64,000 bases of DNA from Methylopila sp. M107 (GTDB lineage Bacteria > Pseudomonadota > Alphaproteobacteria > Rhizobiales > Methylopilaceae). The notes under the pieces are model-generated. The model was not told where the DNA came from. It was given only the letters and a program-made list of their open reading frames with translations, and did not search any database. Positions 1-64,000 of the stretch are shown one piece after another. The stretch lies in NCBI RefSeq assembly GCF_000384475.1, contig NZ_ARWB01000001.1, forward strand, positions 3,103,039 through 3,167,038. The letters are read 5' to 3'. Position 1 is the first letter of the stretch; each line of letters starts with the position of its first letter. Position numbers and translations under genes: made by a program.

Positions 1-1
1 C

Positions 2-463
2 TTCCTCGAACTCGGCCGCTCCTGCGTGCTGAAGCCCTATCGCGACAAGCGCACCGTCGAACTGCTGTGGCACGGCATCTGGGCCTATGTGCTCGCCCAC
101 AAGGTCGACGTTATGATCGGCTGCGCGAGCCTCGAGGGCGTCGATCCCGAAAAGCTCCGCCTGCCGCTGTCCTACCTGCACCATTTCCACCCGGCGCCCG
201 CCGATTGGGCGGCCGGCGCGCTGCCCGAGCGCCGCGCGACGTTCGACCTGATGGCGAAGGAAGACATCGACCTCCGCGCCGCGCTGCGCGCGCTTCCGCC
301 GCTGATCAAGGCTTACTTGCGCCTCGGCGCCTATGTCGGCGACGGCGCGGTGGTGGACCGCGAATTCGGCACCACGGACGTGCTGATCATCCTGCCGAAG
401 ACCGCGATCAACCCGAAATACGTGGATTATTACGGCGGCGAGGCCGAGCGCCACGCGGCGTGA
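2..463 (+). CDS. olsB: Ornithine lipid N-acyltransferase, OlsB/GNAT type (5' partial)
   Basis: This is the C-terminal part (153 residues) of an acyl-ACP-dependent L-ornithine N-alpha-acyltransferase, which makes lyso-ornithine lipid in the first step of ornithine lipid synthesis at the inner membrane. The gene runs in from before the window, since the frame is open to base 2. What can be seen is the family's C-terminal pattern: an LPLSYLHHF stretch, a middle segment with LPPLIKAYLRLGAYVGDGAVVD, where GNAT-type OlsB proteins place their donor-binding turn, and a final FGTTDVLIILP strand. I assign it from memory of OlsB proteins of rhizobia. The catalytic N-terminal portion cannot be checked. 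A hairpin follows the stop codon. Confidence 0.8.
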   Translation, partial: FLELGRSCVLKPYRDKRTVELLWHGIWAYVLAHKVDVMIGCASLEGVDPEKLRLPLSYLHHFHPAPADWAAGALPERRATFDLMAKEDIDLRAALRALPPLIKAYLRLGAYVGDGAVVDREFGTTDVLIILPKTAINPKYVDYYGGEAERHAA

Positions 464-464
464 A

Positions 465-490
465 CTCTTCCAGCGCTCGCGCCGGAAGAG
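465..490 (+). terminator. Terminator-like hairpin after olsB
   Basis: A 7-bp perfect stem CTCTTCC (465-471) / GGAAGAG (484-490) with a 12-base loop begins two bases after the olsB stop. There is no long T run after it (only CGCTTTCC), so it may be a weak or Rho-assisted terminator, or an RNA-stabilising 3' end. Confidence 0.4.
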
Positions 491-643
491 CGCTTTCCGC
501 CACCGCAACATAAGCGCCGCCTTTTGCGCCCGAGGCCTGCGTCGTCCTGCTGCGACGCCGCGTCGCCTGATCCTGGAACGGCGCGTGCTACAAGGTTTCC
601 GCATTGAAGCGCCGGCGTGATGACGCCCCGCGCGGGACCGCCG

Positions 644-1249
644 ATGGCCGATCGCCCGAAACAGACTGACCGGCCGCTCAAGATCGCGCTTGTGGAAGAA
701 AGCCCGATCCGCGCCGCGATTCTGGAGGACGGGCTGCGCGAGGCCGGCCACGCCGACATTCTGCGCATCGCGGACCGCGCCAACCTGCTCGAACGCATCT
801 ACGCCATCGACCCCGACGTCATCCTGATCGGCCTCGCGAACCCGAGCCGCGACGTACTGGAGCAGATGTTCCAGATGTCGCGCGCCGTGCGCCGCCCGGT
901 CGGCATGTTCGTCGACCAGACCGACACCTCGTCCATCGAGGCGGCGATCGACGCCGGCGTCTCGGCCTATGTGGTGGACGGGCTGAAGAAGGAGCGGGTG
1001 AAGCCGATCCTCGACACCATGGTCAGCCGCTTCAACGCCTTTTCCCGGCTCAGGAACGAGTTGGACCAGGCTAAGAGCCAACTCGAGGAGCGCAAGGTCG
1101 TCGACCGGGCGAAGGGCATTCTGGTGCGCCAGAAGTCGATCGGCGAGGAGCAGGCCTACGCTTTGCTTCGCACCGTCGCGATGAACGAGAAAAAGAAGAT
1201 TTCCGAGATCGCGCAGGCCGTCGTCACCGCCGCGGAGCTTCTGAAATGA
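644..1249 (+). CDS. nasT: NasT, ANTAR-domain transcription antiterminator of nitrate assimilation
   Basis: A 201-residue protein with an N-terminal receiver-like domain (about residues 12-125) and a C-terminal ANTAR RNA-binding domain (about 135-195, with the typical AKGILVRQKSIGEEQAYALLR pattern). NasT proteins bind paired hairpins in the leader RNAs of nitrate genes and prevent termination; NasS holds NasT inactive until nitrate or nitrite is present. It overlaps nasS by four bases (ATGA). The position where receivers carry the phosphorylated Asp reads DVILIGLANP, so Gly63 stands there. This fits a regulator controlled by NasS binding rather than by phosphorylation. Starts at GTG 617 or ATG 620 are also possible; ATG 644 gives the usual N-terminus. 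Two matching leader elements lie downstream at 2539-2647 and about 6064-6177. Confidence 0.88.
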   Translation: MADRPKQTDRPLKIALVEESPIRAAILEDGLREAGHADILRIADRANLLERIYAIDPDVILIGLANPSRDVLEQMFQMSRAVRRPVGMFVDQTDTSSIEAAIDAGVSAYVVDGLKKERVKPILDTMVSRFNAFSRLRNELDQAKSQLEERKVVDRAKGILVRQKSIGEEQAYALLRTVAMNEKKKISEIAQAVVTAAELLK

Positions 1250-2352
1250 GCCTCGACCGCATCAGGATCGGCTTCATCCCGCTGGTCGACGCCGCGATCC
1301 CGATCATCGCGGCGGATTGCGGGTTCGCGGCCGCCGAAGGGCTCGAAATCGAGCTGACCCGCGAAATCTCCTGGTCGAACATCCGCGACCGGCTGACGCT
1401 CGGCCATTTCGACGCCGCGCATCTGCTGAGCCCCCTGGCGATCGCGACCACCCTCGGGCTGAACTCGGTCAAGACCGGGCTGGTCGCGCCGATGACGCTC
1501 GGGCTCAACGGCAATGCGGTCACGCTCGCGCCGCATCTCTACGACGAACTGGTCGGGCTGCTGCCGCCGGAGGCGGACGCGTCGGATCCGCGGGCGACGG
1601 GCGCGGCCTTCGCGTCTCTGGTGCGCGCGCGCCGGCGCGCCGGCGTCGAGGCGCCGGTGCTCGGCATGACCTTTCCGTTCTCGATCCACAACTACCAGCT
1701 TCGCATGTGGCTCGCCTCGGCCGGGCTCGTCCCCGACGAGGATGTCAGGCTCGCAGTGGTGCCGCCGCCCTACATGGTCGACGCCATGGAGAACGCGCAT
1801 GTCGAGGGGTTTTGCGTCGGCGCGCCGTGGAACTCGGTCGCGGTCGATCTCGGCCTCGGCAAGATCCTGCATCTCGGCGTCGACCTCGTGCGCCGTTGCC
1901 CCGAAAAGGTGCTGGCGGTCCGGGCGAAGTGGCTCGACGAAAAACCGGACATCGCAGCGCGGCTGATCCGGGCGCTCGTCGCGGCCGCCGAATGGATCGA
2001 GCGGCCCGAAAACCACGTGGAAACGGCCGAGAGGCTCGGCCAGACCGCCCGGCTGGACGTGGCCGCGCCTCTCATCCTGCGCACCATCCAGGGCCGTCTC
2101 CCGATCGGCGGCGGCGATGGCGTGCGTCAGTCGGACTCCTACATCCTGTTCGCCCGAGACGGCGCGCTCAGGCCCGATCCGCGCCATGCGTCCTGGCTTC
2201 ACGGCGAGATGACGCGCTGGGGACAGGCGAAGGGCGGCGAGGCGGAGGCGGCCGCGGCCGCAGCGGTTTACCGGCCCGACGTCTTCGACGCCGCTACAGG
2301 CCGCGCGGCCCCCGTCGAAACGCCCGATCCGCTCGGCCTCTTCACGGGCTGA
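1246..2352 (+). CDS. nasS: NasS, cytoplasmic nitrate/nitrite sensor (NrtA-like)
   Basis: A 368-residue periplasmic-binding-protein-like domain of the CmpA/NrtA family with no signal peptide, as expected for NasS, the cytosolic nitrate sensor that sequesters NasT. The opening IRIGFIPLVDAAIPIIAA is the family N-terminus. Family signatures include the VPPPYMVDAM segment and the FCVGAPWN segment, both shared with the exported NrtA encoded downstream (VPPPQMVANM and FCVCEPWN). Coupling to nasT by a 4-base overlap suggests the two proteins are made in matched amounts. The alternative, a truncated transporter subunit, is unlikely given the neighbouring nasT. Confidence 0.88.
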   Translation: MSLDRIRIGFIPLVDAAIPIIAADCGFAAAEGLEIELTREISWSNIRDRLTLGHFDAAHLLSPLAIATTLGLNSVKTGLVAPMTLGLNGNAVTLAPHLYDELVGLLPPEADASDPRATGAAFASLVRARRRAGVEAPVLGMTFPFSIHNYQLRMWLASAGLVPDEDVRLAVVPPPYMVDAMENAHVEGFCVGAPWNSVAVDLGLGKILHLGVDLVRRCPEKVLAVRAKWLDEKPDIAARLIRALVAAAEWIERPENHVETAERLGQTARLDVAAPLILRTIQGRLPIGGGDGVRQSDSYILFARDGALRPDPRHASWLHGEMTRWGQAKGGEAEAAAAAAVYRPDVFDAATGRAAPVETPDPLGLFTG

Positions 2353-2401
2353 CGCGCCGCGCCCCGCGAACGCGCCATGGGCGCTTCGGCGCCTAACTTT
2401 A

Positions 2402-2412
2402 GTGCACTGCAC
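2402..2412. promoter_or_regulatory. Inverted repeat upstream of the nrt sigma-54 promoter (candidate NtrC-type enhancer site)
   Basis: The sequence GTGCACTGCAC is an 11-base inverted repeat centred on C. The same 11 bases, followed by AA, occur at 5940-5950 before the second nitrate operon. It lies 100 bases upstream of the -24 element, the usual distance for an enhancer-binding protein such as NtrC. The half-site resembles NtrC sites (TGCAC/GTGCA), but the spacing is not classical, so the identity of the binding protein is inference. Confidence 0.5.
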
Positions 2413-2512
2413 AAAAGCCATGCGCGCAATCCGATGGAAGCTGTGGCGCGTCTTTGGCGCGCCCCGTCGTGGAATCGTTCGAAATCCAAACCGAAACGGC
2501 GCGCGGGCCATC

Positions 2513-2527
2513 TGGCACGCGTCTTGA
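2513..2527 (+). promoter_or_regulatory. Sigma-54 (RpoN) -24/-12 promoter of nrtABD
   Basis: TGGCACGCGTCTTGA matches the sigma-54 pattern TGGCACG-N4-TTGC with exact spacing between GG (2514-2515) and the -12 element; the last base is A instead of C. Transcription should start near 2539. The second copy at 6038-6052 has the same spacing and the same TTGA, followed by ATG in both cases, which supports a functional, conserved promoter. Confidence 0.75.
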
Positions 2528-2538
2528 ATGCCATGTGC

Positions 2539-2648
2539 GTGGTTCGCGTCGGCGCTGACGTTCGGACCCGATGCCCATCGCAGGGCGCGCCAGCAACGCC
2601 GCTGAACCGACACGCACGACCCCGTGTGTCGAGACAGCGGCTTTTTTG
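2539..2648 (+). promoter_or_regulatory. NasT (ANTAR) antiterminator leader: two hairpins plus intrinsic terminator
   Basis: The leader has hairpin P1 CGTC (2547-2550) / GACG (2557-2560) with hexaloop GGCGCT, then hairpin P2 GCCC (2573-2576) / GGGC (2583-2586) with hexaloop ATCGCA. ANTAR targets are known as paired hairpins with six-base loops having A at position 1 and G at position 4; P2 fits fully, and P1 has G at both positions. A strong intrinsic terminator follows: GCCGCTG (2598-2604) / CAGCGGC (2635-2641), an inner CGACAC (2608-2613) / GTGTCG (2626-2631), then six T (2642-2647). It ends 75 bases before nrtA. A closely similar leader lies before the reductase operon. Confidence 0.78.
2598..2647 (+). 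terminator. Intrinsic (regulated) terminator in the nrt leader
   Basis: A two-segment stem (outer GCCGCTG/CAGCGGC, inner CGACAC/GTGTCG) is followed by TTTTTT at 2642-2647. Its placement between a promoter and nrtA means that read-through must be controlled, as expected for NasT antitermination. Confidence 0.82.
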
Positions 2649-2722
2649 TTTGCCGGCCGGCGTAGCCGTCCGGCGGTGGATTGGATCAAGGCGCCACGGG
2701 CGCAAACGGAGCCGGTTACTCT

Positions 2723-4048
2723 ATGAGCAACGACGCCAAGACACCCGACGTCGCGAACGCCCTGCTTTCGGGCGTCAGCCGCCGCAGCGTGCTGAAGACC
2801 GCCGGCTATACGGCGGCGACCCTTCTGGCCGCCCGCGCGCTGTCGCCCTCCGGCGTGTTCGCGCAAGGCGCAGGGCCCGAGACCACCAAGGCGAGGCTCG
2901 GCTACATCGCGCTGACCGACGCGGGCCCGCTGTTCGTCGCGAAGGAAAAAGGCCTGTTCGACAAATACGGAATGACCGACGTCGAGGTGACCAAGCAGTC
3001 CTCCTGGGGCACGACGCGCGACAACATCGTGCTGGGTTCGGGCGGCGGCGGCATCGACGGCGCGCATATCCTCACCCCCATGCCGTATCTCATCACCACC
3101 GGCGCGGTGACGCAGAACAAGGCCGGCACGCCGATGACGATCCTGGCGCGGCTCAACGTCGCCGGCCAGTGCATCTCGGTCGGCCAGGAATACGCCGACC
3201 TGCAGCTCGGCCTCGACGCAAAGCCCTTCAAGGCGGCGCTCGAAAAGAAGAAGGCCTCCGGCAAGGACGTGAAGGCCGCCATGACGTTCCCGGGCGGCAC
3301 CCATGACCTGTGGATCCGCTACTGGATGGCGGCCGGCGGCATCGACCCCAACAAGGACATCCAGACCATCGTCGTGCCGCCGCCCCAGATGGTGGCGAAC
3401 ATGAAGGTCGGCACGATGGACACGTTCTGCGTCTGCGAGCCGTGGAACGAGCAGCTGAAGAACCAGAAGATCGGCTACACGGCCCTCACCACCGGCGAAC
3501 TCTGGGACAAGCACCCCGAAAAGGCCTTCGCGCTCCGCACCGACTGGGTCGAACAGAACCCCAAGGCCGCCAAGGCCCTGCTGATGGCCGTGATGGAGGC
3601 TCAGCAGTGGTGCGAGAAGATGGAGAACAAGGAAGAGCTCGCGACCATCTGCGCCAAGCGCAACTGGATCGGCGCGCCGGTCGCCGACATCACGGCGCGC
3701 ATGAAGGGCACGTTCGACTACGGCGCGGGCAAGCCCGTGGTCGAAAACAGCCCCTACATCATGCACTTCTGGAAGGACCACGCGTCCTATCCGTTCAAGA
3801 GCCACGACGCCTGGTTCATCACCGAAGACATCCGCTGGGGCTACCTGCCGGGCACGACCGACGTGAAGGCGCTGGTCGACAAGGTCAACCGCGAGGACCT
3901 GTGGCGCGAGGCCGCCAAGGAGCTCGGCGTCACCGACATTCCGACGTCGACCTCCCGCGGCGTGGAAAAATTCTTCGACGGCAAGACCTTCGACCCCGAG
4001 AAGCCCGGCGACTACCTCGCCAGCCTCGACATCAAGCGCATGGTCTGA
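2723..4048 (+). CDS. nrtA: NrtA, nitrate ABC transporter substrate-binding protein
   Basis: A 441-residue solute-binding protein of the nitrate/nitrite ABC importer. The start ATG 2723 has a purine-rich ribosome site (ACGGAGC) upstream. The N-terminus carries a twin-arginine signal (SRRSVLKTAGYTAATLLAARAL, about residues 20-40, cleavage after VFAQ), so the protein is probably exported folded through Tat and works in the periplasm. The mature part has the CmpA/NrtA pattern: ARLGYIALTDAGPLFVAKEKG, the WGTTRDN segment, VVPPPQMVANM and FCVCEPWNEQ. It is the first gene of the operon with nrtB and nrtD, behind the sigma-54/NasT leader. Confidence 0.92.
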   Translation: MSNDAKTPDVANALLSGVSRRSVLKTAGYTAATLLAARALSPSGVFAQGAGPETTKARLGYIALTDAGPLFVAKEKGLFDKYGMTDVEVTKQSSWGTTRDNIVLGSGGGGIDGAHILTPMPYLITTGAVTQNKAGTPMTILARLNVAGQCISVGQEYADLQLGLDAKPFKAALEKKKASGKDVKAAMTFPGGTHDLWIRYWMAAGGIDPNKDIQTIVVPPPQMVANMKVGTMDTFCVCEPWNEQLKNQKIGYTALTTGELWDKHPEKAFALRTDWVEQNPKAAKALLMAVMEAQQWCEKMENKEELATICAKRNWIGAPVADITARMKGTFDYGAGKPVVENSPYIMHFWKDHASYPFKSHDAWFITEDIRWGYLPGTTDVKALVDKVNREDLWREAAKELGVTDIPTSTSRGVEKFFDGKTFDPEKPGDYLASLDIKRMV

Positions 4049-4123
4049 GGGCAGGACGGCGCAGGGATCTGACGCCCGCGCCGACCGCCTGACGGCGACC
4101 AACCGTTCCTCCCGGAGACACCA

Positions 4124-5047
4124 ATGACACAGACCGCCGCCGCGGCGTCCAACGTAACCCCGCTGAAGCCGACCCCGCCGGCCCAGACGCCGACAGCCTC
4201 CGCCAAGGTGGTCGCGCTGCCGGCCACGCCGAAGAAGCCGTTCTTCGGCCCGCGCATGAAGACGCGGATGATGGACGCGGCCGCGACCTTCCTCCCGCCG
4301 CTGCTGACCATCGGCGTGCTGCTGCTGCTCTGGGAGATCCTGTGCTCGTCGCCGACGGCCTCGCTGCCGGCGCCTTCCAAGGTGATTTCCGACACCTGGG
4401 AGCTGATCGCGAACCCGTTCTATGACAATGGCGGCAACGACAAGGGACTCGGCTGGCAGCTCTACGCTTCGCTGAAGCGCGTCGCGCTCGGCTACACGCT
4501 TGCCGCGATCGGCGGCATCGCGCTGGGCGCCCTGGTCGGCGCTTCGACCTGGGCGATGCGCGGCCTCGATCCGGTGTTCCAGGTGCTGCGCACCATCCCG
4601 CCGCTCGCCTGGCTGCCGCTGTCGCTGGCCGCCTTCCGCGACGGCGAGCCGTCGGCGATCTTCGTGATCTTCATCACCGCGATCTGGCCGGTGATCATCA
4701 ACACCGCGGTCGGCATCCGCAACATCCCGCAGGACTACAAGAACGTCGCCGAAGTGCTGCGGCTGAACCCCATCGAGTACTTCACCAAGATCATGCTGCC
4801 GGCGGCGGCGCCCTACATCTTCACGGGCCTTCGCATCGGCATCGGCCTCTCCTGGCTCGCGATCGTCGCGGCCGAGATGCTGATCGGCGGCGTCGGCATC
4901 GGCTTCTTCATCTGGGACGCGTGGAACTCGTCGCGCATCAGCGACATCATCCTCGCGCTCATCTACGTCGGCGCCGTGGGCTTCGTGCTCGACCGGATCG
5001 TCGCCCTCATCGCCGTCGCGGTCACCCGCGGCACGGCCAACGCGTGA
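4124..5047 (+). CDS. nrtB: NrtB, nitrate ABC transporter permease
   Basis: A 307-residue inner-membrane permease of the NrtB/TauC/SsuC family. A Pro/Ala-rich cytoplasmic leader of about 45 residues precedes the first membrane helix (FLPPLLTIGVLLLLWEIL). Several further hydrophobic helices follow, and the EAA-type cytoplasmic loop that contacts the ATPase is seen as NVAEVLRLNPIEYFTKIMLPAAAPYI. The start ATG 4124 follows a CGGAGA ribosome site. It lies 75 bases after nrtA and 14 bases before nrtD, in one operon. A decayed relative of this permease family lies at 20224-20460. Confidence 0.92.
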   Translation: MTQTAAAASNVTPLKPTPPAQTPTASAKVVALPATPKKPFFGPRMKTRMMDAAATFLPPLLTIGVLLLLWEILCSSPTASLPAPSKVISDTWELIANPFYDNGGNDKGLGWQLYASLKRVALGYTLAAIGGIALGALVGASTWAMRGLDPVFQVLRTIPPLAWLPLSLAAFRDGEPSAIFVIFITAIWPVIINTAVGIRNIPQDYKNVAEVLRLNPIEYFTKIMLPAAAPYIFTGLRIGIGLSWLAIVAAEMLIGGVGIGFFIWDAWNSSRISDIILALIYVGAVGFVLDRIVALIAVAVTRGTANA

Positions 5048-5061
5048 CGGTGGAGAGAGCC

Positions 5062-5859
5062 ATGACCAAGCCGTTCCTCAAGATCGAGCATGTCGACAAG
5101 TCGTTCTCCCGCGGCGCGATGACCAACGAGGTGCTCAAGGACGTCTCGCTCGACGTCGCCGAGGGCGAGTTCATCTCGATCATCGGCCATTCGGGCTGCG
5201 GGAAGTCGACGCTGCTCAACATCGTGGCGGGCCTGACCAAGGCCACCAGGGGCGTCGTGTTCCTCGAAGGCAAGGTGGTGGACGATCCGGGCCCGGACCG
5301 GGCGGTCGTGTTCCAGAACCACTCCTTGCTGCCCTGGCTCACCTGCTACGAGAACGTCGCTCTCGCGGTCGACAAGGTGTTCGCGAAGACCAAGTCTCGC
5401 GCCGAGCGCCACGACTGGACGATGCGCCAGATCGAGCTCGTCAACATGGCGCACGCCAAGGACCGCCGCCCGTCCGAGATCTCGGGCGGCATGAAGCAGC
5501 GCATCGGCATCGCCCGCGCGCTCGCCATGCAGCCCAAGGTCCTTCTGCTCGACGAGCCGTTCGGCGCGCTCGACGCGCTGACCCGCACCCACCTGCAGGA
5601 CCAGGTGATGCAGATCCAGACCGAGCTCAACAACACCGTCATGATGATCACCCACGACGTCGACGAGGCGGTGCTGCTCTCCGACAAGATCGTCATGATG
5701 ACCAATGGTCCCTCGGCGCGCATCGGCGAGGTGCTGGAGGTCCCGCTGGAGCGTCCGCGCAAGCGCCTCGAGCTGGTTTCCGACCGCACCTACATTGCGG
5801 CGCGCGCGGCGGTGCTCAAGTTCCTCTACGAGCGGCACCGCTTCGTCGAGGCGGCGTAA
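5062..5859 (+). CDS. nrtD: NrtD-type nitrate ABC transporter ATP-binding protein
   Basis: A 265-residue ABC ATPase that powers nitrate import. Walker A is GHSGCGKST, the Q-loop is VVFQNHSLLPWL, the signature is SGGMKQRIGIARAL, Walker B is LLLDEPFGALD, and the switch His is in MMITHDVDEAVLLSD. There is no C-terminal NrtA-like sensor domain, so it resembles the short NrtD rather than NrtC of cyanobacteria; a homodimer would serve the transporter. The start ATG 5062 follows a GGAGAGAG ribosome site. A longer reading frame upstream overlaps nrtB and is not used. Confidence 0.9.
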   Translation: MTKPFLKIEHVDKSFSRGAMTNEVLKDVSLDVAEGEFISIIGHSGCGKSTLLNIVAGLTKATRGVVFLEGKVVDDPGPDRAVVFQNHSLLPWLTCYENVALAVDKVFAKTKSRAERHDWTMRQIELVNMAHAKDRRPSEISGGMKQRIGIARALAMQPKVLLLDEPFGALDALTRTHLQDQVMQIQTELNNTVMMITHDVDEAVLLSDKIVMMTNGPSARIGEVLEVPLERPRKRLELVSDRTYIAARAAVLKFLYERHRFVEAA

Positions 5860-5939
5860 TCGCGGAAGCCGCGACCTGTCCGGGTCCCTCCGCCTTGGCG
5901 AGGGATCCGGCCGGCGCCGCGCGCGACTGCCCACTTCGC

Positions 5940-5950
5940 GTGCACTGCAC
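5940..5950. promoter_or_regulatory. Inverted repeat upstream of the reductase-operon sigma-54 promoter
   Basis: The second copy of GTGCACTGCAC, followed by AA as in the first copy at 2402. It lies 87 bases before the -24 element of this promoter. The repeat probably binds the activator of both sigma-54 promoters; NtrC is the natural candidate. Confidence 0.5.
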
Positions 5951-6037
5951 AATCCAGTTGCTTCGCATGACGGCCGAGGTTTCGGGTCGATGATCCGGAA
6001 CCGTTCAAATTCCAAGCTGAAGCGCTGATCCGACGCT

Positions 6038-6052
6038 TGGCACATGTCTTGA
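6038..6052 (+). promoter_or_regulatory. Sigma-54 (RpoN) -24/-12 promoter of the nitrite/nitrate reductase operon
   Basis: TGGCACATGTCTTGA has GG at 6039-6040 and GA at 6051-6052, in the spacing expected of -24/-12 promoters. It shares the TGGCAC and GTCTTGAATG blocks with the nrt promoter at 2513. Transcription should start near 6064. Confidence 0.75.
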
Positions 6053-6063
6053 ATGAGCTGACT

Positions 6064-6178
6064 TCACTGGTTCGCCGTCGGCGCTGACGTCGTGACCATC
6101 CGCCCATTGAAGGGCGCGCCAGCACCGCCGCTGAACCGACACGCGAGGAACCCGTGTGTCGAGACAGCGGCGTTTTTG
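6064..6178 (+). promoter_or_regulatory. NasT (ANTAR) antiterminator leader, second copy
   Basis: P1 is CGTC (6076-6079) / GACG (6086-6089) with loop GGCGCT, identical to the nrt copy. P2 is CGCCC (6101-6105) / GGGCG (6112-6116) with hexaloop ATTGAA, with A at loop position 1 and G at position 4 as in known ANTAR targets. The terminator follows at 6126-6177. Loop bases and the bases between elements differ between the copies while the stems stay paired, which points to selection on RNA structure. Confidence 0.78.
6126..6177 (+). terminator. Intrinsic (regulated) terminator in the reductase-operon leader
   Basis: The stem CGCCGCTG (6126-6133) / CAGCGGCG (6165-6172) has an inner CGACAC/GTGTCG pairing and is followed by five T (6173-6177). 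It ends 80 bases before the first gene of the operon. Confidence 0.82.
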
Positions 6179-6257
6179 TTTGGTCCGCGCCCGGATCGCG
6201 ATGGGCGCGGCAGTCGAGCGGGGAAGTCCCTTGGACGGAACGGAGCCGGTAAGCCGA

Positions 6258-7511
6258 ATGAGCATGCGAGCGACATCGACCAGCGCCGCGCCCGACGCCG
6301 TCCGCGAGCGGATCGTCGTGATCGGAGCGGGCATGGCGGCGCTGAAGTTCCTGGAGGAGCTCTCGGTCGCCTGTCCCGGCAAGTACGACGTCACGGTGCT
6401 CGGGGCCGAGCGGGACGCCGCCTACAATCGTGTGCTGCTGTCCTCGCTGCTCGCGGGCGAGGCGGCGGACGACGACCTGACGCTCAAGGACCGCGCCTGG
6501 TACGGCGCGAGCGGCTACCGCCTCTTCACCGACGCCGTCGTCTCCGCGATCGACCTCGCGGCAAAGCGCATTTCGCTGACCTGCGGCCGCTGGGCGACCT
6601 ACGACCGACTGGTGCTCGCGACCGGATCCGAGCCGATCCGCCTGCCGCTGCCCGGCGGGCAACTGCCCGAAGTCGTCACCTTCCGCGACCGCGCCGACGC
6701 CTCGAAGATTGCGAAGCTCTCGGGCCCTGACAAAAGCGCCGTCGTCATCGGCGGCGGGCTGCTCGGGCTGGAGGCCGCCTACGGCCTCGCCAAGCTCGGC
6801 TGCGCCACCACAGTCGTGCACGTCGCCGACAAGCTGATGGAGCGCCAGCTCGATCTCAAGGCCGCGGCGACGCTGAAAGCTCAACTCGAGAAGAAGGGCA
6901 TCGGCTTCGCGCTGACGGCCCAGAGCGTCGAGATCGTCGGCGAGGCCCATGTCGAGGGCCTGCGGCTCGCGAGCGGAGAGACGCTCAAGGCCGACATGGT
7001 GGTGATGTCCTGCGGCGTCCGCCCGAACGTCTCGCTCGCCCGCGCCGCAGGCCTCGAGGTCAAGCGCGGTATCGTGGTCGACGACGCGATGCGGACGTCG
7101 GACCGGAGCGTCTACGCGATCGGCGAATGCGCCGAGCATGCGGGCGTCGTCTACGGCCTGGTTGCGCCCGCCTACGAGCACGCGAAGACGCTCGCCACCT
7201 TCTTCGCCGGCGACCAGTCGGCCGCCTATGCCGGCAGCCTGCTGTCGACCAACCTCAAGGTCTCGGGCGTCTCGGTGTTTTCCGCCGGCGCGATCGAAGC
7301 CGAGGAGGGCGACGACACGGTGACGCTCGCCGATCCCGCGTCCGGCCACTACCGCAAGTTCGTGGTGCGCGAGGACCGGCTGGTCGGCGCGATCCTGGTC
7401 GGGGAGGCGGCCGACGCGCTCTGGTATCTCGGGCTGATCTCCTCCGGCGAGCCGCTCGGCGACATGCGCGACGACCTCGCCTTCGGCCGCTCCTTCGTGG
7501 CGGCCGCGTGA
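6258..7511 (+). CDS. FAD-dependent NAD(P)H oxidoreductase of nitrite/nitrate reduction (NasB / NirB N-terminal type)
   Basis: A 417-residue pyridine nucleotide-disulfide oxidoreductase-fold protein. The FAD-binding GxGxxG-type motif lies near the N-terminus (VVIGAGMAALKFLEEL), the NAD(P)H-binding motif is VVIGGGLLGLEAAYGLAKLG, and the second FAD contact is SVYAIGECAEH. It resembles the N-terminal half of NirB/NasB and probably passes electrons from NAD(P)H towards the nitrate or nitrite reductase. It lacks the redox-active Cys pair and the siroheme domain. The start ATG 6258 has an ACGGAGC ribosome site like that of nrtA. It is the first gene after the second leader. Confidence 0.82.
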   Translation: MSMRATSTSAAPDAVRERIVVIGAGMAALKFLEELSVACPGKYDVTVLGAERDAAYNRVLLSSLLAGEAADDDLTLKDRAWYGASGYRLFTDAVVSAIDLAAKRISLTCGRWATYDRLVLATGSEPIRLPLPGGQLPEVVTFRDRADASKIAKLSGPDKSAVVIGGGLLGLEAAYGLAKLGCATTVVHVADKLMERQLDLKAAATLKAQLEKKGIGFALTAQSVEIVGEAHVEGLRLASGETLKADMVVMSCGVRPNVSLARAAGLEVKRGIVVDDAMRTSDRSVYAIGECAEHAGVVYGLVAPAYEHAKTLATFFAGDQSAAYAGSLLSTNLKVSGVSVFSAGAIEAEEGDDTVTLADPASGHYRKFVVREDRLVGAILVGEAADALWYLGLISSGEPLGDMRDDLAFGRSFVAAA

Positions 7512-7531
7512 TGGGGGCGGGGATGACCAAC

Positions 7532-7675
7532 CACGCCGCCTCGTCCCGGCCGCAGCGCAGCGAAGAGCCGGGACCCAGATGCGCCGGCGATCCCGCAGCG
7601 GATGTCGGGCGTGCCGAACATTTCCTGAAGCGCCTGTGCGTCTGGGTCCCGGTTCAAGGCCGGGACGAAGGCGCG
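7532..7675. repeat. Intergenic large imperfect palindrome (dispersed repeat family A)
   Basis: The outer arms CGTCCCGGCC (7542-7551) and GGCCGGGACG (7658-7667) and the inner arms CCGGGACCCAGA (7568-7579) and TCTGGGTCCCGG (7641-7652) make a long hairpin in the gap between the FAD oxidoreductase gene and nirA. A related unit begins at 55387 (TCATCCCGGCCGCAGCGAAG). It is most likely a REP/MITE-like intergenic element. Confidence 0.6.
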
Positions 7676-7707
7676 GCGCTTATCCTTGAACTCTCGATGG
7701 TGACCTC

Positions 7708-9516
<1,809 letters not shown>

Positions 9517-9546
9517 TGTCCACGACGATGCGCGACGCTTCCGTCT

Positions 9547-9650
9547 CCTTCTCCCGCTTGCGGGAGAAGGTAGGGATGAGGGGGCGTCCGCTCGCTCAGC
9601 TCTGTCCTGAAGGCCCCTCACCCTTACCCTCTCCCGCAAGCGGGAGAGGG
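9547..9650. repeat. Paired hairpin repeat between nirA and the flavoprotein gene (dispersed family B)
   Basis: Two near-perfect hairpins face each other: CCTTCTCCCGC-TT-GCGGGAGAAGG (9547-9570) and CCCTCTCCCGC-AA-GCGGGAGAGGG (9627-9650), with GATGAGGGG and CCCCTCACCC arms between them. The same unit occurs at 58200-58348 before ctaD. It resembles the TCTCCCGC-type intergenic repeats common in Rhizobiales genomes. Confidence 0.65.
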
Positions 9651-9763
9651 GGACGGAGACGTCGCGCGGGCCCTTCCGATGCGGCGTCGACGGCCGTCCC
9701 GCCAGACGCCATTCGCATCCGCCAGACCATCCCACTGATCGCACGCCCGGCCGGAGCCTCCTC

Positions 9764-11398
9764 ATGACCATCCAGACGCCGATCCTCCCGCCGCTCGTCC
9801 CCGAGAACGCGCCGTTCAGCGCCGAGCAGCGCGCCTGGCTCAACGGCTTCTTCGCCGGCCTTCTCTCGATGGACGGCGGCGTCCAGGCGCTGTCGACCGA
9901 CGCCGCCACCGCGCTGCTGGGATCGCCACTGCCCGGCGCCGGCCAGCAGGCGCCGACCGAGGAGGAGGACGACGGCGCGCCCTGGCACGACGCCTCAATG
10001 CCGATCGACGAGCGCATGCAGCTCGCCGAGGGCAAGCCGGTGAAGCGGCGCATGATGGCCGCGATGGCGCAGCAGGACTGCGGCCAGTGCGGCTATCTCT
10101 GCGACACCTATTCGGCCGCGATCGCCTCCGGTGAGGAGAAGAAGCTCAATCTCTGCGTTCCCGGCGGCAAGGAAACGCAGCGCATGCTGAAGAAGCTCGC
10201 CGCCGAGCTCGACGGCGGCGCGGCTCCGGCGGCGGCCGCTCCCGCGGCGGCTCCGGCTACGGCGGTCGAGCAGCCCGGCCGCTCGCGCGAGACGCCGGTC
10301 GAGGCGACCTTCCTGTCGCGGCTGAAGCTCAACGGCGAGGGCTCCGACAAGGAAACGAACCATGTCGAGATCGATCTTTCCGAATGCGGCCTGACCTACG
10401 AGCCGGGCGACAGTTTCGGCCTGTTCGCGACCAACTGCTCGGAACTTGCGGGCCTCGTCGCGGCGCGGCTCGGCGTCGCGATGGAAGCGAGCGTCACGCA
10501 TGACGGGCAGACCCATCCGCTGTCGGTCTGGCTCTCCGAGAAGGTCGCGCTCGGCGCCGCGCCCGACGCGTTGTTCGAGCTGCTCGGCCAATACGCCGAG
10601 GACGCGACCGACAAGGCGAGGCTCGCCAAGCTCGCCGAGGGCGAGGACCCGGACGGCGACCTCGCGACGCTCGACGTGCTCGCCGCGCTCGAAAAGTTCC
10701 CGGCGGCGACGCCGCCTGTCGCCGAACTGCTCGGCGCGCTCGATCCGCTGCAGCCGCGGCTCTATTCGATCTCGTCCGCGCTCTCGGCCGATCCTGGCAA
10801 GGTAAGCCTCACCGTCGACGCGGTGCGCTACAGGATCGGCGAGCGCATGCGGCTCGGCCTCGCCTCGACCTACCTTGCGAACCGCGTCGAGCCCGGATCC
10901 AAGCTCAAGGTCTACGTCCAGAAGGCGCACGGCTTCGCTCTGCCGAAATCGGGCGACACGCCCATCATCATGGTCGGGCCCGGCACCGGCGTCGCGCCGT
11001 TCCGCTCGTTCCTGCGCGACCGCAGGGCGACGCATGCGACCGGCGGCGCCTGGCTGTTCTTCGGTCATCAGCGCGAGGCGACCGACTTCTTCTATCGCGA
11101 GGAGATCGCCGAGCTGCAGGAGGCCGGCGCGCTGACAAGGCTGTCGCTCGCCTGGTCGCGGGACGGCGAAAAGAAAGTCTATGTCCAGGACCGCATGCGC
11201 GAGGCCGGCGCGGAACTCTGGAGCTGGCTTGAGAAGGGCGCGCACTTCTACATCTGCGGCGACGCCAAGCGCATGGCGGCCGACGTCGAGAAGGCGCTGG
11301 TCGACATCGCGGCCGAACACGGGGGCAAGGGCGATGGGGCGAAGGCCTTTATCGCCGATCTCAAGAAGGCCGGCCGCTATCAGGCGGACGTCTATTGA
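9764..11398 (+). CDS. CysJ-like FAD/NADPH flavoprotein without FMN domain, with an added Cys cluster
   Basis: A 544-residue protein. Residues 18-38 (FSAEQRAWLNGFFAGLLSMDG) form a helix like the N-terminus of E. coli CysJ. Where CysJ has a flavodoxin domain, this protein has a short segment with Cys106, Cys109, Cys113 and Cys131 (DCGQCGYLC and NLCVPGG), which could hold an iron-sulfur cluster. After an Ala/Pro linker come the CysJ-type connecting and FAD domain (PRLYSISSAL) and NADPH domain (GPGTGVAPFRSFLRDR), and it ends in the family's YQADVY. It probably moves electrons from NADPH to NirA through the cluster in place of FMN. It lies between nirA and nasA, each separated by repeats. Confidence 0.82.
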   Translation: MTIQTPILPPLVPENAPFSAEQRAWLNGFFAGLLSMDGGVQALSTDAATALLGSPLPGAGQQAPTEEEDDGAPWHDASMPIDERMQLAEGKPVKRRMMAAMAQQDCGQCGYLCDTYSAAIASGEEKKLNLCVPGGKETQRMLKKLAAELDGGAAPAAAAPAAAPATAVEQPGRSRETPVEATFLSRLKLNGEGSDKETNHVEIDLSECGLTYEPGDSFGLFATNCSELAGLVAARLGVAMEASVTHDGQTHPLSVWLSEKVALGAAPDALFELLGQYAEDATDKARLAKLAEGEDPDGDLATLDVLAALEKFPAATPPVAELLGALDPLQPRLYSISSALSADPGKVSLTVDAVRYRIGERMRLGLASTYLANRVEPGSKLKVYVQKAHGFALPKSGDTPIIMVGPGTGVAPFRSFLRDRRATHATGGAWLFFGHQREATDFFYREEIAELQEAGALTRLSLAWSRDGEKKVYVQDRMREAGAELWSWLEKGAHFYICGDAKRMAADVEKALVDIAAEHGGKGDGAKAFIADLKKAGRYQADVY

Positions 11399-11424
11399 TG
11401 GAGGCGGCCGTCAGCAGGAATCTC

Positions 11425-11570
11425 GTCATGGTCCGGCTTGACCGGACCATCCACGCCGGGCGTGGAACTCGACGGGAGGCGTGGATCCTCCAGTCAAGCC
11501 GGAGGATGACGGCGCGTTTCGGAGGGCATGTCCTGACGACGATCCCGGATCGGCGCGTCGCGTCGTCCGG
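11425..11570. repeat. Intergenic palindromic repeat (dispersed family C)
   Basis: The arms TCATGGTCCGGCTTGACCGG near 11426 and CAGTCAAGCCGGAGGATGAC ending at 11510, with facing CCACGCC/GGCGTGG pieces, make an interrupted palindrome in the gap before nasA. A further piece follows to about 11570 (CGTCGTCCGGGACG). Related copies are at 53109-53199 and about 55457-55545. Confidence 0.55.
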
Positions 11571-11591
11571 GACGACGCGAGGGCGGCGCCC

Positions 11592-14267
11592 ATGAACATC
11601 CACGCCCCCAAGCCGCCCGCGCCCGTCGCCACCACCTGCCCCTATTGCGGGGTCGGCTGCGGGGTGCTGGCGCAGCCCGACAGGCAAGGCGGCGCGACCG
11701 TCGCGGGCGACCCGGACCATCCGTCGAACTTCGGCAGACTCTGCTCCAAGGGGTCCGCGCTCGGCGAGACGCTGGCGCTCGAGGGGCGGCTGCTGCATCC
11801 CGAGATCGATGGCGCGCGCGTCTCCTGGGACGAAGCGCTCGACGCCGTCGCCAGGGGATTCCGCAGGACGCTCGAGACCTACGGGCCGAAGGCGATCGCG
11901 ATCTATCTCTCCGGCCAGCTGCTCACGGAAGACTATTACGCGGCCAACAAGCTGTTCAAAGGCTTCCTCGGCTCGGCCAATGTCGACACCAACTCGCGCC
12001 TCTGCATGTCGTCCTCGGTCGCGGGCCACGTCAGGGCCTTCGGCTCCGACACCGTGCCCGGAACCTATCGCGACCTCGAAAGCGCGGAGCTGCTGATCTT
12101 CACCGGCTCGAACGCCGCCTGGTGCCATCCGGTGCTCTACCAGCGCATGCTGGCCGCGAAGTCCGAGCGCGGCTCGAAGTTCGTGGTGATCGACCCGCGC
12201 ATGTCCGCCACCGCGGAAGAGGCCGACCTTCACCTCAAGATCGTCGGCGGCAGCGACGTAGCCCTGTTCTCAGGACTGCTGGTCCATCTAGCGGACGCCG
12301 GGCGGATCGACGAGTCGTATGTGCGGGCGCACACGTCGGGCTTCGATGAAGCGTTGGCGCGCGCCCGCGAGATCGCGCCGACCGTCGCGGCGACCGCCGC
12401 CGCCTGCGACATATCCGGGGACGACGTCGCCGCCTTCTTCGCGCTGTTCACGCAGACCGAGCGGACGGTCACGCTCTATAGCCAGGGCGTCAACCAGTCG
12501 GCCGACGGCGTCGACAAGGTCAACGCCATCCTGAACGTCCACCTCGCGACGGGCCGCATCGGTCGGCCAGGAATGGGGCCGTTCTCGCTCACCGGCCAGC
12601 CCAACGCCATGGGCGGGCGCGAGGTCGGCGGGCTCGCGAACCAGCTCGCGGCCCATATGGGGTTCGACGAGGCGTCGATCGACAAGGTGCAGCGCTTCTG
12701 GGGCGCGCCCCGCATGGCGAAGGCGCCCGGCCTGAAGGCCGTCGACATGTTCGACGCCATAGCGCGCGGCGAGGTCCGCGCGCTCTGGGTCATGGGCACC
12801 AATCCGGCCGCCTCGCTGCCGCGCGCGGGCGCGGTCGCCAAGGCGCTCAAGGGTCTCGATCATTTCGTCGTCTCCGAGAACGTCGCCTCGAACGACACGC
12901 TGGGCGCCGGCGCCCGCATCAGGCTGCCGGCCGCGGCCTGGGGCGAGAAGGACGGCACGGTCACCAATTCGGAGCGGCGCATTTCGCGCCAGCGGCCGTT
13001 CTTCGCGCCTCCCGGCGAGGCGCGGCCGGACTGGTGGCAGGTCGCGCAGGTGGCCAAGCGCCTCGGCCATGGCGAAGCCTTCGGCTGGCGCACGGTGAGC
13101 GAGGTGTTTCGCGAGCACGCCGCCCTTTCGGCCTTCGAGAACGAAGGGACGCGGGACTTCGACATCGGCGCGCTCGCCGAGCTCGACATGCGCGACTATA
13201 ACCGCCTGCAGCCCGTGCAGTGGCCGGCGCGCAAGGGCGTGGTGCGCGGCGAGCGGCGCTTCTTCGCCCATGGCGGCTTCTTCACCGCCGACGGCAAGGG
13301 CCGCTTCGTGGCGACCGCGAAGCCCGAGCCCGCCGAGGCGGCGACGCCGGAATTTCCCTTGCGCCTCAACACCGGCCGCATCCGCGACCAGTGGCACACC
13401 ATGACCCGCACCGGCAAAAGCCCGCGCCTGTCGAGCCATCTGCCGGAGCCGTTCCTCGAAATCTCGCTGCGCGACGCCGAAAGCTCCGGCGTCGTCGATG
13501 GCGGCTTCGCGACCGTCTCGACCGCGCACGGCGCCGCGACCTTGAGGGCGCGGGTGACGGACGGCGCGCGCGACGGCGCGCTGTTCGCCGCGATCCACTG
13601 GACGCAGGAGACCTCGTCGTCCGGCCTCATCGGCGCGCTGGTGCATGGGCGGGTCGACCCGATCTCCGGCCAGCCGGACGCGAAGTCGACGGCGGCGACT
13701 GTAAAGCCCGCGAGCTTCGGCCGCCAGGGCTTCGCGCTGTCACGCGGTTCGCTCGCGAAGCCCGAAGGCGCCTGGTGGGCGACGGCCGCCGTACCGAACG
13801 GGCAGGGGCTTCTGTTCGCGGGCGACGAAGAATTGCGGCTCGAAGATCTGGTGACGGACATCCATCCGGACGACGAGATCGCCGAGTTCGAGGATCGCGG
13901 CCGCAAGGTCCGCCGCGCCGCCGTGTTCCGCGACGGGGTGCTGCAGGCCTGCCTGTTCGTCGGCACGGCCCGCCCGGAAAGCGCTTGGACGTTCCTGCGC
14001 GGCCGGCTCGGCGAGAAGCTCACCGACGGTCAGGTGCGCGGACTGCTGCTTGCGGGCCGCGCCAGCGACGGCGCCTCGCTCGGCCCGCTCGTCTGCGCCT
14101 GCCACGGCGTGCCGAAGGGGGTGATCGAAGGCGCGATCGCGGCCGGCGCCTGCGACGCGGCGGCGGTCGGCGCAGCCACAAAGGCCGGCACCAATTGCGG
14201 CTCCTGCCTGCCGGAAATCCGCAGGATGCTGGCGGCGATGCGGGTCGCCGAGGCCGTGCCGGCCTGA
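11592..14267 (+). CDS. nasA: NasA, assimilatory nitrate reductase catalytic subunit
   Basis: An 891-residue molybdenum (bis-MGD) oxidoreductase that reduces nitrate to nitrite in the cytoplasm. Cys16, Cys19, Cys23 and Cys51 (TCPYCGVGC and RLCSKG) bind the N-terminal 4Fe-4S cluster. The long middle part has the family's NTNSRLCMSS-type cofactor region and the TGQPNAMGGREVGG motif. The C-terminal 50 residues (CACHGVPK and GTNCGSCLPEIRRML) form a BFD-like 2Fe-2S domain typical of NasA. No signal peptide is present. It is the last gene of the reductase operon; ATG 11592 is the first start fitting the family N-terminus. Confidence 0.93.
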   Translation: MNIHAPKPPAPVATTCPYCGVGCGVLAQPDRQGGATVAGDPDHPSNFGRLCSKGSALGETLALEGRLLHPEIDGARVSWDEALDAVARGFRRTLETYGPKAIAIYLSGQLLTEDYYAANKLFKGFLGSANVDTNSRLCMSSSVAGHVRAFGSDTVPGTYRDLESAELLIFTGSNAAWCHPVLYQRMLAAKSERGSKFVVIDPRMSATAEEADLHLKIVGGSDVALFSGLLVHLADAGRIDESYVRAHTSGFDEALARAREIAPTVAATAAACDISGDDVAAFFALFTQTERTVTLYSQGVNQSADGVDKVNAILNVHLATGRIGRPGMGPFSLTGQPNAMGGREVGGLANQLAAHMGFDEASIDKVQRFWGAPRMAKAPGLKAVDMFDAIARGEVRALWVMGTNPAASLPRAGAVAKALKGLDHFVVSENVASNDTLGAGARIRLPAAAWGEKDGTVTNSERRISRQRPFFAPPGEARPDWWQVAQVAKRLGHGEAFGWRTVSEVFREHAALSAFENEGTRDFDIGALAELDMRDYNRLQPVQWPARKGVVRGERRFFAHGGFFTADGKGRFVATAKPEPAEAATPEFPLRLNTGRIRDQWHTMTRTGKSPRLSSHLPEPFLEISLRDAESSGVVDGGFATVSTAHGAATLRARVTDGARDGALFAAIHWTQETSSSGLIGALVHGRVDPISGQPDAKSTAATVKPASFGRQGFALSRGSLAKPEGAWWATAAVPNGQGLLFAGDEELRLEDLVTDIHPDDEIAEFEDRGRKVRRAAVFRDGVLQACLFVGTARPESAWTFLRGRLGEKLTDGQVRGLLLAGRASDGASLGPLVCACHGVPKGVIEGAIAAGACDAAAVGAATKAGTNCGSCLPEIRRMLAAMRVAEAVPA

Positions 14268-14404
14268 TCGGCGGCGCCGAAGTTTCGTGCTGGGAGAATG
14301 AACCGGGGCGTCCTGTCTATCCGTAGAACAACCGATTGCATCGCATGTTATTTCAAGTCAGGTTCATTCCGTCGGGACGTCAACGCTTTTAACTGAGCAA
14401 ACGA

Positions 14405-15337
14405 ATGCTTGTATCGGCGCCCGCATCGGACGAGCCGCTGGCCAATGTCGGCGCGGCCGTCGAAGAGTTCTGCGCGCATGCGGAGCGGGGTTTCTCGATG
14501 GAGAGCCTTGAAACTGCGCTGCGCAGCATATGCGCCAACATCGACCGGGCGCGAATCGCAGGAAGCGACGACGGAGCGATCCGCGCGCTCGTCCGACCGG
14601 CCTATGACATCCACGCGACCTCCGCATTCATCCAGCGTCTGCAGACATGGCCGCGCGGTTATGCGGGCGACTTCGAGACGATCGAGTGGATCGCGCGCAG
14701 CCATCCGGAACTGGACGCCGGCCATCGCGCCTATTGGATCGAATGGTACGCGCTGAACGGGGTTCTCGGCCAGCAGCACCGCAACAAGCTGGCGTGGCAG
14801 CGCGGCCTGATGGAACGGGCGGCGCGCGGCGGGGGCCGCATCCTGAACATCGGCTGCGGCGGCTGTGCGGACGTCGCCGACGGCCCGGCCTTCCTCGGCG
14901 ACTGCGACGTCGTGCTGGTCGACATGGACGCCGACGCCCTGGCGCTCGCCGGCGAACGGCTGAAGGGCGCCCGATCCCTGAAGTTGGTCCGACGAAACGT
15001 CATCCGCGGCGTGCAGGAGGCGCTGCGCCTCGGACCCTTCGATCTGATCCTGTGCGGCGGTCTGTTCGACTATTTCCCCGACAGGACGATCCAGAAGCTC
15101 GCCGTCCAGCTAACGGGCGCGCTGTCAGACGAAGGCACATTCGCCTTCACGAACATCGGCGACGAGAACCCGCTCAGGCCCTGGATGGAGTATCTCGCAG
15201 ACTGGCGGCTCATCCATCGCGACGCCGGGCTGATGCGTGAGCTCCTGTCCGGCGTCGACATTTCCGGGTTCGACGTCGCGCTGGAGAAAGACGCTTCCGG
15301 CCTGACATGGCTCTGCGCCGTCTCGCGCCGGACATAA
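14405..15337 (+). CDS. Class I SAM-dependent methyltransferase, PhcB-like family
   Basis: A 310-residue protein. The SAM-binding motif I is ILNIGCGGCAD near residue 140, followed by the acidic strand end VVLVDMDADALALA and a motif-IV-like FDLILCGGLFDYF. The preceding GYAGDFETIEWI stretch recalls the group annotated as 3-hydroxypalmitate methyl ester biosynthesis (PhcB-like) proteins, where the substrate is an acyl chain used as a signal. That substrate is inference; no neighbouring PhcS/PhcR-type genes are seen. It stands alone after nasA, with a 137-base gap of moderate AT content that may hold its promoter. Confidence 0.6.
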   Translation: MLVSAPASDEPLANVGAAVEEFCAHAERGFSMESLETALRSICANIDRARIAGSDDGAIRALVRPAYDIHATSAFIQRLQTWPRGYAGDFETIEWIARSHPELDAGHRAYWIEWYALNGVLGQQHRNKLAWQRGLMERAARGGGRILNIGCGGCADVADGPAFLGDCDVVLVDMDADALALAGERLKGARSLKLVRRNVIRGVQEALRLGPFDLILCGGLFDYFPDRTIQKLAVQLTGALSDEGTFAFTNIGDENPLRPWMEYLADWRLIHRDAGLMRELLSGVDISGFDVALEKDASGLTWLCAVSRRT

Positions 15338-15905
15338 AGTCTGGCGCGCGCGCTTTTTAGACGTGAAATATGTTATTTACTCAATGGAACAAGTTATCAG
15401 TGTAAAGTCCCGCGCGTCATCGTCTTATCCAAGATCAGACATTGTAGATTCCGTTGCTATTCCGACGAACAAACATCTCCAGCCTTCCTGCACCATTGGC
15501 TCCAGAGGCCTCGACCGGCGGCTTGAAGCTTCGGCGCAGCGAACGGCGTGCGTGATGTCATGCGAACGGGCGGCCGCAGATGCAGCGGGACGATGTCGTT
15601 GAGGCGTGAGTGGTAAGCGCGGACAGTCGCTCTCCTGCCTAGCCATCCAGAGGTCGCCGGCACGTACCGCGACGCAACCAGAGGGCGGCCGGACGAAGCC
15701 GCTTGCACCCACCGGCAACGGTGTCATAAATCAGGATGGCCCATGCTCGGCCGACAGGAGGCAGGCCACTTTTCCGAAACGTTAGACCCAAATCGACTGA
15801 AAACCGAAATCATCAGCCGGTTTCTTGTTGTCAATTGATATTAAATACATTTTATAATAGTCACCGTGTCTTGGATTATGGGTTCTCAATGCGCGGAGTG
15901 GGTGC
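15338..15905. other. 568-base intergenic stretch, AT-richer than its surroundings
   Basis: I see no convincing gene here. The short open frames on both strands lack ribosome sites or recognisable products. The base composition shifts towards A+T from about 15340, marking the start of the lower-GC glycosyltransferase segment. A possible promoter lies at 15828-15858. Confidence 0.6.
15828..15858 (+). promoter_or_regulatory. Candidate sigma-70 promoter of the glycosyltransferase pair
   Basis: TTGTCA (15828-15833) and TATAAT (15853-15858) are separated by 19 bases. The -10 is a perfect consensus but the spacing is two bases longer than ideal. The coding start follows 47 bases later. Confidence 0.45.
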
Positions 15906-18900
15906 GTGAGCACGACAATTGCGGCGGTTACCGACGATCACAATCAGCGAACAGTACGAGACGACCTGCCCAAGCTGGACGGAAGAATCGATCAAGTCGA
16001 CGGCCGAACTGTAAAGGGATGGATTTTTGATCGGTCTGATCACTCGCGCCATGTCAGTGTAGACATCATCCTTGACGATACCGTCGTTGCGACGGTTTTT
16101 GCGAATGAGCATCGCGCCGATCTAGGAAGAGCTTCGATCGGGGACGGCGATCACGGCTTCACGGCGGTGATCCCAAAAAACATGTTCGACGGATCGAAGA
16201 AACGACTGAATGTGCGCGCCTCAGACACTGGTTACCTTGTCCCGTCCAAGGGTATCAAATCCATTTACATGGATCCCGCGCTTGGCTCTACAGTTTCGGG
16301 CGGAATATTAGGTTTTTACAATGGAATGCTATGTGGATACGCATTTGATAGCGATCTGCCTCAGCAGGTGCTGACGATCGACTTGGTCGTTGAAGGTCGA
16401 GCGCAACGGACCGTTAAGGCCGGCAAGCCGTTGCCCGAACCGTTTCGGCGGATTGCGCCAAGCAACGTCGGCTTCTTTCTCGACGTGAATGAGGTTGAGT
16501 TCGAGGCGATCCTCAATGGCGCCTCGAAGCTTCAAGTGACATCCGACAACTACATATTGCCGCTGGCCAGTGGTTTTGTAGAGACGATCGCCTCCTTCGC
16601 GCTTAACTCGGAAGGTGAAAACCTCGGCGCGAGCGTCACGATATCTGAGCATGTGGCGATACCGATCAGGATCAACATTACTGTAGACGAGCGCTTTGTC
16701 TACGCTGTCCGCTGGCATCCGAAGCTCAGTTCCCGCATCTTGCCAATTTTTCTCAAGAGAAGCGACTGGAACGGCCATTTTCTATCGGCGACCATTGGCG
16801 CGGCCTCTCTGGAAATCGGAGGCTCGCCGGCGCTGCTTTCCGCGCAGCCCCGCGACCTGATTTCAAACGGCAGGTTCAAAGAGTGGGAAGGCTCGGAGCC
16901 CACCAAGTGGACAGTCTCCACCGCCAACCACGTGGCAGTCTCAAAGTCTTTCAGGGCGGCGCCCGTTCCCCGCGCGCGTCTGCTTGGACACACGTCTGTC
17001 CGCTTTCAGAGTTCGCCTCTTGGTAAATCGGTCCAAGGTTCATCGATAGCTCAGAACATTGGCGCGATCAGGCTCCAGGAGGACTCGTGTCTCTACTTCA
17101 TGATTGGCGGGTCGGCGGAGCGCCCCACCGAAGTTCGCGTCGAGGCGACCTTCACCTATATCGGTGAGCACAGCACCAAACCGCCCGTCGTCGCCGAGGC
17201 GAGCGTAAGCCTCGACCGCTCGCCATCGATTCAAACCGCTCCGCTCGTTGCGCAGACGGTAAGCGGCGAGCTTGTCGACTGCTCGGTTACATTGACGCTT
17301 GGCGAAGGCTCGAGCCAGTACGTCGACATCGGACTGATCGCGCTCGGATTGCCTGGCTTCGAAGTCGCGCCGGTCAAACTGGAGGACATGAAAGATCTCA
17401 CGCTCGAGCCTGAGCGCAACGCCATTGCGAATGGCGACTTCGCGATTTGGACAAGCAGTTTCTCAAAGCAGATGGACTCGAAGTCCGTCGAGACAGCGGA
17501 AGGCTGGACGCTCTCGTCGCGCACCGCCAAGCCAGAGGTAAACCTGCGTCTGGTCAACATCCTGACACGTGACGTCCGCAGCGGCGACGTTGGATCGTCG
17601 GCGTATGGGCTCGCGTTGACCGGACCGATCTCGGAAAACTATTTACGTCTTCAGACAGAACTCGACTCGCTCATCTTGGCCACGATAGATGATATCGAGC
17701 TCAGCTTTTACGCCACCGCAGATTTTTTGTCGGTTGGCCGGCCAGAAGCGTCGCCCAGCACCATAAATGAAGTCTTCTTGCTCGAACGCCGCATCGAAAA
17801 TCGCGAGGGCAAACCGGGCAAGGTGACCGACCGTAAGATTTGCAGGCTTGCGCGAAACATTTCCGTTGCGCAGGCGGGCGGCGTGCGCCGCGTCGTGCTC
17901 GACGATACCTTAAAGCGTATGGTCAAAGACGTGGCGCAAGAAGCGATTTACGATCAGACGCGCTCTATCTTGTTGGTGTTTGAATGGCAGACGGGCGTCC
18001 ACTGCGCATTGACCAACATACGGCTGGGCAGCACGATCACGCCTACGCGTCAGATTGGACGCCTACAAGGCGACTTCGTCGCGTTCGAAGACAGGAACAT
18101 CACTGATCAGTTGGATCGACTGAAAGGTCTGGGTGATTGGTCGACGCAAACGATCCGTACGCCGTACGTTTCTGAACCTCGCGTCCAGTCGCAGCTTGCC
18201 GCGAAATGGTCATGGCCGTCCCGGCAGGCCTCGATTGACATCGTGATCCCCGTCTACAATGCGATCGATGACGCCATGGCTTGCCTGAGATCCCTCGAAA
18301 GGCACACCAGCATCCCGCACAGAGTCGTCGTGGTCGACGATTGCTCTGAAGGGCACGCATCTGAACAGCTCGTGCGACATCAAGCGACCCGACCGTGGAT
18401 TCAAGTCATACGTAACACGACCAACAAAGGTTACACGCGGTCTTCCAATATCGGCATGGCGGCTTCGGACTCGGAATGGGTTGTTTTGCTGAACAGCGAC
18501 ACGATCGTCACTCCAAGATGGTTGGAGGGACTGCTTGAAGCGGCCGAGGAGCGCCCTGAGGCCGCCATGATCGGACCTGTATCCAACGCGGCTTCATGGC
18601 AGTCGGTGCCCGAGCTTTACGATAGCAACGGGAAATGGCGCATCAACACAATACCTACCGGTTATTGTATTGACGACGTAGCCCTGTTGGTCGAGGAGCT
18701 CGCTCCACGCGAGTTTCCGTACGCTCCCCTGCTAAACGGCTTCTGTACTCTGATCAAACGTCAAGCACTTGATGAGGTCGGGTATCTCGACGAGGCGACG
18801 TTTCCAGTCGGTTACGGCGAAGAGAACGATCTATGTGTCCGGATCTCAGGAGCCGGCTACAAGCTCGTGGTCGCCGATCACGTCTACGTCTATCATCGCA

Positions 18901-19070
18901 AGTCGGCGAGCTTCGGCCTTAAGCAACGCGACCAGCTGTCAAAACAGGGCACACGGAATTTCGCCAAAAAACATCCACACGTCGATCTCAAAGAGGTGCA
19001 ACAGAGATTGGCCGAGATAAGTTCTCTAGCGATTCTGAGAAATAAACTGAGAGAAAAGCTGGACGCGTAG
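15906..19070 (+). CDS. Large glycosyltransferase family 2 protein with repeated N-terminal beta-type domains
   Basis: A 1054-residue protein starting at GTG 15906 after a GCGGAG ribosome site. Residues 20-115 and about 118-225 look like two copies of one domain (GRTVKGWIFD and GMLCGYAFD, each followed by a strand-rich region). Two later segments each open with a similar pattern (LISNGRFKEW and AIANGDFAIW) and resemble beta-sandwich carbohydrate-binding modules. The GT2 domain occupies about residues 775-1010: SIDIVIPVYNAIDDAM, VVVDDCSEG, LLNSDTIVTPRWL as the DxD-like site, and GYGEENDLCVRISGAGY as the acceptor-side motif. No membrane helices are evident. It likely builds a surface polysaccharide. 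It is followed 35 bases later by a second glycosyltransferase gene. Confidence 0.8.
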   Translation: MSTTIAAVTDDHNQRTVRDDLPKLDGRIDQVDGRTVKGWIFDRSDHSRHVSVDIILDDTVVATVFANEHRADLGRASIGDGDHGFTAVIPKNMFDGSKKRLNVRASDTGYLVPSKGIKSIYMDPALGSTVSGGILGFYNGMLCGYAFDSDLPQQVLTIDLVVEGRAQRTVKAGKPLPEPFRRIAPSNVGFFLDVNEVEFEAILNGASKLQVTSDNYILPLASGFVETIASFALNSEGENLGASVTISEHVAIPIRINITVDERFVYAVRWHPKLSSRILPIFLKRSDWNGHFLSATIGAASLEIGGSPALLSAQPRDLISNGRFKEWEGSEPTKWTVSTANHVAVSKSFRAAPVPRARLLGHTSVRFQSSPLGKSVQGSSIAQNIGAIRLQEDSCLYFMIGGSAERPTEVRVEATFTYIGEHSTKPPVVAEASVSLDRSPSIQTAPLVAQTVSGELVDCSVTLTLGEGSSQYVDIGLIALGLPGFEVAPVKLEDMKDLTLEPERNAIANGDFAIWTSSFSKQMDSKSVETAEGWTLSSRTAKPEVNLRLVNILTRDVRSGDVGSSAYGLALTGPISENYLRLQTELDSLILATIDDIELSFYATADFLSVGRPEASPSTINEVFLLERRIENREGKPGKVTDRKICRLARNISVAQAGGVRRVVLDDTLKRMVKDVAQEAIYDQTRSILLVFEWQTGVHCALTNIRLGSTITPTRQIGRLQGDFVAFEDRNITDQLDRLKGLGDWSTQTIRTPYVSEPRVQSQLAAKWSWPSRQASIDIVIPVYNAIDDAMACLRSLERHTSIPHRVVVVDDCSEGHASEQLVRHQATRPWIQVIRNTTNKGYTRSSNIGMAASDSEWVVLLNSDTIVTPRWLEGLLEAAEERPEAAMIGPVSNAASWQSVPELYDSNGKWRINTIPTGYCIDDVALLVEELAPREFPYAPLLNGFCTLIKRQALDEVGYLDEATFPVGYGEENDLCVRISGAGYKLVVADHVYVYHRKSASFGLKQRDQLSKQGTRNFAKKHPHVDLKEVQQRLAEISSLAILRNKLREKLDA

Positions 19071-19105
19071 GATTTCGTTCTAGAAGGTTCCGTTTTATAG
19101 GCAAG

Positions 19106-20200
19106 ATGATGGACGATCTGAAAGTTGCGTTTGTTCTTCCTGTCGCCGGTGGCAGCGGTGGCGCCAACTCTGTTGTTCAGGAAGCCGTTGGTATTGTACG
19201 GATCGGTGTGGCGGTCGGCGTGATCGTCGACACGAGGAACTACAGGTCTTTTCTGATCAACTATCCCGACGTAGAGCAGCGCGGCGTTACGGTGCTGCCC
19301 TTCGACAACGTCAGCGAACTGGCCGATCACATCGCGGCCTACGACATCGTGGTCGCAACGATCAACCGATCTGTCGCTGACATCGCGCGCGCCTGTGAGC
19401 GTATCAAGGCGGCGGGCGCGAAGGCGCCCCGCGTCGCCTATTATGTTCAGGACTACGAACCGCTGTTCTATCAACCTGGGTCGGAAGAATGGCGTCTGGC
19501 GCACGCCTCATATGCGCTCATCCCAGACGCAGTGCTCTTCGCTAAGACAAAATGGCTGCAAGACATTGTGTATTCAAATCATGGAATTCGCGTTTCGAAG
19601 GTGTTGCCTTCCATGAATCATGATATTTACTATCCTCAGGCGTCAGCCAAAAAAAACGCCTTAAGCATTGTGGCTATGGTTCGCGCCAAGACGCCCCGAC
19701 GCGCACCTCATCGCACCATACGTATAATGGAAAAGCTTATTCTTGAGTTTGGCAGCAATAAAATCAATCTCACGATATTTGGAACGAACACGCGCGAACT
19801 CGCCGATGACGGATTTGTCCTTTCGCCAGGCATAAACAACAGGGGTCGCCTGAAGGCTCACGAAGTGCCGGCGCTGTTCCGCGGCGCGGACTTGTTCCTT
19901 GACCTCTCCGACTATCAGGCGTTCGGCCGAACCGGTCTCGAGGGGATGTGTTGTGGGGTCGTGCCTGTCCTGCCCATTCACGGCGGCGTGTCGGAATATG
20001 CCGAGCACGGCAAGAACGCCTATGTTGTCGACACTCGAAGCGACGAGCAGATCATGGGCGCGATCACGCATTACGCTGGGCTGAGCGACCGCGCCCGCAA
20101 CGAGATGCGGGTCGAAGCGCTCGCAACAGGCGCGCGTTTCAGCGTTCATTCCGCCGCGATGTCCGAGTATCGACTTTTCGAAGAGATCTACCACGCCTGA
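19106..20200 (+). CDS. Glycosyltransferase family 4 (GT-B fold)
   Basis: A 364-residue protein. The N-terminal Rossmann-type start is KVAFVLPVAGGSGGANSVVQEA, with the glycine-rich loop typical of GT4 enzymes. The C-terminal half carries the nucleotide-sugar region, seen as FRGADLFLDLSDYQAFGRTGLEGMCCGVVPVLPIHGGVSEY, with the Glu of LEGM at the position of the second Glu of the EX7E motif. The family is often described as rhamnosyl or mannosyl transferases; the sugar here is unknown. It is probably co-transcribed with the GT2 gene in front. A second ATG at 19109 is an equal start option. Confidence 0.82.
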   Translation: MMDDLKVAFVLPVAGGSGGANSVVQEAVGIVRIGVAVGVIVDTRNYRSFLINYPDVEQRGVTVLPFDNVSELADHIAAYDIVVATINRSVADIARACERIKAAGAKAPRVAYYVQDYEPLFYQPGSEEWRLAHASYALIPDAVLFAKTKWLQDIVYSNHGIRVSKVLPSMNHDIYYPQASAKKNALSIVAMVRAKTPRRAPHRTIRIMEKLILEFGSNKINLTIFGTNTRELADDGFVLSPGINNRGRLKAHEVPALFRGADLFLDLSDYQAFGRTGLEGMCCGVVPVLPIHGGVSEYAEHGKNAYVVDTRSDEQIMGAITHYAGLSDRARNEMRVEALATGARFSVHSAAMSEYRLFEEIYHA

Positions 20201-20223
20201 GTCCCAATCGGGCTCGCCGTGGG

Positions 20224-20460
20224 GTGAGCCCGACGGCGCGCGCCATTCGCGATCCGATCATCAAGTTCCACCGGCCGCTCCCGCCGCTCGCTTATCTCCC
20301 GCTGATGATGATTTGGCTCGGGATCGGCGAGGCGTCGAAAACGTCGCTGATCTGTCTCTCCTATCTCGCGCCGGTCGCGCTGGCGGCGCGCGCCGGATCG
20401 CTCTCCGCATTGACCGACCAAATCAACGCCGCCCGCTCGCTCGGCGCGACCGGCGCGCCC
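20224..20460 (+). pseudogene. Remnant of a TauC/SsuC-type ABC transporter permease
   Basis: About 79 codons in one frame read like the central part of a taurine-type permease: ARAIRDPIIKFHRPLPPLAY, then LPLMMIWLGIGEASKTSL, LSYLAPVALAARAG and ARSLGATGAP. In TauC this segment carries the EAA-type loop that meets the ATPase. The first third of the gene is missing and the reading breaks off at GATGAP, four bases before the converging kinase gene ends. No intact taurine transport genes are near, so this is a truncated leftover between the glycosyltransferase block and the Kai cluster. Confidence 0.72.
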
Positions 20461-20463
20461 TCA

Positions 20464-23004
20464 TCAGCCGCGCCAGAGCGCGCCCTGAATGATGCGCGAC
20501 AGGTCCTCGACCGCATAGGGCTTCTGCAAGAGTTCGAAGCCGTGCCGACCCTGCTGGGCGAGGACGTCGCTGTAGCCGCTCGTCAGGACGACGGACAGGC
20601 CGGGAAACCGCCGCCTGATCGTGTCGCCGAGCTCCACGCCGCCCATGCCGGGCATGACGATGTCGGAGAACACGACGTCGAACCTTTCGCCGTCCTCCTC
20701 GAGCAGGCGCAGCGCCTCCTCCCCGTTTGCGGCCCAGACGGTGTTGTAGCCGAGATCCTGAAGCAACTGCGTCGAGAACGAACCGACATCCGTGTTGTCC
20801 TCCACCACCAGCACCCATTGGCCCTGGCCGGCCGATCCGGAACCCGCTGGAGTGGATGAGGACGGCGCCTCGCCGGCGGCGGCCCCCGCCACGCGCGGCA
20901 GCAGGACCGTGAAGGTCGCGCCATGGCCGGGCTCGCTCTCGACCGACAGGTCGCCGCCCGACTGCTTGGCGAAGCCATAGGCCTGCGACAGCCCGAGGCC
21001 AGTGCCCTTGCCGACCTCCTTGGTGGTGAAGAACGGCTCGAAAATCAGGCCCATCTTGGAGAGTTCTATGCCCGTGCCGGTGTCCGAGATGGAAATCGCA
21101 ACAAGCTCGCTTGACGAGCCTTGCGAACCGCCCGGCCCCGGCGCGGCGGGGACGGGCGCGACCCGGATGGTGAGCACCCCTTCGCCGTTCATGGCGTCGC
21201 GCGCATTGACCGCGAGGTTCACCAGCGCGGTCTCGAACTGGCTGATGTCGGCCTCGACGCGATAAGGGGCGTCGGGCAGATGCGCCACGATCTGGACCCT
21301 GCCGCCCACGATCGTCTGGAGCATGTCGGCGATCACCCGCACCTGCCGGCCGACGTCGAACACTTCCGGCAGAAGCGCCTGCCGCCGTGCGAAGGCCAGC
21401 AACTGGCCGGTGAGCTTCGCGGCGCGGTCCACCGTGGTGGCGATCGCGTCGACATAGCGCGTCCGCCGCGCGGCCGGCAGATCCTCGCGGCGCAGAAAGT
21501 CGACGGACGAGCGGATGATCGTCAGCAGATTGTTGAAGTCGTGCGCGACGCCGCCCGTCAGCTGGCCGACGGCCTCCATCTTCTGCGCCTGGCGCAGCGC
21601 CTCCTCGGCCTTGCCGCGCTCGGCGACCTCCTCGACGACGCGGCTCTCCAGCGTCGCGTTGAGGCGCTCGAGCTGTTCGGCCGCGCGGCGCCTTTCGGTG
21701 ATGTCGAGCGACACGCCGGACATCCGGAGCGGCGTTCCGTCCGGCGCGTATTCCGGCCGGCCCCTGATCTGGATCCAGCGGACGTCGCCGTCCGGCCAGA
21801 CGATCCGATACTCGATGTCGTAGTCGCTGCCCTCGGCGATCGACCGTTCGACCGCCGCGTCCCGCCGGGCGCGGTCGTCCGGATGGACCGCTGCGCGGAC
21901 GTCCTCATAGGTGAAGTCGGCCTGCGGATCGCGGCCGAAGTTGAGGCGGGACGTCTCAGACGAGATCATGGCGCCGGTCTGCAGGTCGAGCTCCCAGGCG
22001 CCGAGACGTCCGGCCTTCAGGGTGAACCGCAGCCGCGCCTCGCTGTCCTTCAGCGCGGCCTCGGCGACGCGGCTTTCGGTGCGGTCGCGGAGGATCTTCA
22101 GGAAGCCGATGCGCTCGCCCGCGCCGCCGAGCAGCGGCATCATCAGGCCGTTGGCCCAGAAGCGCGATCCGTCGCGTTTGAGGTGCCAGCGCTCGTCTTC
22201 CGCGCGGCCGTCGCGCGCGGCCTTGGACATCTCTTCGGCGGGCACGTCGGCGGCGCGGTCCTCGGGCGTCCAGATCATCGGCGCCGGCGCGCCCAGGACC
22301 TCGGACTCGTCCCATCCAAAGATCCTGCGCGCGCCCTCGTTCCAGGTGGTGACCCGGGCGTCGAGATCGGTGGCGATGATCGCGAAATCCGAAGCGCTTT
22401 TCAGGATCAGGCGCGAGAACGCCTCGCCCTCGCGCCGCGCCGTTTCAGCCGCGAGCCGGGCGCGCGCGTCGGCAAGTGAGGCGGCCTGCCGGCGTTCTTC
22501 GGAGAGATCGGTGACGACGGCGCACACGATCCGTTCGGCGTCGCCGAGATAGGCCGGCAGCTCGGCGAACGACATCTGGACCGGAATAATCGTCTCGTCG
22601 GCCGCGACCAGAGCGGCCTCGCCCTTGCCGCTGCTCCGGAACAGCTCGTCGAACCTGCCGGCGTCGAGGAACAGCGGCCGCAGCGTCCGGCCCACGACGG
22701 TCTCGGCGGGCGCGCGCACGAGATCGGCGAACGCCTCGTTGCAGAATAGCACCACGCCGTCGCCGCTCAACGTCAGGGCCCCTTCCTTCATCTGCTCGAT
22801 GAGCAGGCGGTAGGGGCGGTCGGCGTCCTGCAGCGTGTAGATCTGGGCGACGCCGTCCTCTCCCGCGATCACGACGGCGTCGACGTCGCCGGAGCGGATC
22901 GCGTCGAGAGTGTCCTGCGCCTCGACGAGCTTCGCCTCCAGCTCCTCGCACCGGAGGCGATACCGTTCCAGCAGCTCCCGCGGAGACGCCTCGGCGTCCG
23001 TCAC
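20464..23004 (-). CDS. Hybrid PAS-domain sensor histidine kinase linked to the Kai cluster
   Basis: An 846-residue cytosolic kinase with no membrane helices. In order: an N-terminal coiled coil (about 10-40), three PAS domains (about 60-170, 200-320 and 325-450; the third includes a PAC end DITERRRA), a short coil, HisKA with the His in [13 protein letters not shown], HATPase with [17 protein letters not shown] and GKGTGLGL, and a C-terminal receiver with [18 protein letters not shown] and LQKPY. It should autophosphorylate and pass phosphate to its own receiver Asp. Its start overlaps the end of the upstream kaiB by four bases, so it is very likely the output or partner of the Kai proteins. 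Confidence 0.85.
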
Positions 23005-23375
23005 CTCCGGCCATCCTCGGATGGTCCGCCGAACGACGCGAACAGGTTGTCGTCGCCGGTCTCGGGCGCGAGCTCGAGCCCTTGCAGGACTCGCGCATGA
23101 TCGGCGAGGTCGCCGACGATGCGGCGGATCGGAAATGGCAGGAGCTTCAGGAGGGTCGGCGCGGCCACCACCTGGTTCGCGCTGGCGGCCTCCGGATGCT
23201 GGTAGATGTCCACGACTTCAAGTTCGTAACGCCCTGCGAGCCGGGTTTCACAGATCTCGCGAAGATTCTCGATCGCGCGGATCGAGCGCGGCGTGGCGCC
23301 CGTGACGAACAGCCGGAGCACGTAGCGCTTCGCGCCGGAGCCGTTTCGGTCGGCTGGCTCCGGAGCGGCGGTCAA
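23001..23375 (-). CDS. kaiB: KaiB-family protein, second copy
   Basis: A 124-residue KaiB-like protein with the thioredoxin-like N-terminus (YVLRLFVTGATPRSIRAIENL), LEVVDIYQHPEAASANQVVAAPTLLK, and LPFPIRRIVGDLADHARVL. It has about 17 extra residues in front and a C-terminal tail of about 20 residues not seen in the first copy. KaiB binds KaiC in clock systems; in KaiC2/KaiB2-type systems outside cyanobacteria the role is less well known. It overlaps both neighbours by four bases. Divergence from the other copy (for example VTGATPRS against VAGQTPKS) suggests they are not interchangeable. Confidence 0.85.
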   Translation of the reverse strand: MTAAPEPADRNGSGAKRYVLRLFVTGATPRSIRAIENLREICETRLAGRYELEVVDIYQHPEAASANQVVAAPTLLKLLPFPIRRIVGDLADHARVLQGLELAPETGDDNLFASFGGPSEDGRR

Positions 23376-23692
23376 TTGCCAAACGTCCTGATCTCGAGTC
23401 CGATAAGGACCTTATCAGCGTCAGCCAGCTTGCCGATGATCCGCTTGATCGGAGGCGGCAGGCGGCGGACGAGGGTCGGCAGCGCCACGATCTGGTCTGC
23501 CGCGGCGCGGCCGGGATCCTTGGACAGGTCGACGATCTCCACGGTGTGGCGCCCCGGCAGATGCTCGTCGCAGAGCCGCCGGAGGTTCTGGATCGCCTCC
23601 ATGGATTTGGGCGTTTGTCCCGCCACATAAAGCGTCAGATTGTAGTGGCCGCCGGGATCGATCTCCTGACCGGCGTTGCGCTCCTCGCTCAT
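23372..23692 (-). CDS. kaiB: KaiB-family protein, first copy
   Basis: A 106-residue KaiB protein with the canonical pattern LTLYVAGQTPKSMEAIQNLRR, VEIVDLSKDPGRAAADQIVALPTLVR and LPPPIKRIIGKLADADKVL. It follows kaiC with a 4-base overlap, as is usual when the two proteins are made together. It is closer to canonical KaiB than the second copy. The expected action is binding to the CI ring of KaiC in the fold-switched state; whether this pair keeps time cannot be told from sequence, and no kaiA is present. Confidence 0.88.
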   Translation of the reverse strand: MSEERNAGQEIDPGGHYNLTLYVAGQTPKSMEAIQNLRRLCDEHLPGRHTVEIVDLSKDPGRAAADQIVALPTLVRRLPPPIKRIIGKLADADKVLIGLEIRTFGN

Positions 23693-25395
23693 TCGGCCGC
23701 GCTCCGGCTCGCTGCAAGGGCCGCGCGATCCGCCTCGCGGGTCGTCTCCCGGTCATCGGCTTCCTCGGCCAGGCGGCGAATCTCATCCGCCTCGGCGTCG
23801 AGTATGGCGCGGGTTTCGGTGATCTGCCGTTCGGCGAGGGCGCGTTTGCGCTCGTGGTCGCGCATGCGCTGCTCCACTTCCTGGCGCCGCGCAAGCAGCT
23901 CGGCGCGCTCCGACGCCTCCTGGCTCAGCCGCGCCGTTCCGGTCAGCACGCCCGCGGGCCCAAGATACGGTTCGATCAGCTTCACGCCCGCCGAGGTCAA
24001 CACATATTCACGGATCTGGTTCGAGTGGCTCATGCCGCGCGACTTGAGCACATACAGGCCCCGATTGCGCTCCCCATTCTCCTCGATGTCGTGCAGCCCG
24101 ATCCATGTGTCCATGAGCGAGGACAGTCCGTGGTCGGTCTGGTCGTCGCGCTCGGGGGAGGTCAGATTGGTGAAGACCGCCGTGACGCCGCGGGATTTCA
24201 GCAGATCGACCATCCGCAGGAGGGTCGAATGCACCTCGTTCGCCGGCCCGCGGAACGCCGAGATCGGATCGACGACGACCGCATCCGGCGCGAACTCTTC
24301 GATCGCCCGGTTCATCAGAGTCAGGTGCATCTCGAGCCCGTAGAGGCTCGGACGCGCGGCGCTCAACCGGAGCAGTCCGGATTTGACATGCGTGTCCAGG
24401 TCGACGCCGACGGACCTGACGTTTCTGACGATCTGGCTTGGCGATTCCTCGAGCCCAAAGATCATGCAGCGCTCGCCACGCAGGCAGGTCGCCTGCGCAA
24501 AATGCGCGCCGAAGATCGTCTTGCCCGTGCCCGACGCGCCGGTGATCAGCACGCTTGCGCCCTTGTAGAAGCCGCGCGCGCCGAGCATGGAATCAAGGCC
24601 CGCGACGCCGCTCGGGACGATCTCTTCAGACGTCTCGTGTTCGAGGGTCGCTGCGGTCACCGGCAGCACCGATATGCCGTCCCGATCAATCAGGAACGGA
24701 TATTCGTTGGTCCCGTGCGCCGAGCCCCGATACTTCACCACCCGCAGGAAGCGTGTCGTGATCTGGTCGTTGACCCGGTTGTCGAGCAGCACCACGCAGT
24801 CGGAAACGTACTCTTCGAGGCCGTGGCGGGTCAGCGCGCCCTCACCGCGCTCCGCGGTAATGATCGCCGTGACGCCGCGATCCTTCAGCCAGGCGAACAG
24901 GCGCCGAAGTTCGGAGCGGAGGAGCGCCTGATCGTTGAGGCCGGCGAACAGCGCCTCCAGCGTGTCGAGCACGACGCGCTTCGCTCCCACCTGGTCGATT
25001 GCGTAGCCGAGCCGTACGAACAGCCCCTCCAGGTCGTATTCGCCGTTCTCCTCGATCTCGCTGCGCTCGACGCGGACATAGTCGATCGCAAGTTTCTTGG
25101 CCGCGATCAGTCCGGGAACGTCGTAGCCAAGCGACGCCACGTTGGCGGCGATGTCCGCGCCGGTCTCCTCGAAGCTCATCAGCACGCCGGGCTCGTCGAA
25201 CCGGGTCGCGCCGTTGATCAGGAAGGTCGCGCCGAAGATCGACTTGCCGCAGCCCGCGGCCCCGCAGATCAGCGTCGGCCTTCCTGCCGGAAGCCCTCCG
25301 AACGTGACGGCGTCGAGCCCGGATATGCCGGTCAGCGATTTCGCGATCGGCGTGGGCGGCCGCGACGCCTGATCGGGAGCAGCGTTTGCTGTCAT
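23689..25395 (-). CDS. kaiC: KaiC-family double-domain ATPase/kinase
   Basis: A 568-residue RecA-like protein with two KaiC domains. CI has Walker A GAAGCGKS (45-52) and the catalytic Glu pair in SFEETGAD (Glu76, Glu77). CII has Walker A GASGTGKT near residue 285 and the Glu pair in FGLEESPS. The CII phosphorylation region reads HGLSSLMDTW, placing Ser425 and Ser426 where cyanobacterial KaiC has Ser431 and Thr432 (my alignment by eye). A charged coiled-coil tail of about 65 residues follows the CII domain, as in KaiC2-type proteins. It is the first gene of a four-gene minus-strand operon. Confidence 0.9.
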   Translation of the reverse strand: MTANAAPDQASRPPTPIAKSLTGISGLDAVTFGGLPAGRPTLICGAAGCGKSIFGATFLINGATRFDEPGVLMSFEETGADIAANVASLGYDVPGLIAAKKLAIDYVRVERSEIEENGEYDLEGLFVRLGYAIDQVGAKRVVLDTLEALFAGLNDQALLRSELRRLFAWLKDRGVTAIITAERGEGALTRHGLEEYVSDCVVLLDNRVNDQITTRFLRVVKYRGSAHGTNEYPFLIDRDGISVLPVTAATLEHETSEEIVPSGVAGLDSMLGARGFYKGASVLITGASGTGKTIFGAHFAQATCLRGERCMIFGLEESPSQIVRNVRSVGVDLDTHVKSGLLRLSAARPSLYGLEMHLTLMNRAIEEFAPDAVVVDPISAFRGPANEVHSTLLRMVDLLKSRGVTAVFTNLTSPERDDQTDHGLSSLMDTWIGLHDIEENGERNRGLYVLKSRGMSHSNQIREYVLTSAGVKLIEPYLGPAGVLTGTARLSQEASERAELLARRQEVEQRMRDHERKRALAERQITETRAILDAEADEIRRLAEEADDRETTREADRAALAASRSAAE

Positions 25396-25587
25396 TTGTG
25401 TAATGTCACTTCACTCAAAGCCATTACCGTCCGGGTCCGACGGCAGGCGCACAAGGCTCTGGCGAGCAGAGGTCGCTCCGGCGCGTGCGGGACCCGACCG
25501 CGCTCGGTACCATTGAGCGGCCAGGACCACAACGAAAGCAAGCGGAGACCCGCTCGCCTGCTTCAAGTCGGCGCCCTGCACCCATGG

Positions 25588-27312
25588 CTAGCGAAACAGG
25601 TTGGTGGAGGCCAGCTCCATCACCTCGTCGCCGCGGCCGTTGATGATCGCCTTCAGCATGTAGAGGCTGAAGCCCTTGGCCTGCTCCATCTCGATCTTCG
25701 GCGGGATCGAAAGCTCCTGCCGCGCGACGCGCACGTCGACCAGCGCCGGTCCGTCATGGGCGAAGGCGGTTCTCAGCGCCTCTTCAAGCTGCTCGGAGCT
25801 CGTCACTTTGAAGCCCCTGATACCGGCGCTTTCGGCGAGCGCCGCGAAGTCCGGGTTCTCGAGCGCGACATTGGTGTCGAGATAGCCGGCCGCCTTCATC
25901 TCCATCTCGACGAAGCCGAGCGAGCCGTTGTTGAACACGACGATCTTGACGGGGAGCTTCAGCTGTTTGGCCGTCAGCAGGTCGCCCATCAGCATCGCGA
26001 AGCCGCCGTCGCCCGACATTGAGACCACCTGCCGGTCGGGAAAAGCCGCTTGGGCGCCGAGCGCCTGCGGCATGGCGTTCGCCATCGAGCCGTGGCGGAA
26101 GGAGCCGAGAATGCGCCGCCGTCCGTTCATCGTTAGGTATCGCGCGGCCCAGACCGACGGCGTCCCGACGTCGACCGTGAACACCGCGTCGGCGCTTGCG
26201 GCCGCGTCGATCGCGCGCGCGACGAACTGCGGATGGAGCGGCTTGTCCGCGGCGGCCGGCTTCGCGAGATCGTCGAGACCCTTGCGGGCGTCAGCGTAGT
26301 GCTTGCGCGCCTGATCGAGAAAGCCGCGGTCGCGGCCGGCGCGAATCGTCGGGAGCAGCTCGACGATCGTGGCCTTCACGTCGCCGACGATCCCAAGCGA
26401 GAGCTGCGCCCGCCGCCCGAGCGCGCCCGGGTCTCGGTCGACCTGCACGATCTTCGCCTTCGGCGGGTAGAAGTTGCGATAGGGAAAATCGGTGCCGAGC
26501 ATCAGCAGCGTGTCGCAGGACATCATGGCGTGGTAGCCGGACGAGAAGCCGATTAGCCCCGTCATGCCCACGTCGAACGGGTTGTCCCACTCGACATGCT
26601 CCTTGCCGCGAAAGGCGTGGACGATCGGCGCGCCGAGCGCGTCGGCGAGGGCCACAACCTCGTCATGCACGCCGGCGCAACCGGCGCCGCACAGCAGCGT
26701 CACGGCGGACGACGCATCAAGGATCTCTCCGAGCTTCGCGACGTCGGCCGCGTTCGGCAGCAGCCGGGGTTCGGACAGCCTCGGCCAGTCCACGCGGGCG
26801 GCCTCGGGCGCGGGCTTCAGCGCGACGTCGCCGGGGATGACAAGCACTGCGACGCCTTTCTGCCCGATCGCGGTGCGCATCGCGCGATGCAGGATCTCCG
26901 GCATCTGCCGCGGGTCCTGCACCATCTCGCAGAAATGGCTGCATTCGCGGAACAGCTCGGTCGGCCTCGTCTCCTGAAAGTATTCAAGACCGATCTCACT
27001 CGAAGGAATGTGGGCCGCGATCGCGAGCACCGGGACGTGGTTGCGATGGCAATCGTAGAGCCCGTTGATCAGGTGCAGGTTGCCCGGACCGCAGCTTCCC
27101 GCGCAGACCGCGAGCTCGCCGGTGAGCGCGGCCTCGGCTCCCGCCGCGAACGCCGCGACCTCCTCGTGACGGACATGCATCCAGTCGATCGATTTCTGGC
27201 GGCGCAGGCTGTCGTTCATGGCGTTCAGGCTGTCGCCCGTGACGCCCCAGATGCGCTCGACCCCGGCATTGGCGAGGGTGTTGACGAGGAGGTCCGCGAT
27301 CGTCTGGGCCAT
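25588..27312 (-). CDS. poxB: PoxB-type thiamine-dependent pyruvate dehydrogenase (quinone)
   Basis: A 574-residue thiamine diphosphate enzyme that decarboxylates pyruvate to acetate and passes electrons to quinone at the membrane. The catalytic Glu lies in [16 protein letters not shown] (about 45-60), followed by [16 protein letters not shown]. The thiamine-binding motif is [16 protein letters not shown], ending in [17 protein letters not shown]. The C-terminal region keeps the length of PoxB and not the longer acetolactate synthase form. ATG 27312 follows GGAG on the minus strand; the frame continues open upstream but without family resemblance. It is divergent from the GH13 gene. Confidence 0.87.
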
Positions 27313-27517
27313 GTCCGCTCCGCAAGTTTCAGGTTGCGCCACAGCCGAAAGATTCGGCGGCGCGCTTAGGCAGAAACCTGCGACGGGGCTGCGCCGTTCC
27401 GGGCGCAGACCAGCCATGATCCATCGCGCGCCGGACACTGGCCAACCGGCGCGCCGATCCCAGTTGAGCCGCCGAGCGGAACGCCGGCGGCGCCCAGCGA
27501 CAACGATCGGGAGCGGC

Positions 27518-29107
27518 ATGACCGAATTGACATGGTGGCGGCGGGCGATCTTCTATCAGGTCTATCCCCGCTCGTTTCAGGACTCTGACGGCGACGGGGT
27601 CGGCGACCTCGAGGGGATACGGCGCCGGCTCGGCCACCTCGCGGGCCTCGGCGTCGACGCGGTCTGGATCTCGCCGATCTTCCCCTCCCCTATGGCCGAC
27701 TTCGGCTACGACGTCTCGGACTATTGCGGGATCCACCCGCTGTTCGGGGACCTCGCCGCCTTCGACCGCCTTGTGGCTGAGGCGCATGCCCACGGCCTGA
27801 AGATCGTGCTCGACTTCGTGCCGAACCACTCGTCCGACGCCCATCCCTGGTTCGCGGAGAGCCGCGCCTCCCGCACGAGTGCGAAGCGCGACTGGTACAT
27901 CTGGCGCGATCCGGCGCCCGACGGCGGGCCGCCCAACAACTGGATGTCGAATTTCGGCGGGCCCGCCTGGACGTTCGATCCGGCGACGGGCCAGTACTAT
28001 TACCACGCCTTCCTGACCGAGCAGCCCGATCTCAACTGGCGGAACCCCGCCGTGCGCGAGGCGATGAACGAGGTTCTACGCTTCTGGATGCGGCGCGGCG
28101 TCGACGGGTTCCGGGTCGACGTGATCTGGCACCTCATCAAGGACGAAACGTTCCGCGACGATCCCCTTAACCCGGACTGGCGGCCGGGCGATCCGGACGT
28201 CGCGAGCGTCATCCAGACGCGTTCCACCGATCAACCGGGCGTCCACGACGTCATCGCCGAGCTTCGCGCGACGCTGGACGACTTCGGCGACCGCGTGCTG
28301 ATCGGCGAGATCTACCTGCCGATCGACCGGCTCGTGGCCTATTACGGCAAGGAGCTCGACGGCGCGCATCTGCCGTTCAACTTCCACCTCATCCTGGCCG
28401 ACTGGAACGCGCGCGGCCTCGCGCGGCTGATCGACCAGTACGAAGCGGCGCTTCCCAAGGGCGGCTGGCCGAACTGGGTGCTGGGCAATCACGACAAATC
28501 CCGCGTCGCGACGCGGATCGGCGCGGCCCAGGCGCGGGTCGCGGCGATGCTGCTGCTGACGCTTCGCGGCACGCCGACGATCTATTACGGCGACGAGATC
28601 GGCCTCGAGGATGTGCCGGTGCCTCACGACCTCGCCCACGACCCCTGGGAGAAGAATGAGCCGGGCCTTGGCCGGGACCCCGAGCGCACGCCGATGCAAT
28701 GGGACGGCTCGCCGAACGCCGGCTTCACCTCCGGCCGCCCATGGCTTCCGGTGGCCTCGGACTTCGCCACGCGGAATGTCGCCGCGCTCGACTCCGATCC
28801 ACGCTCGATCCTGACGCTCTATCGGCGACTGATCGCGCTACGCCGGGATCCGATCCTGCAGGCGGGCGCATACATCCCTTTCGAGGCGACCGGCGACGTG
28901 CTGGCCTATGAACGGCGCCTCGACGGACGTCGCTGGCTGGTCGCGCTCAATCTCGGCGGCCAAGACCAGGCTCTCGCGCTGCCCGACGACGCGGGTTCGG
29001 ACGCCACGATCCTGCTGTCGACAGGGCTCGACCGGCATGGGCCGGCGACGCGCGAATTGCGGCTTCGCCCGAGCGAAGGGCTGATCGTGCGGCTCGTCGA
29101 CGATTGA
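27518..29107 (+). CDS. GH13 alpha-glucosidase / oligo-1,6-glucosidase-like hydrolase
   Basis: A 529-residue cytosolic family 13 glycoside hydrolase. The nucleophile is Asp201 ([10 protein letters not shown]), the acid/base is Glu264 (GEIYLP) and the third acidic residue is Asp326 (GNHDKSR). The N-terminal [21 protein letters not shown] loop is the calcium-site pattern of the oligo-1,6-glucosidase group. The start ATG 27518 follows CGGGAGCGG. It should act on short alpha-glucosides such as maltose or isomaltose. A paralogue of exactly the same length lies at 44082-45671, which suggests duplication or paired use with the trehalose-synthase-like gene beside that copy. Confidence 0.86.
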
Positions 29108-29234
29108 CGTCCCGAGCGGGTCTCCGGCCCAGCGAGCGGCGCGGCTCTGGCGGCGCTCCGACCGCCGCGAAGCGTATCGCGCAGCGGTGATGCGAACGCT
29201 TGTTCGCTCAACGAAAAAATGAGCCGCAGCCTGA

Positions 29235-29260
29235 GGAACATTGCGCCTCGTCTCCCGGTT
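29235..29260 (+). promoter_or_regulatory. Candidate EcfG-type (general stress) promoter
   Basis: GGAAC (29235-29239), 17 bases, then GGTT (29257-29260). Alphaproteobacterial EcfG promoters follow GGAAC-N16/17-CGTT; one base differs. The coding start of a small ORF lies 28 bases downstream. Confidence 0.5.
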
Positions 29261-29287
29261 CTTCCGAAAAGCATCCGGGAGAGAAAC

Positions 29288-29506
29288 ATGCCCTACAATG
29301 TCAGCGCCAAAACCGGCGGAAAGCCCGAGCGGATCTATTGCCGGACGGCCTCCGACGCCTTGCGGCGGCACGCGCTCTGGAGCGAGAGCGGCCGCGAGGA
29401 CCTGCGCGTGATGTCGGTCGAGGGAACGGAGGTTCCGGTCGAGCGGCTTGCGGAACTCGCTCGCTTCGAAGCTGAGCCTCCGCCCGCGCGTCGCCCGGCG
29501 GCCTGA
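29288..29506 (+). CDS. Small conserved-looking hypothetical protein, likely stress-induced
   Basis: A 72-residue basic protein starting at ATG 29288 after a GGGAGA ribosome site. It has a compact N-terminal half ([20 protein letters not shown]) that reads like a small folded domain, and a Pro/Ala-rich tail. I do not recognise a family. The EcfG-like promoter directly in front suggests induction in stationary phase or under stress. Alternative upstream starts exist in the same frame but lack ribosome sites. Confidence 0.55.
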
Positions 29507-29618
29507 AGCCGGCCGCGCGCGAACGCGCGACAACCCGATCGCGCGCCGAGCGCACGTTGTCGCCGAGGCCGTCGCCGTTACAGTGCCCTCCGGCGAAAGC
29601 GCGAAGGGCGTGAACGGC

Positions 29619-30116
29619 ATGGTGCGCCTTCAGGAAATCCGGACCAACGAAGTCGCGGTCGATCCGCCGGCCGCGACCGACGCCGGGCTCGTCTTCATCG
29701 GCCGCATCCGGACGCCCTGGACATCGCGGCTGGAATGCCCGCGACAGGGGCGGCAGGACGGCCCCACCTGCCGCATCGAGATTTTCGAGCGCTGGGCGCC
29801 GGCGCTCTCCGGAATCGAGGCCTTCGAGCGGCTGGAGGTGCTCTACTGGCTCGACCAGTCGCGCCGAGACCTCGTGCTGCAGAGCCCCGCCAATGACGGT
29901 TCCGTCCGCGGGACGTTCGCGCTTCGATCTCCCGTCCGCCCCAACCCGATCGGGACCTCGCTCGTCACGCTCATTGGCGTCGAGGGCTCGAGCGTGCTGG
30001 TGCGCGGGCTCGACTGCCTCGACGGCACGCCGCTGATCGACCTCAAGCCCGACCGGTGCTTGTTCACGCCGATCGCCTCGCCGCAGCAGGGCGACTTCGA
30101 GGTCGGCGACGCCTGA
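29619..30116 (+). CDS. trmO: TrmO (TsaA/UPF0066), tRNA N6-threonylcarbamoyladenosine methyltransferase
   Basis: A 165-residue protein of the TsaA/TrmO fold, which uses SAM to methylate t6A at position 37 of threonine tRNAs. Family signatures are [11 protein letters not shown] near the start, [16 protein letters not shown], the [15 protein letters not shown] motif and a final [15 protein letters not shown] 29619 has GAAGGG at a suitable distance; GTG 29610 is a weaker option. It is followed after 162 bases by an alcohol dehydrogenase gene with which it has no obvious functional link. Confidence 0.82.
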
Positions 30117-30278
30117 GCGCGTGCGTGCATGACCGCGTCGCGATGCGCCGTCGCAACGGACGCCGGCCGTGAGAGCCTTATAATTTGGGTCCGCCAGTTC
30201 CTTCGCGCATGTCGTAAGCCCCGCCGGGAGATGTCCCTGCACGGCCGCATCGCGCCAGCACCCACGAAAGGTCAGCCC

Positions 30279-31334
30279 ATGTTCGCTTGCACGGGATACG
30301 CCGCCGGAGCCGCCGACAAGCCGCTCGCCCCCTTCAGCTTCGAGCGCCGCGATTTACGGCCCAAGGACGTCCGCATCGAGATCGCCTATTGCGGCGTCTG
30401 CCACTCGGACCTCCACCAGGCCCGCAACGAATGGAAGAACTCGGTCTACCCCTGCGTCCCCGGCCACGAGATCGTCGGCACGGTGGTCGAGGTTGGACCG
30501 GAGGTCTCGAAGTTCAAGGTCGGCCAGCACGCAGCCATCGGCTGCATGGTGGACAGCTGCCGCACCTGTTCGAGCTGCAAGGACGGCTTCGAGAATTACT
30601 GCGAGAACATGTTCGTCGGCACCTATAACGGCGCCGACAAGCAGACCGGCGAAAACACGCTCGGCGGCTATTCCGACCAGATCGTCTGCGACGAGGACTT
30701 TGTCCTCCGCCTGCCTGAAAACCTCGATCTCGCGGCGGCGGCCCCGCTGCTCTGCGCCGGCATCACCACCTATTCGCCGCTCCGCCACTGGAAGGTCGGA
30801 CCGGGCCAGAAGGTCGGCATCGTCGGCCTCGGCGGCCTCGGCCACATGGCCGTGAAGCTCGCCCACGCCATGGGCGCGAAGGTGGTGCTGTTCACCACCT
30901 CGCCGAACAAGGTCGAGGACGCCAAGAAGCTCGGCGTCGACGAGGTCGTGATCTCGAAGGACAAGGAGCAGATGCGCGCCCACGCATCGAGCTTCGACTT
31001 CATCCTCGACTGCGTCGCGGCCCAGCACGACATCAACGAGTACATCGTGCTCCTGAAGCGCGACGCGACGCTCTGCCAGGTCGGCGCGCCGGAAGACCCG
31101 CTCGCGGTCGCTGTGTTCACGCTGATCTTCTCGCGCCGCAACTTCGCGGGCTCGCTGATCGGCGGCATCGCCGAGACGCAGGAGATGCTCGACTTCTGCG
31201 GCGAGCACGGCATCACGTCCGACATCGAGCTGATCCCGATCCAGGACATCGAGAAGGCCTACACGCGCATGCTGAAGAGCGACGTGAAATATCGCTTCGT
31301 CATCGACATGAAGTCGCTGAAGCAGGCGGCGTAA
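30279..31334 (+). CDS. Zinc-dependent NAD(P) alcohol dehydrogenase (cinnamyl/YahK type)
   Basis: A 351-residue medium-chain dehydrogenase that interconverts alcohols and aldehydes in the cytosol. The catalytic zinc site starts with CGVCHSDLH and GHEIVG. The structural zinc lobe is DSCRTCSSCKDGFENYC. The nucleotide-binding loop is GLGGLGHMAVKLA. Length and motifs match the NADP-preferring cinnamyl alcohol dehydrogenase branch (YahK/YjgB type). ATG 30279 follows GAAAGG. A strong hairpin shared with the converging msrA ends the gene. Confidence 0.88.
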   Translation: MFACTGYAAGAADKPLAPFSFERRDLRPKDVRIEIAYCGVCHSDLHQARNEWKNSVYPCVPGHEIVGTVVEVGPEVSKFKVGQHAAIGCMVDSCRTCSSCKDGFENYCENMFVGTYNGADKQTGENTLGGYSDQIVCDEDFVLRLPENLDLAAAAPLLCAGITTYSPLRHWKVGPGQKVGIVGLGGLGHMAVKLAHAMGAKVVLFTTSPNKVEDAKKLGVDEVVISKDKEQMRAHASSFDFILDCVAAQHDINEYIVLLKRDATLCQVGAPEDPLAVAVFTLIFSRRNFAGSLIGGIAETQEMLDFCGEHGITSDIELIPIQDIEKAYTRMLKSDVKYRFVIDMKSLKQAA

Positions 31335-31371
31335 AGCCTTCTGGATGTTGGAACGGCAGCGCTTGGTGGTG

Positions 31372-31399
31372 GTCATCCCGGCCGGAGGACCGGGATGAC
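31372..31399. terminator. Bidirectional hairpin between the alcohol dehydrogenase gene and msrA
   Basis: A perfect 10-bp stem GTCATCCCGG (31372-31381) / CCGGGATGAC (31390-31399) with an 8-base loop lies between two converging genes. It has no T run and also resembles a short unit of the dispersed repeats of this genome (GTCATCCCGG also occurs at 55387), so it may be a repeat recruited as a transcript end. Confidence 0.55.
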
Positions 31400-31422
31400 A
31401 ATGGCGTAGGGTCCCGCCGACT

Positions 31423-32136
31423 TCAGCCGCCAGCGCCGGACACGAGCGCCGGCGTCGCCCGATAGACGTCCGGCAGCAGGCGCCGCAGCGCCTCGACCTT
31501 CGGGGCGTCGTTGTAGACGATGTAGGCGTCGCGCGGATTCCGGACCATGTAGTCCTGATGGTAGGCCTCGGCCGGATAGAACGCCTGCCCCTGCTCGACC
31601 TTCGTAACGATCCTGTCGCCATAGGCGCCCGCCGCGTCGAGCTGCGCCACATAGGCCTTCGCGATCCGCGCCTGTTCGGCGGAGCTCGCGAACACGGCCG
31701 AGCGATATTGCTGGCCGCGATCCGGCCCCTGCCGGTTCAGCGTGGTCGGGTCGTGGGCGACCGAGAAATAGACCTGCAGTATCTTGCCGAGGCTCACCTT
31801 CGTTCGGTCGAACGTGACCTGCACGGCCTCGGCGTGCCCGGTGTCGCCGTCGCCGACCTTGGCGTAGGTCGCGGTCGAGCTGGCGCCGCCGGCATAGCCG
31901 GAGACGGCTCTGGTCACCCCGTCGACATGCTGGAAGACGCCCTGCACGCCCCAGAAACAGCCGCCCGCGAGCGTCACGGTCTCGAGCCCCGCGCCCACGG
32001 ATTCGTCTACGGCGGGAGCCGGGATCGCGCGACCCTCGGCCGCCGCCGGACCGTTCGCGACGAACCCGGCCGCCGTGACGAGCGCCAAGGCGCCGAGCCA
32101 TGCGGCGGGCTTCAGAACATTGCGTTTCGCGATCAT
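31423..32136 (-). CDS. msrA: Peptide methionine sulfoxide reductase MsrA, exported
   Basis: A 237-residue protein. The first 40 residues form a signal peptide (basic start, then LGALALVTAAGFVANG, cleavage near PAAAEG), so it repairs oxidised methionine in the periplasm. The catalytic motif is LAGGCFWGVQGVF, followed by SGYAGG, the GHAEAV motif and a YHQDYM motif that helps bind the substrate. ATG 32136 has a GGAGG ribosome site eight bases upstream. It stands alone, converging with the alcohol dehydrogenase gene. Confidence 0.9.
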   Translation of the reverse strand: MIAKRNVLKPAAWLGALALVTAAGFVANGPAAAEGRAIPAPAVDESVGAGLETVTLAGGCFWGVQGVFQHVDGVTRAVSGYAGGASSTATYAKVGDGDTGHAEAVQVTFDRTKVSLGKILQVYFSVAHDPTTLNRQGPDRGQQYRSAVFASSAEQARIAKAYVAQLDAAGAYGDRIVTKVEQGQAFYPAEAYHQDYMVRNPRDAYIVYNDAPKVEALRRLLPDVYRATPALVSGAGG

Positions 32137-32540
32137 CGCGGATCCTCCGTCCAATGCGTGGTCGACCGGGATACGGACGAATGCGCGCAGACGTTACGGA
32201 TCTCGGCGCCTATTCCCGAGCTCTGATGGATCGAATCGAGCTGTGGATGCGCTTCGTGAGATCGCGACCTGAAGTCTGGATCCGATCTGGGTCGAGCCCG
32301 TTCAAACAAGAACGATTAGTGGCGGAGAGGGTGTCCGCCCGAGGCGCTTTTGGCCAATGTAACTCGGTAAAGGCCGGGGGTGTCCAGCACGGTGGCGCAA
32401 TGCGCTCATATATCGGCAATTCAGCGGCCTCCGAGCCACCTTCGCAACTGTCCAAGTTGGCCATTGACATCCAGCAGAATCCATCTTGATCTCAGCACGG
32501 ATGTTGGGTGAAATGTGGGGTAGGATCGTTAGGCAGACCG
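32137..32540. other. 404-base junction between core DNA and the island
   Basis: No gene is supported here. The left part belongs to the msrA upstream region. A possible tRNA 3'-end fragment lies at 32320-32333, and from there the sequence becomes island-like. The integrase gene starts at 32541. Confidence 0.55.
32320..32333 (-). other. Possible attachment site: 14-base tRNA-Ser 3'-end fragment
   Basis: TGGCGGAGAGGGTG is the reverse complement of the usual 3' end of bacterial tRNA-Ser genes (CACCCTCTCCGCCA). No tRNA body follows, as would be the case for the att copy left by site-specific integration. It lies 207 bases before the integrase start, the normal place for an att site. A chance match in G-rich DNA is possible, and I could not find the second copy or an intact tRNA in the window. 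Confidence 0.4.
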
Positions 32541-33713
32541 ATGAAGCCCCCTGGACGTCATCCGCAGAATGCACTGACGGCCGTCGCTGTTCGAGCTCAG
32601 AAAGCGGCGGGCCGGTACGCCGACGGTGATGGGCTGTATCTCGTTGTCGATCCATCGGGCGCCAAGCGCTGGTTGCTCAGGACGATGGTGCAGGGCCGGC
32701 GGCGGGACCTCGGCTTGGGCGGTGTCAGTTGGATCAGCCTTGCCGAAGCCCGCGAGCGAGCTAAGGCCTTTCGCAAGATAGCCCGTGAGGGTGGTGACCC
32801 GCTGGCGGAGCGCGCAAGAGCACGGGCGTCAGAGATCACGTTCCGGCAGGCGGCCAAGCAGGTCCATGAGGGGCTGAAGCCTAGCTGGAAGAACGCCAAA
32901 CACGGTCAACAGTGGATCAACACCCTAGAGGCCTACGTCTTTCCTTACTTTGGCGATACCCGCATCGATCTCGTCGGCACACCGGAGGTGCTGCGGGCCC
33001 TATCGCCGATCTGGCTGACCAAGTCGGAGACGGCCCGGCGGGTGAGGCAACGGATCGGGCAGGTGCTGGATTGGGCGAAATCGGCTGGTCATCGGCAGGG
33101 CGACAACCCAGTGGACACAGTGGCGAAGGGGCTTCCGCGGCAGACGGATCGCGCCGAGCACCATAGGGCCGTGGCCTACGCGGACGCCGCAGCTTTTGTG
33201 AAGCTTCTTCAAAACGCGGATGGAAATGAGCTTACGCGGTTAGCGTTCGAGTTTTTGGTTCTCACTGCCACCCGAACCAGCGAGGTGCTGAAGGCGACGT
33301 GGTCTGAAATCGATGAGACGTCCGTGCTTTGGACGATCCCCAAGGGAAGGATGAAGGCCGGGGTCGAGCATCGGGTTCCGCTCAGCCAGCGCGCCGTCGC
33401 GATCTTGAAACGTGCTCGCAAATTGGCGCCGGAAGGCGATCTTGTGTTTCCAGGGCGACGAGGTCGACCCTTGTCCAATATGGCTTTCGCGATGACGATG
33501 CGGCGTATCAAAGTTGACGCCACACCGCACGGTTTTCGGTCCACCTTCCGAGATTGGGCCAGTGAGATGACAGCGTTTCCCCACGAAGTGGCCGAGATGG
33601 CGCTTGCTCATACAGTGTCAAACAAGGTTGAGGCTGCCTATCGACGAAGCGATCTGCTTCAAAAGCGTCGCGAACTGATGGAAGCGTGGGGCGTATATCT
33701 CGATGCCTCATAG
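32541..33713 (+). CDS. int: Tyrosine-type integrase (P4-like, with Arm-DNA-binding domain)
   Basis: A 390-residue recombinase. Residues 10-95 form the DUF4102/Arm-binding domain (AGRYADGDGLYLVVDPSGAK, LGGVSWISLAEARERA). The core-binding domain follows (about 100-190) and then the catalytic domain with Arg in LTATRTSEVL, His-x-x-Arg in TPHGFRSTFRDWA, His in EMALAHTV, and the Tyr nucleophile in EAAYRRSDL. It should integrate and excise the island that starts here. ATG 32541 is chosen over an earlier frame start because it gives the usual family N-terminus. Confidence 0.9.
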   Translation: MKPPGRHPQNALTAVAVRAQKAAGRYADGDGLYLVVDPSGAKRWLLRTMVQGRRRDLGLGGVSWISLAEARERAKAFRKIAREGGDPLAERARARASEITFRQAAKQVHEGLKPSWKNAKHGQQWINTLEAYVFPYFGDTRIDLVGTPEVLRALSPIWLTKSETARRVRQRIGQVLDWAKSAGHRQGDNPVDTVAKGLPRQTDRAEHHRAVAYADAAAFVKLLQNADGNELTRLAFEFLVLTATRTSEVLKATWSEIDETSVLWTIPKGRMKAGVEHRVPLSQRAVAILKRARKLAPEGDLVFPGRRGRPLSNMAFAMTMRRIKVDATPHGFRSTFRDWASEMTAFPHEVAEMALAHTVSNKVEAAYRRSDLLQKRRELMEAWGVYLDAS

Positions 33714-33733
33714 GCATAGCGGGAGACCCCCCC

Positions 33734-34708
33734 ATGGATGAAGCCGCTCGTCGGAAATTTATCGAGCAGTACGACGCAATGGTGGCGAAAGCGCCGGCCA
33801 AACAAGGGCGGTTGCCTTGGGACGACTTGTCCTTCGTAGAGACCGCGATCAACGACCATTTCTCCGCGGCAAACGTGATCAAAATTTTGCTCGATGATCA
33901 GCCGTCGTACTTTGCTCATAAAGAAATATTGTTTCAGATTCTATGTATGGACGTATTGGCACCTGGGAGAAAGAAGTATCGTAAGGCGGCAGCTGCAATC
34001 ACCATGAGCGATCATTTGGTAAAGGCTTACGCGAAAGCTCTTAAGAGCTGGCAAAACCCGGCTCTAGCCGAGCAAGTAGCTAGAGTTCATATTGTTGGAC
34101 CAGTTTTTTTCGATCAAATTTATTATCCCCTTGGCGGCATTAAAGCTGTCCGCGACGCGCCGACGAGAAAGGGGTGGGGAATAGCCGTCCTCGGCCACAC
34201 CGATGTTGTGAACGACGTCATCAGTTTGATGTCCGTGTTTCACCACCATTATGAACATCTACGACAGGACGCGACCTACAATCGCGCGAGTTTAAATATC
34301 GGCTCCACGTTGGTGAAGACCATGAAACAGGACCGTACGACCCCTTTGGGCAAGCGCACGGTCAAGGAGCGTTGGGCAACCTTCAAAGACTCCGTAGCCT
34401 TCCTCTATGCGGCCGAGAGCATCGAGCACGATGGCCGCACGCTGCTCCGCTGCATGATCGATGACTGGCTGACGTTTGAGGATGCAGAAGCGGTGCTCCC
34501 GGAATGGATCGCGCGGACGAAGTTTGTCGCGTCTGAAATCCTCATGAACTTTGAGGACCGCGAAACTGCTCAAATCAATCTAAAGAAACTGCCGGATACA
34601 CCACAGCGTCCCTTCAATGCACCTCAATTTGAGCCCGAAAGAGCTATCGCGATCGCCGAGGCCTTCCGCGCAAAGCGTCGCGGGCGAAAGTCCACTCGGG
34701 CCAAATAA
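33734..34708 (+). CDS. Hypothetical island protein, 324 residues
   Basis: I do not recognise this family. It begins 20 bases after the integrase stop at ATG 33734. The protein is soluble, mostly helical by composition, with no signal peptide or membrane segment. Visible features are a His-rich patch (MSVFHHHYEHLRQD), an acidic helix with DDWLTFEDAEAVLPEW, and a basic C-terminal tail (FRAKRRGRKSTRAK) that may bind nucleic acid. Its place next to the integrase suggests an accessory or cargo role. Confidence 0.6.
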   Translation: MDEAARRKFIEQYDAMVAKAPAKQGRLPWDDLSFVETAINDHFSAANVIKILLDDQPSYFAHKEILFQILCMDVLAPGRKKYRKAAAAITMSDHLVKAYAKALKSWQNPALAEQVARVHIVGPVFFDQIYYPLGGIKAVRDAPTRKGWGIAVLGHTDVVNDVISLMSVFHHHYEHLRQDATYNRASLNIGSTLVKTMKQDRTTPLGKRTVKERWATFKDSVAFLYAAESIEHDGRTLLRCMIDDWLTFEDAEAVLPEWIARTKFVASEILMNFEDRETAQINLKKLPDTPQRPFNAPQFEPERAIAIAEAFRAKRRGRKSTRAK

Positions 34709-34786
34709 CCTATGCAGCGTCTCGCCGCACAGGGTTGCGGCATTTTTCCGCGCATAATTTTTTAAAGTCTCGGGAAGTCCGATCTT

Positions 34787-34817
34787 CGTCCTCGACGGCA
34801 AGCTGCCGCTGAGGACG
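34787..34817. repeat. Inverted repeat in front of the AlpA-like gene
   Basis: The arms CGTCCTC (34787-34793) / GAGGACG (34811-34817) and the inner arms CGGCA (34796-34800) / TGCCG (34804-34808) form a hairpin ending four bases before ATG 34822. It could be an operator for the regulator or a structure that hides the ribosome site. Confidence 0.45.
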
Positions 34818-34821
34818 ATGT

Positions 34822-35031
34822 ATGGACAAGCAACGACCTTCCGAAGACACTTATCTTCGACTTCCGGACATCTTGGCCCCAAACGGCCCATTGCCGCTCT
34901 CTAAGAGCAGCTGGTGGGCAGGTGTCAAGTCAGGCCGCTATCCGAAGCCGGTAAAACTTGGTCCGCGCATCACGGCGTGGTCACGGAGTTCTATCGACGA
35001 GCTGCTGGCCGACCTCGAGCGGCGGAAGTGA
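34822..35031 (+). CDS. AlpA-family helix-turn-helix regulator (excisionase-like)
   Basis: A 69-residue DNA-binding protein of the AlpA/MerR-like fold, common beside P4-type integrases. The pattern YLRLPDIL, SKSSWWAGVKSGRYPKPVKLGPRITAWSRSSIDELLADL is the complete domain. AlpA proteins activate the integrase gene or assist excision. The start codon sits directly behind an inverted repeat (34787-34817). Confidence 0.85.
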   Translation: MDKQRPSEDTYLRLPDILAPNGPLPLSKSSWWAGVKSGRYPKPVKLGPRITAWSRSSIDELLADLERRK

Positions 35032-35134
35032 TGCCGCGTTCTCTGAGGAGGTGGCGCGTCCCCTGTCAGCTCCAGTCGCGACCGCCTCCCTGGATGTGAA
35101 GCCACACCAGCAACTCCCAACAAGGAAAGCAGCG

Positions 35135-35863
35135 ATGAAACGGACCATGAACGACTTCAACGACGAACTAGACGAAGAAATTGAGTTGACCGATAGCGGT
35201 CGAAAAATCTCTGCGAAGAAGCCGCAGAAAAAGAAAGAAAATCGGTTACACAAGAAAAAGAGAAAAACAAAGTCTATCAGCCATGCAAAGTCTCCTGTTG
35301 CCAAACTGTTGCGGAGTGCTGCCGATGTCAGGAAGGCTGATCTAAATTGTCATGAAACTCTGTGGTGGTACCTTGAGGATGTCTACGAACTTGCCTTTGT
35401 TGCGCGGCGAGACGACAAGGTTTTTGCTGCCATCCGAGATGATCCGGCGTGGGATAAGCTTGATGACATGGCGGATGAAAGCGATCGCGATAACCTTATC
35501 CCGCTGTTAATCAAATCGACCTTGGGCGGCGATCGCCGGGCTGTCCAACAGAAGGCAAGTGACTACAAGATCGCCTTGGCAGAAATGTGGAGAAAGAAGA
35601 CTGAGCCAAAGTACGTCTTCAAACTTATAAAAGAGGAGGGCGGGATCGAGGCAATGAAAGATGCGGAGCGCAAGCGCCGAAACACGCGGTTCGAAGGCAC
35701 ATTCTCAGTTGCTACCGTGCTGGACGAACGGGAGCGAGTAAGGGTCGGCGACTTGGTGAAGGTGTATGCTAGCGTGATAGAAGCTGAAGACGGCCGGTTC
35801 ATTCTCAGGCCCACTGCGATTGTGCGGTGTAAGCCTCCCAAGAAGTGGAAAACTGTCGGTTAA
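35135..35863 (+). CDS. Hypothetical island protein with a polybasic N-terminal segment
   Basis: A 242-residue protein starting at ATG 35135 after AAGGAAAG. Residues 10-20 are acidic (DELDEEIEL), followed by a strongly basic stretch (about 25-55, with KKPQKKKENRLHKKKRKTK). The remainder is a mixed alpha/beta region ending with a short beta-rich part (FEGTFSVATVLDERERVRVGDLVKVYASV). No family is recognised. The basic part would suit DNA or RNA binding. Base composition is clearly more A+T-rich than the core genes, fitting an acquired gene. Confidence 0.6.
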   Translation: MKRTMNDFNDELDEEIELTDSGRKISAKKPQKKKENRLHKKKRKTKSISHAKSPVAKLLRSAADVRKADLNCHETLWWYLEDVYELAFVARRDDKVFAAIRDDPAWDKLDDMADESDRDNLIPLLIKSTLGGDRRAVQQKASDYKIALAEMWRKKTEPKYVFKLIKEEGGIEAMKDAERKRRNTRFEGTFSVATVLDERERVRVGDLVKVYASVIEAEDGRFILRPTAIVRCKPPKKWKTVG

Positions 35864-35882
35864 CCCGACGGCAGCTTGGCCT

Positions 35883-35909
35883 CCGGCTGTCGGGTTACCC
35901 GACAGCCGG
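35883..35909. repeat. 27-base perfect palindrome
   Basis: The arms CCGGCTGTCGGGT (35883-35895) and ACCCGACAGCCGG (35897-35909) flank a single T. A third, partial copy AACCCGAC lies just before (35862-35869). It lies 19 bases after a stop codon and could act as a terminator for the gene in front or as a protein-binding site. Confidence 0.7.
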
Positions 35910-36328
35910 ACTCTTGCCGCACCCCATGATACCTTTAGATCGCGGCATTCAAGCTGCCCGTCAGGCGGGAGAATCGGCCGTAATGATGGTCTGCTAGATT
36001 ACAGGATCTAGCAGCGACGCTAGATGGGCAGGAAGCCGATCTATCTTCGGACCTCATTGACCAGCTTAGAGCCAACAGATTGGAATTCGGCTGGTCCCTA
36101 CATTGCTATCCGGCCACGCGTTCGCCGAGAAGGTCGTTCTCGGTTATTCCACGAAAATCATCTCGGCGACAAAGTAAAACAAAGCGGCGACCGGGCATGG
36201 CCTGTGATCGTGACAATACGACGTGCCTGTGACGTTGCCTTTATACACACATCATCACCCCAAACAGCCTTCCAGATGCGTCTTTCATACTTCTGGCAGG
36301 AAAGCCATTACCCATTCTCGGATGACCC
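35910..36328. other. 419-base stretch before the HUH gene, with palindromes but no supported gene
   Basis: Apart from the inverted repeat at 35991-36014 I see no gene. A 102-codon open frame at 36024-36332 has no ribosome site and no recognisable product and overlaps the next gene. Given the endonuclease gene that follows, this stretch is a candidate origin or nick region. Confidence 0.5.
35991..36014. repeat. Inverted repeat, 9-base arms with 6-base loop
   Basis: CTGCTAGAT (35991-35999) and ATCTAGCAG (36006-36014) flank TACAGG. The GCTAGAT piece recurs at 36019-36025. Such hairpins are typical nick-site structures for HUH endonucleases, and one is encoded 314 bases downstream. Confidence 0.6.
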
Positions 36329-37177
36329 ATGACCCCTGATCTCAGCACGTACGAGAAATTCGACGCCGAGCACCGCGAGGCGCATGCCCGCCTGCAGGCC
36401 TACATCGAGACAGATCGCAGTAATGGGGTGCGCCTTGGGTGGGGCGTCCGCGGAGAGCTGTCTATCCAGCGGAAATGGCAGATGACTGCCAACAACGTGC
36501 TGGCCCGGATTGCCTGCGCGCGACGCTTTCAAGAGGCGCTGTTGGATGTGCCGAGCCTACGCCGGGGTCAGCAGTACTCATTTGTCACCTACACCTCGCA
36601 GCGCTTTGCCGGCCCTTATGACCCAAAGATCCGGTTTGAAACCGGCCCTTTAAAGTACGCCTTCGAAGAGGCCCTGAGGCGTTTGGGAGCGCACTGGGCC
36701 GGCATGATCGAGGCCGGGTTCATTACCCGGTTGGCCCTAAACATCCCGCAGGACGGTAGCCGCATCATCTCGTGGCACGTTCATGCAATCGTTTGGGGGG
36801 TGGGGGAGAGAAAGCTCCGCGCCGCTCTGAATAAGCTTGCCCAGGAAACTGACCTTGCCGGTCGGTCCGCCATTCATATCCAGAGGAGGGCGCTTTCGGT
36901 AGCCGAGAGGCAGTCCCTGTACATCTGCAAGTTTCCCCTTGCTGGTCAGCTGATCGCAGGCGCTAAGGGCGAGATGGTCGACTGGCAGACCGGGGAGATT
37001 ATTTCGGCGAAGAAGTGGCTGAAGAAGGATGCGCTTCGCACTGGTGATTTGGCTCGGGCGGCCGTCGTTTTGCGCGATCGCGGCGTCGACCAGCTGATGA
37101 TCGCCGGTGGCGATGGCGTGCAGGTCTATCGAGCCGTTCAGCAGCTCTTGCCCGCCAAATTTCGTGACGTCTGCTGA
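36329..37177 (+). CDS. Putative HUH endonuclease (rolling-circle Rep-like)
   Basis: A 282-residue protein. His150-Val-His152 followed by AIVWG (in SWHVHAIVWG) matches the HUH metal-binding motif, and Tyr198-x-x-Lys201 (SLYICKFPL) about 46 residues later matches the single-Tyr YxxK active site of Rep proteins. HUH enzymes nick one DNA strand and stay bound through the Tyr, starting rolling-circle replication, conjugal transfer or transposition. The rest (FVTYTSQRFAGPYDPKIRF in the N-terminal half) has no family I can name. There is no helicase domain. Palindromes that could serve as nick sites lie just upstream. Function is inferred from motifs only. Confidence 0.6.
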   Translation: MTPDLSTYEKFDAEHREAHARLQAYIETDRSNGVRLGWGVRGELSIQRKWQMTANNVLARIACARRFQEALLDVPSLRRGQQYSFVTYTSQRFAGPYDPKIRFETGPLKYAFEEALRRLGAHWAGMIEAGFITRLALNIPQDGSRIISWHVHAIVWGVGERKLRAALNKLAQETDLAGRSAIHIQRRALSVAERQSLYICKFPLAGQLIAGAKGEMVDWQTGEIISAKKWLKKDALRTGDLARAAVVLRDRGVDQLMIAGGDGVQVYRAVQQLLPAKFRDVC

Positions 37178-37390
37178 CGCTAACGGAGAAGGTGGCAGAA
37201 GGCGCGATGCCCCCCAGACAGCAAGCCCCTTCTGGAAACAAACGCCGAGACTTCTTGAAGCTCGCTTCCGTACGCTTGAGCGTGTTTAGCGCCGATTCTG
37301 CCATGTCGACAGCCCGCGATGCGATGATTGGGACCGCGTAAAGGGTGGCGTAGGTGCAGCGCCGCGCTGTACTCCTCGCTGGAGATCGTC

Positions 37391-37750
37391 ATGACCAAGA
37401 AGAAAGAGTATCAAAACTACCTCGACCAAAAATCGCCGGACAAATACCCTTGGGCTTTAGCTATAATAATTCGACGCGAGCTGGAGAGCGACAGCTATGA
37501 GGGTTTTACGTTAGAGTTGCTCGACATGGTCCGCGTCAGAGCGCAGGCGCTGGTAAAAACAATCCATACAGATCGAGCTGTAACGCCGAAGATGCGGCGA
37601 TCGATAGTCGATCTAAGCCACATGCTCGACGAGGCGGAAATAATGGCCAAGTTGAGCCCAAAAGTAGCCACCCGCTGCACTCGATATGTCACAATCAATC
37701 CTATTCACGTATCCGAGACCGCTAGGGAAAAGGCTAGGTCGAAAAGATAG
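37391..37750 (+). CDS. Hypothetical island protein, 119 residues
   Basis: A small basic, mainly helical protein from ATG 37391 with GGAGA upstream. It opens with a Lys-rich segment (MTKKKEYQNYLDQKSPDKYPW), has a central helix (ELLDMVRVRAQALVKTIH) and ends in KARSKR. No family is recognised. The 213 bases before it hold no gene that I can support. Confidence 0.5.
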   Translation: MTKKKEYQNYLDQKSPDKYPWALAIIIRRELESDSYEGFTLELLDMVRVRAQALVKTIHTDRAVTPKMRRSIVDLSHMLDEAEIMAKLSPKVATRCTRYVTINPIHVSETAREKARSKR

Positions 37751-37784
37751 CATTTGATCCAACATTGCGGAGGGACTTGCAGCA

Positions 37785-37816
37785 ATGACCCGTTGGGAAT
37801 TGTCTCAACGGGTCAT
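37785..37816. repeat. Inverted repeat after the 119-residue ORF, terminator-like
   Basis: ATGACCCGTTG (37785-37795) and CAACGGGTCAT (37806-37816) form a perfect 11-bp stem with a 10-base loop. No T run follows. It separates the mobile-element genes from the glycan cluster that begins at 38030. Confidence 0.6.
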
Positions 37817-38029
37817 CCGGGGTTCACGGACGGACAGCGGTGCTCGTTTGAACCAAGCCCGGTAGTGACCCATTTCAGACGCTGGAAGTGACTGCTTGTT
37901 GCGTGCGACGCTCGGATCACGAACGGTCACTGATTCCAGTGCTAACGGTTTCTGCTTGGCGCAACGGGATGCATTCGAGCGTCCAGCTCCTACCGATGCC
38001 TAGGCGGATATCAAAGAGCGAAGGCGCAT

Positions 38030-38902
38030 ATGAGTGAAGTGAGGGCCAATCAAGCTGCTGACGCCGATCCACTCGAGCCGATAGAACGTGAGCGTTCTGA
38101 TTTCGTGCGGAACATGGTGCAGCGGCGTGAGCGCACCCCGATAAATCCGATAAGGGGGTCTAGCCCGACGCCAAAGCGTATCGTGCAATTCTGGGACGAT
38201 CTGCAGCGTCTACCTGAAGATGTCGAGAATTGCATGAATTCTTGGAGACAATTAGAACAGCAAGGTTTCACGCTGGAGGTTTTCGATAAGATTTCAGCTG
38301 GCGATTTTATTCGAAGTCGATTAGGGTCTCGTTATGAAGACGCGTTTAATGAGTGCTACCATCCGTCGATGATGTCGGACTATTTTCGTTATTCGTATGT
38401 TTTGGTGGAAGGTGGTTTTTATATAGATGCCGACGATGTCTACCACGGCACGCCAATCGAGCATCTTTTTAGAGATGGCCGGTTAAAGCTTCAACCGTTT
38501 TGCTACGACATCGCAACAGCCAAAATGGTGGCACCATCAATATTTACAGAACCTGGATCAAACCAAGCAGGTTGGATATTTTATTTCAATACAACACCTC
38601 TGATAGCGGCTCGCAATCATCCCATTGTTGAAAGAGCGTTGATAAACGCCACGGTTTCACTCGAAGCCGAGAAAGCGAACGGGCTCCCCGAGGTCCAAGC
38701 GACGACTGGACCAGGAAACCTCACTCGATCGGTGTTCGAAGTTATAAGAGAAGGATGTCCGCTCGAAGCGGTAATGGTCGCTCACGACTGGGAACAGACG
38801 TCCACGAGCCAGTGGCCGCTCAGTTACCGCAACGACTCAAGAAATTGGAGGCTCTCCAATCAGCGAGCGTACCGAGCAACGCCTGTCGCGGGCCCGCGAT
38901 GA
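38030..38902 (+). CDS. GT32-like glycosyltransferase (DXD sugar transferase)
   Basis: A 290-residue protein with the capsular-type/Och1-like GT32 core: KRIVQFWDD near the start, MMSDYFRYSYVLVEGGFYIDADD as the nucleotide-sugar/DXD motif (about residues 120-142), then a second conserved part around NTTPLIAARNHPIVERAL. GT32 enzymes move mannose, galactose or similar sugars from nucleotide donors. There is no signal peptide, so it works in the cytosol on a growing glycan. Its stop overlaps the next start (ATGA), so the next protein is translationally coupled. Codon use is far more A+T-rich than in core genes. Confidence 0.75.
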   Translation: MSEVRANQAADADPLEPIERERSDFVRNMVQRRERTPINPIRGSSPTPKRIVQFWDDLQRLPEDVENCMNSWRQLEQQGFTLEVFDKISAGDFIRSRLGSRYEDAFNECYHPSMMSDYFRYSYVLVEGGFYIDADDVYHGTPIEHLFRDGRLKLQPFCYDIATAKMVAPSIFTEPGSNQAGWIFYFNTTPLIAARNHPIVERALINATVSLEAEKANGLPEVQATTGPGNLTRSVFEVIREGCPLEAVMVAHDWEQTSTSQWPLSYRNDSRNWRLSNQRAYRATPVAGPR

Positions 38903-41118
38903 ATTTGGCCCGTACGCCGCTTGCCGCGCTTCAATTGATGTCTCGCCTAGGGCATAGCCTCCGCAGAATGCTTCCGAAGCAAACGTCAGAAGCTTTCGGG
39001 GCACAGCCGGCCTGCGGAAGGCCGTCAATCGCCAAGATTTACGTGATCAACTTAGATCGCCAGCCAGATCGATGGTTTCGCATCAAGAAGGAGCTTAGGC
39101 GCATACGGGATGGGAGAGGCAATGATCTTCTCAGCCTCACGGAACGACAAGTGGCAGTAGATGCAAGGCATTTTGATCAGGATTTTGTCAAAGACGAAGA
39201 CGTAGATCCATACTACACGTTAGCCGATCAGCTTTTTGTTGAGCCTCAGCCCCGTACTCTTCCCGCTAAGTTTGAGCTCGAAGCGCCGATCCGAATGAGT
39301 CGAGCAGAAGTCGCTGTTGCCAAATCGCACATCAACGTTTGGAAGCGAATTGCGCAAGGGTCAGAAGGATATGCTCTCATACTTGAGGATGACGTATGGT
39401 TTCATCCACGGCTCGCGCGACGTCTCGATCTTGCTTGGAAGGAGATTGTATCTAGGAGCGAAAATGATGAACCTGACGATGTAATCTACATTTCGTACAA
39501 GGAGGCGATGCATGGCGCGCCAAAATCTTTCATCTCAAAGCATGTATTCAGACCGGTGCGAGGGTTATGGTATTTATCGGGGTATATTCTTTCAAAGCAA
39601 GGCGCGGAAAAGCTTACAAATTTATTGCCTTGTCGCGGCCCAATCGATCTTTGGATGAACCATCAGTTCAATGCATTGAACGTATTGGCGACCAGACGCT
39701 CGATTGTCGAACAAATAACAGACGGAAGCTCATCCAACTCATATTCTATACTTCCAACCCTCTCTATGATCGGCGCGATAAACAGCGAGGGTGCGGCCCT
39801 TTTCAATCTACGCCCAACTCAACTGCCTGTGTTTGCATTCGGGCCGGCTAATTCGGGCCTGTCGTCCCTGGCAATGGCACTGTCCATGCTCGGATACCGA
39901 TGCTGCAGCGATCTCAACGAACTGCCGTTCCGCGAGACGGAGCGGCTTCGGGAAGGCAGTGTTGATCGTGTTTTCAATGCTTACGTCAATGTGGGCTGCC
40001 TTGAAGAAATCTGCGACGAGCTTCGCCTCAGCTATCCGAACGCTAAGTTTATAATAACCGCACAATTAGGCGATGTATCTAACCTCGCTATATCAAAACT
40101 TAGAGCTAAATTAGAGGGTGCAGACGTAATTGTATTTGACCCGTGTAGCATAAGTGCGTGGCGAACTCTCTGCGAGTATCTGAAATGCGCGCCCCCTCTA
40201 TGTCCATTTCCATCGGTTGATGATCTTGGGCAGCGGCTGACAGATCAAGTTGGTAGGGCGCCAGCCTCGGCCCAAAAGAGCTCAATGCCAAAGCAGGATC
40301 AGTCCCCATGGATTGTCGAGCGGGAGCGTCGCGACTGGCGTGGCATTCAGATCATGCCGCCGGCGCCTAAAGATAGGATGCGTTGGGTCGATGCTTCTAG
40401 CGAACTTGACCCACTGCGCTGGTCCGTCCGATCAGACACATTCCCTGGCAATTTAGCGCTGTTTCGCACCCGAAACGTCGAATTCAATGGCATCGATGGT
40501 GCGACGGTACATATTAGGCAGGAAAATCTTGGGGTTCGAAATTACAGTGCAGGCGCCATAAATAGTAATGATGAGTATCTATATGGGAGATTTGAATCAA
40601 TATTTCAAGCTTGCGGCGTGCCGGGAGTTGTTACTGGATTCTTTTTACACAGAAACTCACCACATCAAGAAATCGATATTGAGATTGCCGGCAGTGCGCC
40701 GGGTCGCTTATTGACTAATGTCTTCTATAATCCGGGAGATGTCGGCGCTCCGTTCGACTACGGCTATCGAGGTTCTCCAAGTTACATTGAGCTGGGTTTC
40801 GATGCTTCTAAAAGCATGCATAAGTATGTGATCGAATGGACGGCGTCCGAGATCCGATGGCTGGTGGATGACAAATTGATTCATCGGCGCGTGATTTGGG
40901 ATCCAACCCCAATTCCCCATCAGCCCATGAAATTACACTTTAACACTTGGCCCTCTCGCTCCACTCAGCTTGCGGGCCGTCTCGACACTCGCTTACTGCC
41001 AACCATGACCCACGTGCGATCGATACGAGCAAGTGTGTACGACCTAACCGCGCTTCAGGACGAAGCTACGATGCCCCCAAGCTCGGACCGCCCGGCCTTA
41101 AGCGGAGCTTCTTTGTGA
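38899..41118 (+). CDS. Three-part glycan protein: GT25 glycosyltransferase, sulfotransferase-like domain, GH16 domain
   Basis: A 739-residue fusion. Residues about 45-270 are a GT25-type glycosyltransferase (IYVINLDRQPDRW, SRAEVAVAKSHINVWKRI, ALILEDDVWF as the acidic metal site). Residues about 300-440 resemble the start of Sulfotransfer_4 proteins (VFAFGPANSGLSSLAMALSMLGY), but the phosphate-binding loop lacks the usual Arg/Lys, so it may be inactive. Residues about 490-710 are GH16-like with the catalytic box Glu591-Ile-Asp593-Ile-Glu595 and FHLHRN-like strands in front. There is no signal peptide, which is odd for GH16, usually secreted. Both ends overlap neighbours by four bases. I have not met this domain order before. 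Confidence 0.7.
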   Translation: MNLARTPLAALQLMSRLGHSLRRMLPKQTSEAFGAQPACGRPSIAKIYVINLDRQPDRWFRIKKELRRIRDGRGNDLLSLTERQVAVDARHFDQDFVKDEDVDPYYTLADQLFVEPQPRTLPAKFELEAPIRMSRAEVAVAKSHINVWKRIAQGSEGYALILEDDVWFHPRLARRLDLAWKEIVSRSENDEPDDVIYISYKEAMHGAPKSFISKHVFRPVRGLWYLSGYILSKQGAEKLTNLLPCRGPIDLWMNHQFNALNVLATRRSIVEQITDGSSSNSYSILPTLSMIGAINSEGAALFNLRPTQLPVFAFGPANSGLSSLAMALSMLGYRCCSDLNELPFRETERLREGSVDRVFNAYVNVGCLEEICDELRLSYPNAKFIITAQLGDVSNLAISKLRAKLEGADVIVFDPCSISAWRTLCEYLKCAPPLCPFPSVDDLGQRLTDQVGRAPASAQKSSMPKQDQSPWIVERERRDWRGIQIMPPAPKDRMRWVDASSELDPLRWSVRSDTFPGNLALFRTRNVEFNGIDGATVHIRQENLGVRNYSAGAINSNDEYLYGRFESIFQACGVPGVVTGFFLHRNSPHQEIDIEIAGSAPGRLLTNVFYNPGDVGAPFDYGYRGSPSYIELGFDASKSMHKYVIEWTASEIRWLVDDKLIHRRVIWDPTPIPHQPMKLHFNTWPSRSTQLAGRLDTRLLPTMTHVRSIRASVYDLTALQDEATMPPSSDRPALSGASL

Positions 41119-42719
41119 AAATACTATCCTTCAATCCCGGTCACGATGGCGCCTTCGCCTATCTTGAAGACCGGCGTTTGGTGTTTTCTTTTGAGGCTGA
41201 GAAAAGTTCAAACTACAGACATTCGCCAATAAACGTCCCCGATGCGTTCGAAGCGCTTGCTGAGCTACAAGAGATCCCCGACGTCTTATGTAGAGGCGGC
41301 TGGTGGCCGGGTAGCGCCCCACATGGGCGCGAAGCAATGTCGACATACCATGGTCATAGTAGCGATGAGTTGATCGTCGGCAAAAGAAGTTTTCTTGGAA
41401 AGGAAGTTGAATATTTTTCTTCGTCTCACGAGCGATCGCACCTTTTATGCGCATTTGGGATGTCTGAGCTGCCTAAGGGAACACCGTGCTACGCTTTACT
41501 TTGGGAAGGTATTATCGGTGCATTTTACGAATTTGACGCAGATTTAAGAATCAAGAAAATAGCTGATGTGATGCCTGAGCCTGGCCACCGCTATGCATTG
41601 CTTTATGCATTAGCAGACCCAACTTTTGACAAAAGCACTGCGGAATTTTCCCGCTTGTCTGATGCCGGCAAGTTAATGGCACTAGCCTCTTTCTCAGAAA
41701 GAAAATTGCCGACAAGCGACGAAGAAGCGGTTATATCATTCCTATTCCAGGACATCGCTCATATTACCCCTCGTGCTTGCAGTGCACTGAAGGAGTCGCC
41801 GTATTACAACGTAGGTCTCGATGATCCAGAATTTCGGAATTTCGCAGGTATATTCAGCGACCGATTGTTTGACCGCTTCCATCGGTTTGCAGAAAAAAAT
41901 CTAAAACGGGGAATGCCACTGCTGATAGTGGGAGGGTGCGGTCTTAATTGCGATTGGAATACTAAGTGGAAAAAGACCGCCTTATTTAGTGACGTATTTG
42001 TACCTCCGGTCGCTAATGACTCGGGGTCTGCTATTGGCACTGCCATTGATGCGCAATTTTATTTTACCGGAGATCCGAAGATTTCTTGGGATGTATACTC
42101 TGGAAAGAAATTCGATTTCGGTGGGACTGTCGATATGTGTGACTTTGATAATTTGGGATCGAGCGTAACGACTGTTTCCGAAATGTTGGCCAGCGATCTA
42201 ATATTGGGCTGGGTTAGCAGCCGATGTGAGATTGGGCCGCGCGCTTTAGGCAATCGGTCTATTTTAGCGGCGCCTTTTAGAGCCACTACCAGAGAGCGGT
42301 TGAATATTATCAAGCAGAGAGAACAGTTCCGTCCAATAGCTCCTGTATGCTTGGAAGCTGATGCTGCGCAATGGTTTGGCTGCAGTGAACCAAGCCCATT
42401 CATGCTTTACACCCACCAAGTCTCCACTAACGAGCTTAAAGCAGTTACGCATGTGAATCAAACTGCACGAATTCAGACGGTATCGGCGTTAAGCAACCCT
42501 CCACTGTTTGATCTGCTGACTGCGTTTAAAGCGCTGACAGGGTACGGGGTGCTGTGCAATACATCTCTTAATTTCAAGCACAAAGGTTTTATCAATTCGA
42601 TTTCAGAACTGTCTGCTTACTCCATGGACCATCAGTTAGATGGGTTTGTAATTGATGGAAAAATATACATGCGAAAATCGTCGGGTGGATACCAAAAGTT
42701 TCTGAAGGACTCACATTGA
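41115..42719 (+). CDS. Carbamoyltransferase of the NodU/TobZ/CmcH family
   Basis: A 534-residue enzyme that activates carbamoyl phosphate and carbamoylates a hydroxyl group, as NodU does on Nod-factor sugars. The N-terminal ASKHA/Kae1-like start is VKILSFNPGHDGAFAYLED, the metal-site His is in SSHERSHLLCAF, LLIVGGCGLNCDWN is the nucleotide site, and the C-terminal domain shows CEIGPRALGNRSIL, REQFRPIAPVCLE and YGVLCNTSLNFKHKGF. The start is GTG 41115, overlapping the previous stop (GTGA) and preceded by GCGGAG. The likely substrate is the sugar added by the two upstream glycosyltransferases; that link is inference. Confidence 0.82.
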   Translation: MKILSFNPGHDGAFAYLEDRRLVFSFEAEKSSNYRHSPINVPDAFEALAELQEIPDVLCRGGWWPGSAPHGREAMSTYHGHSSDELIVGKRSFLGKEVEYFSSSHERSHLLCAFGMSELPKGTPCYALLWEGIIGAFYEFDADLRIKKIADVMPEPGHRYALLYALADPTFDKSTAEFSRLSDAGKLMALASFSERKLPTSDEEAVISFLFQDIAHITPRACSALKESPYYNVGLDDPEFRNFAGIFSDRLFDRFHRFAEKNLKRGMPLLIVGGCGLNCDWNTKWKKTALFSDVFVPPVANDSGSAIGTAIDAQFYFTGDPKISWDVYSGKKFDFGGTVDMCDFDNLGSSVTTVSEMLASDLILGWVSSRCEIGPRALGNRSILAAPFRATTRERLNIIKQREQFRPIAPVCLEADAAQWFGCSEPSPFMLYTHQVSTNELKAVTHVNQTARIQTVSALSNPPLFDLLTAFKALTGYGVLCNTSLNFKHKGFINSISELSAYSMDHQLDGFVIDGKIYMRKSSGGYQKFLKDSH

Positions 42720-42871
42720 GTTCCGACGCCAACGTTTCTTTGGCGAGCTAGGTCGAGCGCGGGTGTCCAAAATGTCCGTTTTCTAGCGAGACTACAATGC
42801 CCGCTTCTGGCGCGTCGCTGAACGATTGCGGGTGTATGATCAGGTTGAGGGGCTGCCTCTAGGAGGGGGCA

Positions 42872-43498
42872 ATGCGCCAGCCCGACTTGTTCCGCTTACC
42901 CCAGAAGCCATGGAACGCCGGTCGTCTCATCGGACCCAAAGCGCCGTTGAAGCCGAAGCACATTTGGGCGATCCGTCAGCAGTTGAAGACCAACGCTCAG
43001 GTCCGCGACCTTGCGATGTTCAACTGCGCCCTCGACGCAAAGCTGCGCGGATGCGACTTGGTCAAACTCCGAATCAGCGACGTGGCCATGGGCGGATCGA
43101 TCCGCCTGAGGTCGACGGTCATGCAGCAGAAGACCGGCCGACCGGTCCCATTCGAGATCACCGAGCCTGCGAGAGACGCGCTCGCGGCTTGGCTCCGAGT
43201 GAGGGGTGGTCGACCGGGTGACTGGCTGTTCCCAAGCCGGAGCGTGCCAGGCCAGCATATCGGAACGCGCCAGTACGCTCGGTTGGTCGACAAGTGGGTT
43301 TGTATGATTGACCTTGAGCCAACGGCCTATGGCACGCACAGCCTGCGCCGCACGAAGGTGTCGCTGATCTACAAGAAGACCGGCAACTTGAGGGCGTGCC
43401 AGTTGCTCCTGGGGCATGGAAAGCTCGAGAGCACGGTTCGCTACCTTGGCATCGAGGTCGACGACGCTCTGGCGCTGTCTGAGCAACTCGAGATTTGA
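42872..43498 (+). CDS. Small tyrosine recombinase (catalytic domain only)
   Basis: A 208-residue phage-integrase-type protein beginning at ATG 42872 with an excellent AGGAGGGGG ribosome site. It has the catalytic Arg (AKLRGCDLVKLRISDV), the Lys in QQKTGRPVPFEI, His-Ser-Leu-Arg-Arg (THSLRRTKVS), the second His in LLGHGKLESTVRYLGI and the Tyr in the same stretch. It lacks a full core-binding domain, having only about 45 residues in front. Such short recombinases occur on plasmids and islands of proteobacteria. It may act with the integrase at 32541 or mark a second element. Confidence 0.83.
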   Translation: MRQPDLFRLPQKPWNAGRLIGPKAPLKPKHIWAIRQQLKTNAQVRDLAMFNCALDAKLRGCDLVKLRISDVAMGGSIRLRSTVMQQKTGRPVPFEITEPARDALAAWLRVRGGRPGDWLFPSRSVPGQHIGTRQYARLVDKWVCMIDLEPTAYGTHSLRRTKVSLIYKKTGNLRACQLLLGHGKLESTVRYLGIEVDDALALSEQLEI

Positions 43499-43593
43499 GC
43501 CCCAGAAGCAGGACCGACGACTTTAAGCGACGGATGGTGCCCCAGGAGCAATGTCCACTTCCGACATTTGCGAGACGATCCAACCGTTCGATG

Positions 43594-43619
43594 TCAGCGG
43601 CGGCGCAAGTGGCCGCTGA
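43594..43619. repeat. Hairpin after the small recombinase gene
   Basis: TCAGCGGC (43594-43601) and GCCGCTGA (43612-43619) with a 10-base loop. There is no T run. It lies about 95 bases after the stop and near the right side of the island. Confidence 0.45.
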
Positions 43620-43763
43620 CCCTCAGCTGACCCTGACGAGGTCGCGCAAAGTGGCTTCGAGATCAAATCCCGCTGACCCAACGATGGATGCATTGAGAAG
43701 CGAGACGGGAACGTTCGGAACGCGCGTCCGTTGCAGAAAGTCCGACGCCGCGAAGATGTTCTT

Positions 43764-44069
43764 ATGACACGACTGCCAAGGGTTGCGGCCGCTTATCTCG
43801 CCGTCGCTTTGATCGCAGGCGTCGGCCCGGCCTTGGCGGGTGGTGGGCCCGTCGATCCAGACCGCGGCGCCGGCACGTCCGGTAAGAGCGACGGCAGTGG
43901 GATGGGGCAAGACAACACCGAGTCCGGCAAAGCCAAGGGGCCAGGCGACAAGCCGCAAGCCCTGCCGGAGGCAGCGGACCGCAAGGCGTCGCCGACGGAT
44001 ACGCCGCCGGTTTCGCCGAAAAATTGCGACGACGGCACGCCCCCGGTTTCCGGTTCCTGCCAGAAATAA
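43764..44069 (+). CDS. Small exported protein, Gly/Asp/Pro-rich, unknown function
   Basis: A 101-residue protein. Residues 1-25 are a signal peptide (LPRVAAAYLAVALIAGVGPALAGG), so the mature part is in the periplasm or outside. The mature chain is low-complexity and hydrophilic with two Cys near the end (NCDDGTPPVSGSCQK), which could form a disulfide. No family is recognised. The base composition is core-like again, so the island probably ends before it. It converges with the GH13 gene, with only 12 bases between. Confidence 0.6.
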   Translation: MTRLPRVAAAYLAVALIAGVGPALAGGGPVDPDRGAGTSGKSDGSGMGQDNTESGKAKGPGDKPQALPEAADRKASPTDTPPVSPKNCDDGTPPVSGSCQK

Positions 44070-44081
44070 CGGAATTCCAAG

Positions 44082-45667
<1,586 letters not shown>

Positions 45668-45671
<4 letters not shown>

Positions 45672-47333
45672 GCCTCGCTCCGCTTCAGGATGTCGTCGAG
45701 CCCGCCGAGCCGGAACCAGCGATAGCCGTAGCCCTCCAGCACGACATGATGACGACCGTCGGGACCGGGTTCGCTGTGGTTCTCGTCGAGGAGGTTCGAG
45801 AGCGTCGCGGGCGCGTCGTCGGTCCCGCCTGCGCGGAATGCGACCTCCTTCGGCTCGACGTCGAAATTGTGCAGGAACACCACGACGTTTTCGCGCCATT
45901 CGTAGCGCAGCGCGAGCACGGCGGGGTCTTTGACCGGCAGGACGCGATACTCGCCCCAGCCGATCTCCGGCACCTCCTGCCGCATCCGGATGATGCGCTC
46001 CATCCAGTTCAGCAGCGATTGCGGGTCGCGGCGCTGATCGGCGACGTTGACGGTCTCGAAGCCGAAGGCGCCGCCGGAGATTGCGGGCAGGTAGGTCTTC
46101 TCCGCGGTCGAGAAGCCGCCGTTCTCGCGGTTGCTCCACTGCATCGGGGTGCGCGCGCAGTAGCGCTCGGGGAGTTTTAAGTCGTCGCCCATGGCGATCT
46201 CGTCGCCGTAGCGCATCACTGGCGTGCCGGGCAAAGTGAACATCAGGCTGTAGGCCAGCTCCAGCCGCCGCCGGTCGGCCTTCAGCATCGGGGCGAGACG
46301 CCGCCGGATGCCGCGGTCGTAGAGCTGCATCGCCTTTTCGGGTCCGAATTCGTCGAACACCCTCTGGCGCTGCTCCGGCTCGAGCCGGCCGAGGTCGAGC
46401 TCGTCGTGGTTGCGCAGGAACAGGCCCCACTGCGCGGTCGGATAGGCGGTCTTCGTCTCGTTCAGGCCTTTGGCGAGCGGGCCGCTCGCCGGACGCCAGC
46501 GCATAGAACAGGCGCTGGTTGACGTGAAAGTTGAACATCATCTGCAGGCGGTCGCCGTCGTCGCCGAAATATTTCATAGCCTCCTTCGGGACGATGTTGG
46601 CTTCGCCGAGGATCACGCTGTCGCCCTTGCGCCACTGCAGGAATTCGCGAAACGAGCGCAGCATCGCGAAGTCGGACGGCGGCTCGAGACCGACGTCGGG
46701 TCCCTTTTCGGCGATCACGAACGGCACCGCGTCCATCCGGAAGCCCGAGACTCCGAGCTGGATCCAGAACCCCATGATCTTCAACAACTCGGCCTGCACG
46801 AGCGGGTTGGCCGTATTGAGGTCTGGCTGAAAATCGTAGAAGCGGTGGAAGTAGTAGGCCTTGGCGGCCTCGTCATAGGTCCAGGTCGTGGTCTGGACGC
46901 CTGGAAACACCATGCCCTTGTCGGCGTTCTTGGGCTTTTTCTTCGACCAGACGTACCAGTCGCGATAGGGCGACTTCGGGTCCGACCGGGCGGACTTGAA
47001 CCAGGGGTGCTGGTCGGAGGTGTGGTTGACCACGAGGTCGATCAGTACCCGCATGCCGCGCTGTTTGCAGCCATGGGTGAACTCGACAAAGTCGCCGAGC
47101 GTTCCAAAGCGCTCGTCGACATTGTAGTAGTCGGAGACGTCGTAGCCGTCGTCGCGGCCGGGCGAGGCCTGGAACGGCATCAGCCAGATCGCGGTGACGC
47201 CGAGCCCGTGGAGATAGTCGAGCCGGCGGGTCAGTCCGCGGAAATCGCCGACCCCGTCGCCGTCGGAATCCATGAAGCTCTCGACCGCCACGCAGTAGAC
47301 GACCGCGTTCTTGTACCAGAGGTCAGTGATCAT
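45668..47333 (-). pseudogene. Trehalose-synthase-like GH13 gene with a one-base frameshift
   Basis: Two frames together encode about 554 residues of a TreS-like GH13 protein. The first part (from ATG 47333) has [20 protein letters not shown], Asp in GFRMDAVPFV and Glu in ILGEANIVP. The second part holds the third acidic residue (LRNHDELDLGRL) and the C-terminal beta domain. They join at LFYALASGERP / PLAKGLNETK: removing one base from the GGG run at 46479-46481 (CCC on the coding strand) restores a continuous ASGERPLAKGL reading. The lesion splits the catalytic triad, so the gene is inactive unless this is a sequencing error. It has no C-terminal maltokinase domain. Confidence 0.75.
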
Positions 47334-47437
47334 CCGTCTGCGCCCCCAACGCTCTCGCGAGGGTCGAACGTGGCGCGCGGCCGGACGTTCCTCATGCGGC
47401 GCGGCGCGTCATGCCGCAGGCGCCGCGGAGCCGATGA

Positions 47438-49672
47438 TCAAAGCAGCTTGTCGATCGTGATCGGCAGTTCCCGCACGCGCTTGCCCGTTGCGTGGAAGAC
47501 CGCGTTCGCGACCGCGGCGGCGGCGCCCACGATGCCGATCTCGCCGAGCCCCTTCACGCCGAGCGGGTTCGCCTTGTCGTCCTCGTCCACGAAGATCACG
47601 TCGATGTTCTGAATGTCGGCGTGCGCCGGCACGTGATACTCACCGAGATTGGCATTCATCACGCGGCCGAGCCGCTTGTCCCACTTGGTCTCCTCGTGGA
47701 GCGCCATGCCGATGCCCATCACGACGCCGCCGAGGATCTGGCTTCGGGCGGTTGCGAGGTTGAGGATCTTGCCGGCAGCGATCGCGCTGACGATGCGCGT
47801 GACGCGCACGACCCCAAGGTCCTCGTCGACCTTGACCTCTGCGAACACTGCAGAGTGCGTGTAGGACGCGTATTTGTCCGCGAAGTCTTCGTCGGGCTTG
47901 AACATGCCCTCGGCCTTCACCTTCGCGCCGCCAGACGCCCGAACGGCGTCCCCGTAGGTCACAAATTTCTCTTCGTCTGAGACGAGCGAGATCCGGCCGT
48001 TGGCGAAGATCACGTGGTCGAGGGCGGCGTTGGCGAGCGGGGAGCCGTCGATCCCGCGAGCGGCTTTCAGCAGCTCTTCCTTGAGAGCCGCACACGCAAC
48101 CCGCACCGCATTGCCGGCCGAAGCCGCGCCCCATGAGCCGCCCTCCGGCGGCGCCATCGGGAGCGATGTGTCGCCGACCAGCGTCGTGACGTCGTCGATG
48201 TCGACCGCGAGCGCGTCGGCCCCGATCTGGGCGAGGATCGTGTACATGCCGGTGCCGATGTCGGCGGTGCCGCACGCGACCTCGAGCTTGCCGTCCGCCG
48301 AGAGAGTCGCCCGTGCGCCGTGCGGCTGCATCATCGCCTCCCAGCAGCCGGTCGCCATCCCGAAACCGACGAGTTCCCTGCCGTCGCGCATCGAGCGCGG
48401 CGTCGGATCGCGATCCTTCCAGCCGAACCGCTCTGCACCCCGTTCGTAGGCCGCCTTCAGCTCCTTGGACGAGAACGGCTTGTCATCATTCTCGTCCATG
48501 TCGGCGTAGTTCTTGAGCCGCAGCTCAATCGGGTCCATGCCGAGCGTGTAGGACAGCTCATCCATCGCGACCTCGAGCGCATACACGCCAAGCGCGGCGC
48601 CTGGCGCGCGCATGTCGGACGGCGTCGAGGTGTCGACTTTCGCAAGCTCGTATTTGAGGGTGACGTTGGGACAGTCGTAGATCAGGCCCGACCAGTTCAC
48701 GGTCGGCTCCTGATAGTCCTCATATTGCGATGTCGCCTGGATGGCGTGGTGGCTGATCGATGTCAGCGAGCCGTCTTGTTTCGCCGACAGAGCCACCGTC
48801 TGCAGTACATCCGGTCGCCAGCCCATCGTGTACATTTGGCCGCGGGTCAGCACGAGGCGCACCGAGCGCTCGAGCTTGATCGCCGTCATGGTGGCGAGCA
48901 GCAGGTCGTAATGCGGCCGCAGCGCCATGCCGAAGGCGCCGCCGACATACGGCGCGTTCACGGTGACCTTCTCGGGATCGAGGCTTAGGACCGCGCAGAT
49001 ATAGGTCTTTGGGTTGTTCACACCTTGCGTCTTGGTGTGGATCGTCAGCGCTCCGTCGCCCTCCCAGATGACGGTCGTCGCCATCAGCTCCATCGGATTG
49101 TGATGCTCCGGGGCGATCCGGTAGTCGTGTCGGAGCTTGATCTCCGCGCCCGCGAACGTCGCTTCGGCGTCGCCGCGCGGCGGCGGGGGCGGGGGGATGC
49201 CGTTGCGCGGCTCGAACGTATCGTAGGCCTCGCCGCGCGCATCCGCGACGTCGACGGTCGGAGTCTCGGCTTCAAATTCGGCCGTTACCAGCGAGGCCGC
49301 ATAGCGCGCGTTTTCATGCGTGTCCGCGACCACCAGCGCGATCGCCTGGCCGCTATAGACCACGCGATCGTCCTTGAGCGGCCGGAACGGGCTTCCGGGG
49401 ACCGCGACCATGTCCTTGAGATAAGGTTCGTCGCTCTCCGGAAGCTCCGGGCGATTGTGATGCGTCAGGACGTCGATGACGCCCGGGGCGGATTTCGCGG
49501 CCGACACGTCGATCGAGACGATGCGTCCCTTGGCGATAGTGGCCGGGACCGCGACGGCGTAGACCATGTCGTCGGCGAAAAACTCCGCGGCGTACTTCGC
49601 GCGGCCGGTGACCTTCAGCGCGCCGTCGACGCGCGGCTGCGCGCTGCCGACGTAAGGGTGGACGTTCGACAT
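47438..49672 (-). CDS. PaoC-like molybdopterin-binding subunit of an aldehyde oxidoreductase
   Basis: A 744-residue large subunit of the xanthine dehydrogenase/aldehyde oxidase family. It starts with GSAQPRVDGALKVTGRAKYAAEF, has the molybdopterin-contact APYVGGAFGMALRPHYD and the MRAPGAALGVYALE segments, and ends with the catalytic Glu in GVKGLGEIGIVGAAAAVANA. With the two smaller subunits encoded just upstream it should form a PaoABC-type enzyme oxidising aldehydes. No Tat signal is seen on this subunit. It lies 13 bases after the FAD subunit. Confidence 0.88.
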   Translation of the reverse strand: MSNVHPYVGSAQPRVDGALKVTGRAKYAAEFFADDMVYAVAVPATIAKGRIVSIDVSAAKSAPGVIDVLTHHNRPELPESDEPYLKDMVAVPGSPFRPLKDDRVVYSGQAIALVVADTHENARYAASLVTAEFEAETPTVDVADARGEAYDTFEPRNGIPPPPPPRGDAEATFAGAEIKLRHDYRIAPEHHNPMELMATTVIWEGDGALTIHTKTQGVNNPKTYICAVLSLDPEKVTVNAPYVGGAFGMALRPHYDLLLATMTAIKLERSVRLVLTRGQMYTMGWRPDVLQTVALSAKQDGSLTSISHHAIQATSQYEDYQEPTVNWSGLIYDCPNVTLKYELAKVDTSTPSDMRAPGAALGVYALEVAMDELSYTLGMDPIELRLKNYADMDENDDKPFSSKELKAAYERGAERFGWKDRDPTPRSMRDGRELVGFGMATGCWEAMMQPHGARATLSADGKLEVACGTADIGTGMYTILAQIGADALAVDIDDVTTLVGDTSLPMAPPEGGSWGAASAGNAVRVACAALKEELLKAARGIDGSPLANAALDHVIFANGRISLVSDEEKFVTYGDAVRASGGAKVKAEGMFKPDEDFADKYASYTHSAVFAEVKVDEDLGVVRVTRIVSAIAAGKILNLATARSQILGGVVMGIGMALHEETKWDKRLGRVMNANLGEYHVPAHADIQNIDVIFVDEDDKANPLGVKGLGEIGIVGAAAAVANAVFHATGKRVRELPITIDKLL

Positions 49673-49685
49673 CTTTTCGCGCTCC

Positions 49686-50702
49686 TCAGTTCACGATCTT
49701 GCTGGACTGAACCTGCGGGGTTCCGGCCGCCGCCTGGGACAGCGCCCGAACCACCGCGCGGCGGGCGAGCTCGATCTTGAAGTCGTTCTCGCCCTGGCCG
49801 ACCGCGCCCTTGAGCAGGCGATCCGCCGCCTCCTCGAAGGCGCCTGAGGACGGCAGCTGGCCCTTCAACAGCGCCTCAGCTTCCGGAACGCGCCACGGCT
49901 TGTGGGCGACGCCGCCCAGTGCGATGCGCGCCTCGCCGATCGCGTCGCCGTCGAGCTCGACCGCCGCCGCGACCGAGACCAGCGCGAAGGCGTAGGACAG
50001 CCGGTCGCGAAGCTTCAGGTACGTGTGGTTCGCTCCGAAGCGCGGCGCGGGCAGTTCGACGGCCGTGACCATCTCGCCATGGGCGAGCGTGTTGTCCTTG
50101 CTCGGCTCGTCGCCCGGCAGACGGTGAAAGTCGTCGAACGCAATCGTGCGCGGGCCGTCCGGACCTTCGACATGGACCGTGGCGTCGAGCGCCGCGAGCG
50201 CGACGCACATATCGGACGGGTGCGTGGCGATGCAGCTGTCGCTCGCGCCGAGGATCGCGTTGATCCGGTTGACGCCGCCGATCGCCGAGCAACCGGAGCC
50301 GGGCTCGCGTTTGTTGCAGGGCGTGCCGACGTCGTAAAAATAATGGCAACGCGTGCGCTGGAGCAGGTTGCCGCCCGTCGTGGCGGCGTTCCGCAACTGC
50401 GCCGAAGCGCCGGCGAGGATCGCGCTCGAGAGCAGCGGATAGTCGCGCTGGACGCGCTCATCATAGGCAAGGTCCGAATTCGGCGCGAGCGCGCCGATCT
50501 TCAACCCGCCACCGGGCGTCTCCTCGATACCCTTAAGCGGCAACCGGGTAATGTCGACGAGCCGCTCGGGCTTCTCGACGTCGTACTTCATCAGGTCGAC
50601 GAGATTGGTGCCGCCCGCGATGAAGCGCGCCTCAGGGTCGCCCGCGACGGCTTGGATTGCGTCGCCGATGCTGGTCGCGCGGAAATAACCGAAGTTCATC
50701 AT
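49686..50702 (-). CDS. PaoB-like FAD-binding subunit with an extra iron-sulfur site
   Basis: A 338-residue FAD subunit. The FAD-binding loop is [15 protein letters not shown], followed by [14 protein letters not shown]. As in E. coli PaoB, an insertion with Cys residues ([22 protein letters not shown]) likely carries a 4Fe-4S cluster. The start is ATG 50702 (a second ATG at 50699 follows) and overlaps the stop of the 2Fe-2S subunit gene. Confidence 0.88.
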
Positions 50703-51268
50703 TCCGCCGCCTCCAGCGTGGGGATTTCAAGCGTCGGCGCTTCGCGTTCGCGCCGCACCTCCTCGATCGCGTCGACGATGTTGGTGTAGGCGCCGCAGCG
50801 GCAGAGATTGCCGCTCATCAGCTCGCGAATCTCCTCCGGTCGGTGGGCGTGGCCCTCGTCCAGCATGCCGACCGCCGAACAGATCTGGCCGGGCGTGCAG
50901 TAGCCGCACTGGAAGGCGTCATGCGCCACGAACGCGGCCTGCATCGGATGGAGTTTTTCGGCCGTGCCGAGCCCCTCGATCGTGGTGATTTCGCGGCCGT
51001 CGTTCATGACGGCGAGCTGCAGGCACGAATTCACCCGCCGCCCGTCGATCAGCACCGTGCAGGCGCCGCACTGGCCCTGGTCGCAGCCCTTCTTGGAGCC
51101 GGTGAGATGCAGCCGCTCGCGCAACACGTCGAGCAGCGTGGCGGAGGGTGGGATTTCAACTGAATGGGTTTCGCCGTTCACCGACAAAGTGACGGCGATG
51201 GGCTCCTGAGCGGAGCGCACGTCTTGCGCCAAGGGACATCTCCCAAATCTGGATGCCGCGCGATCCAT
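50699..51268 (-). CDS. PaoA-like 2Fe-2S subunit
   Basis: A 189-residue ferredoxin-type subunit. The first cluster is bound by [22 protein letters not shown] and the second by QCGYCTPGQ and [13 protein letters not shown]. coli PaoA is exported with a Tat signal; here only about 20 residues precede the domain and no twin-arginine signal is present, so the enzyme is probably cytosolic. ATG 51268 lacks a clear ribosome site, so the start is uncertain by a few codons. Confidence 0.85.
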
Positions 51269-51303
51269 CGATTGCGCGCGATCTGCTTTGGGATGAGAAC
51301 AAT

Positions 51304-51672
51304 TCAAATGCGCGGACGTTCCCGCCTCACCACGATGGCGGTGTGCGAAAAGATCGCCTCGATGGGCGCGGACGGCTTGCGGACCTCGACCCGGACGGTC
51401 TCGGCGATTGCGAAGCGCGCGAACACGGCGGCCGCGATCGCATTGGCGGCGGCCTCGACCAGTTTGTACCGGCGCTCGGTGAAGGCTTTGGTGACGGTCT
51501 GGACCAGCTCGGCCCAGTCGATCGTGCCATCCGCGTCGTCGCGCTTCTCGGCTCGGGACAGGTCGGCTCCGATCTCGACGTCGATGTGGAAGCGCTGGCC
51601 GAGTTCGGCCTCGGCGTCGAACAGGCCGTGTTTGGCGAAGATCGACAGGTCTTTCAGCACGACGGTGTCCAA
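51304..51672 (-). CDS. folB: FolB, dihydroneopterin aldolase
   Basis: A 122-residue FolB-fold protein of folate synthesis, converting dihydroneopterin to 6-hydroxymethyl-dihydropterin. Signatures are VVLKDLSIFAKHGLFDAEAELGQRFHIDVEI, IDWAELV, LVEAAANAIA and VEVRKPSAPIEA. The start is TTG 51672, decided by a strong AGGAGG site six bases upstream; the frame is open further back without family match. It lies behind the aldehyde oxidoreductase operon in the same direction upstream, and diverges from the TIGR02587 gene. Confidence 0.85.
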   Translation of the reverse strand: MDTVVLKDLSIFAKHGLFDAEAELGQRFHIDVEIGADLSRAEKRDDADGTIDWAELVQTVTKAFTERRYKLVEAAANAIAAAVFARFAIAETVRVEVRKPSAPIEAIFSHTAIVVRRERPRI

Positions 51673-51825
51673 GCGGTTCCTCCTTGCGGTCCATGGGTCA
51701 ACGCGCGACGGCCGGAATCGATCGGACAATGAGGCCTTGCGTCGACAGCCGGCCGCGCCAGATCACGCATCCGCGACCGAGTGGCCGCGCCGAGGACCTT
51801 CCATGCCCGTTGCTGCAAGTCGCCG

Positions 51826-52683
51826 ATGACCGCCCGTTCCGCCGAGCGGACCCGTGAGATCGAGCGAGGCTTTCTGGTCAGCCTCGGCCGCGCCGCAGGC
51901 GGCTCGATCGTGTTCGCGCTGCCCGTGTTGATGACCATGGAGATGTGGTCGCTCGGCGCGAGCATGGACCGTCCGAGGCTCGCGCTCCTGCTGGTCGCCA
52001 TCGTGCCGCTGCTGGTGGGGCTTTCGCACTATATCGGCTTCGAGGAAACCGAGACCTGGGTCGACGACCTGCGCGACGCTTTCGTGGCGATCGCGGTCGG
52101 CTTCGTGACATCTGCGATCGTGCTCGCGCTGTTCGGCCTGATCGCACCCCACCTGTCCTTCGACGAGGTGCTGGGCGCGATCGTCATCCAGACGGTGCCG
52201 GCGAGCTTTGGGGCCGTGATCGCGCAGGGGCAGCTCGGGCAGTCGGACGAGGCGGACGAGCGGCGCAATAGGCAGGCGGGCTATGGCGGTTCGCTGCTCT
52301 TCGTCGCAAGCGGCGCCGTGTTCCTGTCCTTCAACATCGCGCCGACCGAGGAGATCGACTTCATCTCGGCCTCGATGACGCCATGGCACGCGATCGTGCT
52401 CGTGCTCGTCTCGGCCACCGCCATGCATGCGATCGTCTACTCGGTCGGCTTCGAGGGGCAGAGCGCGACGCGGCCCGACGACTACAGCTTCTGGAGCGTC
52501 TTCGTTCGCAACAGCCTGCCGGGCTACGCCATCGCGCTGCTGGTGTCGGCCGCCATGCTGTGGATCTTCGGCCGGCTCGACGACCTTGGCGCGTCGGCGG
52601 CGTTGCGGCTGATCATCGTGCTCGGCTTTCCAGCCTCGATCGGAGCGGCGTTCGCCCGTCTTATCGTCGGAGGACAGAGCTGA
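51826..52683 (+). CDS. TIGR02587-family integral membrane protein
   Basis: A 285-residue protein with about six to seven membrane helices (for example FALPVLMTMEMWSLG, LALLLVAIVPLLVGLSHYIGF, AFVAIAVGFVTSAIVLALFGLIAP and ALLVSAAMLWIFG). A conserved acidic patch GFEETETWVDDLRDAF sits after the second helix. I recall it as the TIGR02587 family, function unknown, which is regularly followed by a TIGR02588 gene, as here. ATG 51826 has only a weak ribosome site. Confidence 0.75.
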   Translation: MTARSAERTREIERGFLVSLGRAAGGSIVFALPVLMTMEMWSLGASMDRPRLALLLVAIVPLLVGLSHYIGFEETETWVDDLRDAFVAIAVGFVTSAIVLALFGLIAPHLSFDEVLGAIVIQTVPASFGAVIAQGQLGQSDEADERRNRQAGYGGSLLFVASGAVFLSFNIAPTEEIDFISASMTPWHAIVLVLVSATAMHAIVYSVGFEGQSATRPDDYSFWSVFVRNSLPGYAIALLVSAAMLWIFGRLDDLGASAALRLIIVLGFPASIGAAFARLIVGGQS

Positions 52684-53081
52684 TGGCCGCGAAACAGCCT
52701 GCGCGGCGAAAGGTCGGACGGCTCGAATGGATCGTGGGCGCGCTCGGCGCCGCGATCGTGGTCGCGGTGCTCGGCGTGCTGACCCACGAGGCGCTGACCT
52801 ATCACGAGGGCGCGCCGGTGCTGGTCGTCAAGGTGATCGACGTCACGCCGACAGAGGGCGGCTATGTCGTCCGCTTCATGACGGAGAATCGAGGGCCGTC
52901 GACGGCCGCCGAGGTGGTGGTGGCCGCGACCCTGAGGGATGGCGACCGCGTGGTCGAACGGGCCGAGACGACGCTCGACTACATCGCGCGGAAGTCCGAT
53001 CGCGGCGCGGGCGTCATCCTGCGGCGCGACCCGGCCTCGGCGACGCTGGAGATCGCGGCGACGTCGTATCGGAAGCCGTGA
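52683..53081 (+). CDS. TIGR02588-family membrane-anchored protein
   Basis: A 132-residue protein with one N-terminal membrane helix (LEWIVGALGAAIVVAVLGVLTHEAL, about 13-37) and a beta-rich domain that should face the periplasm. Its start shares one base with the stop of the TIGR02587 gene (TGATG), so the two are coupled and probably form one complex. Function is unknown. Confidence 0.75.
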   Translation: MAAKQPARRKVGRLEWIVGALGAAIVVAVLGVLTHEALTYHEGAPVLVVKVIDVTPTEGGYVVRFMTENRGPSTAAEVVVAATLRDGDRVVERAETTLDYIARKSDRGAGVILRRDPASATLEIAATSYRKP

Positions 53082-53108
53082 TTTCGCTGCATCGGCTAGC
53101 CCCACCGC

Positions 53109-53199
53109 CGTCATGCCCGGACTTGATCCGGGCATCCATCCCTCGGCAAGGACTCGTTGGCTGAAGGCGATGGATTGCCGGATCAAGTCCGGCAATGAC
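53109..53199. repeat. Intergenic palindromic repeat (dispersed family C)
   Basis: The arm GCCCGGACTTGATCCGGGC near 53114 and the arm GCCGGATCAAGTCCGGCAAT ending at 53196, each followed or preceded by CATCCAT/ATGGAT, face each other around a 30-base centre. Related to 11425-11510 and about 55457-55545. It separates converging genes and may serve as transcript end for both. Confidence 0.6.
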
Positions 53200-53208
53200 G
53201 GCTTGCGC

Positions 53209-54354
53209 CTACTCCCCGGGCGGAAGCGACGCGTAGTAGGCCGCGACCGCCTTGATGTCGGCTTCCGTCATCCCGAACGCGATCTTGCGCATGATCCCGG
53301 CGAAGGGGCCGCCGCCGCGGCTGTCGTGCTCCGTTTCCCAAAGTTTGAGCTGCGTCTCGAGGTAGGAGGCGTGCTGGCCGGCGAGTTTCGGATAGGCGGG
53401 ATTGCGCGCGCGTCCATCCGGGCCGTGGCACGACGAACAGGCCGGCGTGCCGGTGTCGCGCAACCCCTCGCGCGCGATCTTCTCGCCGCGCGCCACCAGC
53501 GCCGGATCGAGCGGCTTCGCGCCCTCGATCGGCTTTCGCGGCTGCGCGGCGTAATGCTCGGCGAGCGCCGCCAGGTCGGAATAGGGCAGGCGCGCGGCCG
53601 CCGTCTCCATGATGCCGCTCTTGCGTTTGTTCAACGCATAGGCCGCGAGCGCGTCGTAAATGTAATCCTCGTTCTGCCCTGCGATGACCGGGAAGGCGTC
53701 GCCGTCGCGGCCCATGCCGTCGCGACCGTGGCAGCGGGCGCAGTCGGCGAGAACGTCCTCGCGGGGCCCGCGCCCCTGCGCCCGATGCGCCAGCGCCGTG
53801 AGGGCGCCGACGGCGCCGTCATTCTCGTCTCCCATGGCGAGCCGCCGGTAGGTCTCGTCCGACATGCCCGGCAGCTTGAGCAGAAAGGCGACGACCGACC
53901 AGACCTCGTCCTCTCGCTCCTCGGCCGAGACCCATGCGGGCATGCCGGCGTATTTCACGCCGTTCTTCACGATCCAGAACAGGTGCTTGGGCTCCCAGGT
54001 CTGGACCTTGGCGTCGAGATCGGGCGCGGTCGGCACCATCTCGCGGATGACCGGATTGCGCGGCCGGCCCGGCGCGCCGTGGCAGCTTGCGCAGCCGCTG
54101 GCGTAATGCCCGGCGCCACGTGCGATCAGCGCCGGATCGTCGAGGTTCTTCTGCGTCTCGACCGTGAGCGAATGCGTCTTGACCGAGTTGATCATGACGT
54201 AGTGCAGGAACCAGTCGGTGATCGGCCAATGGCCGGACGTCGCCGCCACGCTGAACAGGCCCGACCAGCCGAAGGCAAGGACGCCGCCTGCAACCGCTAA
54301 CGCCGCCAGACCGGCGCGGAGCGGCGTGACGAAGAAATCGACGCGCCACTTCAT
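53209..54354 (-). CDS. Membrane-anchored triheme cytochrome c of the oxidase cluster
   Basis: A 381-residue protein with an N-terminal membrane helix (AGLAALAVAGGVLAFGWSGLF) and three CxxCH haem sites: CASCHG near residue 90, CARCHG near residue 215 and CSSCHG near residue 320. The last two form a pair resembling cytochrome c4. The protein probably sits on the periplasmic side and feeds electrons to the caa3-type oxidase encoded upstream. It overlaps the ctaG-like gene by four bases (ATGA). Confidence 0.85.
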   Translation of the reverse strand: MKWRVDFFVTPLRAGLAALAVAGGVLAFGWSGLFSVAATSGHWPITDWFLHYVMINSVKTHSLTVETQKNLDDPALIARGAGHYASGCASCHGAPGRPRNPVIREMVPTAPDLDAKVQTWEPKHLFWIVKNGVKYAGMPAWVSAEEREDEVWSVVAFLLKLPGMSDETYRRLAMGDENDGAVGALTALAHRAQGRGPREDVLADCARCHGRDGMGRDGDAFPVIAGQNEDYIYDALAAYALNKRKSGIMETAAARLPYSDLAALAEHYAAQPRKPIEGAKPLDPALVARGEKIAREGLRDTGTPACSSCHGPDGRARNPAYPKLAGQHASYLETQLKLWETEHDSRGGGPFAGIMRKIAFGMTEADIKAVAAYYASLPPGE

Positions 54355-54980
54355 GGCGCCGACCCCGTGTCGACGGCCGTGTCGTCGCGCAACAGCCGCG
54401 CGGCGAGCGCGAGGCCGCCCGCGAGATAGACGCCGCCGCCGACGAGCAGCATCACGATCCCGCCAAGATGCTGCTGGTGAAGCGCTTCGGCCGCGCCGCC
54501 GTGGTGGGCGGCGTAGAGCGCGACGGTCGTGGTCGACAGCAGGACGCCGAGCAGCGTCATGTGGATCGACGTGAGCAGCATCCCGATGACGCCCTGCGCC
54601 GCGGCGGGCCTCGAGCCGCCATGGCCGAGGCAGGCGATCCAGAGCCACAGACCTGCAAGCAGGAACGAGGCCTGCTCGGCGACGTAAGCCGCGCCGTTCG
54701 CGCGGGCGAGATCGTGGGCGGCCGGCGCATGCCAGCCCCACACCACGACGAGCTCGACAAGCGAGGCCGGCACGGCGGCGAACAGCGCCGGGCGCCTGAG
54801 CGAAGGATCGGCGCGCGAGCCTGCAACGCCGAGCGCCAGCAGCGGCGCCGCGATCGCCACCACCGTCATGTGGCTTGTCATGTGCGCCGCGAAGCCGTGG
54901 CCGAAGACTGCCGCCGGCAACGGCGACCACGCCAGCGCAAGCGCGCCGCCGCCCGCGACCGAGACCGCGCCGGGGCTCAC
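54351..54980 (-). CDS. ctaG: CtaG-family (caa3 type) cytochrome oxidase assembly protein
   Basis: A 209-residue membrane protein with about six helices. The His-rich family pattern is HMTSHMTVVAIAAPLLALG near the start, WGWHAPAAHDLA and LTSIHMTLLGVLLS. CtaG proteins of this type help assemble the copper centre of caa3 oxidases. GTG 54980 overlaps the previous stop (GTGA) and has GGGGA upstream; TTG 54986 is the alternative. Confidence 0.8.
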   Translation of the reverse strand: MSPGAVSVAGGGALALAWSPLPAAVFGHGFAAHMTSHMTVVAIAAPLLALGVAGSRADPSLRRPALFAAVPASLVELVVVWGWHAPAAHDLARANGAAYVAEQASFLLAGLWLWIACLGHGGSRPAAAQGVIGMLLTSIHMTLLGVLLSTTTVALYAAHHGGAAEALHQQHLGGIVMLLVGGGVYLAGGLALAARLLRDDTAVDTGSAP

Positions 54981-55372
54981 CGGCAATCCCCGATGAAGAC
55001 GGCAGGCAGCGCCACGAAAATCACGCCGATGAACGACAACCCGCAGAGCAGGATGGTGGCGAATCCCAGAAACTGCTGGCGGTCGTCGAAGGTGGCGTCG
55101 TCATAGGGCGGCTCGGCGTCGCCGTCGCTCCAGTGCGCCCAGGCCTGCCGGCTCGACCAGGCGATCGCCCCAAGCGCAACGACGGTCGCGATGGCGATGA
55201 TGATCCGGGCGGTCGAGACGTCCGGCCAGCTTGCGCCGGTGAACACGCGCGCGTCGGCGAGCGCTTTGGCGCAATGGACCGAGGCCGCGACGTAGCAGAC
55301 GAGGAAATGGAGCGCCCAGATGGTCGGGGCGGTGATCAGCGTGACGAGGTTTGCGCGGGTCGAGGCGATCAT
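54977..55372 (-). CDS. Small membrane protein of the oxidase cluster, unknown
   Basis: A 131-residue protein with three membrane helices (APTIWALHFLVCYVAASVHC, IIIAIATVVALGAIAWSS and LGFATILLCGLSFIGVIFVALPAVF). Its position between ctaDE and ctaG suggests a role in oxidase assembly or function. The start ATG 55372 is taken because the upstream frame enters the repeat region. Confidence 0.7.
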   Translation of the reverse strand: MIASTRANLVTLITAPTIWALHFLVCYVAASVHCAKALADARVFTGASWPDVSTARIIIAIATVVALGAIAWSSRQAWAHWSDGDAEPPYDDATFDDRQQFLGFATILLCGLSFIGVIFVALPAVFIGDCR

Positions 55373-55379
55373 GCGCGCG

Positions 55380-55605
55380 CCCCTGCCGTCATCCCGGCCG
55401 CAGCGAAGCGCAGAGCCGGGATCGCCAGCCGGATCAGATGCCCGGACCTCCCCGTCATCCCCCGGCTTGTCCGGGGGATCCGGTTCCGGCCACAAAGCAT
55501 CGCGGATGCGGAAGTCTGGATGCCCCGGACAAGCCGGGGCATGACGAGCCAAAGTTTGAAAACGATCCCGGCTCGGCGCTGCGCGCCGTCCGGAATGACG
55601 CGTGT
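55380..55605. repeat. Cluster of palindromic repeat units (families A and C)
   Basis: In 225 bases there is a family A unit (TCATCCCGGCCGCAGCGAAG at 55388) and a family C unit whose arms are CCCCGGCTTGTCCGGGGG near 55461 and CCCCGGACAAGCCGGGGC near 55523. A family A end (GCGCTGCGCGCCGTCCGGAA) follows. The units are nested, as if one had inserted into another. Confidence 0.55.
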
Positions 55606-55616
55606 CCGCCGCGCGC

Positions 55617-58157
55617 TCATTTCACCGCCAGCGGAAACAGCGCCAGCACCGAGACCGTGACAGTCATGGTGACGAGCGCGAAGTGCCAGAACAGCACGAC
55701 GTTGTGGATGTCGATGTCGTAGGTCGCCGTCAGCTTCGAGGCGGCCGAGCGCGCGAGGCAGTAGAGCGTCATGATCACCCCCACCCCGAGATGCACGGCG
55801 GTCCAGATCGCAATGACCCAGACGGTCGCGGGATAGACGTGAGAGGTCGGGTCGAGCCCGGTCTCGTGCGGCCCCCACAGCAGCGCCGCGCCGCCCGCGA
55901 CCGCGAGCACCGCCGACCCCATCAGCCAGAACCGCAACCCGCCCGGCCTGTCCGCGGCGTTCGCGCGGCGGGCGAGCAGCATCGCGCCCCACGAGGCCAG
56001 CGTGAGTCCAAGCGCAACCGCCGGCCAGAACTGGCCGGGCCCGGCGCCTGCATCCGGCGGAAAGGCGCTGGCGTGGATCGTCCAGTAGAAGAAATAGCCG
56101 AAGATCAGGCTGGCGAAGGCCGACATGTCGCCGATCATGGTGATGAACATCGCCCACCAGCCGACCGAGTCCGGCCCGGACACATAAAGCGGCAGCTTCA
56201 ACCCGAGCCCGACGTCCTTCTCGGCCTTCTCCGGGATGACGGCGGTGCCGCGCCAGAGCCAGATCAGGATCGAGACCAGCGCCGCGATCGAGAACAGGAT
56301 GGTCAACGTCCAGGCGTAGAAGGTCGCGGCGATGAAGGCGCCGCCGGTCAGGAACGCCGCCCCCATGGTCATGAAGGTGTTTCCGGGCACGCGCAGGCAT
56401 TGGATCGGCCGCGCGTCGAGCACCGAGGTGATCAGCGTCTCGCGTTTTCCCTCCTCGGCGTCGGGTAGGTAGAACCGGCCCTCGTCATAGTCGCGCACGA
56501 AGTTCGGCTGCTGCCAGAGCGGATAGCGCGTGGTTACGACCGGCACGGTCCGCACGCCCCAGTCCTTGCCCGGATTCTCTGACAGCCATTCCAGCGTGCC
56601 GGCGTTCCATGGATTGCGCTTGGGGTAAGGCTCCTTGCCCTTCGGCCGCAGCACGTCCCAGGCGATCACCAGCACGCCCGCCGCGAACACGAAGGCGCCA
56701 ACGGTGGAGACCATGTTCAGCGTGTCGAAGCCGAGGCCTTCGGTGTAGGTGAAGACCCGCCTCGGCATGCCGCGAAGGCCCGTAATGTGCATCGGCAGGA
56801 ACGTGACGTTGAAGCCGACGAACATCAGCCAGAAGCCCCATTTGCCGAGGCGGTCGGAGAGCTTTTTGTCGAGCGCGAACGGGTAGAAATAATAGAGCCC
56901 CGCCATCAGCGGGAAGACCATGCCGCCGACCAGCGTGTAGTGCAGATGCGCGACCACGAAATAGGTGTCGTGCGCCTGCCAGTCGAACGGCGCGAGCGCC
57001 ACCATCACGCCCGTCAGGCCGCCGAACACGAAGATGCCGAGCGCTCCGATCGCGAACAACATCGGCACGGAATAGACGACGCGGCCGGCGAGCAGCGTGG
57101 CGATGAAGACGAAGATCTGAACGCCGGTCGGGATCGCGACGGCCTCGGACGCGGCCGAGAAGAAGGCGAGCGAGATCGACGGCAGGCCCGTCGTGAACAT
57201 GTGGTGGACCCACAGGCCGAACGACAGGAAGCCGGTGCCGACCGCGGCCAGCACGATCCACGAATAACCGAGGATCGGGCGCTGCGCGAAGGTCGGGATG
57301 ATCATCGCCAGCAGCGCGATCGCGGGCAGGAAAACGATGTAGACCTCCGGATGGCCGAAGATCCAGAACAGGTGCTGCCAGAGCAGCGGATCGCCGCCGC
57401 GCTTGGGGTCGAAGAACGGCCAGTCGAACATCCGTTCGAGCTCGAACAGGATGTCGCCCGCGATCAGCGGCGGGAAGGCGAACAGGATCATGCCCGCCAC
57501 CACCAGCACGTACCAGGCGTAGAGCGGCATCAGGTTGATGCGCATGCCGGGCGGGCGGCACTTCAGCGTGCCGACGATGAGCTCCACCGCCGCCGCGATC
57601 GACGCCACCTCGATGAACGACAGCCCGAGCAGCCAGACGTCCGCGCCGATGCCGGTCTGCTTCTCGTCGGTTGTGAGCGGCGGATACATGAACCAGCCGC
57701 CGTCGGGGGCGGCGTTGAAGAAGATCGACCCGCAGACGAACACGCCGCCGAGCAGGAAGCTCCAGTAGCCGAAGGCCGAGAGCCGCGGAAACGGCAGGTC
57801 CCGCGCGCCGAGCATTTCGGGGAGGATGATGATCGCCACCGCTTCGAAGATCGGGACGGCGAACAGGAACATCATCGCCGTGCCATGCAGCGTGAAGACC
57901 TGATTGTAGAAGGTGGCAGACAGGAAGTCGTTGCCCGGCACCGCGAGCTGCGTGCGGATCATCAGGCCGAGCACGCCGGCGAACAGGAAGAAGAACAGCG
58001 CGGTCGCGGTGTACCAGAGTCCGACCTCGGAATTGTTCACCGCCGACCAGTAGCGGAAGCCCGACGGCGTCTCCCACACCGTCTCGAGCCGCGCCTCCTG
58101 CGCCTTGCGGAGTTCCGGATCGTCCTGAGGCGATGGAGCGCGTGCGGCGTCAGTCAT
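55617..58157 (-). CDS. ctaD: Cytochrome c oxidase subunit I+III fusion (CoxN/CtaDE-like)
   Basis: An 846-residue membrane protein. The first about 570 residues are haem-copper oxidase subunit I with the low-spin haem His in FTLHGTAMMFLF, the Cu_B region FWIFGHPEVYIVFLP, HHMFTTG and HLHYTLVGG. The remaining part from about residue 640 has the helices of subunit III (WWAMFITMIGDMSAFASLIFGYFF and WVIAIWTAVHLGVG). Fusion of I and III is typical of caa3 oxidases such as CoxN of Bradyrhizobium. ATG 58157 starts the family N-terminus. It follows subunit II after 208 bases of repeat-containing DNA. Confidence 0.9.
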   Translation of the reverse strand: MTDAARAPSPQDDPELRKAQEARLETVWETPSGFRYWSAVNNSEVGLWYTATALFFFLFAGVLGLMIRTQLAVPGNDFLSATFYNQVFTLHGTAMMFLFAVPIFEAVAIIILPEMLGARDLPFPRLSAFGYWSFLLGGVFVCGSIFFNAAPDGGWFMYPPLTTDEKQTGIGADVWLLGLSFIEVASIAAAVELIVGTLKCRPPGMRINLMPLYAWYVLVVAGMILFAFPPLIAGDILFELERMFDWPFFDPKRGGDPLLWQHLFWIFGHPEVYIVFLPAIALLAMIIPTFAQRPILGYSWIVLAAVGTGFLSFGLWVHHMFTTGLPSISLAFFSAASEAVAIPTGVQIFVFIATLLAGRVVYSVPMLFAIGALGIFVFGGLTGVMVALAPFDWQAHDTYFVVAHLHYTLVGGMVFPLMAGLYYFYPFALDKKLSDRLGKWGFWLMFVGFNVTFLPMHITGLRGMPRRVFTYTEGLGFDTLNMVSTVGAFVFAAGVLVIAWDVLRPKGKEPYPKRNPWNAGTLEWLSENPGKDWGVRTVPVVTTRYPLWQQPNFVRDYDEGRFYLPDAEEGKRETLITSVLDARPIQCLRVPGNTFMTMGAAFLTGGAFIAATFYAWTLTILFSIAALVSILIWLWRGTAVIPEKAEKDVGLGLKLPLYVSGPDSVGWWAMFITMIGDMSAFASLIFGYFFYWTIHASAFPPDAGAGPGQFWPAVALGLTLASWGAMLLARRANAADRPGGLRFWLMGSAVLAVAGGAALLWGPHETGLDPTSHVYPATVWVIAIWTAVHLGVGVIMTLYCLARSAASKLTATYDIDIHNVVLFWHFALVTMTVTVSVLALFPLAVK

Positions 58158-58199
58158 GCGAGGCGCTCCCCCATCGAAATTGAGCGCGACGTCGCCGCC

Positions 58200-58348
58200 C
58201 CCCTCTCCCCTTGCGGGAGAGGGTAAGGGTGAGGGGTCCGGTTCAGGACAAGGCGCGAGCGAGAGCGTCGAGCTCGATCTTGAGACGAACCCCTCATCCG
58301 ACAGTCGGCTATCGCCGCCGGCCACCTTCTCCCGCAAGGGGAGAAGGG
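58200..58348. repeat. Paired hairpin repeat between the oxidase subunit II and I genes (family B)
   Basis: CCCTCTCCCC (58201-58210) with TTGC loop and GGGAGAGGG, then, about 100 bases on, CCTTCTCCC (58325-58333) with GCAA and GGGGAGAAGG. GTGAGGGGT and CCCCTCATCC arms lie between. It matches the unit at 9547-9650. Confidence 0.65.
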
Positions 58349-58365
58349 AAGGTGCGACACCGCCG

Positions 58366-59388
58366 TCATCGCAAGCTCCCGAGCCAGTGCGCGATCTCGC
58401 GCGCGTCCTCGTTCGACAGCGCGCCATAGGCCGGCATCTTGGACTTCGGCTTCAGCACGTCGGTCTCGCGGATGAAGCGCGCAACGTTTTCCGGCGTGTT
58501 CGGCAACAGGCCGGCTCCGACCGTCGCGCGTTCGCCGAAGCGGGTCAGATCAGGGCCGACCTCACCCTTGGCGTCCCTCCCGCTCACCCGATGGCAGGCT
58601 CCGCAGCCGTGCCGCGCGAACAGGTCCTGGCCCTTTGCCTTCGGCGGAACGACAGGCTGCGCCCTCAACCACGCCTCGAACGCCGGCTTCTCCATCGCGA
58701 CGACCGAGAACGCCATCAGCGCGTGGCTTGCGCCGCAGAACTCGGTGCAGGCGCCGCGATAGGCGCCGGGCTTTTCGGCCTTCAGCACCAGCCGGTTCTC
58801 CCGGCCCGGGATCATGTCGACCTTGCCGCCGAGCGAGGGGATCCAGAACGCGTGGATGACGTCCGGGCTCGTCAGCGCGAACTCGACGCGCTCGCCCACC
58901 GGGATCCGGATTTCATTGGCGCTCGCGACCGCCGCCCCGTCCTTCGGGCGATAGGTCACGCGCCACCAGAACTGCTCGCCGGAGATGTCGATGCGCAGGC
59001 CTTCGCCAGGCTCGCGCAGCTTTGGCATCAGGCCAAGGCCGTAGACCAGCAGCCCGGCGAGCACGACGGTCGGGAAGGCGACGCCGCCCCACAGAATCAC
59101 GCGATGGCCGACGGCGTCGTCGTAAGGCCCCGACTTCAGCCGAGACGCGTAGACCGCGACGCCGATCACGGCTGTCCACACCACCGCGGCGCCAACCAGC
59201 ATTACCCAGAACAGAGTCGCGACCTCTCGGGCCTCGTGGCCGGCCGGGTCGAGCGCCGATTGGATCCCCGAGCAGGCGCCGAGAGCGCCTGCGGCCATCA
59301 TGATCGCTGAAAAACGGACCGGCCGATTGATGATGCTGTGCCCCCGCGCCTTCGCCCCAATGTGAACTACCGCTAACGCGCAGCCCAC
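58366..59388 (-). CDS. ctaC: Cytochrome c oxidase subunit II with C-terminal cytochrome c (caa3 type)
   Basis: A 340-residue lipoprotein-like subunit. A lipobox (AGALGAC) precedes a conserved GIQSALDPAGHEA start. Two membrane helices follow (LFWVMLVGAAVVWTAVIGVAVYAS and GVAFPTVVLAGLLVYGLGLMP). The Cu_A site is CTEFCGASHALM. The C-terminal domain has a haem site CGACH. This makes the enzyme caa3-type. Start is uncertain: GTG 59388 gives a basic n-region for the signal, while ATG 59301 would leave almost none. It is the first gene of the oxidase operon. Confidence 0.87.
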   Translation of the reverse strand: MGCALAVVHIGAKARGHSIINRPVRFSAIMMAAGALGACSGIQSALDPAGHEAREVATLFWVMLVGAAVVWTAVIGVAVYASRLKSGPYDDAVGHRVILWGGVAFPTVVLAGLLVYGLGLMPKLREPGEGLRIDISGEQFWWRVTYRPKDGAAVASANEIRIPVGERVEFALTSPDVIHAFWIPSLGGKVDMIPGRENRLVLKAEKPGAYRGACTEFCGASHALMAFSVVAMEKPAFEAWLRAQPVVPPKAKGQDLFARHGCGACHRVSGRDAKGEVGPDLTRFGERATVGAGLLPNTPENVARFIRETDVLKPKSKMPAYGALSNEDAREIAHWLGSLR

Positions 59389-59711
59389 ACAGTCGTGAAC
59401 TGATCAAATTTTAGAGTGGAGCGCTCAAGGGTGCAGCGGGGTCGGATCTTTCTCGGCGCCAAGGCTGGCTGCGGGTCATGGTCCTCTCCTTGGCGCTTTA
59501 AAGTAAGCGCCAAGGATCGAGCCCTCTTGCTTTCGGCGAGATTGGGATCGCTCTTTCCGCCAGAGCCGCCCTCGGACGACAAAATATCTGCGGTCGGGCG
59601 TTTCCGGGCGTTTGTCAGCCAGTCTCGTATCCTTCCTCGCGTCGATCGGAACAATGCCACTGCTGAAGCGCTTCCACAGCGACAAACGCTGAACAGGAAG
59701 GAAGCCATCAC
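59389..59711. other. 323-base gap between the oxidase operon and the stress-gene patch
   Basis: No gene is supported. The open frames on both strands lack ribosome sites and recognisable products. Near the right end lies an EcfG-like promoter (59648-59672). The oxidase promoter should lie in the left part, but I see no clear motif. Confidence 0.5.
59648..59672 (+). promoter_or_regulatory. Candidate EcfG-type promoter
   Basis: GGAAC (59648-59652), 16 bases, CGCT (59669-59672); one mismatch to GGAAC-N16/17-CGTT. The coding start of a hydrophilic small protein follows 39 bases later. Confidence 0.45.
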
Positions 59712-59981
59712 GTGGAAAAAGATCAACGCTCGACATATGGGACGACCATCGCGGATCCCGATCAGAAGGCCGGAGTAGAGGTTGGAGGCGGCGAAAAAGC
59801 CGCTGCGCGTAAAGAGGCAAAAAAATCGGACAAGGAGCCGAAGCCCGGCTCCAAATTCGATAGCCAGCACGAGAAGCGACCTGAAGGTCCGCACGCGGAT
59901 CCGAAGAATACGAACGAAGACGCCACGCCCGGCGCCGGGACGCTTCCGAATGCTAGCGACCAAGATGCGACAAGCGGATAA
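59712..59981 (+). CDS. Small hydrophilic, low-complexity protein (probable stress protein)
   Basis: An 89-residue protein starting at GTG 59712 with AGGAAGGAAG upstream. It is very rich in Lys, Glu, Asp, Gly and Pro with almost no hydrophobic residues (GGGEKAAARKEAKKSDKEPK and similar), so it is probably disordered, like many desiccation or osmotic stress proteins. The EcfG-like promoter fits. No family is recognised. Confidence 0.55.
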   Translation: MEKDQRSTYGTTIADPDQKAGVEVGGGEKAAARKEAKKSDKEPKPGSKFDSQHEKRPEGPHADPKNTNEDATPGAGTLPNASDQDATSG

Positions 59982-60080
59982 ACGGCTTAGAGGACGATTG
60001 CCGCCGCGTCGTCAGATCAGCGGTGGCCGTCCTTGCATGTCATCGCCAGGCTTGGCGGCCCCGCTGAACGAAACGCGAGT

Positions 60081-60269
60081 TCAGCGCGTCTTTTCCTGCT
60101 CTGCATTCCTGGCCAGCCTTGCCGCTTTCGGGGGAGCGGTCTTGGCGTCTTCGGCTTCACCCTAACGCTCGACGATGTCCATGGCGGCGCGCGTCGTCGC
60201 GTCGTGCTTGGAAGTCCACTTTTCAGCGCCTACGGGCGATGGAGCTTCCAATTCAGCTTCGTCGGCCAT
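60081..60269 (-). CDS. Small acidic ORF interrupted by one in-frame TAG
   Basis: From ATG 60269, preceded by GGGGA, 35 codons run to TAG at 60162-60164 (MADEAELEAPSPVGAEKWTS, later RAAMDIVER). The same frame then continues for 26 codons of similar composition (GEAEDAKTAPPKAARLARNA) to TGA at 60081-60083. Either the protein is the 35-residue form, or the TAG is a recent nonsense mutation in a 62-codon gene. No family is recognised. It lies between two other probable stress genes. Confidence 0.4.
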
Positions 60270-60342
60270 TCAAATCCCCAAACCCGCACAAAGAAGCGCC
60301 GCGGCCGGTCGGCCACGGCGCCATCTCAATCAGTGAAATCAG

Positions 60343-60552
60343 TCAGTGACGCCCGTCGTATTTCGACGACCAGCTGTCGACCTCTTCCTTGGCCTTCGCC
60401 TTCTCGATGCCGTAGCGCTCTTGAATTTTGCCCTCAAGCTGCTCGCGCTTGCCGTCGATCACGTCAAGATCGTCGTCAGTCAGCTTGCCCCACTGCTCCT
60501 TGATCTTGCCCTTCGCCTGCTTCCAGTTCCCTTCAACACGGTCCCAAGCCAT
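60343..60552 (-). CDS. CsbD-family stress protein
   Basis: A 69-residue CsbD-like protein with the typical MAWDRVEGNWKQAKGKIKEQ start and WGKLTDDDLDVIDGKREQLEGKIQ repeat. CsbD proteins are general stress proteins of unknown action. The start has a perfect AGGAGG site. An EcfG-like promoter lies 33 bases upstream of the start codon. Confidence 0.92.
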   Translation of the reverse strand: MAWDRVEGNWKQAKGKIKEQWGKLTDDDLDVIDGKREQLEGKIQERYGIEKAKAKEEVDSWSSKYDGRH

Positions 60553-60584
60553 GGGTGTCCTCCTTTTAATGTTCGTGATTGGAG

Positions 60585-60610
60585 AACGCCTGACGACCTG
60601 ACTTCGTTTC
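60585..60610 (-). promoter_or_regulatory. Candidate EcfG-type promoter of the CsbD gene
   Basis: On the minus strand GAAAC (60610-60606), 17 bases, CGTT (60588-60585). This is one mismatch from GGAAC-N17-CGTT, with a perfect -10. CsbD genes are known general-stress genes, which supports the call. Confidence 0.55.
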
Positions 60611-60801
60611 GTGCTTCAGCGGCGAACGTCATTGTGGCGGCGGAAAACCTGATCCGGGGCGCATGCAATCCTCCCATCGAATGCGGCTTTCGTTCGAGCG
60701 CCAGCGGTACTGGAGAACTTCGGACTGCCGAGCTCAGCCGTAGTCCCACGAATTTTTGACATCGCGCAGGATGCCCTTTGGCGCGTCGTCTATTTTATTT
60801 G

Positions 60802-61260
60802 ATGCTTGAGTTTACGCCGTTCGAGATAAACGTTGCCCTCCGTCTGCTGGCGGCGACTGTTTGCGGTCTGGTGGTGGGCTTCAACCGCGATATGAAGCAG
60901 AAGCCGACCGGCATGCGCACGCTCGGCCTCGTCAGCCTTGGCGCTTGTGTCGCCTCGCTCGCCGGGCCTCAGGCGGACCTGATGCGTTCAGAGCCGGACG
61001 CGATGAGCCGCGTGGTCCAAGGAGTACTTCAGGGCGTGATGACGGGCATCGGTTTCATCGGCGCCGGCGTCATCCTGAAGCTCCCCTGCGATGGGACCGT
61101 GAAAGGCCTGACGACGGCAGCGAGCGTGTGCATCACCGCGGCTCTTGGCGTCGCTTGCGCTCTTGCCTCATGGAAGATCATCGCGCTCGGAGTGCTGCTA
61201 ACCCTGCAGGTGCTGATCCTGCCTCGCAAGCTTGCCAAGGCCATGGGGAGCAGAGTTTGA
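60802..61260 (+). CDS. MgtC/SapB-family membrane protein
   Basis: A 152-residue inner-membrane protein with four to five helices. The family motifs are LRLLAATVCGLVVGFNRDMKQKPTGMRT and, later, QGVLQGVMTGIGFIGAGVILKL and VKGLTTAASVCITAALGVA. MgtC proteins affect magnesium homeostasis and acid tolerance, possibly through the ATP synthase; the precise role here is unknown. It has only the membrane part and no C-terminal ACT-like domain. TTG 60778 in the same frame is an alternative start. Confidence 0.87.
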   Translation: MLEFTPFEINVALRLLAATVCGLVVGFNRDMKQKPTGMRTLGLVSLGACVASLAGPQADLMRSEPDAMSRVVQGVLQGVMTGIGFIGAGVILKLPCDGTVKGLTTAASVCITAALGVACALASWKIIALGVLLTLQVLILPRKLAKAMGSRV

Positions 61261-61368
61261 CGAGATCGACTGACCCTGGAGAGATCGTCGGCTTGGAATA
61301 AAACGAACCTGATGTCCGCTCTTAGGCACAGCCTGAGTGACCGCTCATGGCGCAAGTCGGCGGAACAC

Positions 61369-61932
61369 TCAGGTCTTGCCGCCCGGCTGCGTGTACTGCT
61401 CGGGGTTCAGCATGTAGCGCTTAACGAGGAACTTGATCGAGTGCTGCCAAGACTCGTCGTTGTTGCCGCGCAGATCGACGCTTTTCATGAACACCTGCTT
61501 CCCGGTCGTCACGTCCGTCATGTAGACGTTTACGTTCAGGATCAGCTCTGAGACCTTCTGGACCTCGATCCAGGCGACCTGGTCGACGCCGACCTCCTTG
61601 CCGTACCGCGTCTCGCAACCCGCACACTCGCCCATCTTCTGGTCCTGCGTGATCCGCTCCTGAACAGCCGGATCGACAGGCTTGAAGCTGTACTTGCCGG
61701 ATTTCTCGAGCATCGACTTGAAGGTGTCGACCATCGCCGACATCCGCTTGCGCTCGGCTTCGCTCGTCGGGACCCACTCGGCATGGTCGTTCTGGAAGTA
61801 GGTGTTCAGCACGGCGGTCGAGATCGGCGCCTCCGCCCGAGCGGCCGTCGGGACCAGGCCAACGGCAAGAGCCGCCAGCAGCGACGCGCCAAAGGTCCTG
61901 ATGCTCAGTCTGTGGGTGGGTTCGTTCGTCAT
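61369..61932 (-). CDS. DUF3280/DUF2380 exported protein
   Basis: A 187-residue protein with a signal peptide (SIRTFGASLLAALAVGLVPTAARA, cleavage near residue 33). The mature part shows the DUF3280-like pattern: STAVLNTYFQNDHAEW, a Cys pair in GECAGCETRYGKEVG, LILNVNVYMTDVTTGKQVF and HSIKFLVKRYML. It is divergent from the kinase gene, with 156 bases between. I recall similar genes next to methanol-oxidation regulators (MoxY/FlhS) in methylotrophs, which would make it part of that regulon; this is inference. The start has GGGAGAG at a good distance. Confidence 0.72.
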   Translation of the reverse strand: MTNEPTHRLSIRTFGASLLAALAVGLVPTAARAEAPISTAVLNTYFQNDHAEWVPTSEAERKRMSAMVDTFKSMLEKSGKYSFKPVDPAVQERITQDQKMGECAGCETRYGKEVGVDQVAWIEVQKVSELILNVNVYMTDVTTGKQVFMKSVDLRGNNDESWQHSIKFLVKRYMLNPEQYTQPGGKT

Positions 61933-62088
61933 CGGGCTCTCCCTTTTCGTTGGGCAGAGCATGCCGCCGTGGGCGCAAGTTCCGGAACGGCGGATCGCAT
62001 CCGAAGGTTTGGGCAAAAAGCCTGACTTTCCGGGAGAGCGTCCGGGCACTGTGCTCACATGCTATCGGTTGTACCGTCGAGGAACGCC

Positions 62089-63540
62089 ATGAGCCAGCCG
62101 ATCGCATCGAACGGGTCCCGCCCGGGCCGCCGCAACGCCATCGACCTGAGGTGGGCGCTGGTTGTGCGGATCATCCTCGTGGCGCTGCTGTGCGTCACCG
62201 GAGCCGCGGCGCTCACGCTGCGCAACATCGCGACCGAGGCGGACGCGCAGAACCAGGAGACGGCCGGATCCATCGAGCAGCATCTCAGGACCCAGCTCTT
62301 CAGGATAGAGACTCAACTCGACAGGCCGGATCGCTTCCCCGACTGGGAGGCGGTCACGAACTACACCCTCCGCCCCGGTCAGTGCGTCCAGCTCCTGAAT
62401 CCCGACGGCGCGCTGCGGAACTCGGTCTGCGCCGGCACCGACCAACGTTCCTTGCGGGCTCCGGGCTGGTTCGCGGCCGGCTACGGCGCGCTGTTCCCCA
62501 AAGGCTCGGCCGCCGAGCGGACGCTGGCTTCACGAGGCGCGACGAAGGGAACGGTCAGGGCGACGATCGCGCCGGAGGCGGTAGCAGAGCGGGCGTGGCA
62601 GGAGCTGTCCCGCATGCTCGGCGTCTGGGCCGCCATGGTCGTGGCGCTCTGCGTCCTCGTCTACGTCGTCGTCCACCACGCCCTGAGGCCCGCCGAGGAG
62701 ATCCTGGTCGGCATCAACCGCCTCGGGGACGGCGAACTCAGCCATCGCCTGCCGCCGTTCCGGCTGAACGAGCTCGACCGAATCTCGCAGGTCCTGAACG
62801 AGCTCGCGCTCAAGCTCCAGACCGCGACGCGCGAGCGTGCCGACCTCGCACGGCAACTCGTCGACGCGCAGGAGCGTGAGCGTGCGCACATCGCCCGCGA
62901 GCTGCACGACGACGTGGCGCAGCGGCTGGCGGCGCTCAGCGTCGCCGCGCGCTCGATCCGCAAGAGCGTCGGCGCGGTCACTCCGGCTGTCGCAAAGGAG
63001 TGCGACGAGTTCGTCGAGATGGGCACCGGGACCCTTCGGGCGCTGCGAGAGACGCTGGTCCTGCTACGGCCTCCTGAGATCGATGAACTTGGCCTCGTGA
63101 CGAGCCTGCAGGAGCTGATCGACGCGCAGAACCGTACTGCGGTCGGGGCCACGGCTATCTCGTTCCGGCGCGAGGGTAACTTCGACGGACTGCCCGCCGA
63201 GACGGCCGCCCACACCTATCGCATCGTCCAGGAAGGGTTGACCAACGCGCTCCGGCACGCGGGCGCGAAGCACGTACAGGTCACGTTGCGGAACGTCGCG
63301 GCGCCTCTGCCCGGCGAGGACCGAAGGATCGAGCTCACGGTCGCCGACGATGGCGAGGGACCCGGCCCGGACTGGGCTTCCGCGCGGCCGGGGAGCGTCG
63401 GGCTGATCGGCATCCGCGAGCGCGTCTTGGCTCTGAGCGGCGACTTCCATGCCGGGCCGAGAGAGACCGGCGGGTTCGAGCTGAGCGTGGGCTTCCCCGC
63501 CTCTGGTCCCCACGACGAGCGAAAGGGAGAGGCCGCATGA
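62089..63540 (+). CDS. NarL-type sensor histidine kinase (MoxY/FlhS-like)
   Basis: A 483-residue membrane kinase. Helix 1 (WALVVRIILVALLCVTGAAAL, about 22-42) and helix 2 (VWAAMVVALCVLVYVVVHHAL, about 184-205) enclose a periplasmic sensor of about 140 residues with two Cys (PGQCVQLLNP and NSVCAGTD). HAMP, then HisKA_3 with the His in RERAHIARELHDDVAQRLAAL, then the ATPase with VQEGLTNALRHAGAKHV, DDGEGPGP and VGLIGIRERV. The stop overlaps the regulator start by four bases. It resembles the sensors that turn on methanol or formaldehyde oxidation, but the ligand cannot be told. Confidence 0.83.
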   Translation: MSQPIASNGSRPGRRNAIDLRWALVVRIILVALLCVTGAAALTLRNIATEADAQNQETAGSIEQHLRTQLFRIETQLDRPDRFPDWEAVTNYTLRPGQCVQLLNPDGALRNSVCAGTDQRSLRAPGWFAAGYGALFPKGSAAERTLASRGATKGTVRATIAPEAVAERAWQELSRMLGVWAAMVVALCVLVYVVVHHALRPAEEILVGINRLGDGELSHRLPPFRLNELDRISQVLNELALKLQTATRERADLARQLVDAQERERAHIARELHDDVAQRLAALSVAARSIRKSVGAVTPAVAKECDEFVEMGTGTLRALRETLVLLRPPEIDELGLVTSLQELIDAQNRTAVGATAISFRREGNFDGLPAETAAHTYRIVQEGLTNALRHAGAKHVQVTLRNVAAPLPGEDRRIELTVADDGEGPGPDWASARPGSVGLIGIRERVLALSGDFHAGPRETGGFELSVGFPASGPHDERKGEAA

Positions 63541-64000
63541 TCAAGGTCATGCTCGTCGACGACCACGCCGTCGTGCGGGAGGGGTACCGCCGCCTGCTCG
63601 AGCGAGAGGACGACATGTCGGTGGTCGCCGAGGCGGGCGAGGCCGCCACGGCTTACCAGCTCTACAAGACAGCCTCGCCGGACGTGGTCGTCATGGACAT
63701 CAGCATGCCCGGCCGCGGAGGCATCGACCTCGTGAAGCAGATGAGGCAGTGGGACCCGAAGGCGCGCGTGCTGATGTTCAGCATGCACGCCAACGCCAGC
63801 TTCGCCCTTCAGTCGTTCAGAGCAGGCGCCAAAGGCTACGTCACGAAGAGCAGCGACCCTGAGACCCTAGTCGGAGCCGTCAGGAACGTCGCCCGCAACA
63901 GGCCCGCCTTATGTCCTGAGATCTCGGCCGTGCTGGCGGCGAGCCGCCTCGAGGAAGACACGCCCGCCTTCGAGCAACTGTCGCCGAGGGAGTTCGAGAT
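63537..64000 (+). CDS. NarL/LuxR-type response regulator (3' partial)
   Basis: The first 154 residues of a two-component regulator; it runs past the window end. The receiver starts KVMLVDDHAVVREGYRRLLE, the phosphorylated Asp is in VVVMDISMPGRGG, and the switch region is GAKGYVTKSSDPETL. The last visible residues, LSPREFE, begin the LuxR-type helix-turn-helix domain. ATG 63537 overlaps the kinase stop. It resembles MxaB-type regulators of methylotrophs, consistent with the kinase. Confidence 0.88.
   Translation, partial: MIKVMLVDDHAVVREGYRRLLEREDDMSVVAEAGEAATAYQLYKTASPDVVVMDISMPGRGGIDLVKQMRQWDPKARVLMFSMHANASFALQSFRAGAKGYVTKSSDPETLVGAVRNVARNRPALCPEISAVLAASRLEEDTPAFEQLSPREFE

Follow-up and report, generated by a model that had tools for sequence, protein, structure and literature searches.

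What function is served by three overlapping genes on a mobile, low-GC island in Methylopila sp. M107? The window analysed here is a stretch of 64,000 nucleotides, in which three intact genes, A, B and C, span positions 38030-42719 of the forward strand (ORF calls). Their reading frames overlap by ATGA and GTGA, and their GC contents are 0.51, 0.51 and 0.47, against approximately 0.67 across most of the window, bearing out the overlapping low-GC gene set reported in a preliminary description made from the sequence alone. In distantly-related bacteria the three genes move together, carried by plasmids, prophage-like elements and islands and often next to known anti-phage genes, and hence may constitute an undescribed kind of phage protection. 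Searches of listings and the openings of abstracts returned no published description of such a cassette; the terms 'glycosyl', 'carbamoyl' and 'sulfotransferase' are absent from the main text of PMC9122126 and PMC10799925, and the main text of PMC9523054 contains one unrelated mention of such terms.

Domain architecture of the three-gene cassette

Gene A (38030..38902, + strand) encodes a GT32-like glycosyltransferase of 290 aa, matching the Gly_transf_sug profile (PF04488) with an E value of 9.2e-7 and 29.9 bits, relative to a cut-off of 23. Its D-x-D motif (residues 133-135; 38426..38434, +) is invariant in all 26 homologues compared, as are the individual residues D133, D135 and D136.

Gene B (38899..41118, +; ATG start) encodes a 739-aa fusion of a GT25 domain, a degraded P-loop or sulfotransferase-like domain and a GH16 domain, a reading already made in the preliminary description and now borne out by Pfam domain searches, a structural model and Foldseek. 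The GT25 domain (PF01755, 4.1e-13; residues 46-250; 39034..39648, +) carries the acidic box E163-D164-D165, and the GH16 domain (PF00722, 1.2e-27; Pfam residues 541-691; 40519..40971, +) carries the catalytic box E591-I-D593-I-E595 (40669..40683, +). Both active-site boxes, E-D-D and E-x-D-x-E, are invariant across the 26 fusions compared, such that the intact Glu-x-Asp-x-Glu box noted previously extends to all of these, and glycosidase or transglycosylase activity is putative. The AlphaFold2 (AF2) model of the whole fusion is of modest confidence (pLDDT 68, pTM 0.43); the C-terminal part is predicted to fold as a GH16 jelly-roll resembling lichenases (Foldseek match to 1mac, TM 0.82 by target length). 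The same model places a basic helix at residues 6-22 (38914..38964, +; residues 1-9 at low confidence), which could possibly contact a membrane surface.

The middle domain (residues 311-440; 39829..40218, +) is less well preserved. Its match to Sulfotransfer_4 (PF17784, 5.4e-6) covers only part of the profile, with residues 311-387 the best stretch, and Foldseek ranked a gluconate kinase first, with the sulfotransferases 5wrj, 5tiz, 9wwe and 3ap1 at probabilities of 0.94-0.98 and none at an E value of 1e-3. The basic residue of the P-loop, or PAPS-binding loop, expected at residue 318, is missing from the window protein, as the preliminary description had noticed, and from 24 of the 26 fusions; two distant fusions have R or K in this column, yet their loops lack the S-G. 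In six pairwise comparisons, dN/dS was 0.10-0.19 for the GT25 domain and 0.07-0.13 for the GH16 domain, but 0.17-0.42 for the middle domain. The domain is therefore partial, faster-evolving and probably non-catalytic, making the possible tailoring role originally suggested for it unlikely; an active sulfotransferase was rejected on account of the degraded loop and faster evolution.

The fusion itself is almost certainly not an assembly or sequencing artefact, as an unbroken reading frame encodes it in each of the 26 relatives compared, and many independent assemblies, complete plasmids and chromosomes among them, carry it at full length. The two observations named beforehand as refuting the preliminary description, an artefactual fusion and a C-terminal part without a GH16 fold, are thus both contradicted.

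Gene C (41115..42719, +) starts with a GTG inside the end of gene B and encodes a 534-aa O-carbamoyltransferase of the NodU/TobZ type, with both Carbam_trans_N (PF02543, 1.4e-20) and Carbam_trans_C (PF16861, 3.2e-52) domains. Its PDB matches include TobZ, GdmN and a decarbamoylnovobiocin carbamoyltransferase, and its HxxxH motif (H105/H109), which we take to be metal-binding, is invariant in 19 of 19 sequences; this set omits L018, L019 and L028, in which the gene runs over two frames, is cut to 442 aa near a contig end, or carries an IS. The domains thus uphold the NodU-type identity previously proposed. Gene C is accessory to the cassette: no carbamoyltransferase was found beside the A/B pair in the lineages of Klebsiella/E. 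coli and of Aliarcobacter, or in viral contig L039. Two plasmids have it upstream of the pair, and viral contig L038 has a divergent copy. Neither an isolated, truncated gene C relative (Sinorhizobium plasmid) nor a relative of 47% identity (Salmonella plasmid) extended the system.

Hydropathy revealed no membrane span in the proteins of the trio, the highest 19-residue mean being 1.73 across 26 A, 26 B and 19 C sequences, and the highest N-terminal 11-residue value 2.06, in the fusion of L022. Scans for promoters and terminators returned nothing beyond chance.

Distribution and mobility

The preliminary description had placed the genes on a mobile island, and their surroundings agree with this. 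At its left side the low-GC island has an integrase with an Arm-DNA-binding domain (32508..33713, +; PF22022, PF13356, PF00589), and adjoining the trio on the right is a 208-aa XerC-like recombinase (42872..43498, +; profile matches), which is 57-58% identical to two recombinases bracketing the cassette on a Klebsiella plasmid. No fixed insertion site emerged: matches to the island flanks were adjacent in none of 12 other genomes of the genus; in G009 and G011 they were approximately 20 kb apart on one contig. A 26-nt repeat (32145/43193) was rejected, its copies being only 77% alike and the second lying within the recombinase gene.

A neighbourhood search in other genomes recovered the trio on plasmids, viral contigs and islands. 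The full-length fusion was detected at 17 genome loci (16 besides the window, with two being near-duplicates), in nine plasmid records, in four of 5426 E. coli genomes (queried with Klebsiella-type DNA only) and at three of seven viral-contig loci, with the viral contigs L040-L043 matching the GT25 region only. There was no match to the fusion among 50,697 phage records. Hosts range from Alphaproteobacteria to Campylobacterota. One near-duplicate, L010, was dropped in favour of L022 from the alignments, and L037 is outside the 26 compared fusions; three of the four Aliarcobacter plasmid records were examined.

Pairwise distances between the trio genes co-vary closely (r 0.95-0.97), consistent with co-inheritance. 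By contrast with the trio, each neighbouring protein family is present at three of 24 loci at most (L010 included), and flanking DNA is alike in just four pairs upstream and two downstream. The moving unit is therefore the trio, as it alone recurs widely between loci.

Defence genes in the neighbourhood

Of ten plasmid, E. coli and viral lineages, eight have known or candidate defence genes near the cassette, a figure that has no control; among the genome loci, such genes were named at just three of 15. The window's own island has no clear defence gene, with one weak PADLOC match (0.002) among the six other island proteins scanned. These neighbours, some identified from annotation name only, include DUF262; Abi with a PDC-S06 relative; ABC-three-component genes; Shedu with Lit or TIR; RES/Xre with multiubiquitin/ThiF; Lit in L038; Gabija with PDC-S53 in L039; type III restriction; and PDC-S06 with a PtuA/AriA-like ATPase. 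In six lineages (L028, Aliarcobacter, L031, L032, L038 and L039) a defence-type gene is within approximately 1.8 kb of the cassette.

At an E value below 1e-50, at least seven of 151 neighbouring ORFs matched PADLOC models, compared with none of 254 control ORFs (Fisher p 0.0009), or six neighbouring ORFs once RtcR is set aside (Fisher p 0.0025). At 1e-15 the counts were approximately 15 of 151 and up to 11 of 254 (p 0.035), an estimate, because the bulk scans yield tallies by family and one of them lists 25 of 89 families. These ORF-level values overstate the case, because strong matches cluster by locus; counted by locus, three of 15 named case loci against none of 16 control regions is not significant (p 0.10). 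The 15 case loci comprise neither the short contigs L010 and L014 nor the plasmid, E. coli and viral loci, and ordinary stretches of the same contigs serve as controls, unmatched for the mobile-island setting in which defence genes are common. None of the three trio proteins matched any PADLOC model at an E value of 0.1.

The defence neighbours on unrelated mobile elements are the strongest clue to function, and formed no part of the original case for a link to phage recognition, which was tentative and holds up.

Proposed function and alternative explanations

We tentatively propose that this is a mobile cytosolic cassette for making, remodelling and carbamoylating a glycan, which most likely protects the bacterium carrying it from phages or rival elements. 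All of its enzymes would work in the cytosol, a location suggested earlier and in keeping with the hydropathy. The GT32-like enzyme would build a short glycan together with the GT25 domain, and the GH16 domain, which falls in the lichenase/xyloglucan-transglycosylase branch, might trim or transglycosylate it on the same chain. A non-catalytic spacer or binding module is the proposed role of the middle P-loop domain, and the NodU-like enzyme, where present, would carbamoylate a sugar hydroxyl. Carried from host to host by plasmids, integrative elements and prophages, the cassette would protect either through a glycan product inside the cell or by altering an envelope glycan other than the ordinary LPS core.

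The ordinary Kdo-containing LPS core can be set aside as the general acceptor, and its decoration as the general function, because of the carriers that show no LpxC and/or WaaA: LpxC is not seen in two of 17 carriers and a WaaA family match not in three, with two Sphingomonas carriers matching neither, and the host of the window without a WaaA match. A stronger form of the proposal, and an unlikely one, is that the cassette represents the first glycan-based intracellular immunity, in which soluble enzymes use universal sugar nucleotides, and the product or modification blocks phages or mobile elements independently of a Kdo-containing LPS core across Sphingomonas, Escherichia and Aliarcobacter.

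Protection might instead be exerted at the surface: by adding or remodelling a carbamoylated side chain on an envelope glycan destined for export, whether exopolysaccharide, O-antigen precursor or glycosphingolipid, the cassette would mask phage receptors in the manner of prophage-borne glycosyltransferases. We consider this somewhat unlikely. Envelope-glycan transferases occur within the GT25 and GT32-like families, the trio of L037 lies downstream of terminase and portal genes, L038 also contains a terminase gene, and the defence neighbours are likewise consistent with such a role. However, the cassette encodes neither a flippase nor a polymerase nor any other membrane protein, and has no widely recurrent neighbours; with hosts ranging from Alphaproteobacteria to Campylobacterota, some of which show no LpxC and/or WaaA match, it is also difficult to picture one specific acceptor at the surface. 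More improbable is a soluble product, in the form of an antibiotic- or signal-like small glycoside that bears a carbamoyl group and acts inside or outside the cell: TobZ, GdmN and the decarbamoylnovobiocin carbamoyltransferase, among the PDB relatives of gene C, tailor antibiotics, and the three proteins look soluble by hydropathy, but an exporter, resistance or aglycone-making gene is never recurrent near the trio, and in the Klebsiella/E. coli, Aliarcobacter and L039 types the A/B pair stands without an adjacent carbamoyltransferase.

It is also rather unlikely that the cassette is ordinary accessory cargo, used for niche adaptation or host interaction and accumulating alongside defence genes on mobile islands without itself protecting the carrier. 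Such elements often carry defence genes; of the 20 large neighbours of genome loci that were checked singly, 14 had no PADLOC match, and the locus-level enrichment was not significant; against this, the carriers come from highly diverse sources with no niche in common (urine, poultry meat, mussel, soil and clover), and six lineages have their defence-type gene so close by. If protection is indeed the role of the cassette, then carbohydrate chemistry carried out in the cytosol would join the known means of bacterial immunity, and account for a conserved, uncharacterised cassette shuttling between environmental bacteria and clinical plasmids. As carriers include Caulobacter, Rhizobium and E. coli, the cassette can be tested by standard methods.

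Comparison with known systems

Among mobile, phage-borne glycosyltransferase genes there is a parallel with the gtr-type seroconversion clusters of prophages, which are thought to alter phage recognition, and which include a membrane glucosyltransferase and a flippase. The cassette has neither, with no span by hydropathy and no widely recurrent neighbour, and instead combines two soluble transferases with a fused GH16 domain and a carbamoyltransferase; it is also carried by plasmids and integrative elements, and by some hosts without LpxC or WaaA. With the systems catalogued by PADLOC, such as Gabija, Shedu, Lit and type III restriction, it shares its mobile elements, but its proteins match none of the models.

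Nod-factor tailoring, which uses the NodU carbamoyltransferase and the NodH sulfotransferase, is echoed by the NodU-like gene C and the sulfotransferase-like domain of the fusion. However, gene C scores 254.1 bits, below the NodU equivalog (NF041651) cut-off of 1000, the sulfotransferase-like domain is degraded, and nod genes, like every other neighbour family, are not recurrent with the trio in the 24 loci. The GT25 domain resembles transferases of LPS biosynthesis and the procollagen galactosyltransferase in its conserved acidic box, but belongs to a three-domain chain, the acceptor of which is not a Kdo-containing LPS core in some hosts. Similarly, the GH16 domain has the fold and E-x-D-x-E box of lichenases, XTH/Crh transglycosylases and ExoK, but lacks a signal-peptide-like hydrophobic segment by hydropathy and is joined to GT25, with the fusion scoring far under the BglS and ExoK equivalog cut-offs. 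Such a fused transferase-hydrolase is unusual, in that a glycan maker and a glycan cutter are held on one chain under strong selection.

Architecture of the cassette

The three reading frames of the cassette lie on the forward strand at 38030-38902 (gene A, 290 aa), 38899-41118 (gene B, the fusion, 739 aa) and 41115-42719 (gene C, 534 aa), as in the preliminary description, with four-base overlaps of ATGA at 38899 and GTGA at 41115. Their GC contents of 0.51, 0.51 and 0.47 are indeed lower than the value of about 0.67 for the window. Pfam agreed that gene A is a GT32-like transferase (PF04488), and identified both carbamoyltransferase domains in gene C; the narrower NodU-type label holds as a likeness, but the score is below the NodU cut-off. 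Similarly, the GT25 and GH16 domains proposed for gene B were recovered, but the sulfotransferase-like part between them was a partial Sulfotransfer_4 match. PDB searches agree with these assignments for genes B and C, matching the N-terminal part of gene B to procollagen galactosyltransferase, its C-terminal part to lichenases and xyloglucan-active GH16 enzymes, and gene C to TobZ, GdmN and related carbamoyltransferases; they returned no significant match for gene A. In 26 A, 26 B and 19 C sequences, mean hydropathy peaked at 1.73 over 19 residues and at 2.06 over 11 residues at the N terminus; judged by these values, there is no membrane span and no clear signal peptide.

The AlphaFold2 model of the whole fusion, from 19 aligned sequences, is reliable at the domain level only (mean pLDDT 68, pTM 0.43). 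At that level, Foldseek matched the C-terminal part to lichenases, XTH and Crh transglycosylases, upholding the GH16 fold. With the sequence E-I-D-I-E, the GH16 box lacks the extra residue that marks laminarinase types and so fits the lichenase/XTH branch, in which transglycosylation is common. The isolated middle domain has a well-predicted alpha/beta core that weakly resembles P-loop kinases and sulfotransferases, with no Foldseek hit reaching E 1e-3.

The D-x-D of gene A (26 of 26), the HxxxH of gene C (19 of 19), and both the E-D-D of GT25 and the E-x-D-x-E of GH16 (26 of 26 fusions) were retained. In six close pairs, dN/dS ranged over 0.10-0.19 in GT25 and 0.07-0.13 in GH16, compared with 0.17-0.42 in the middle domain and 0.32-0.55 in the linker. 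Hence the two outer domains look to be under selection as enzymes, given their conserved boxes and low dN/dS, while the middle domain is drifting and has lost its sulfotransferase loop.

Distribution and mobility

The fusion is real and old. Rather than being an assembly artefact, it recurs nearly full length in many genomes, plasmids and viral contigs. The scan of GTDB genome contigs found it at 17 loci with 61-67% identity, including one near-duplicate pair, L010 and L022. L010 is labelled as a Methylomirabilota MAG, and the others are named as Alpha-, Beta- or Gammaproteobacteria. Nine plasmid records carry it, from Citrobacter freundii (IncC, 65% identity), Rhizorhabdus (63%), Klebsiella michiganensis (IncFII, 49%), Aliarcobacter (four records, 43%), Sphingobium (37%) and Rhizobium leguminosarum (35%). 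A scan of 5426 complete E. coli genomes, with the Klebsiella type as sole query, found four carriers at 85% DNA identity, two of them under the same strain name, and a scan of viral contigs found seven loci, of which three (L037-L039) contain the fusion in full. Matches occurred in nine of 101 genomes around the host, full length only in the host itself, and in none of 12 other genomes of its genus; besides the host, one of 397 genomes in a phylum sample and one of 384 in a class sample had the fusion. Such sparse matches indicate it is rare and widely scattered.

Genes are ordered A-B-C in the window, in L010-L028 and in L037. Gene C runs over two frames in L018, is shortened in L019 and is broken by an IS4-type transposase gene in L028; it is divergent in L038, precedes A-B in the Sphingobium and R. 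leguminosarum types, and is missing beside A-B in the Klebsiella/E. coli type, the Aliarcobacter type and L039. This variability makes A and B the core, with C a frequent partner. Pairwise distances were strongly correlated between A and B (r=0.97, 26 loci), B and C (0.96) and A and C (0.95; both 19 loci).

The cassette itself is the mobile unit. Apart from A, B and C themselves, no family recurred near the cassette in more than three of 24 loci, and similarity of the flanking DNA was limited to four pairs on the upstream side and two on the downstream side. The proposed mobile-island setting was borne out in the window, where an integrase lies to the left and a small XerC-like recombinase immediately follows the trio. 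This recombinase shares 57-58% identity with two that flank the Klebsiella plasmid copy, and a 34% identical remnant adjoins the E. coli copy, which lies on a chromosomal element with VirB-type secretion genes. By typing, the Citrobacter, Rhizorhabdus, Klebsiella and Sphingobium plasmids are conjugative, and those of Aliarcobacter and R. leguminosarum non-mobilizable; among the viral contigs, L037 and L038 both encode terminase, and L037 also has portal genes.

Known and candidate defence genes nearby

An uncontrolled count, based partly on annotation names, puts a known or candidate defence gene close to the cassette in eight of the ten lineages found on plasmids, in E. coli or on viral contigs. 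These are DUF262 on the Citrobacter (3.2 kb away) and R. leguminosarum (0.4 kb) plasmids; a PDC-S06 relative (0.3 kb) and Abi in Rhizorhabdus; Shedu (1.7 kb) on the three Aliarcobacter plasmids examined, with TIR in one and Lit in another; RES/Xre (0.3 kb) and multiubiquitin/ThiF in Sphingobium; an ABC-three-component system in E. coli (7.8 kb); Lit in L038 (0.1 kb); and PDC-S53 (0.1 kb) and Gabija in L039. None was seen near the cassette on the Klebsiella plasmid or L037.

PADLOC was used to compare 151 neighbour ORFs of 15 genome loci with 254 control ORFs from 16 ordinary 20-kb regions, not mobile islands, belonging to ten of those genomes. With the threshold at E 1e-15, 89 and 21 families were matched in the case batches and 5 and 3 in the control batches, counts exaggerated by many near-redundant models hitting one protein. 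At E <1e-50, at least seven neighbour proteins, as read from the family tallies of the bulk scan, had matches, compared with none in controls (best 4.6e-48; p=0.0009): GajA, GajB, a UvrD/GajB-like helicase, a type III restriction enzyme and methylase, PDC-S06, and RtcR regulators, which are not defence-specific and without which p=0.0025. These hits cluster, such that by locus the comparison is three of 15 (L012, L013 and L016) against none of 16 (p=0.10), counting named loci only, as GajA, GajB and the methylase carry no locus assignment. Fourteen of 20 large neighbours scanned individually had no PADLOC hit, and only one of six other island proteins in the window had a weak one.

In two distant hosts, gene C is immediately followed by ATPases of the PDC-S06 family that are related to each other (L016:14244-16910 and L028:20114-22759), and in L016 a PtuA/AriA-like ATPase comes next. 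Pfam also identified neighbours of conflict-system type: CHAT-domain and DUF4365 proteins, often seen in such systems, near the trio (L021:4330-8064 and L020:6762-8648, respectively), and a UvrD helicase adjoining gene C in L012.

Proposed function

The individual domains are all known. Full-text searching of an open-access collection, which leaves out most subscription journals, found no description of the fusion, trio or distribution, and PADLOC version 2.0.0 includes none of the trio's proteins. A short glycan would be made from sugar nucleotides by gene A together with the GT25 domain; the GH16 domain, on the same chain as GT25, would trim or transglycosylate it, and gene C, where present, would place a carbamoyl group on it. 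That the cassette sits among defence genes, and on elements competing for hosts, suggests that it protects against phages or other elements. We tentatively favour such a protective glycan-making cassette, at somewhat less than even chances. That it is instead cargo with no protective role seems rather unlikely.

These readings overlap with two others. Envelope surface conversion is a possible but doubtful specific route. The cassette would act somewhat like the surface-conversion genes of prophages, but lacks their defining features. Gram-negative GT25 enzymes are best known from LPS core synthesis. Among 17 carrier genomes, no LpxC was found in the two Sphingomonas, both drafts, and PF04413, the family of WaaA-type Kdo transferases, had no match in these two or in the window's host, which is one complete contig; positive controls matched in E. 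coli and Caulobacter. In the host's genus, PF04413 was above cut-off in five of 13 genomes (seven at E 1e-3), such that its absence is a trait of part of the group rather than of one assembly. These absences, and a host range from Alphaproteobacteria to Campylobacterota, argue against the ordinary LPS core as general acceptor, leaving other envelope glycans, lipid-linked precursors or the cassette's own product. A soluble product is a reading we consider improbable.

Other observations

The PF04413 pattern suggests an unusual LPS in part of the host's genus. The window has a second low-GC glycan island at 14405-20200, comprising one gene whose methyltransferase matches are weak, a 1054-aa protein that is GT2-like in its C-terminal part, and a transferase resembling GT4. 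A minus-strand gene at 44082-47333, presumably of the alpha-amylase/trehalose-synthase type, appears to be divided between two reading frames (ORFs 44082-47333 and 45668-46504) by a frameshift or sequencing error. On a Salmonella plasmid (L072:10001-14343), a carbamoyltransferase 47% identical to gene C, annotated in two pieces, neighbours thymidylate synthase, inosine/xanthosine triphosphatase and amidohydrolase genes, a set that looks like nucleoside modification or natural product synthesis. A lone truncated gene C relative on a Sinorhizobium sojae plasmid (L073:6028-7176; 74.7% identical over residues 144-531) sits among IS elements, and is perhaps a relic of the cassette.
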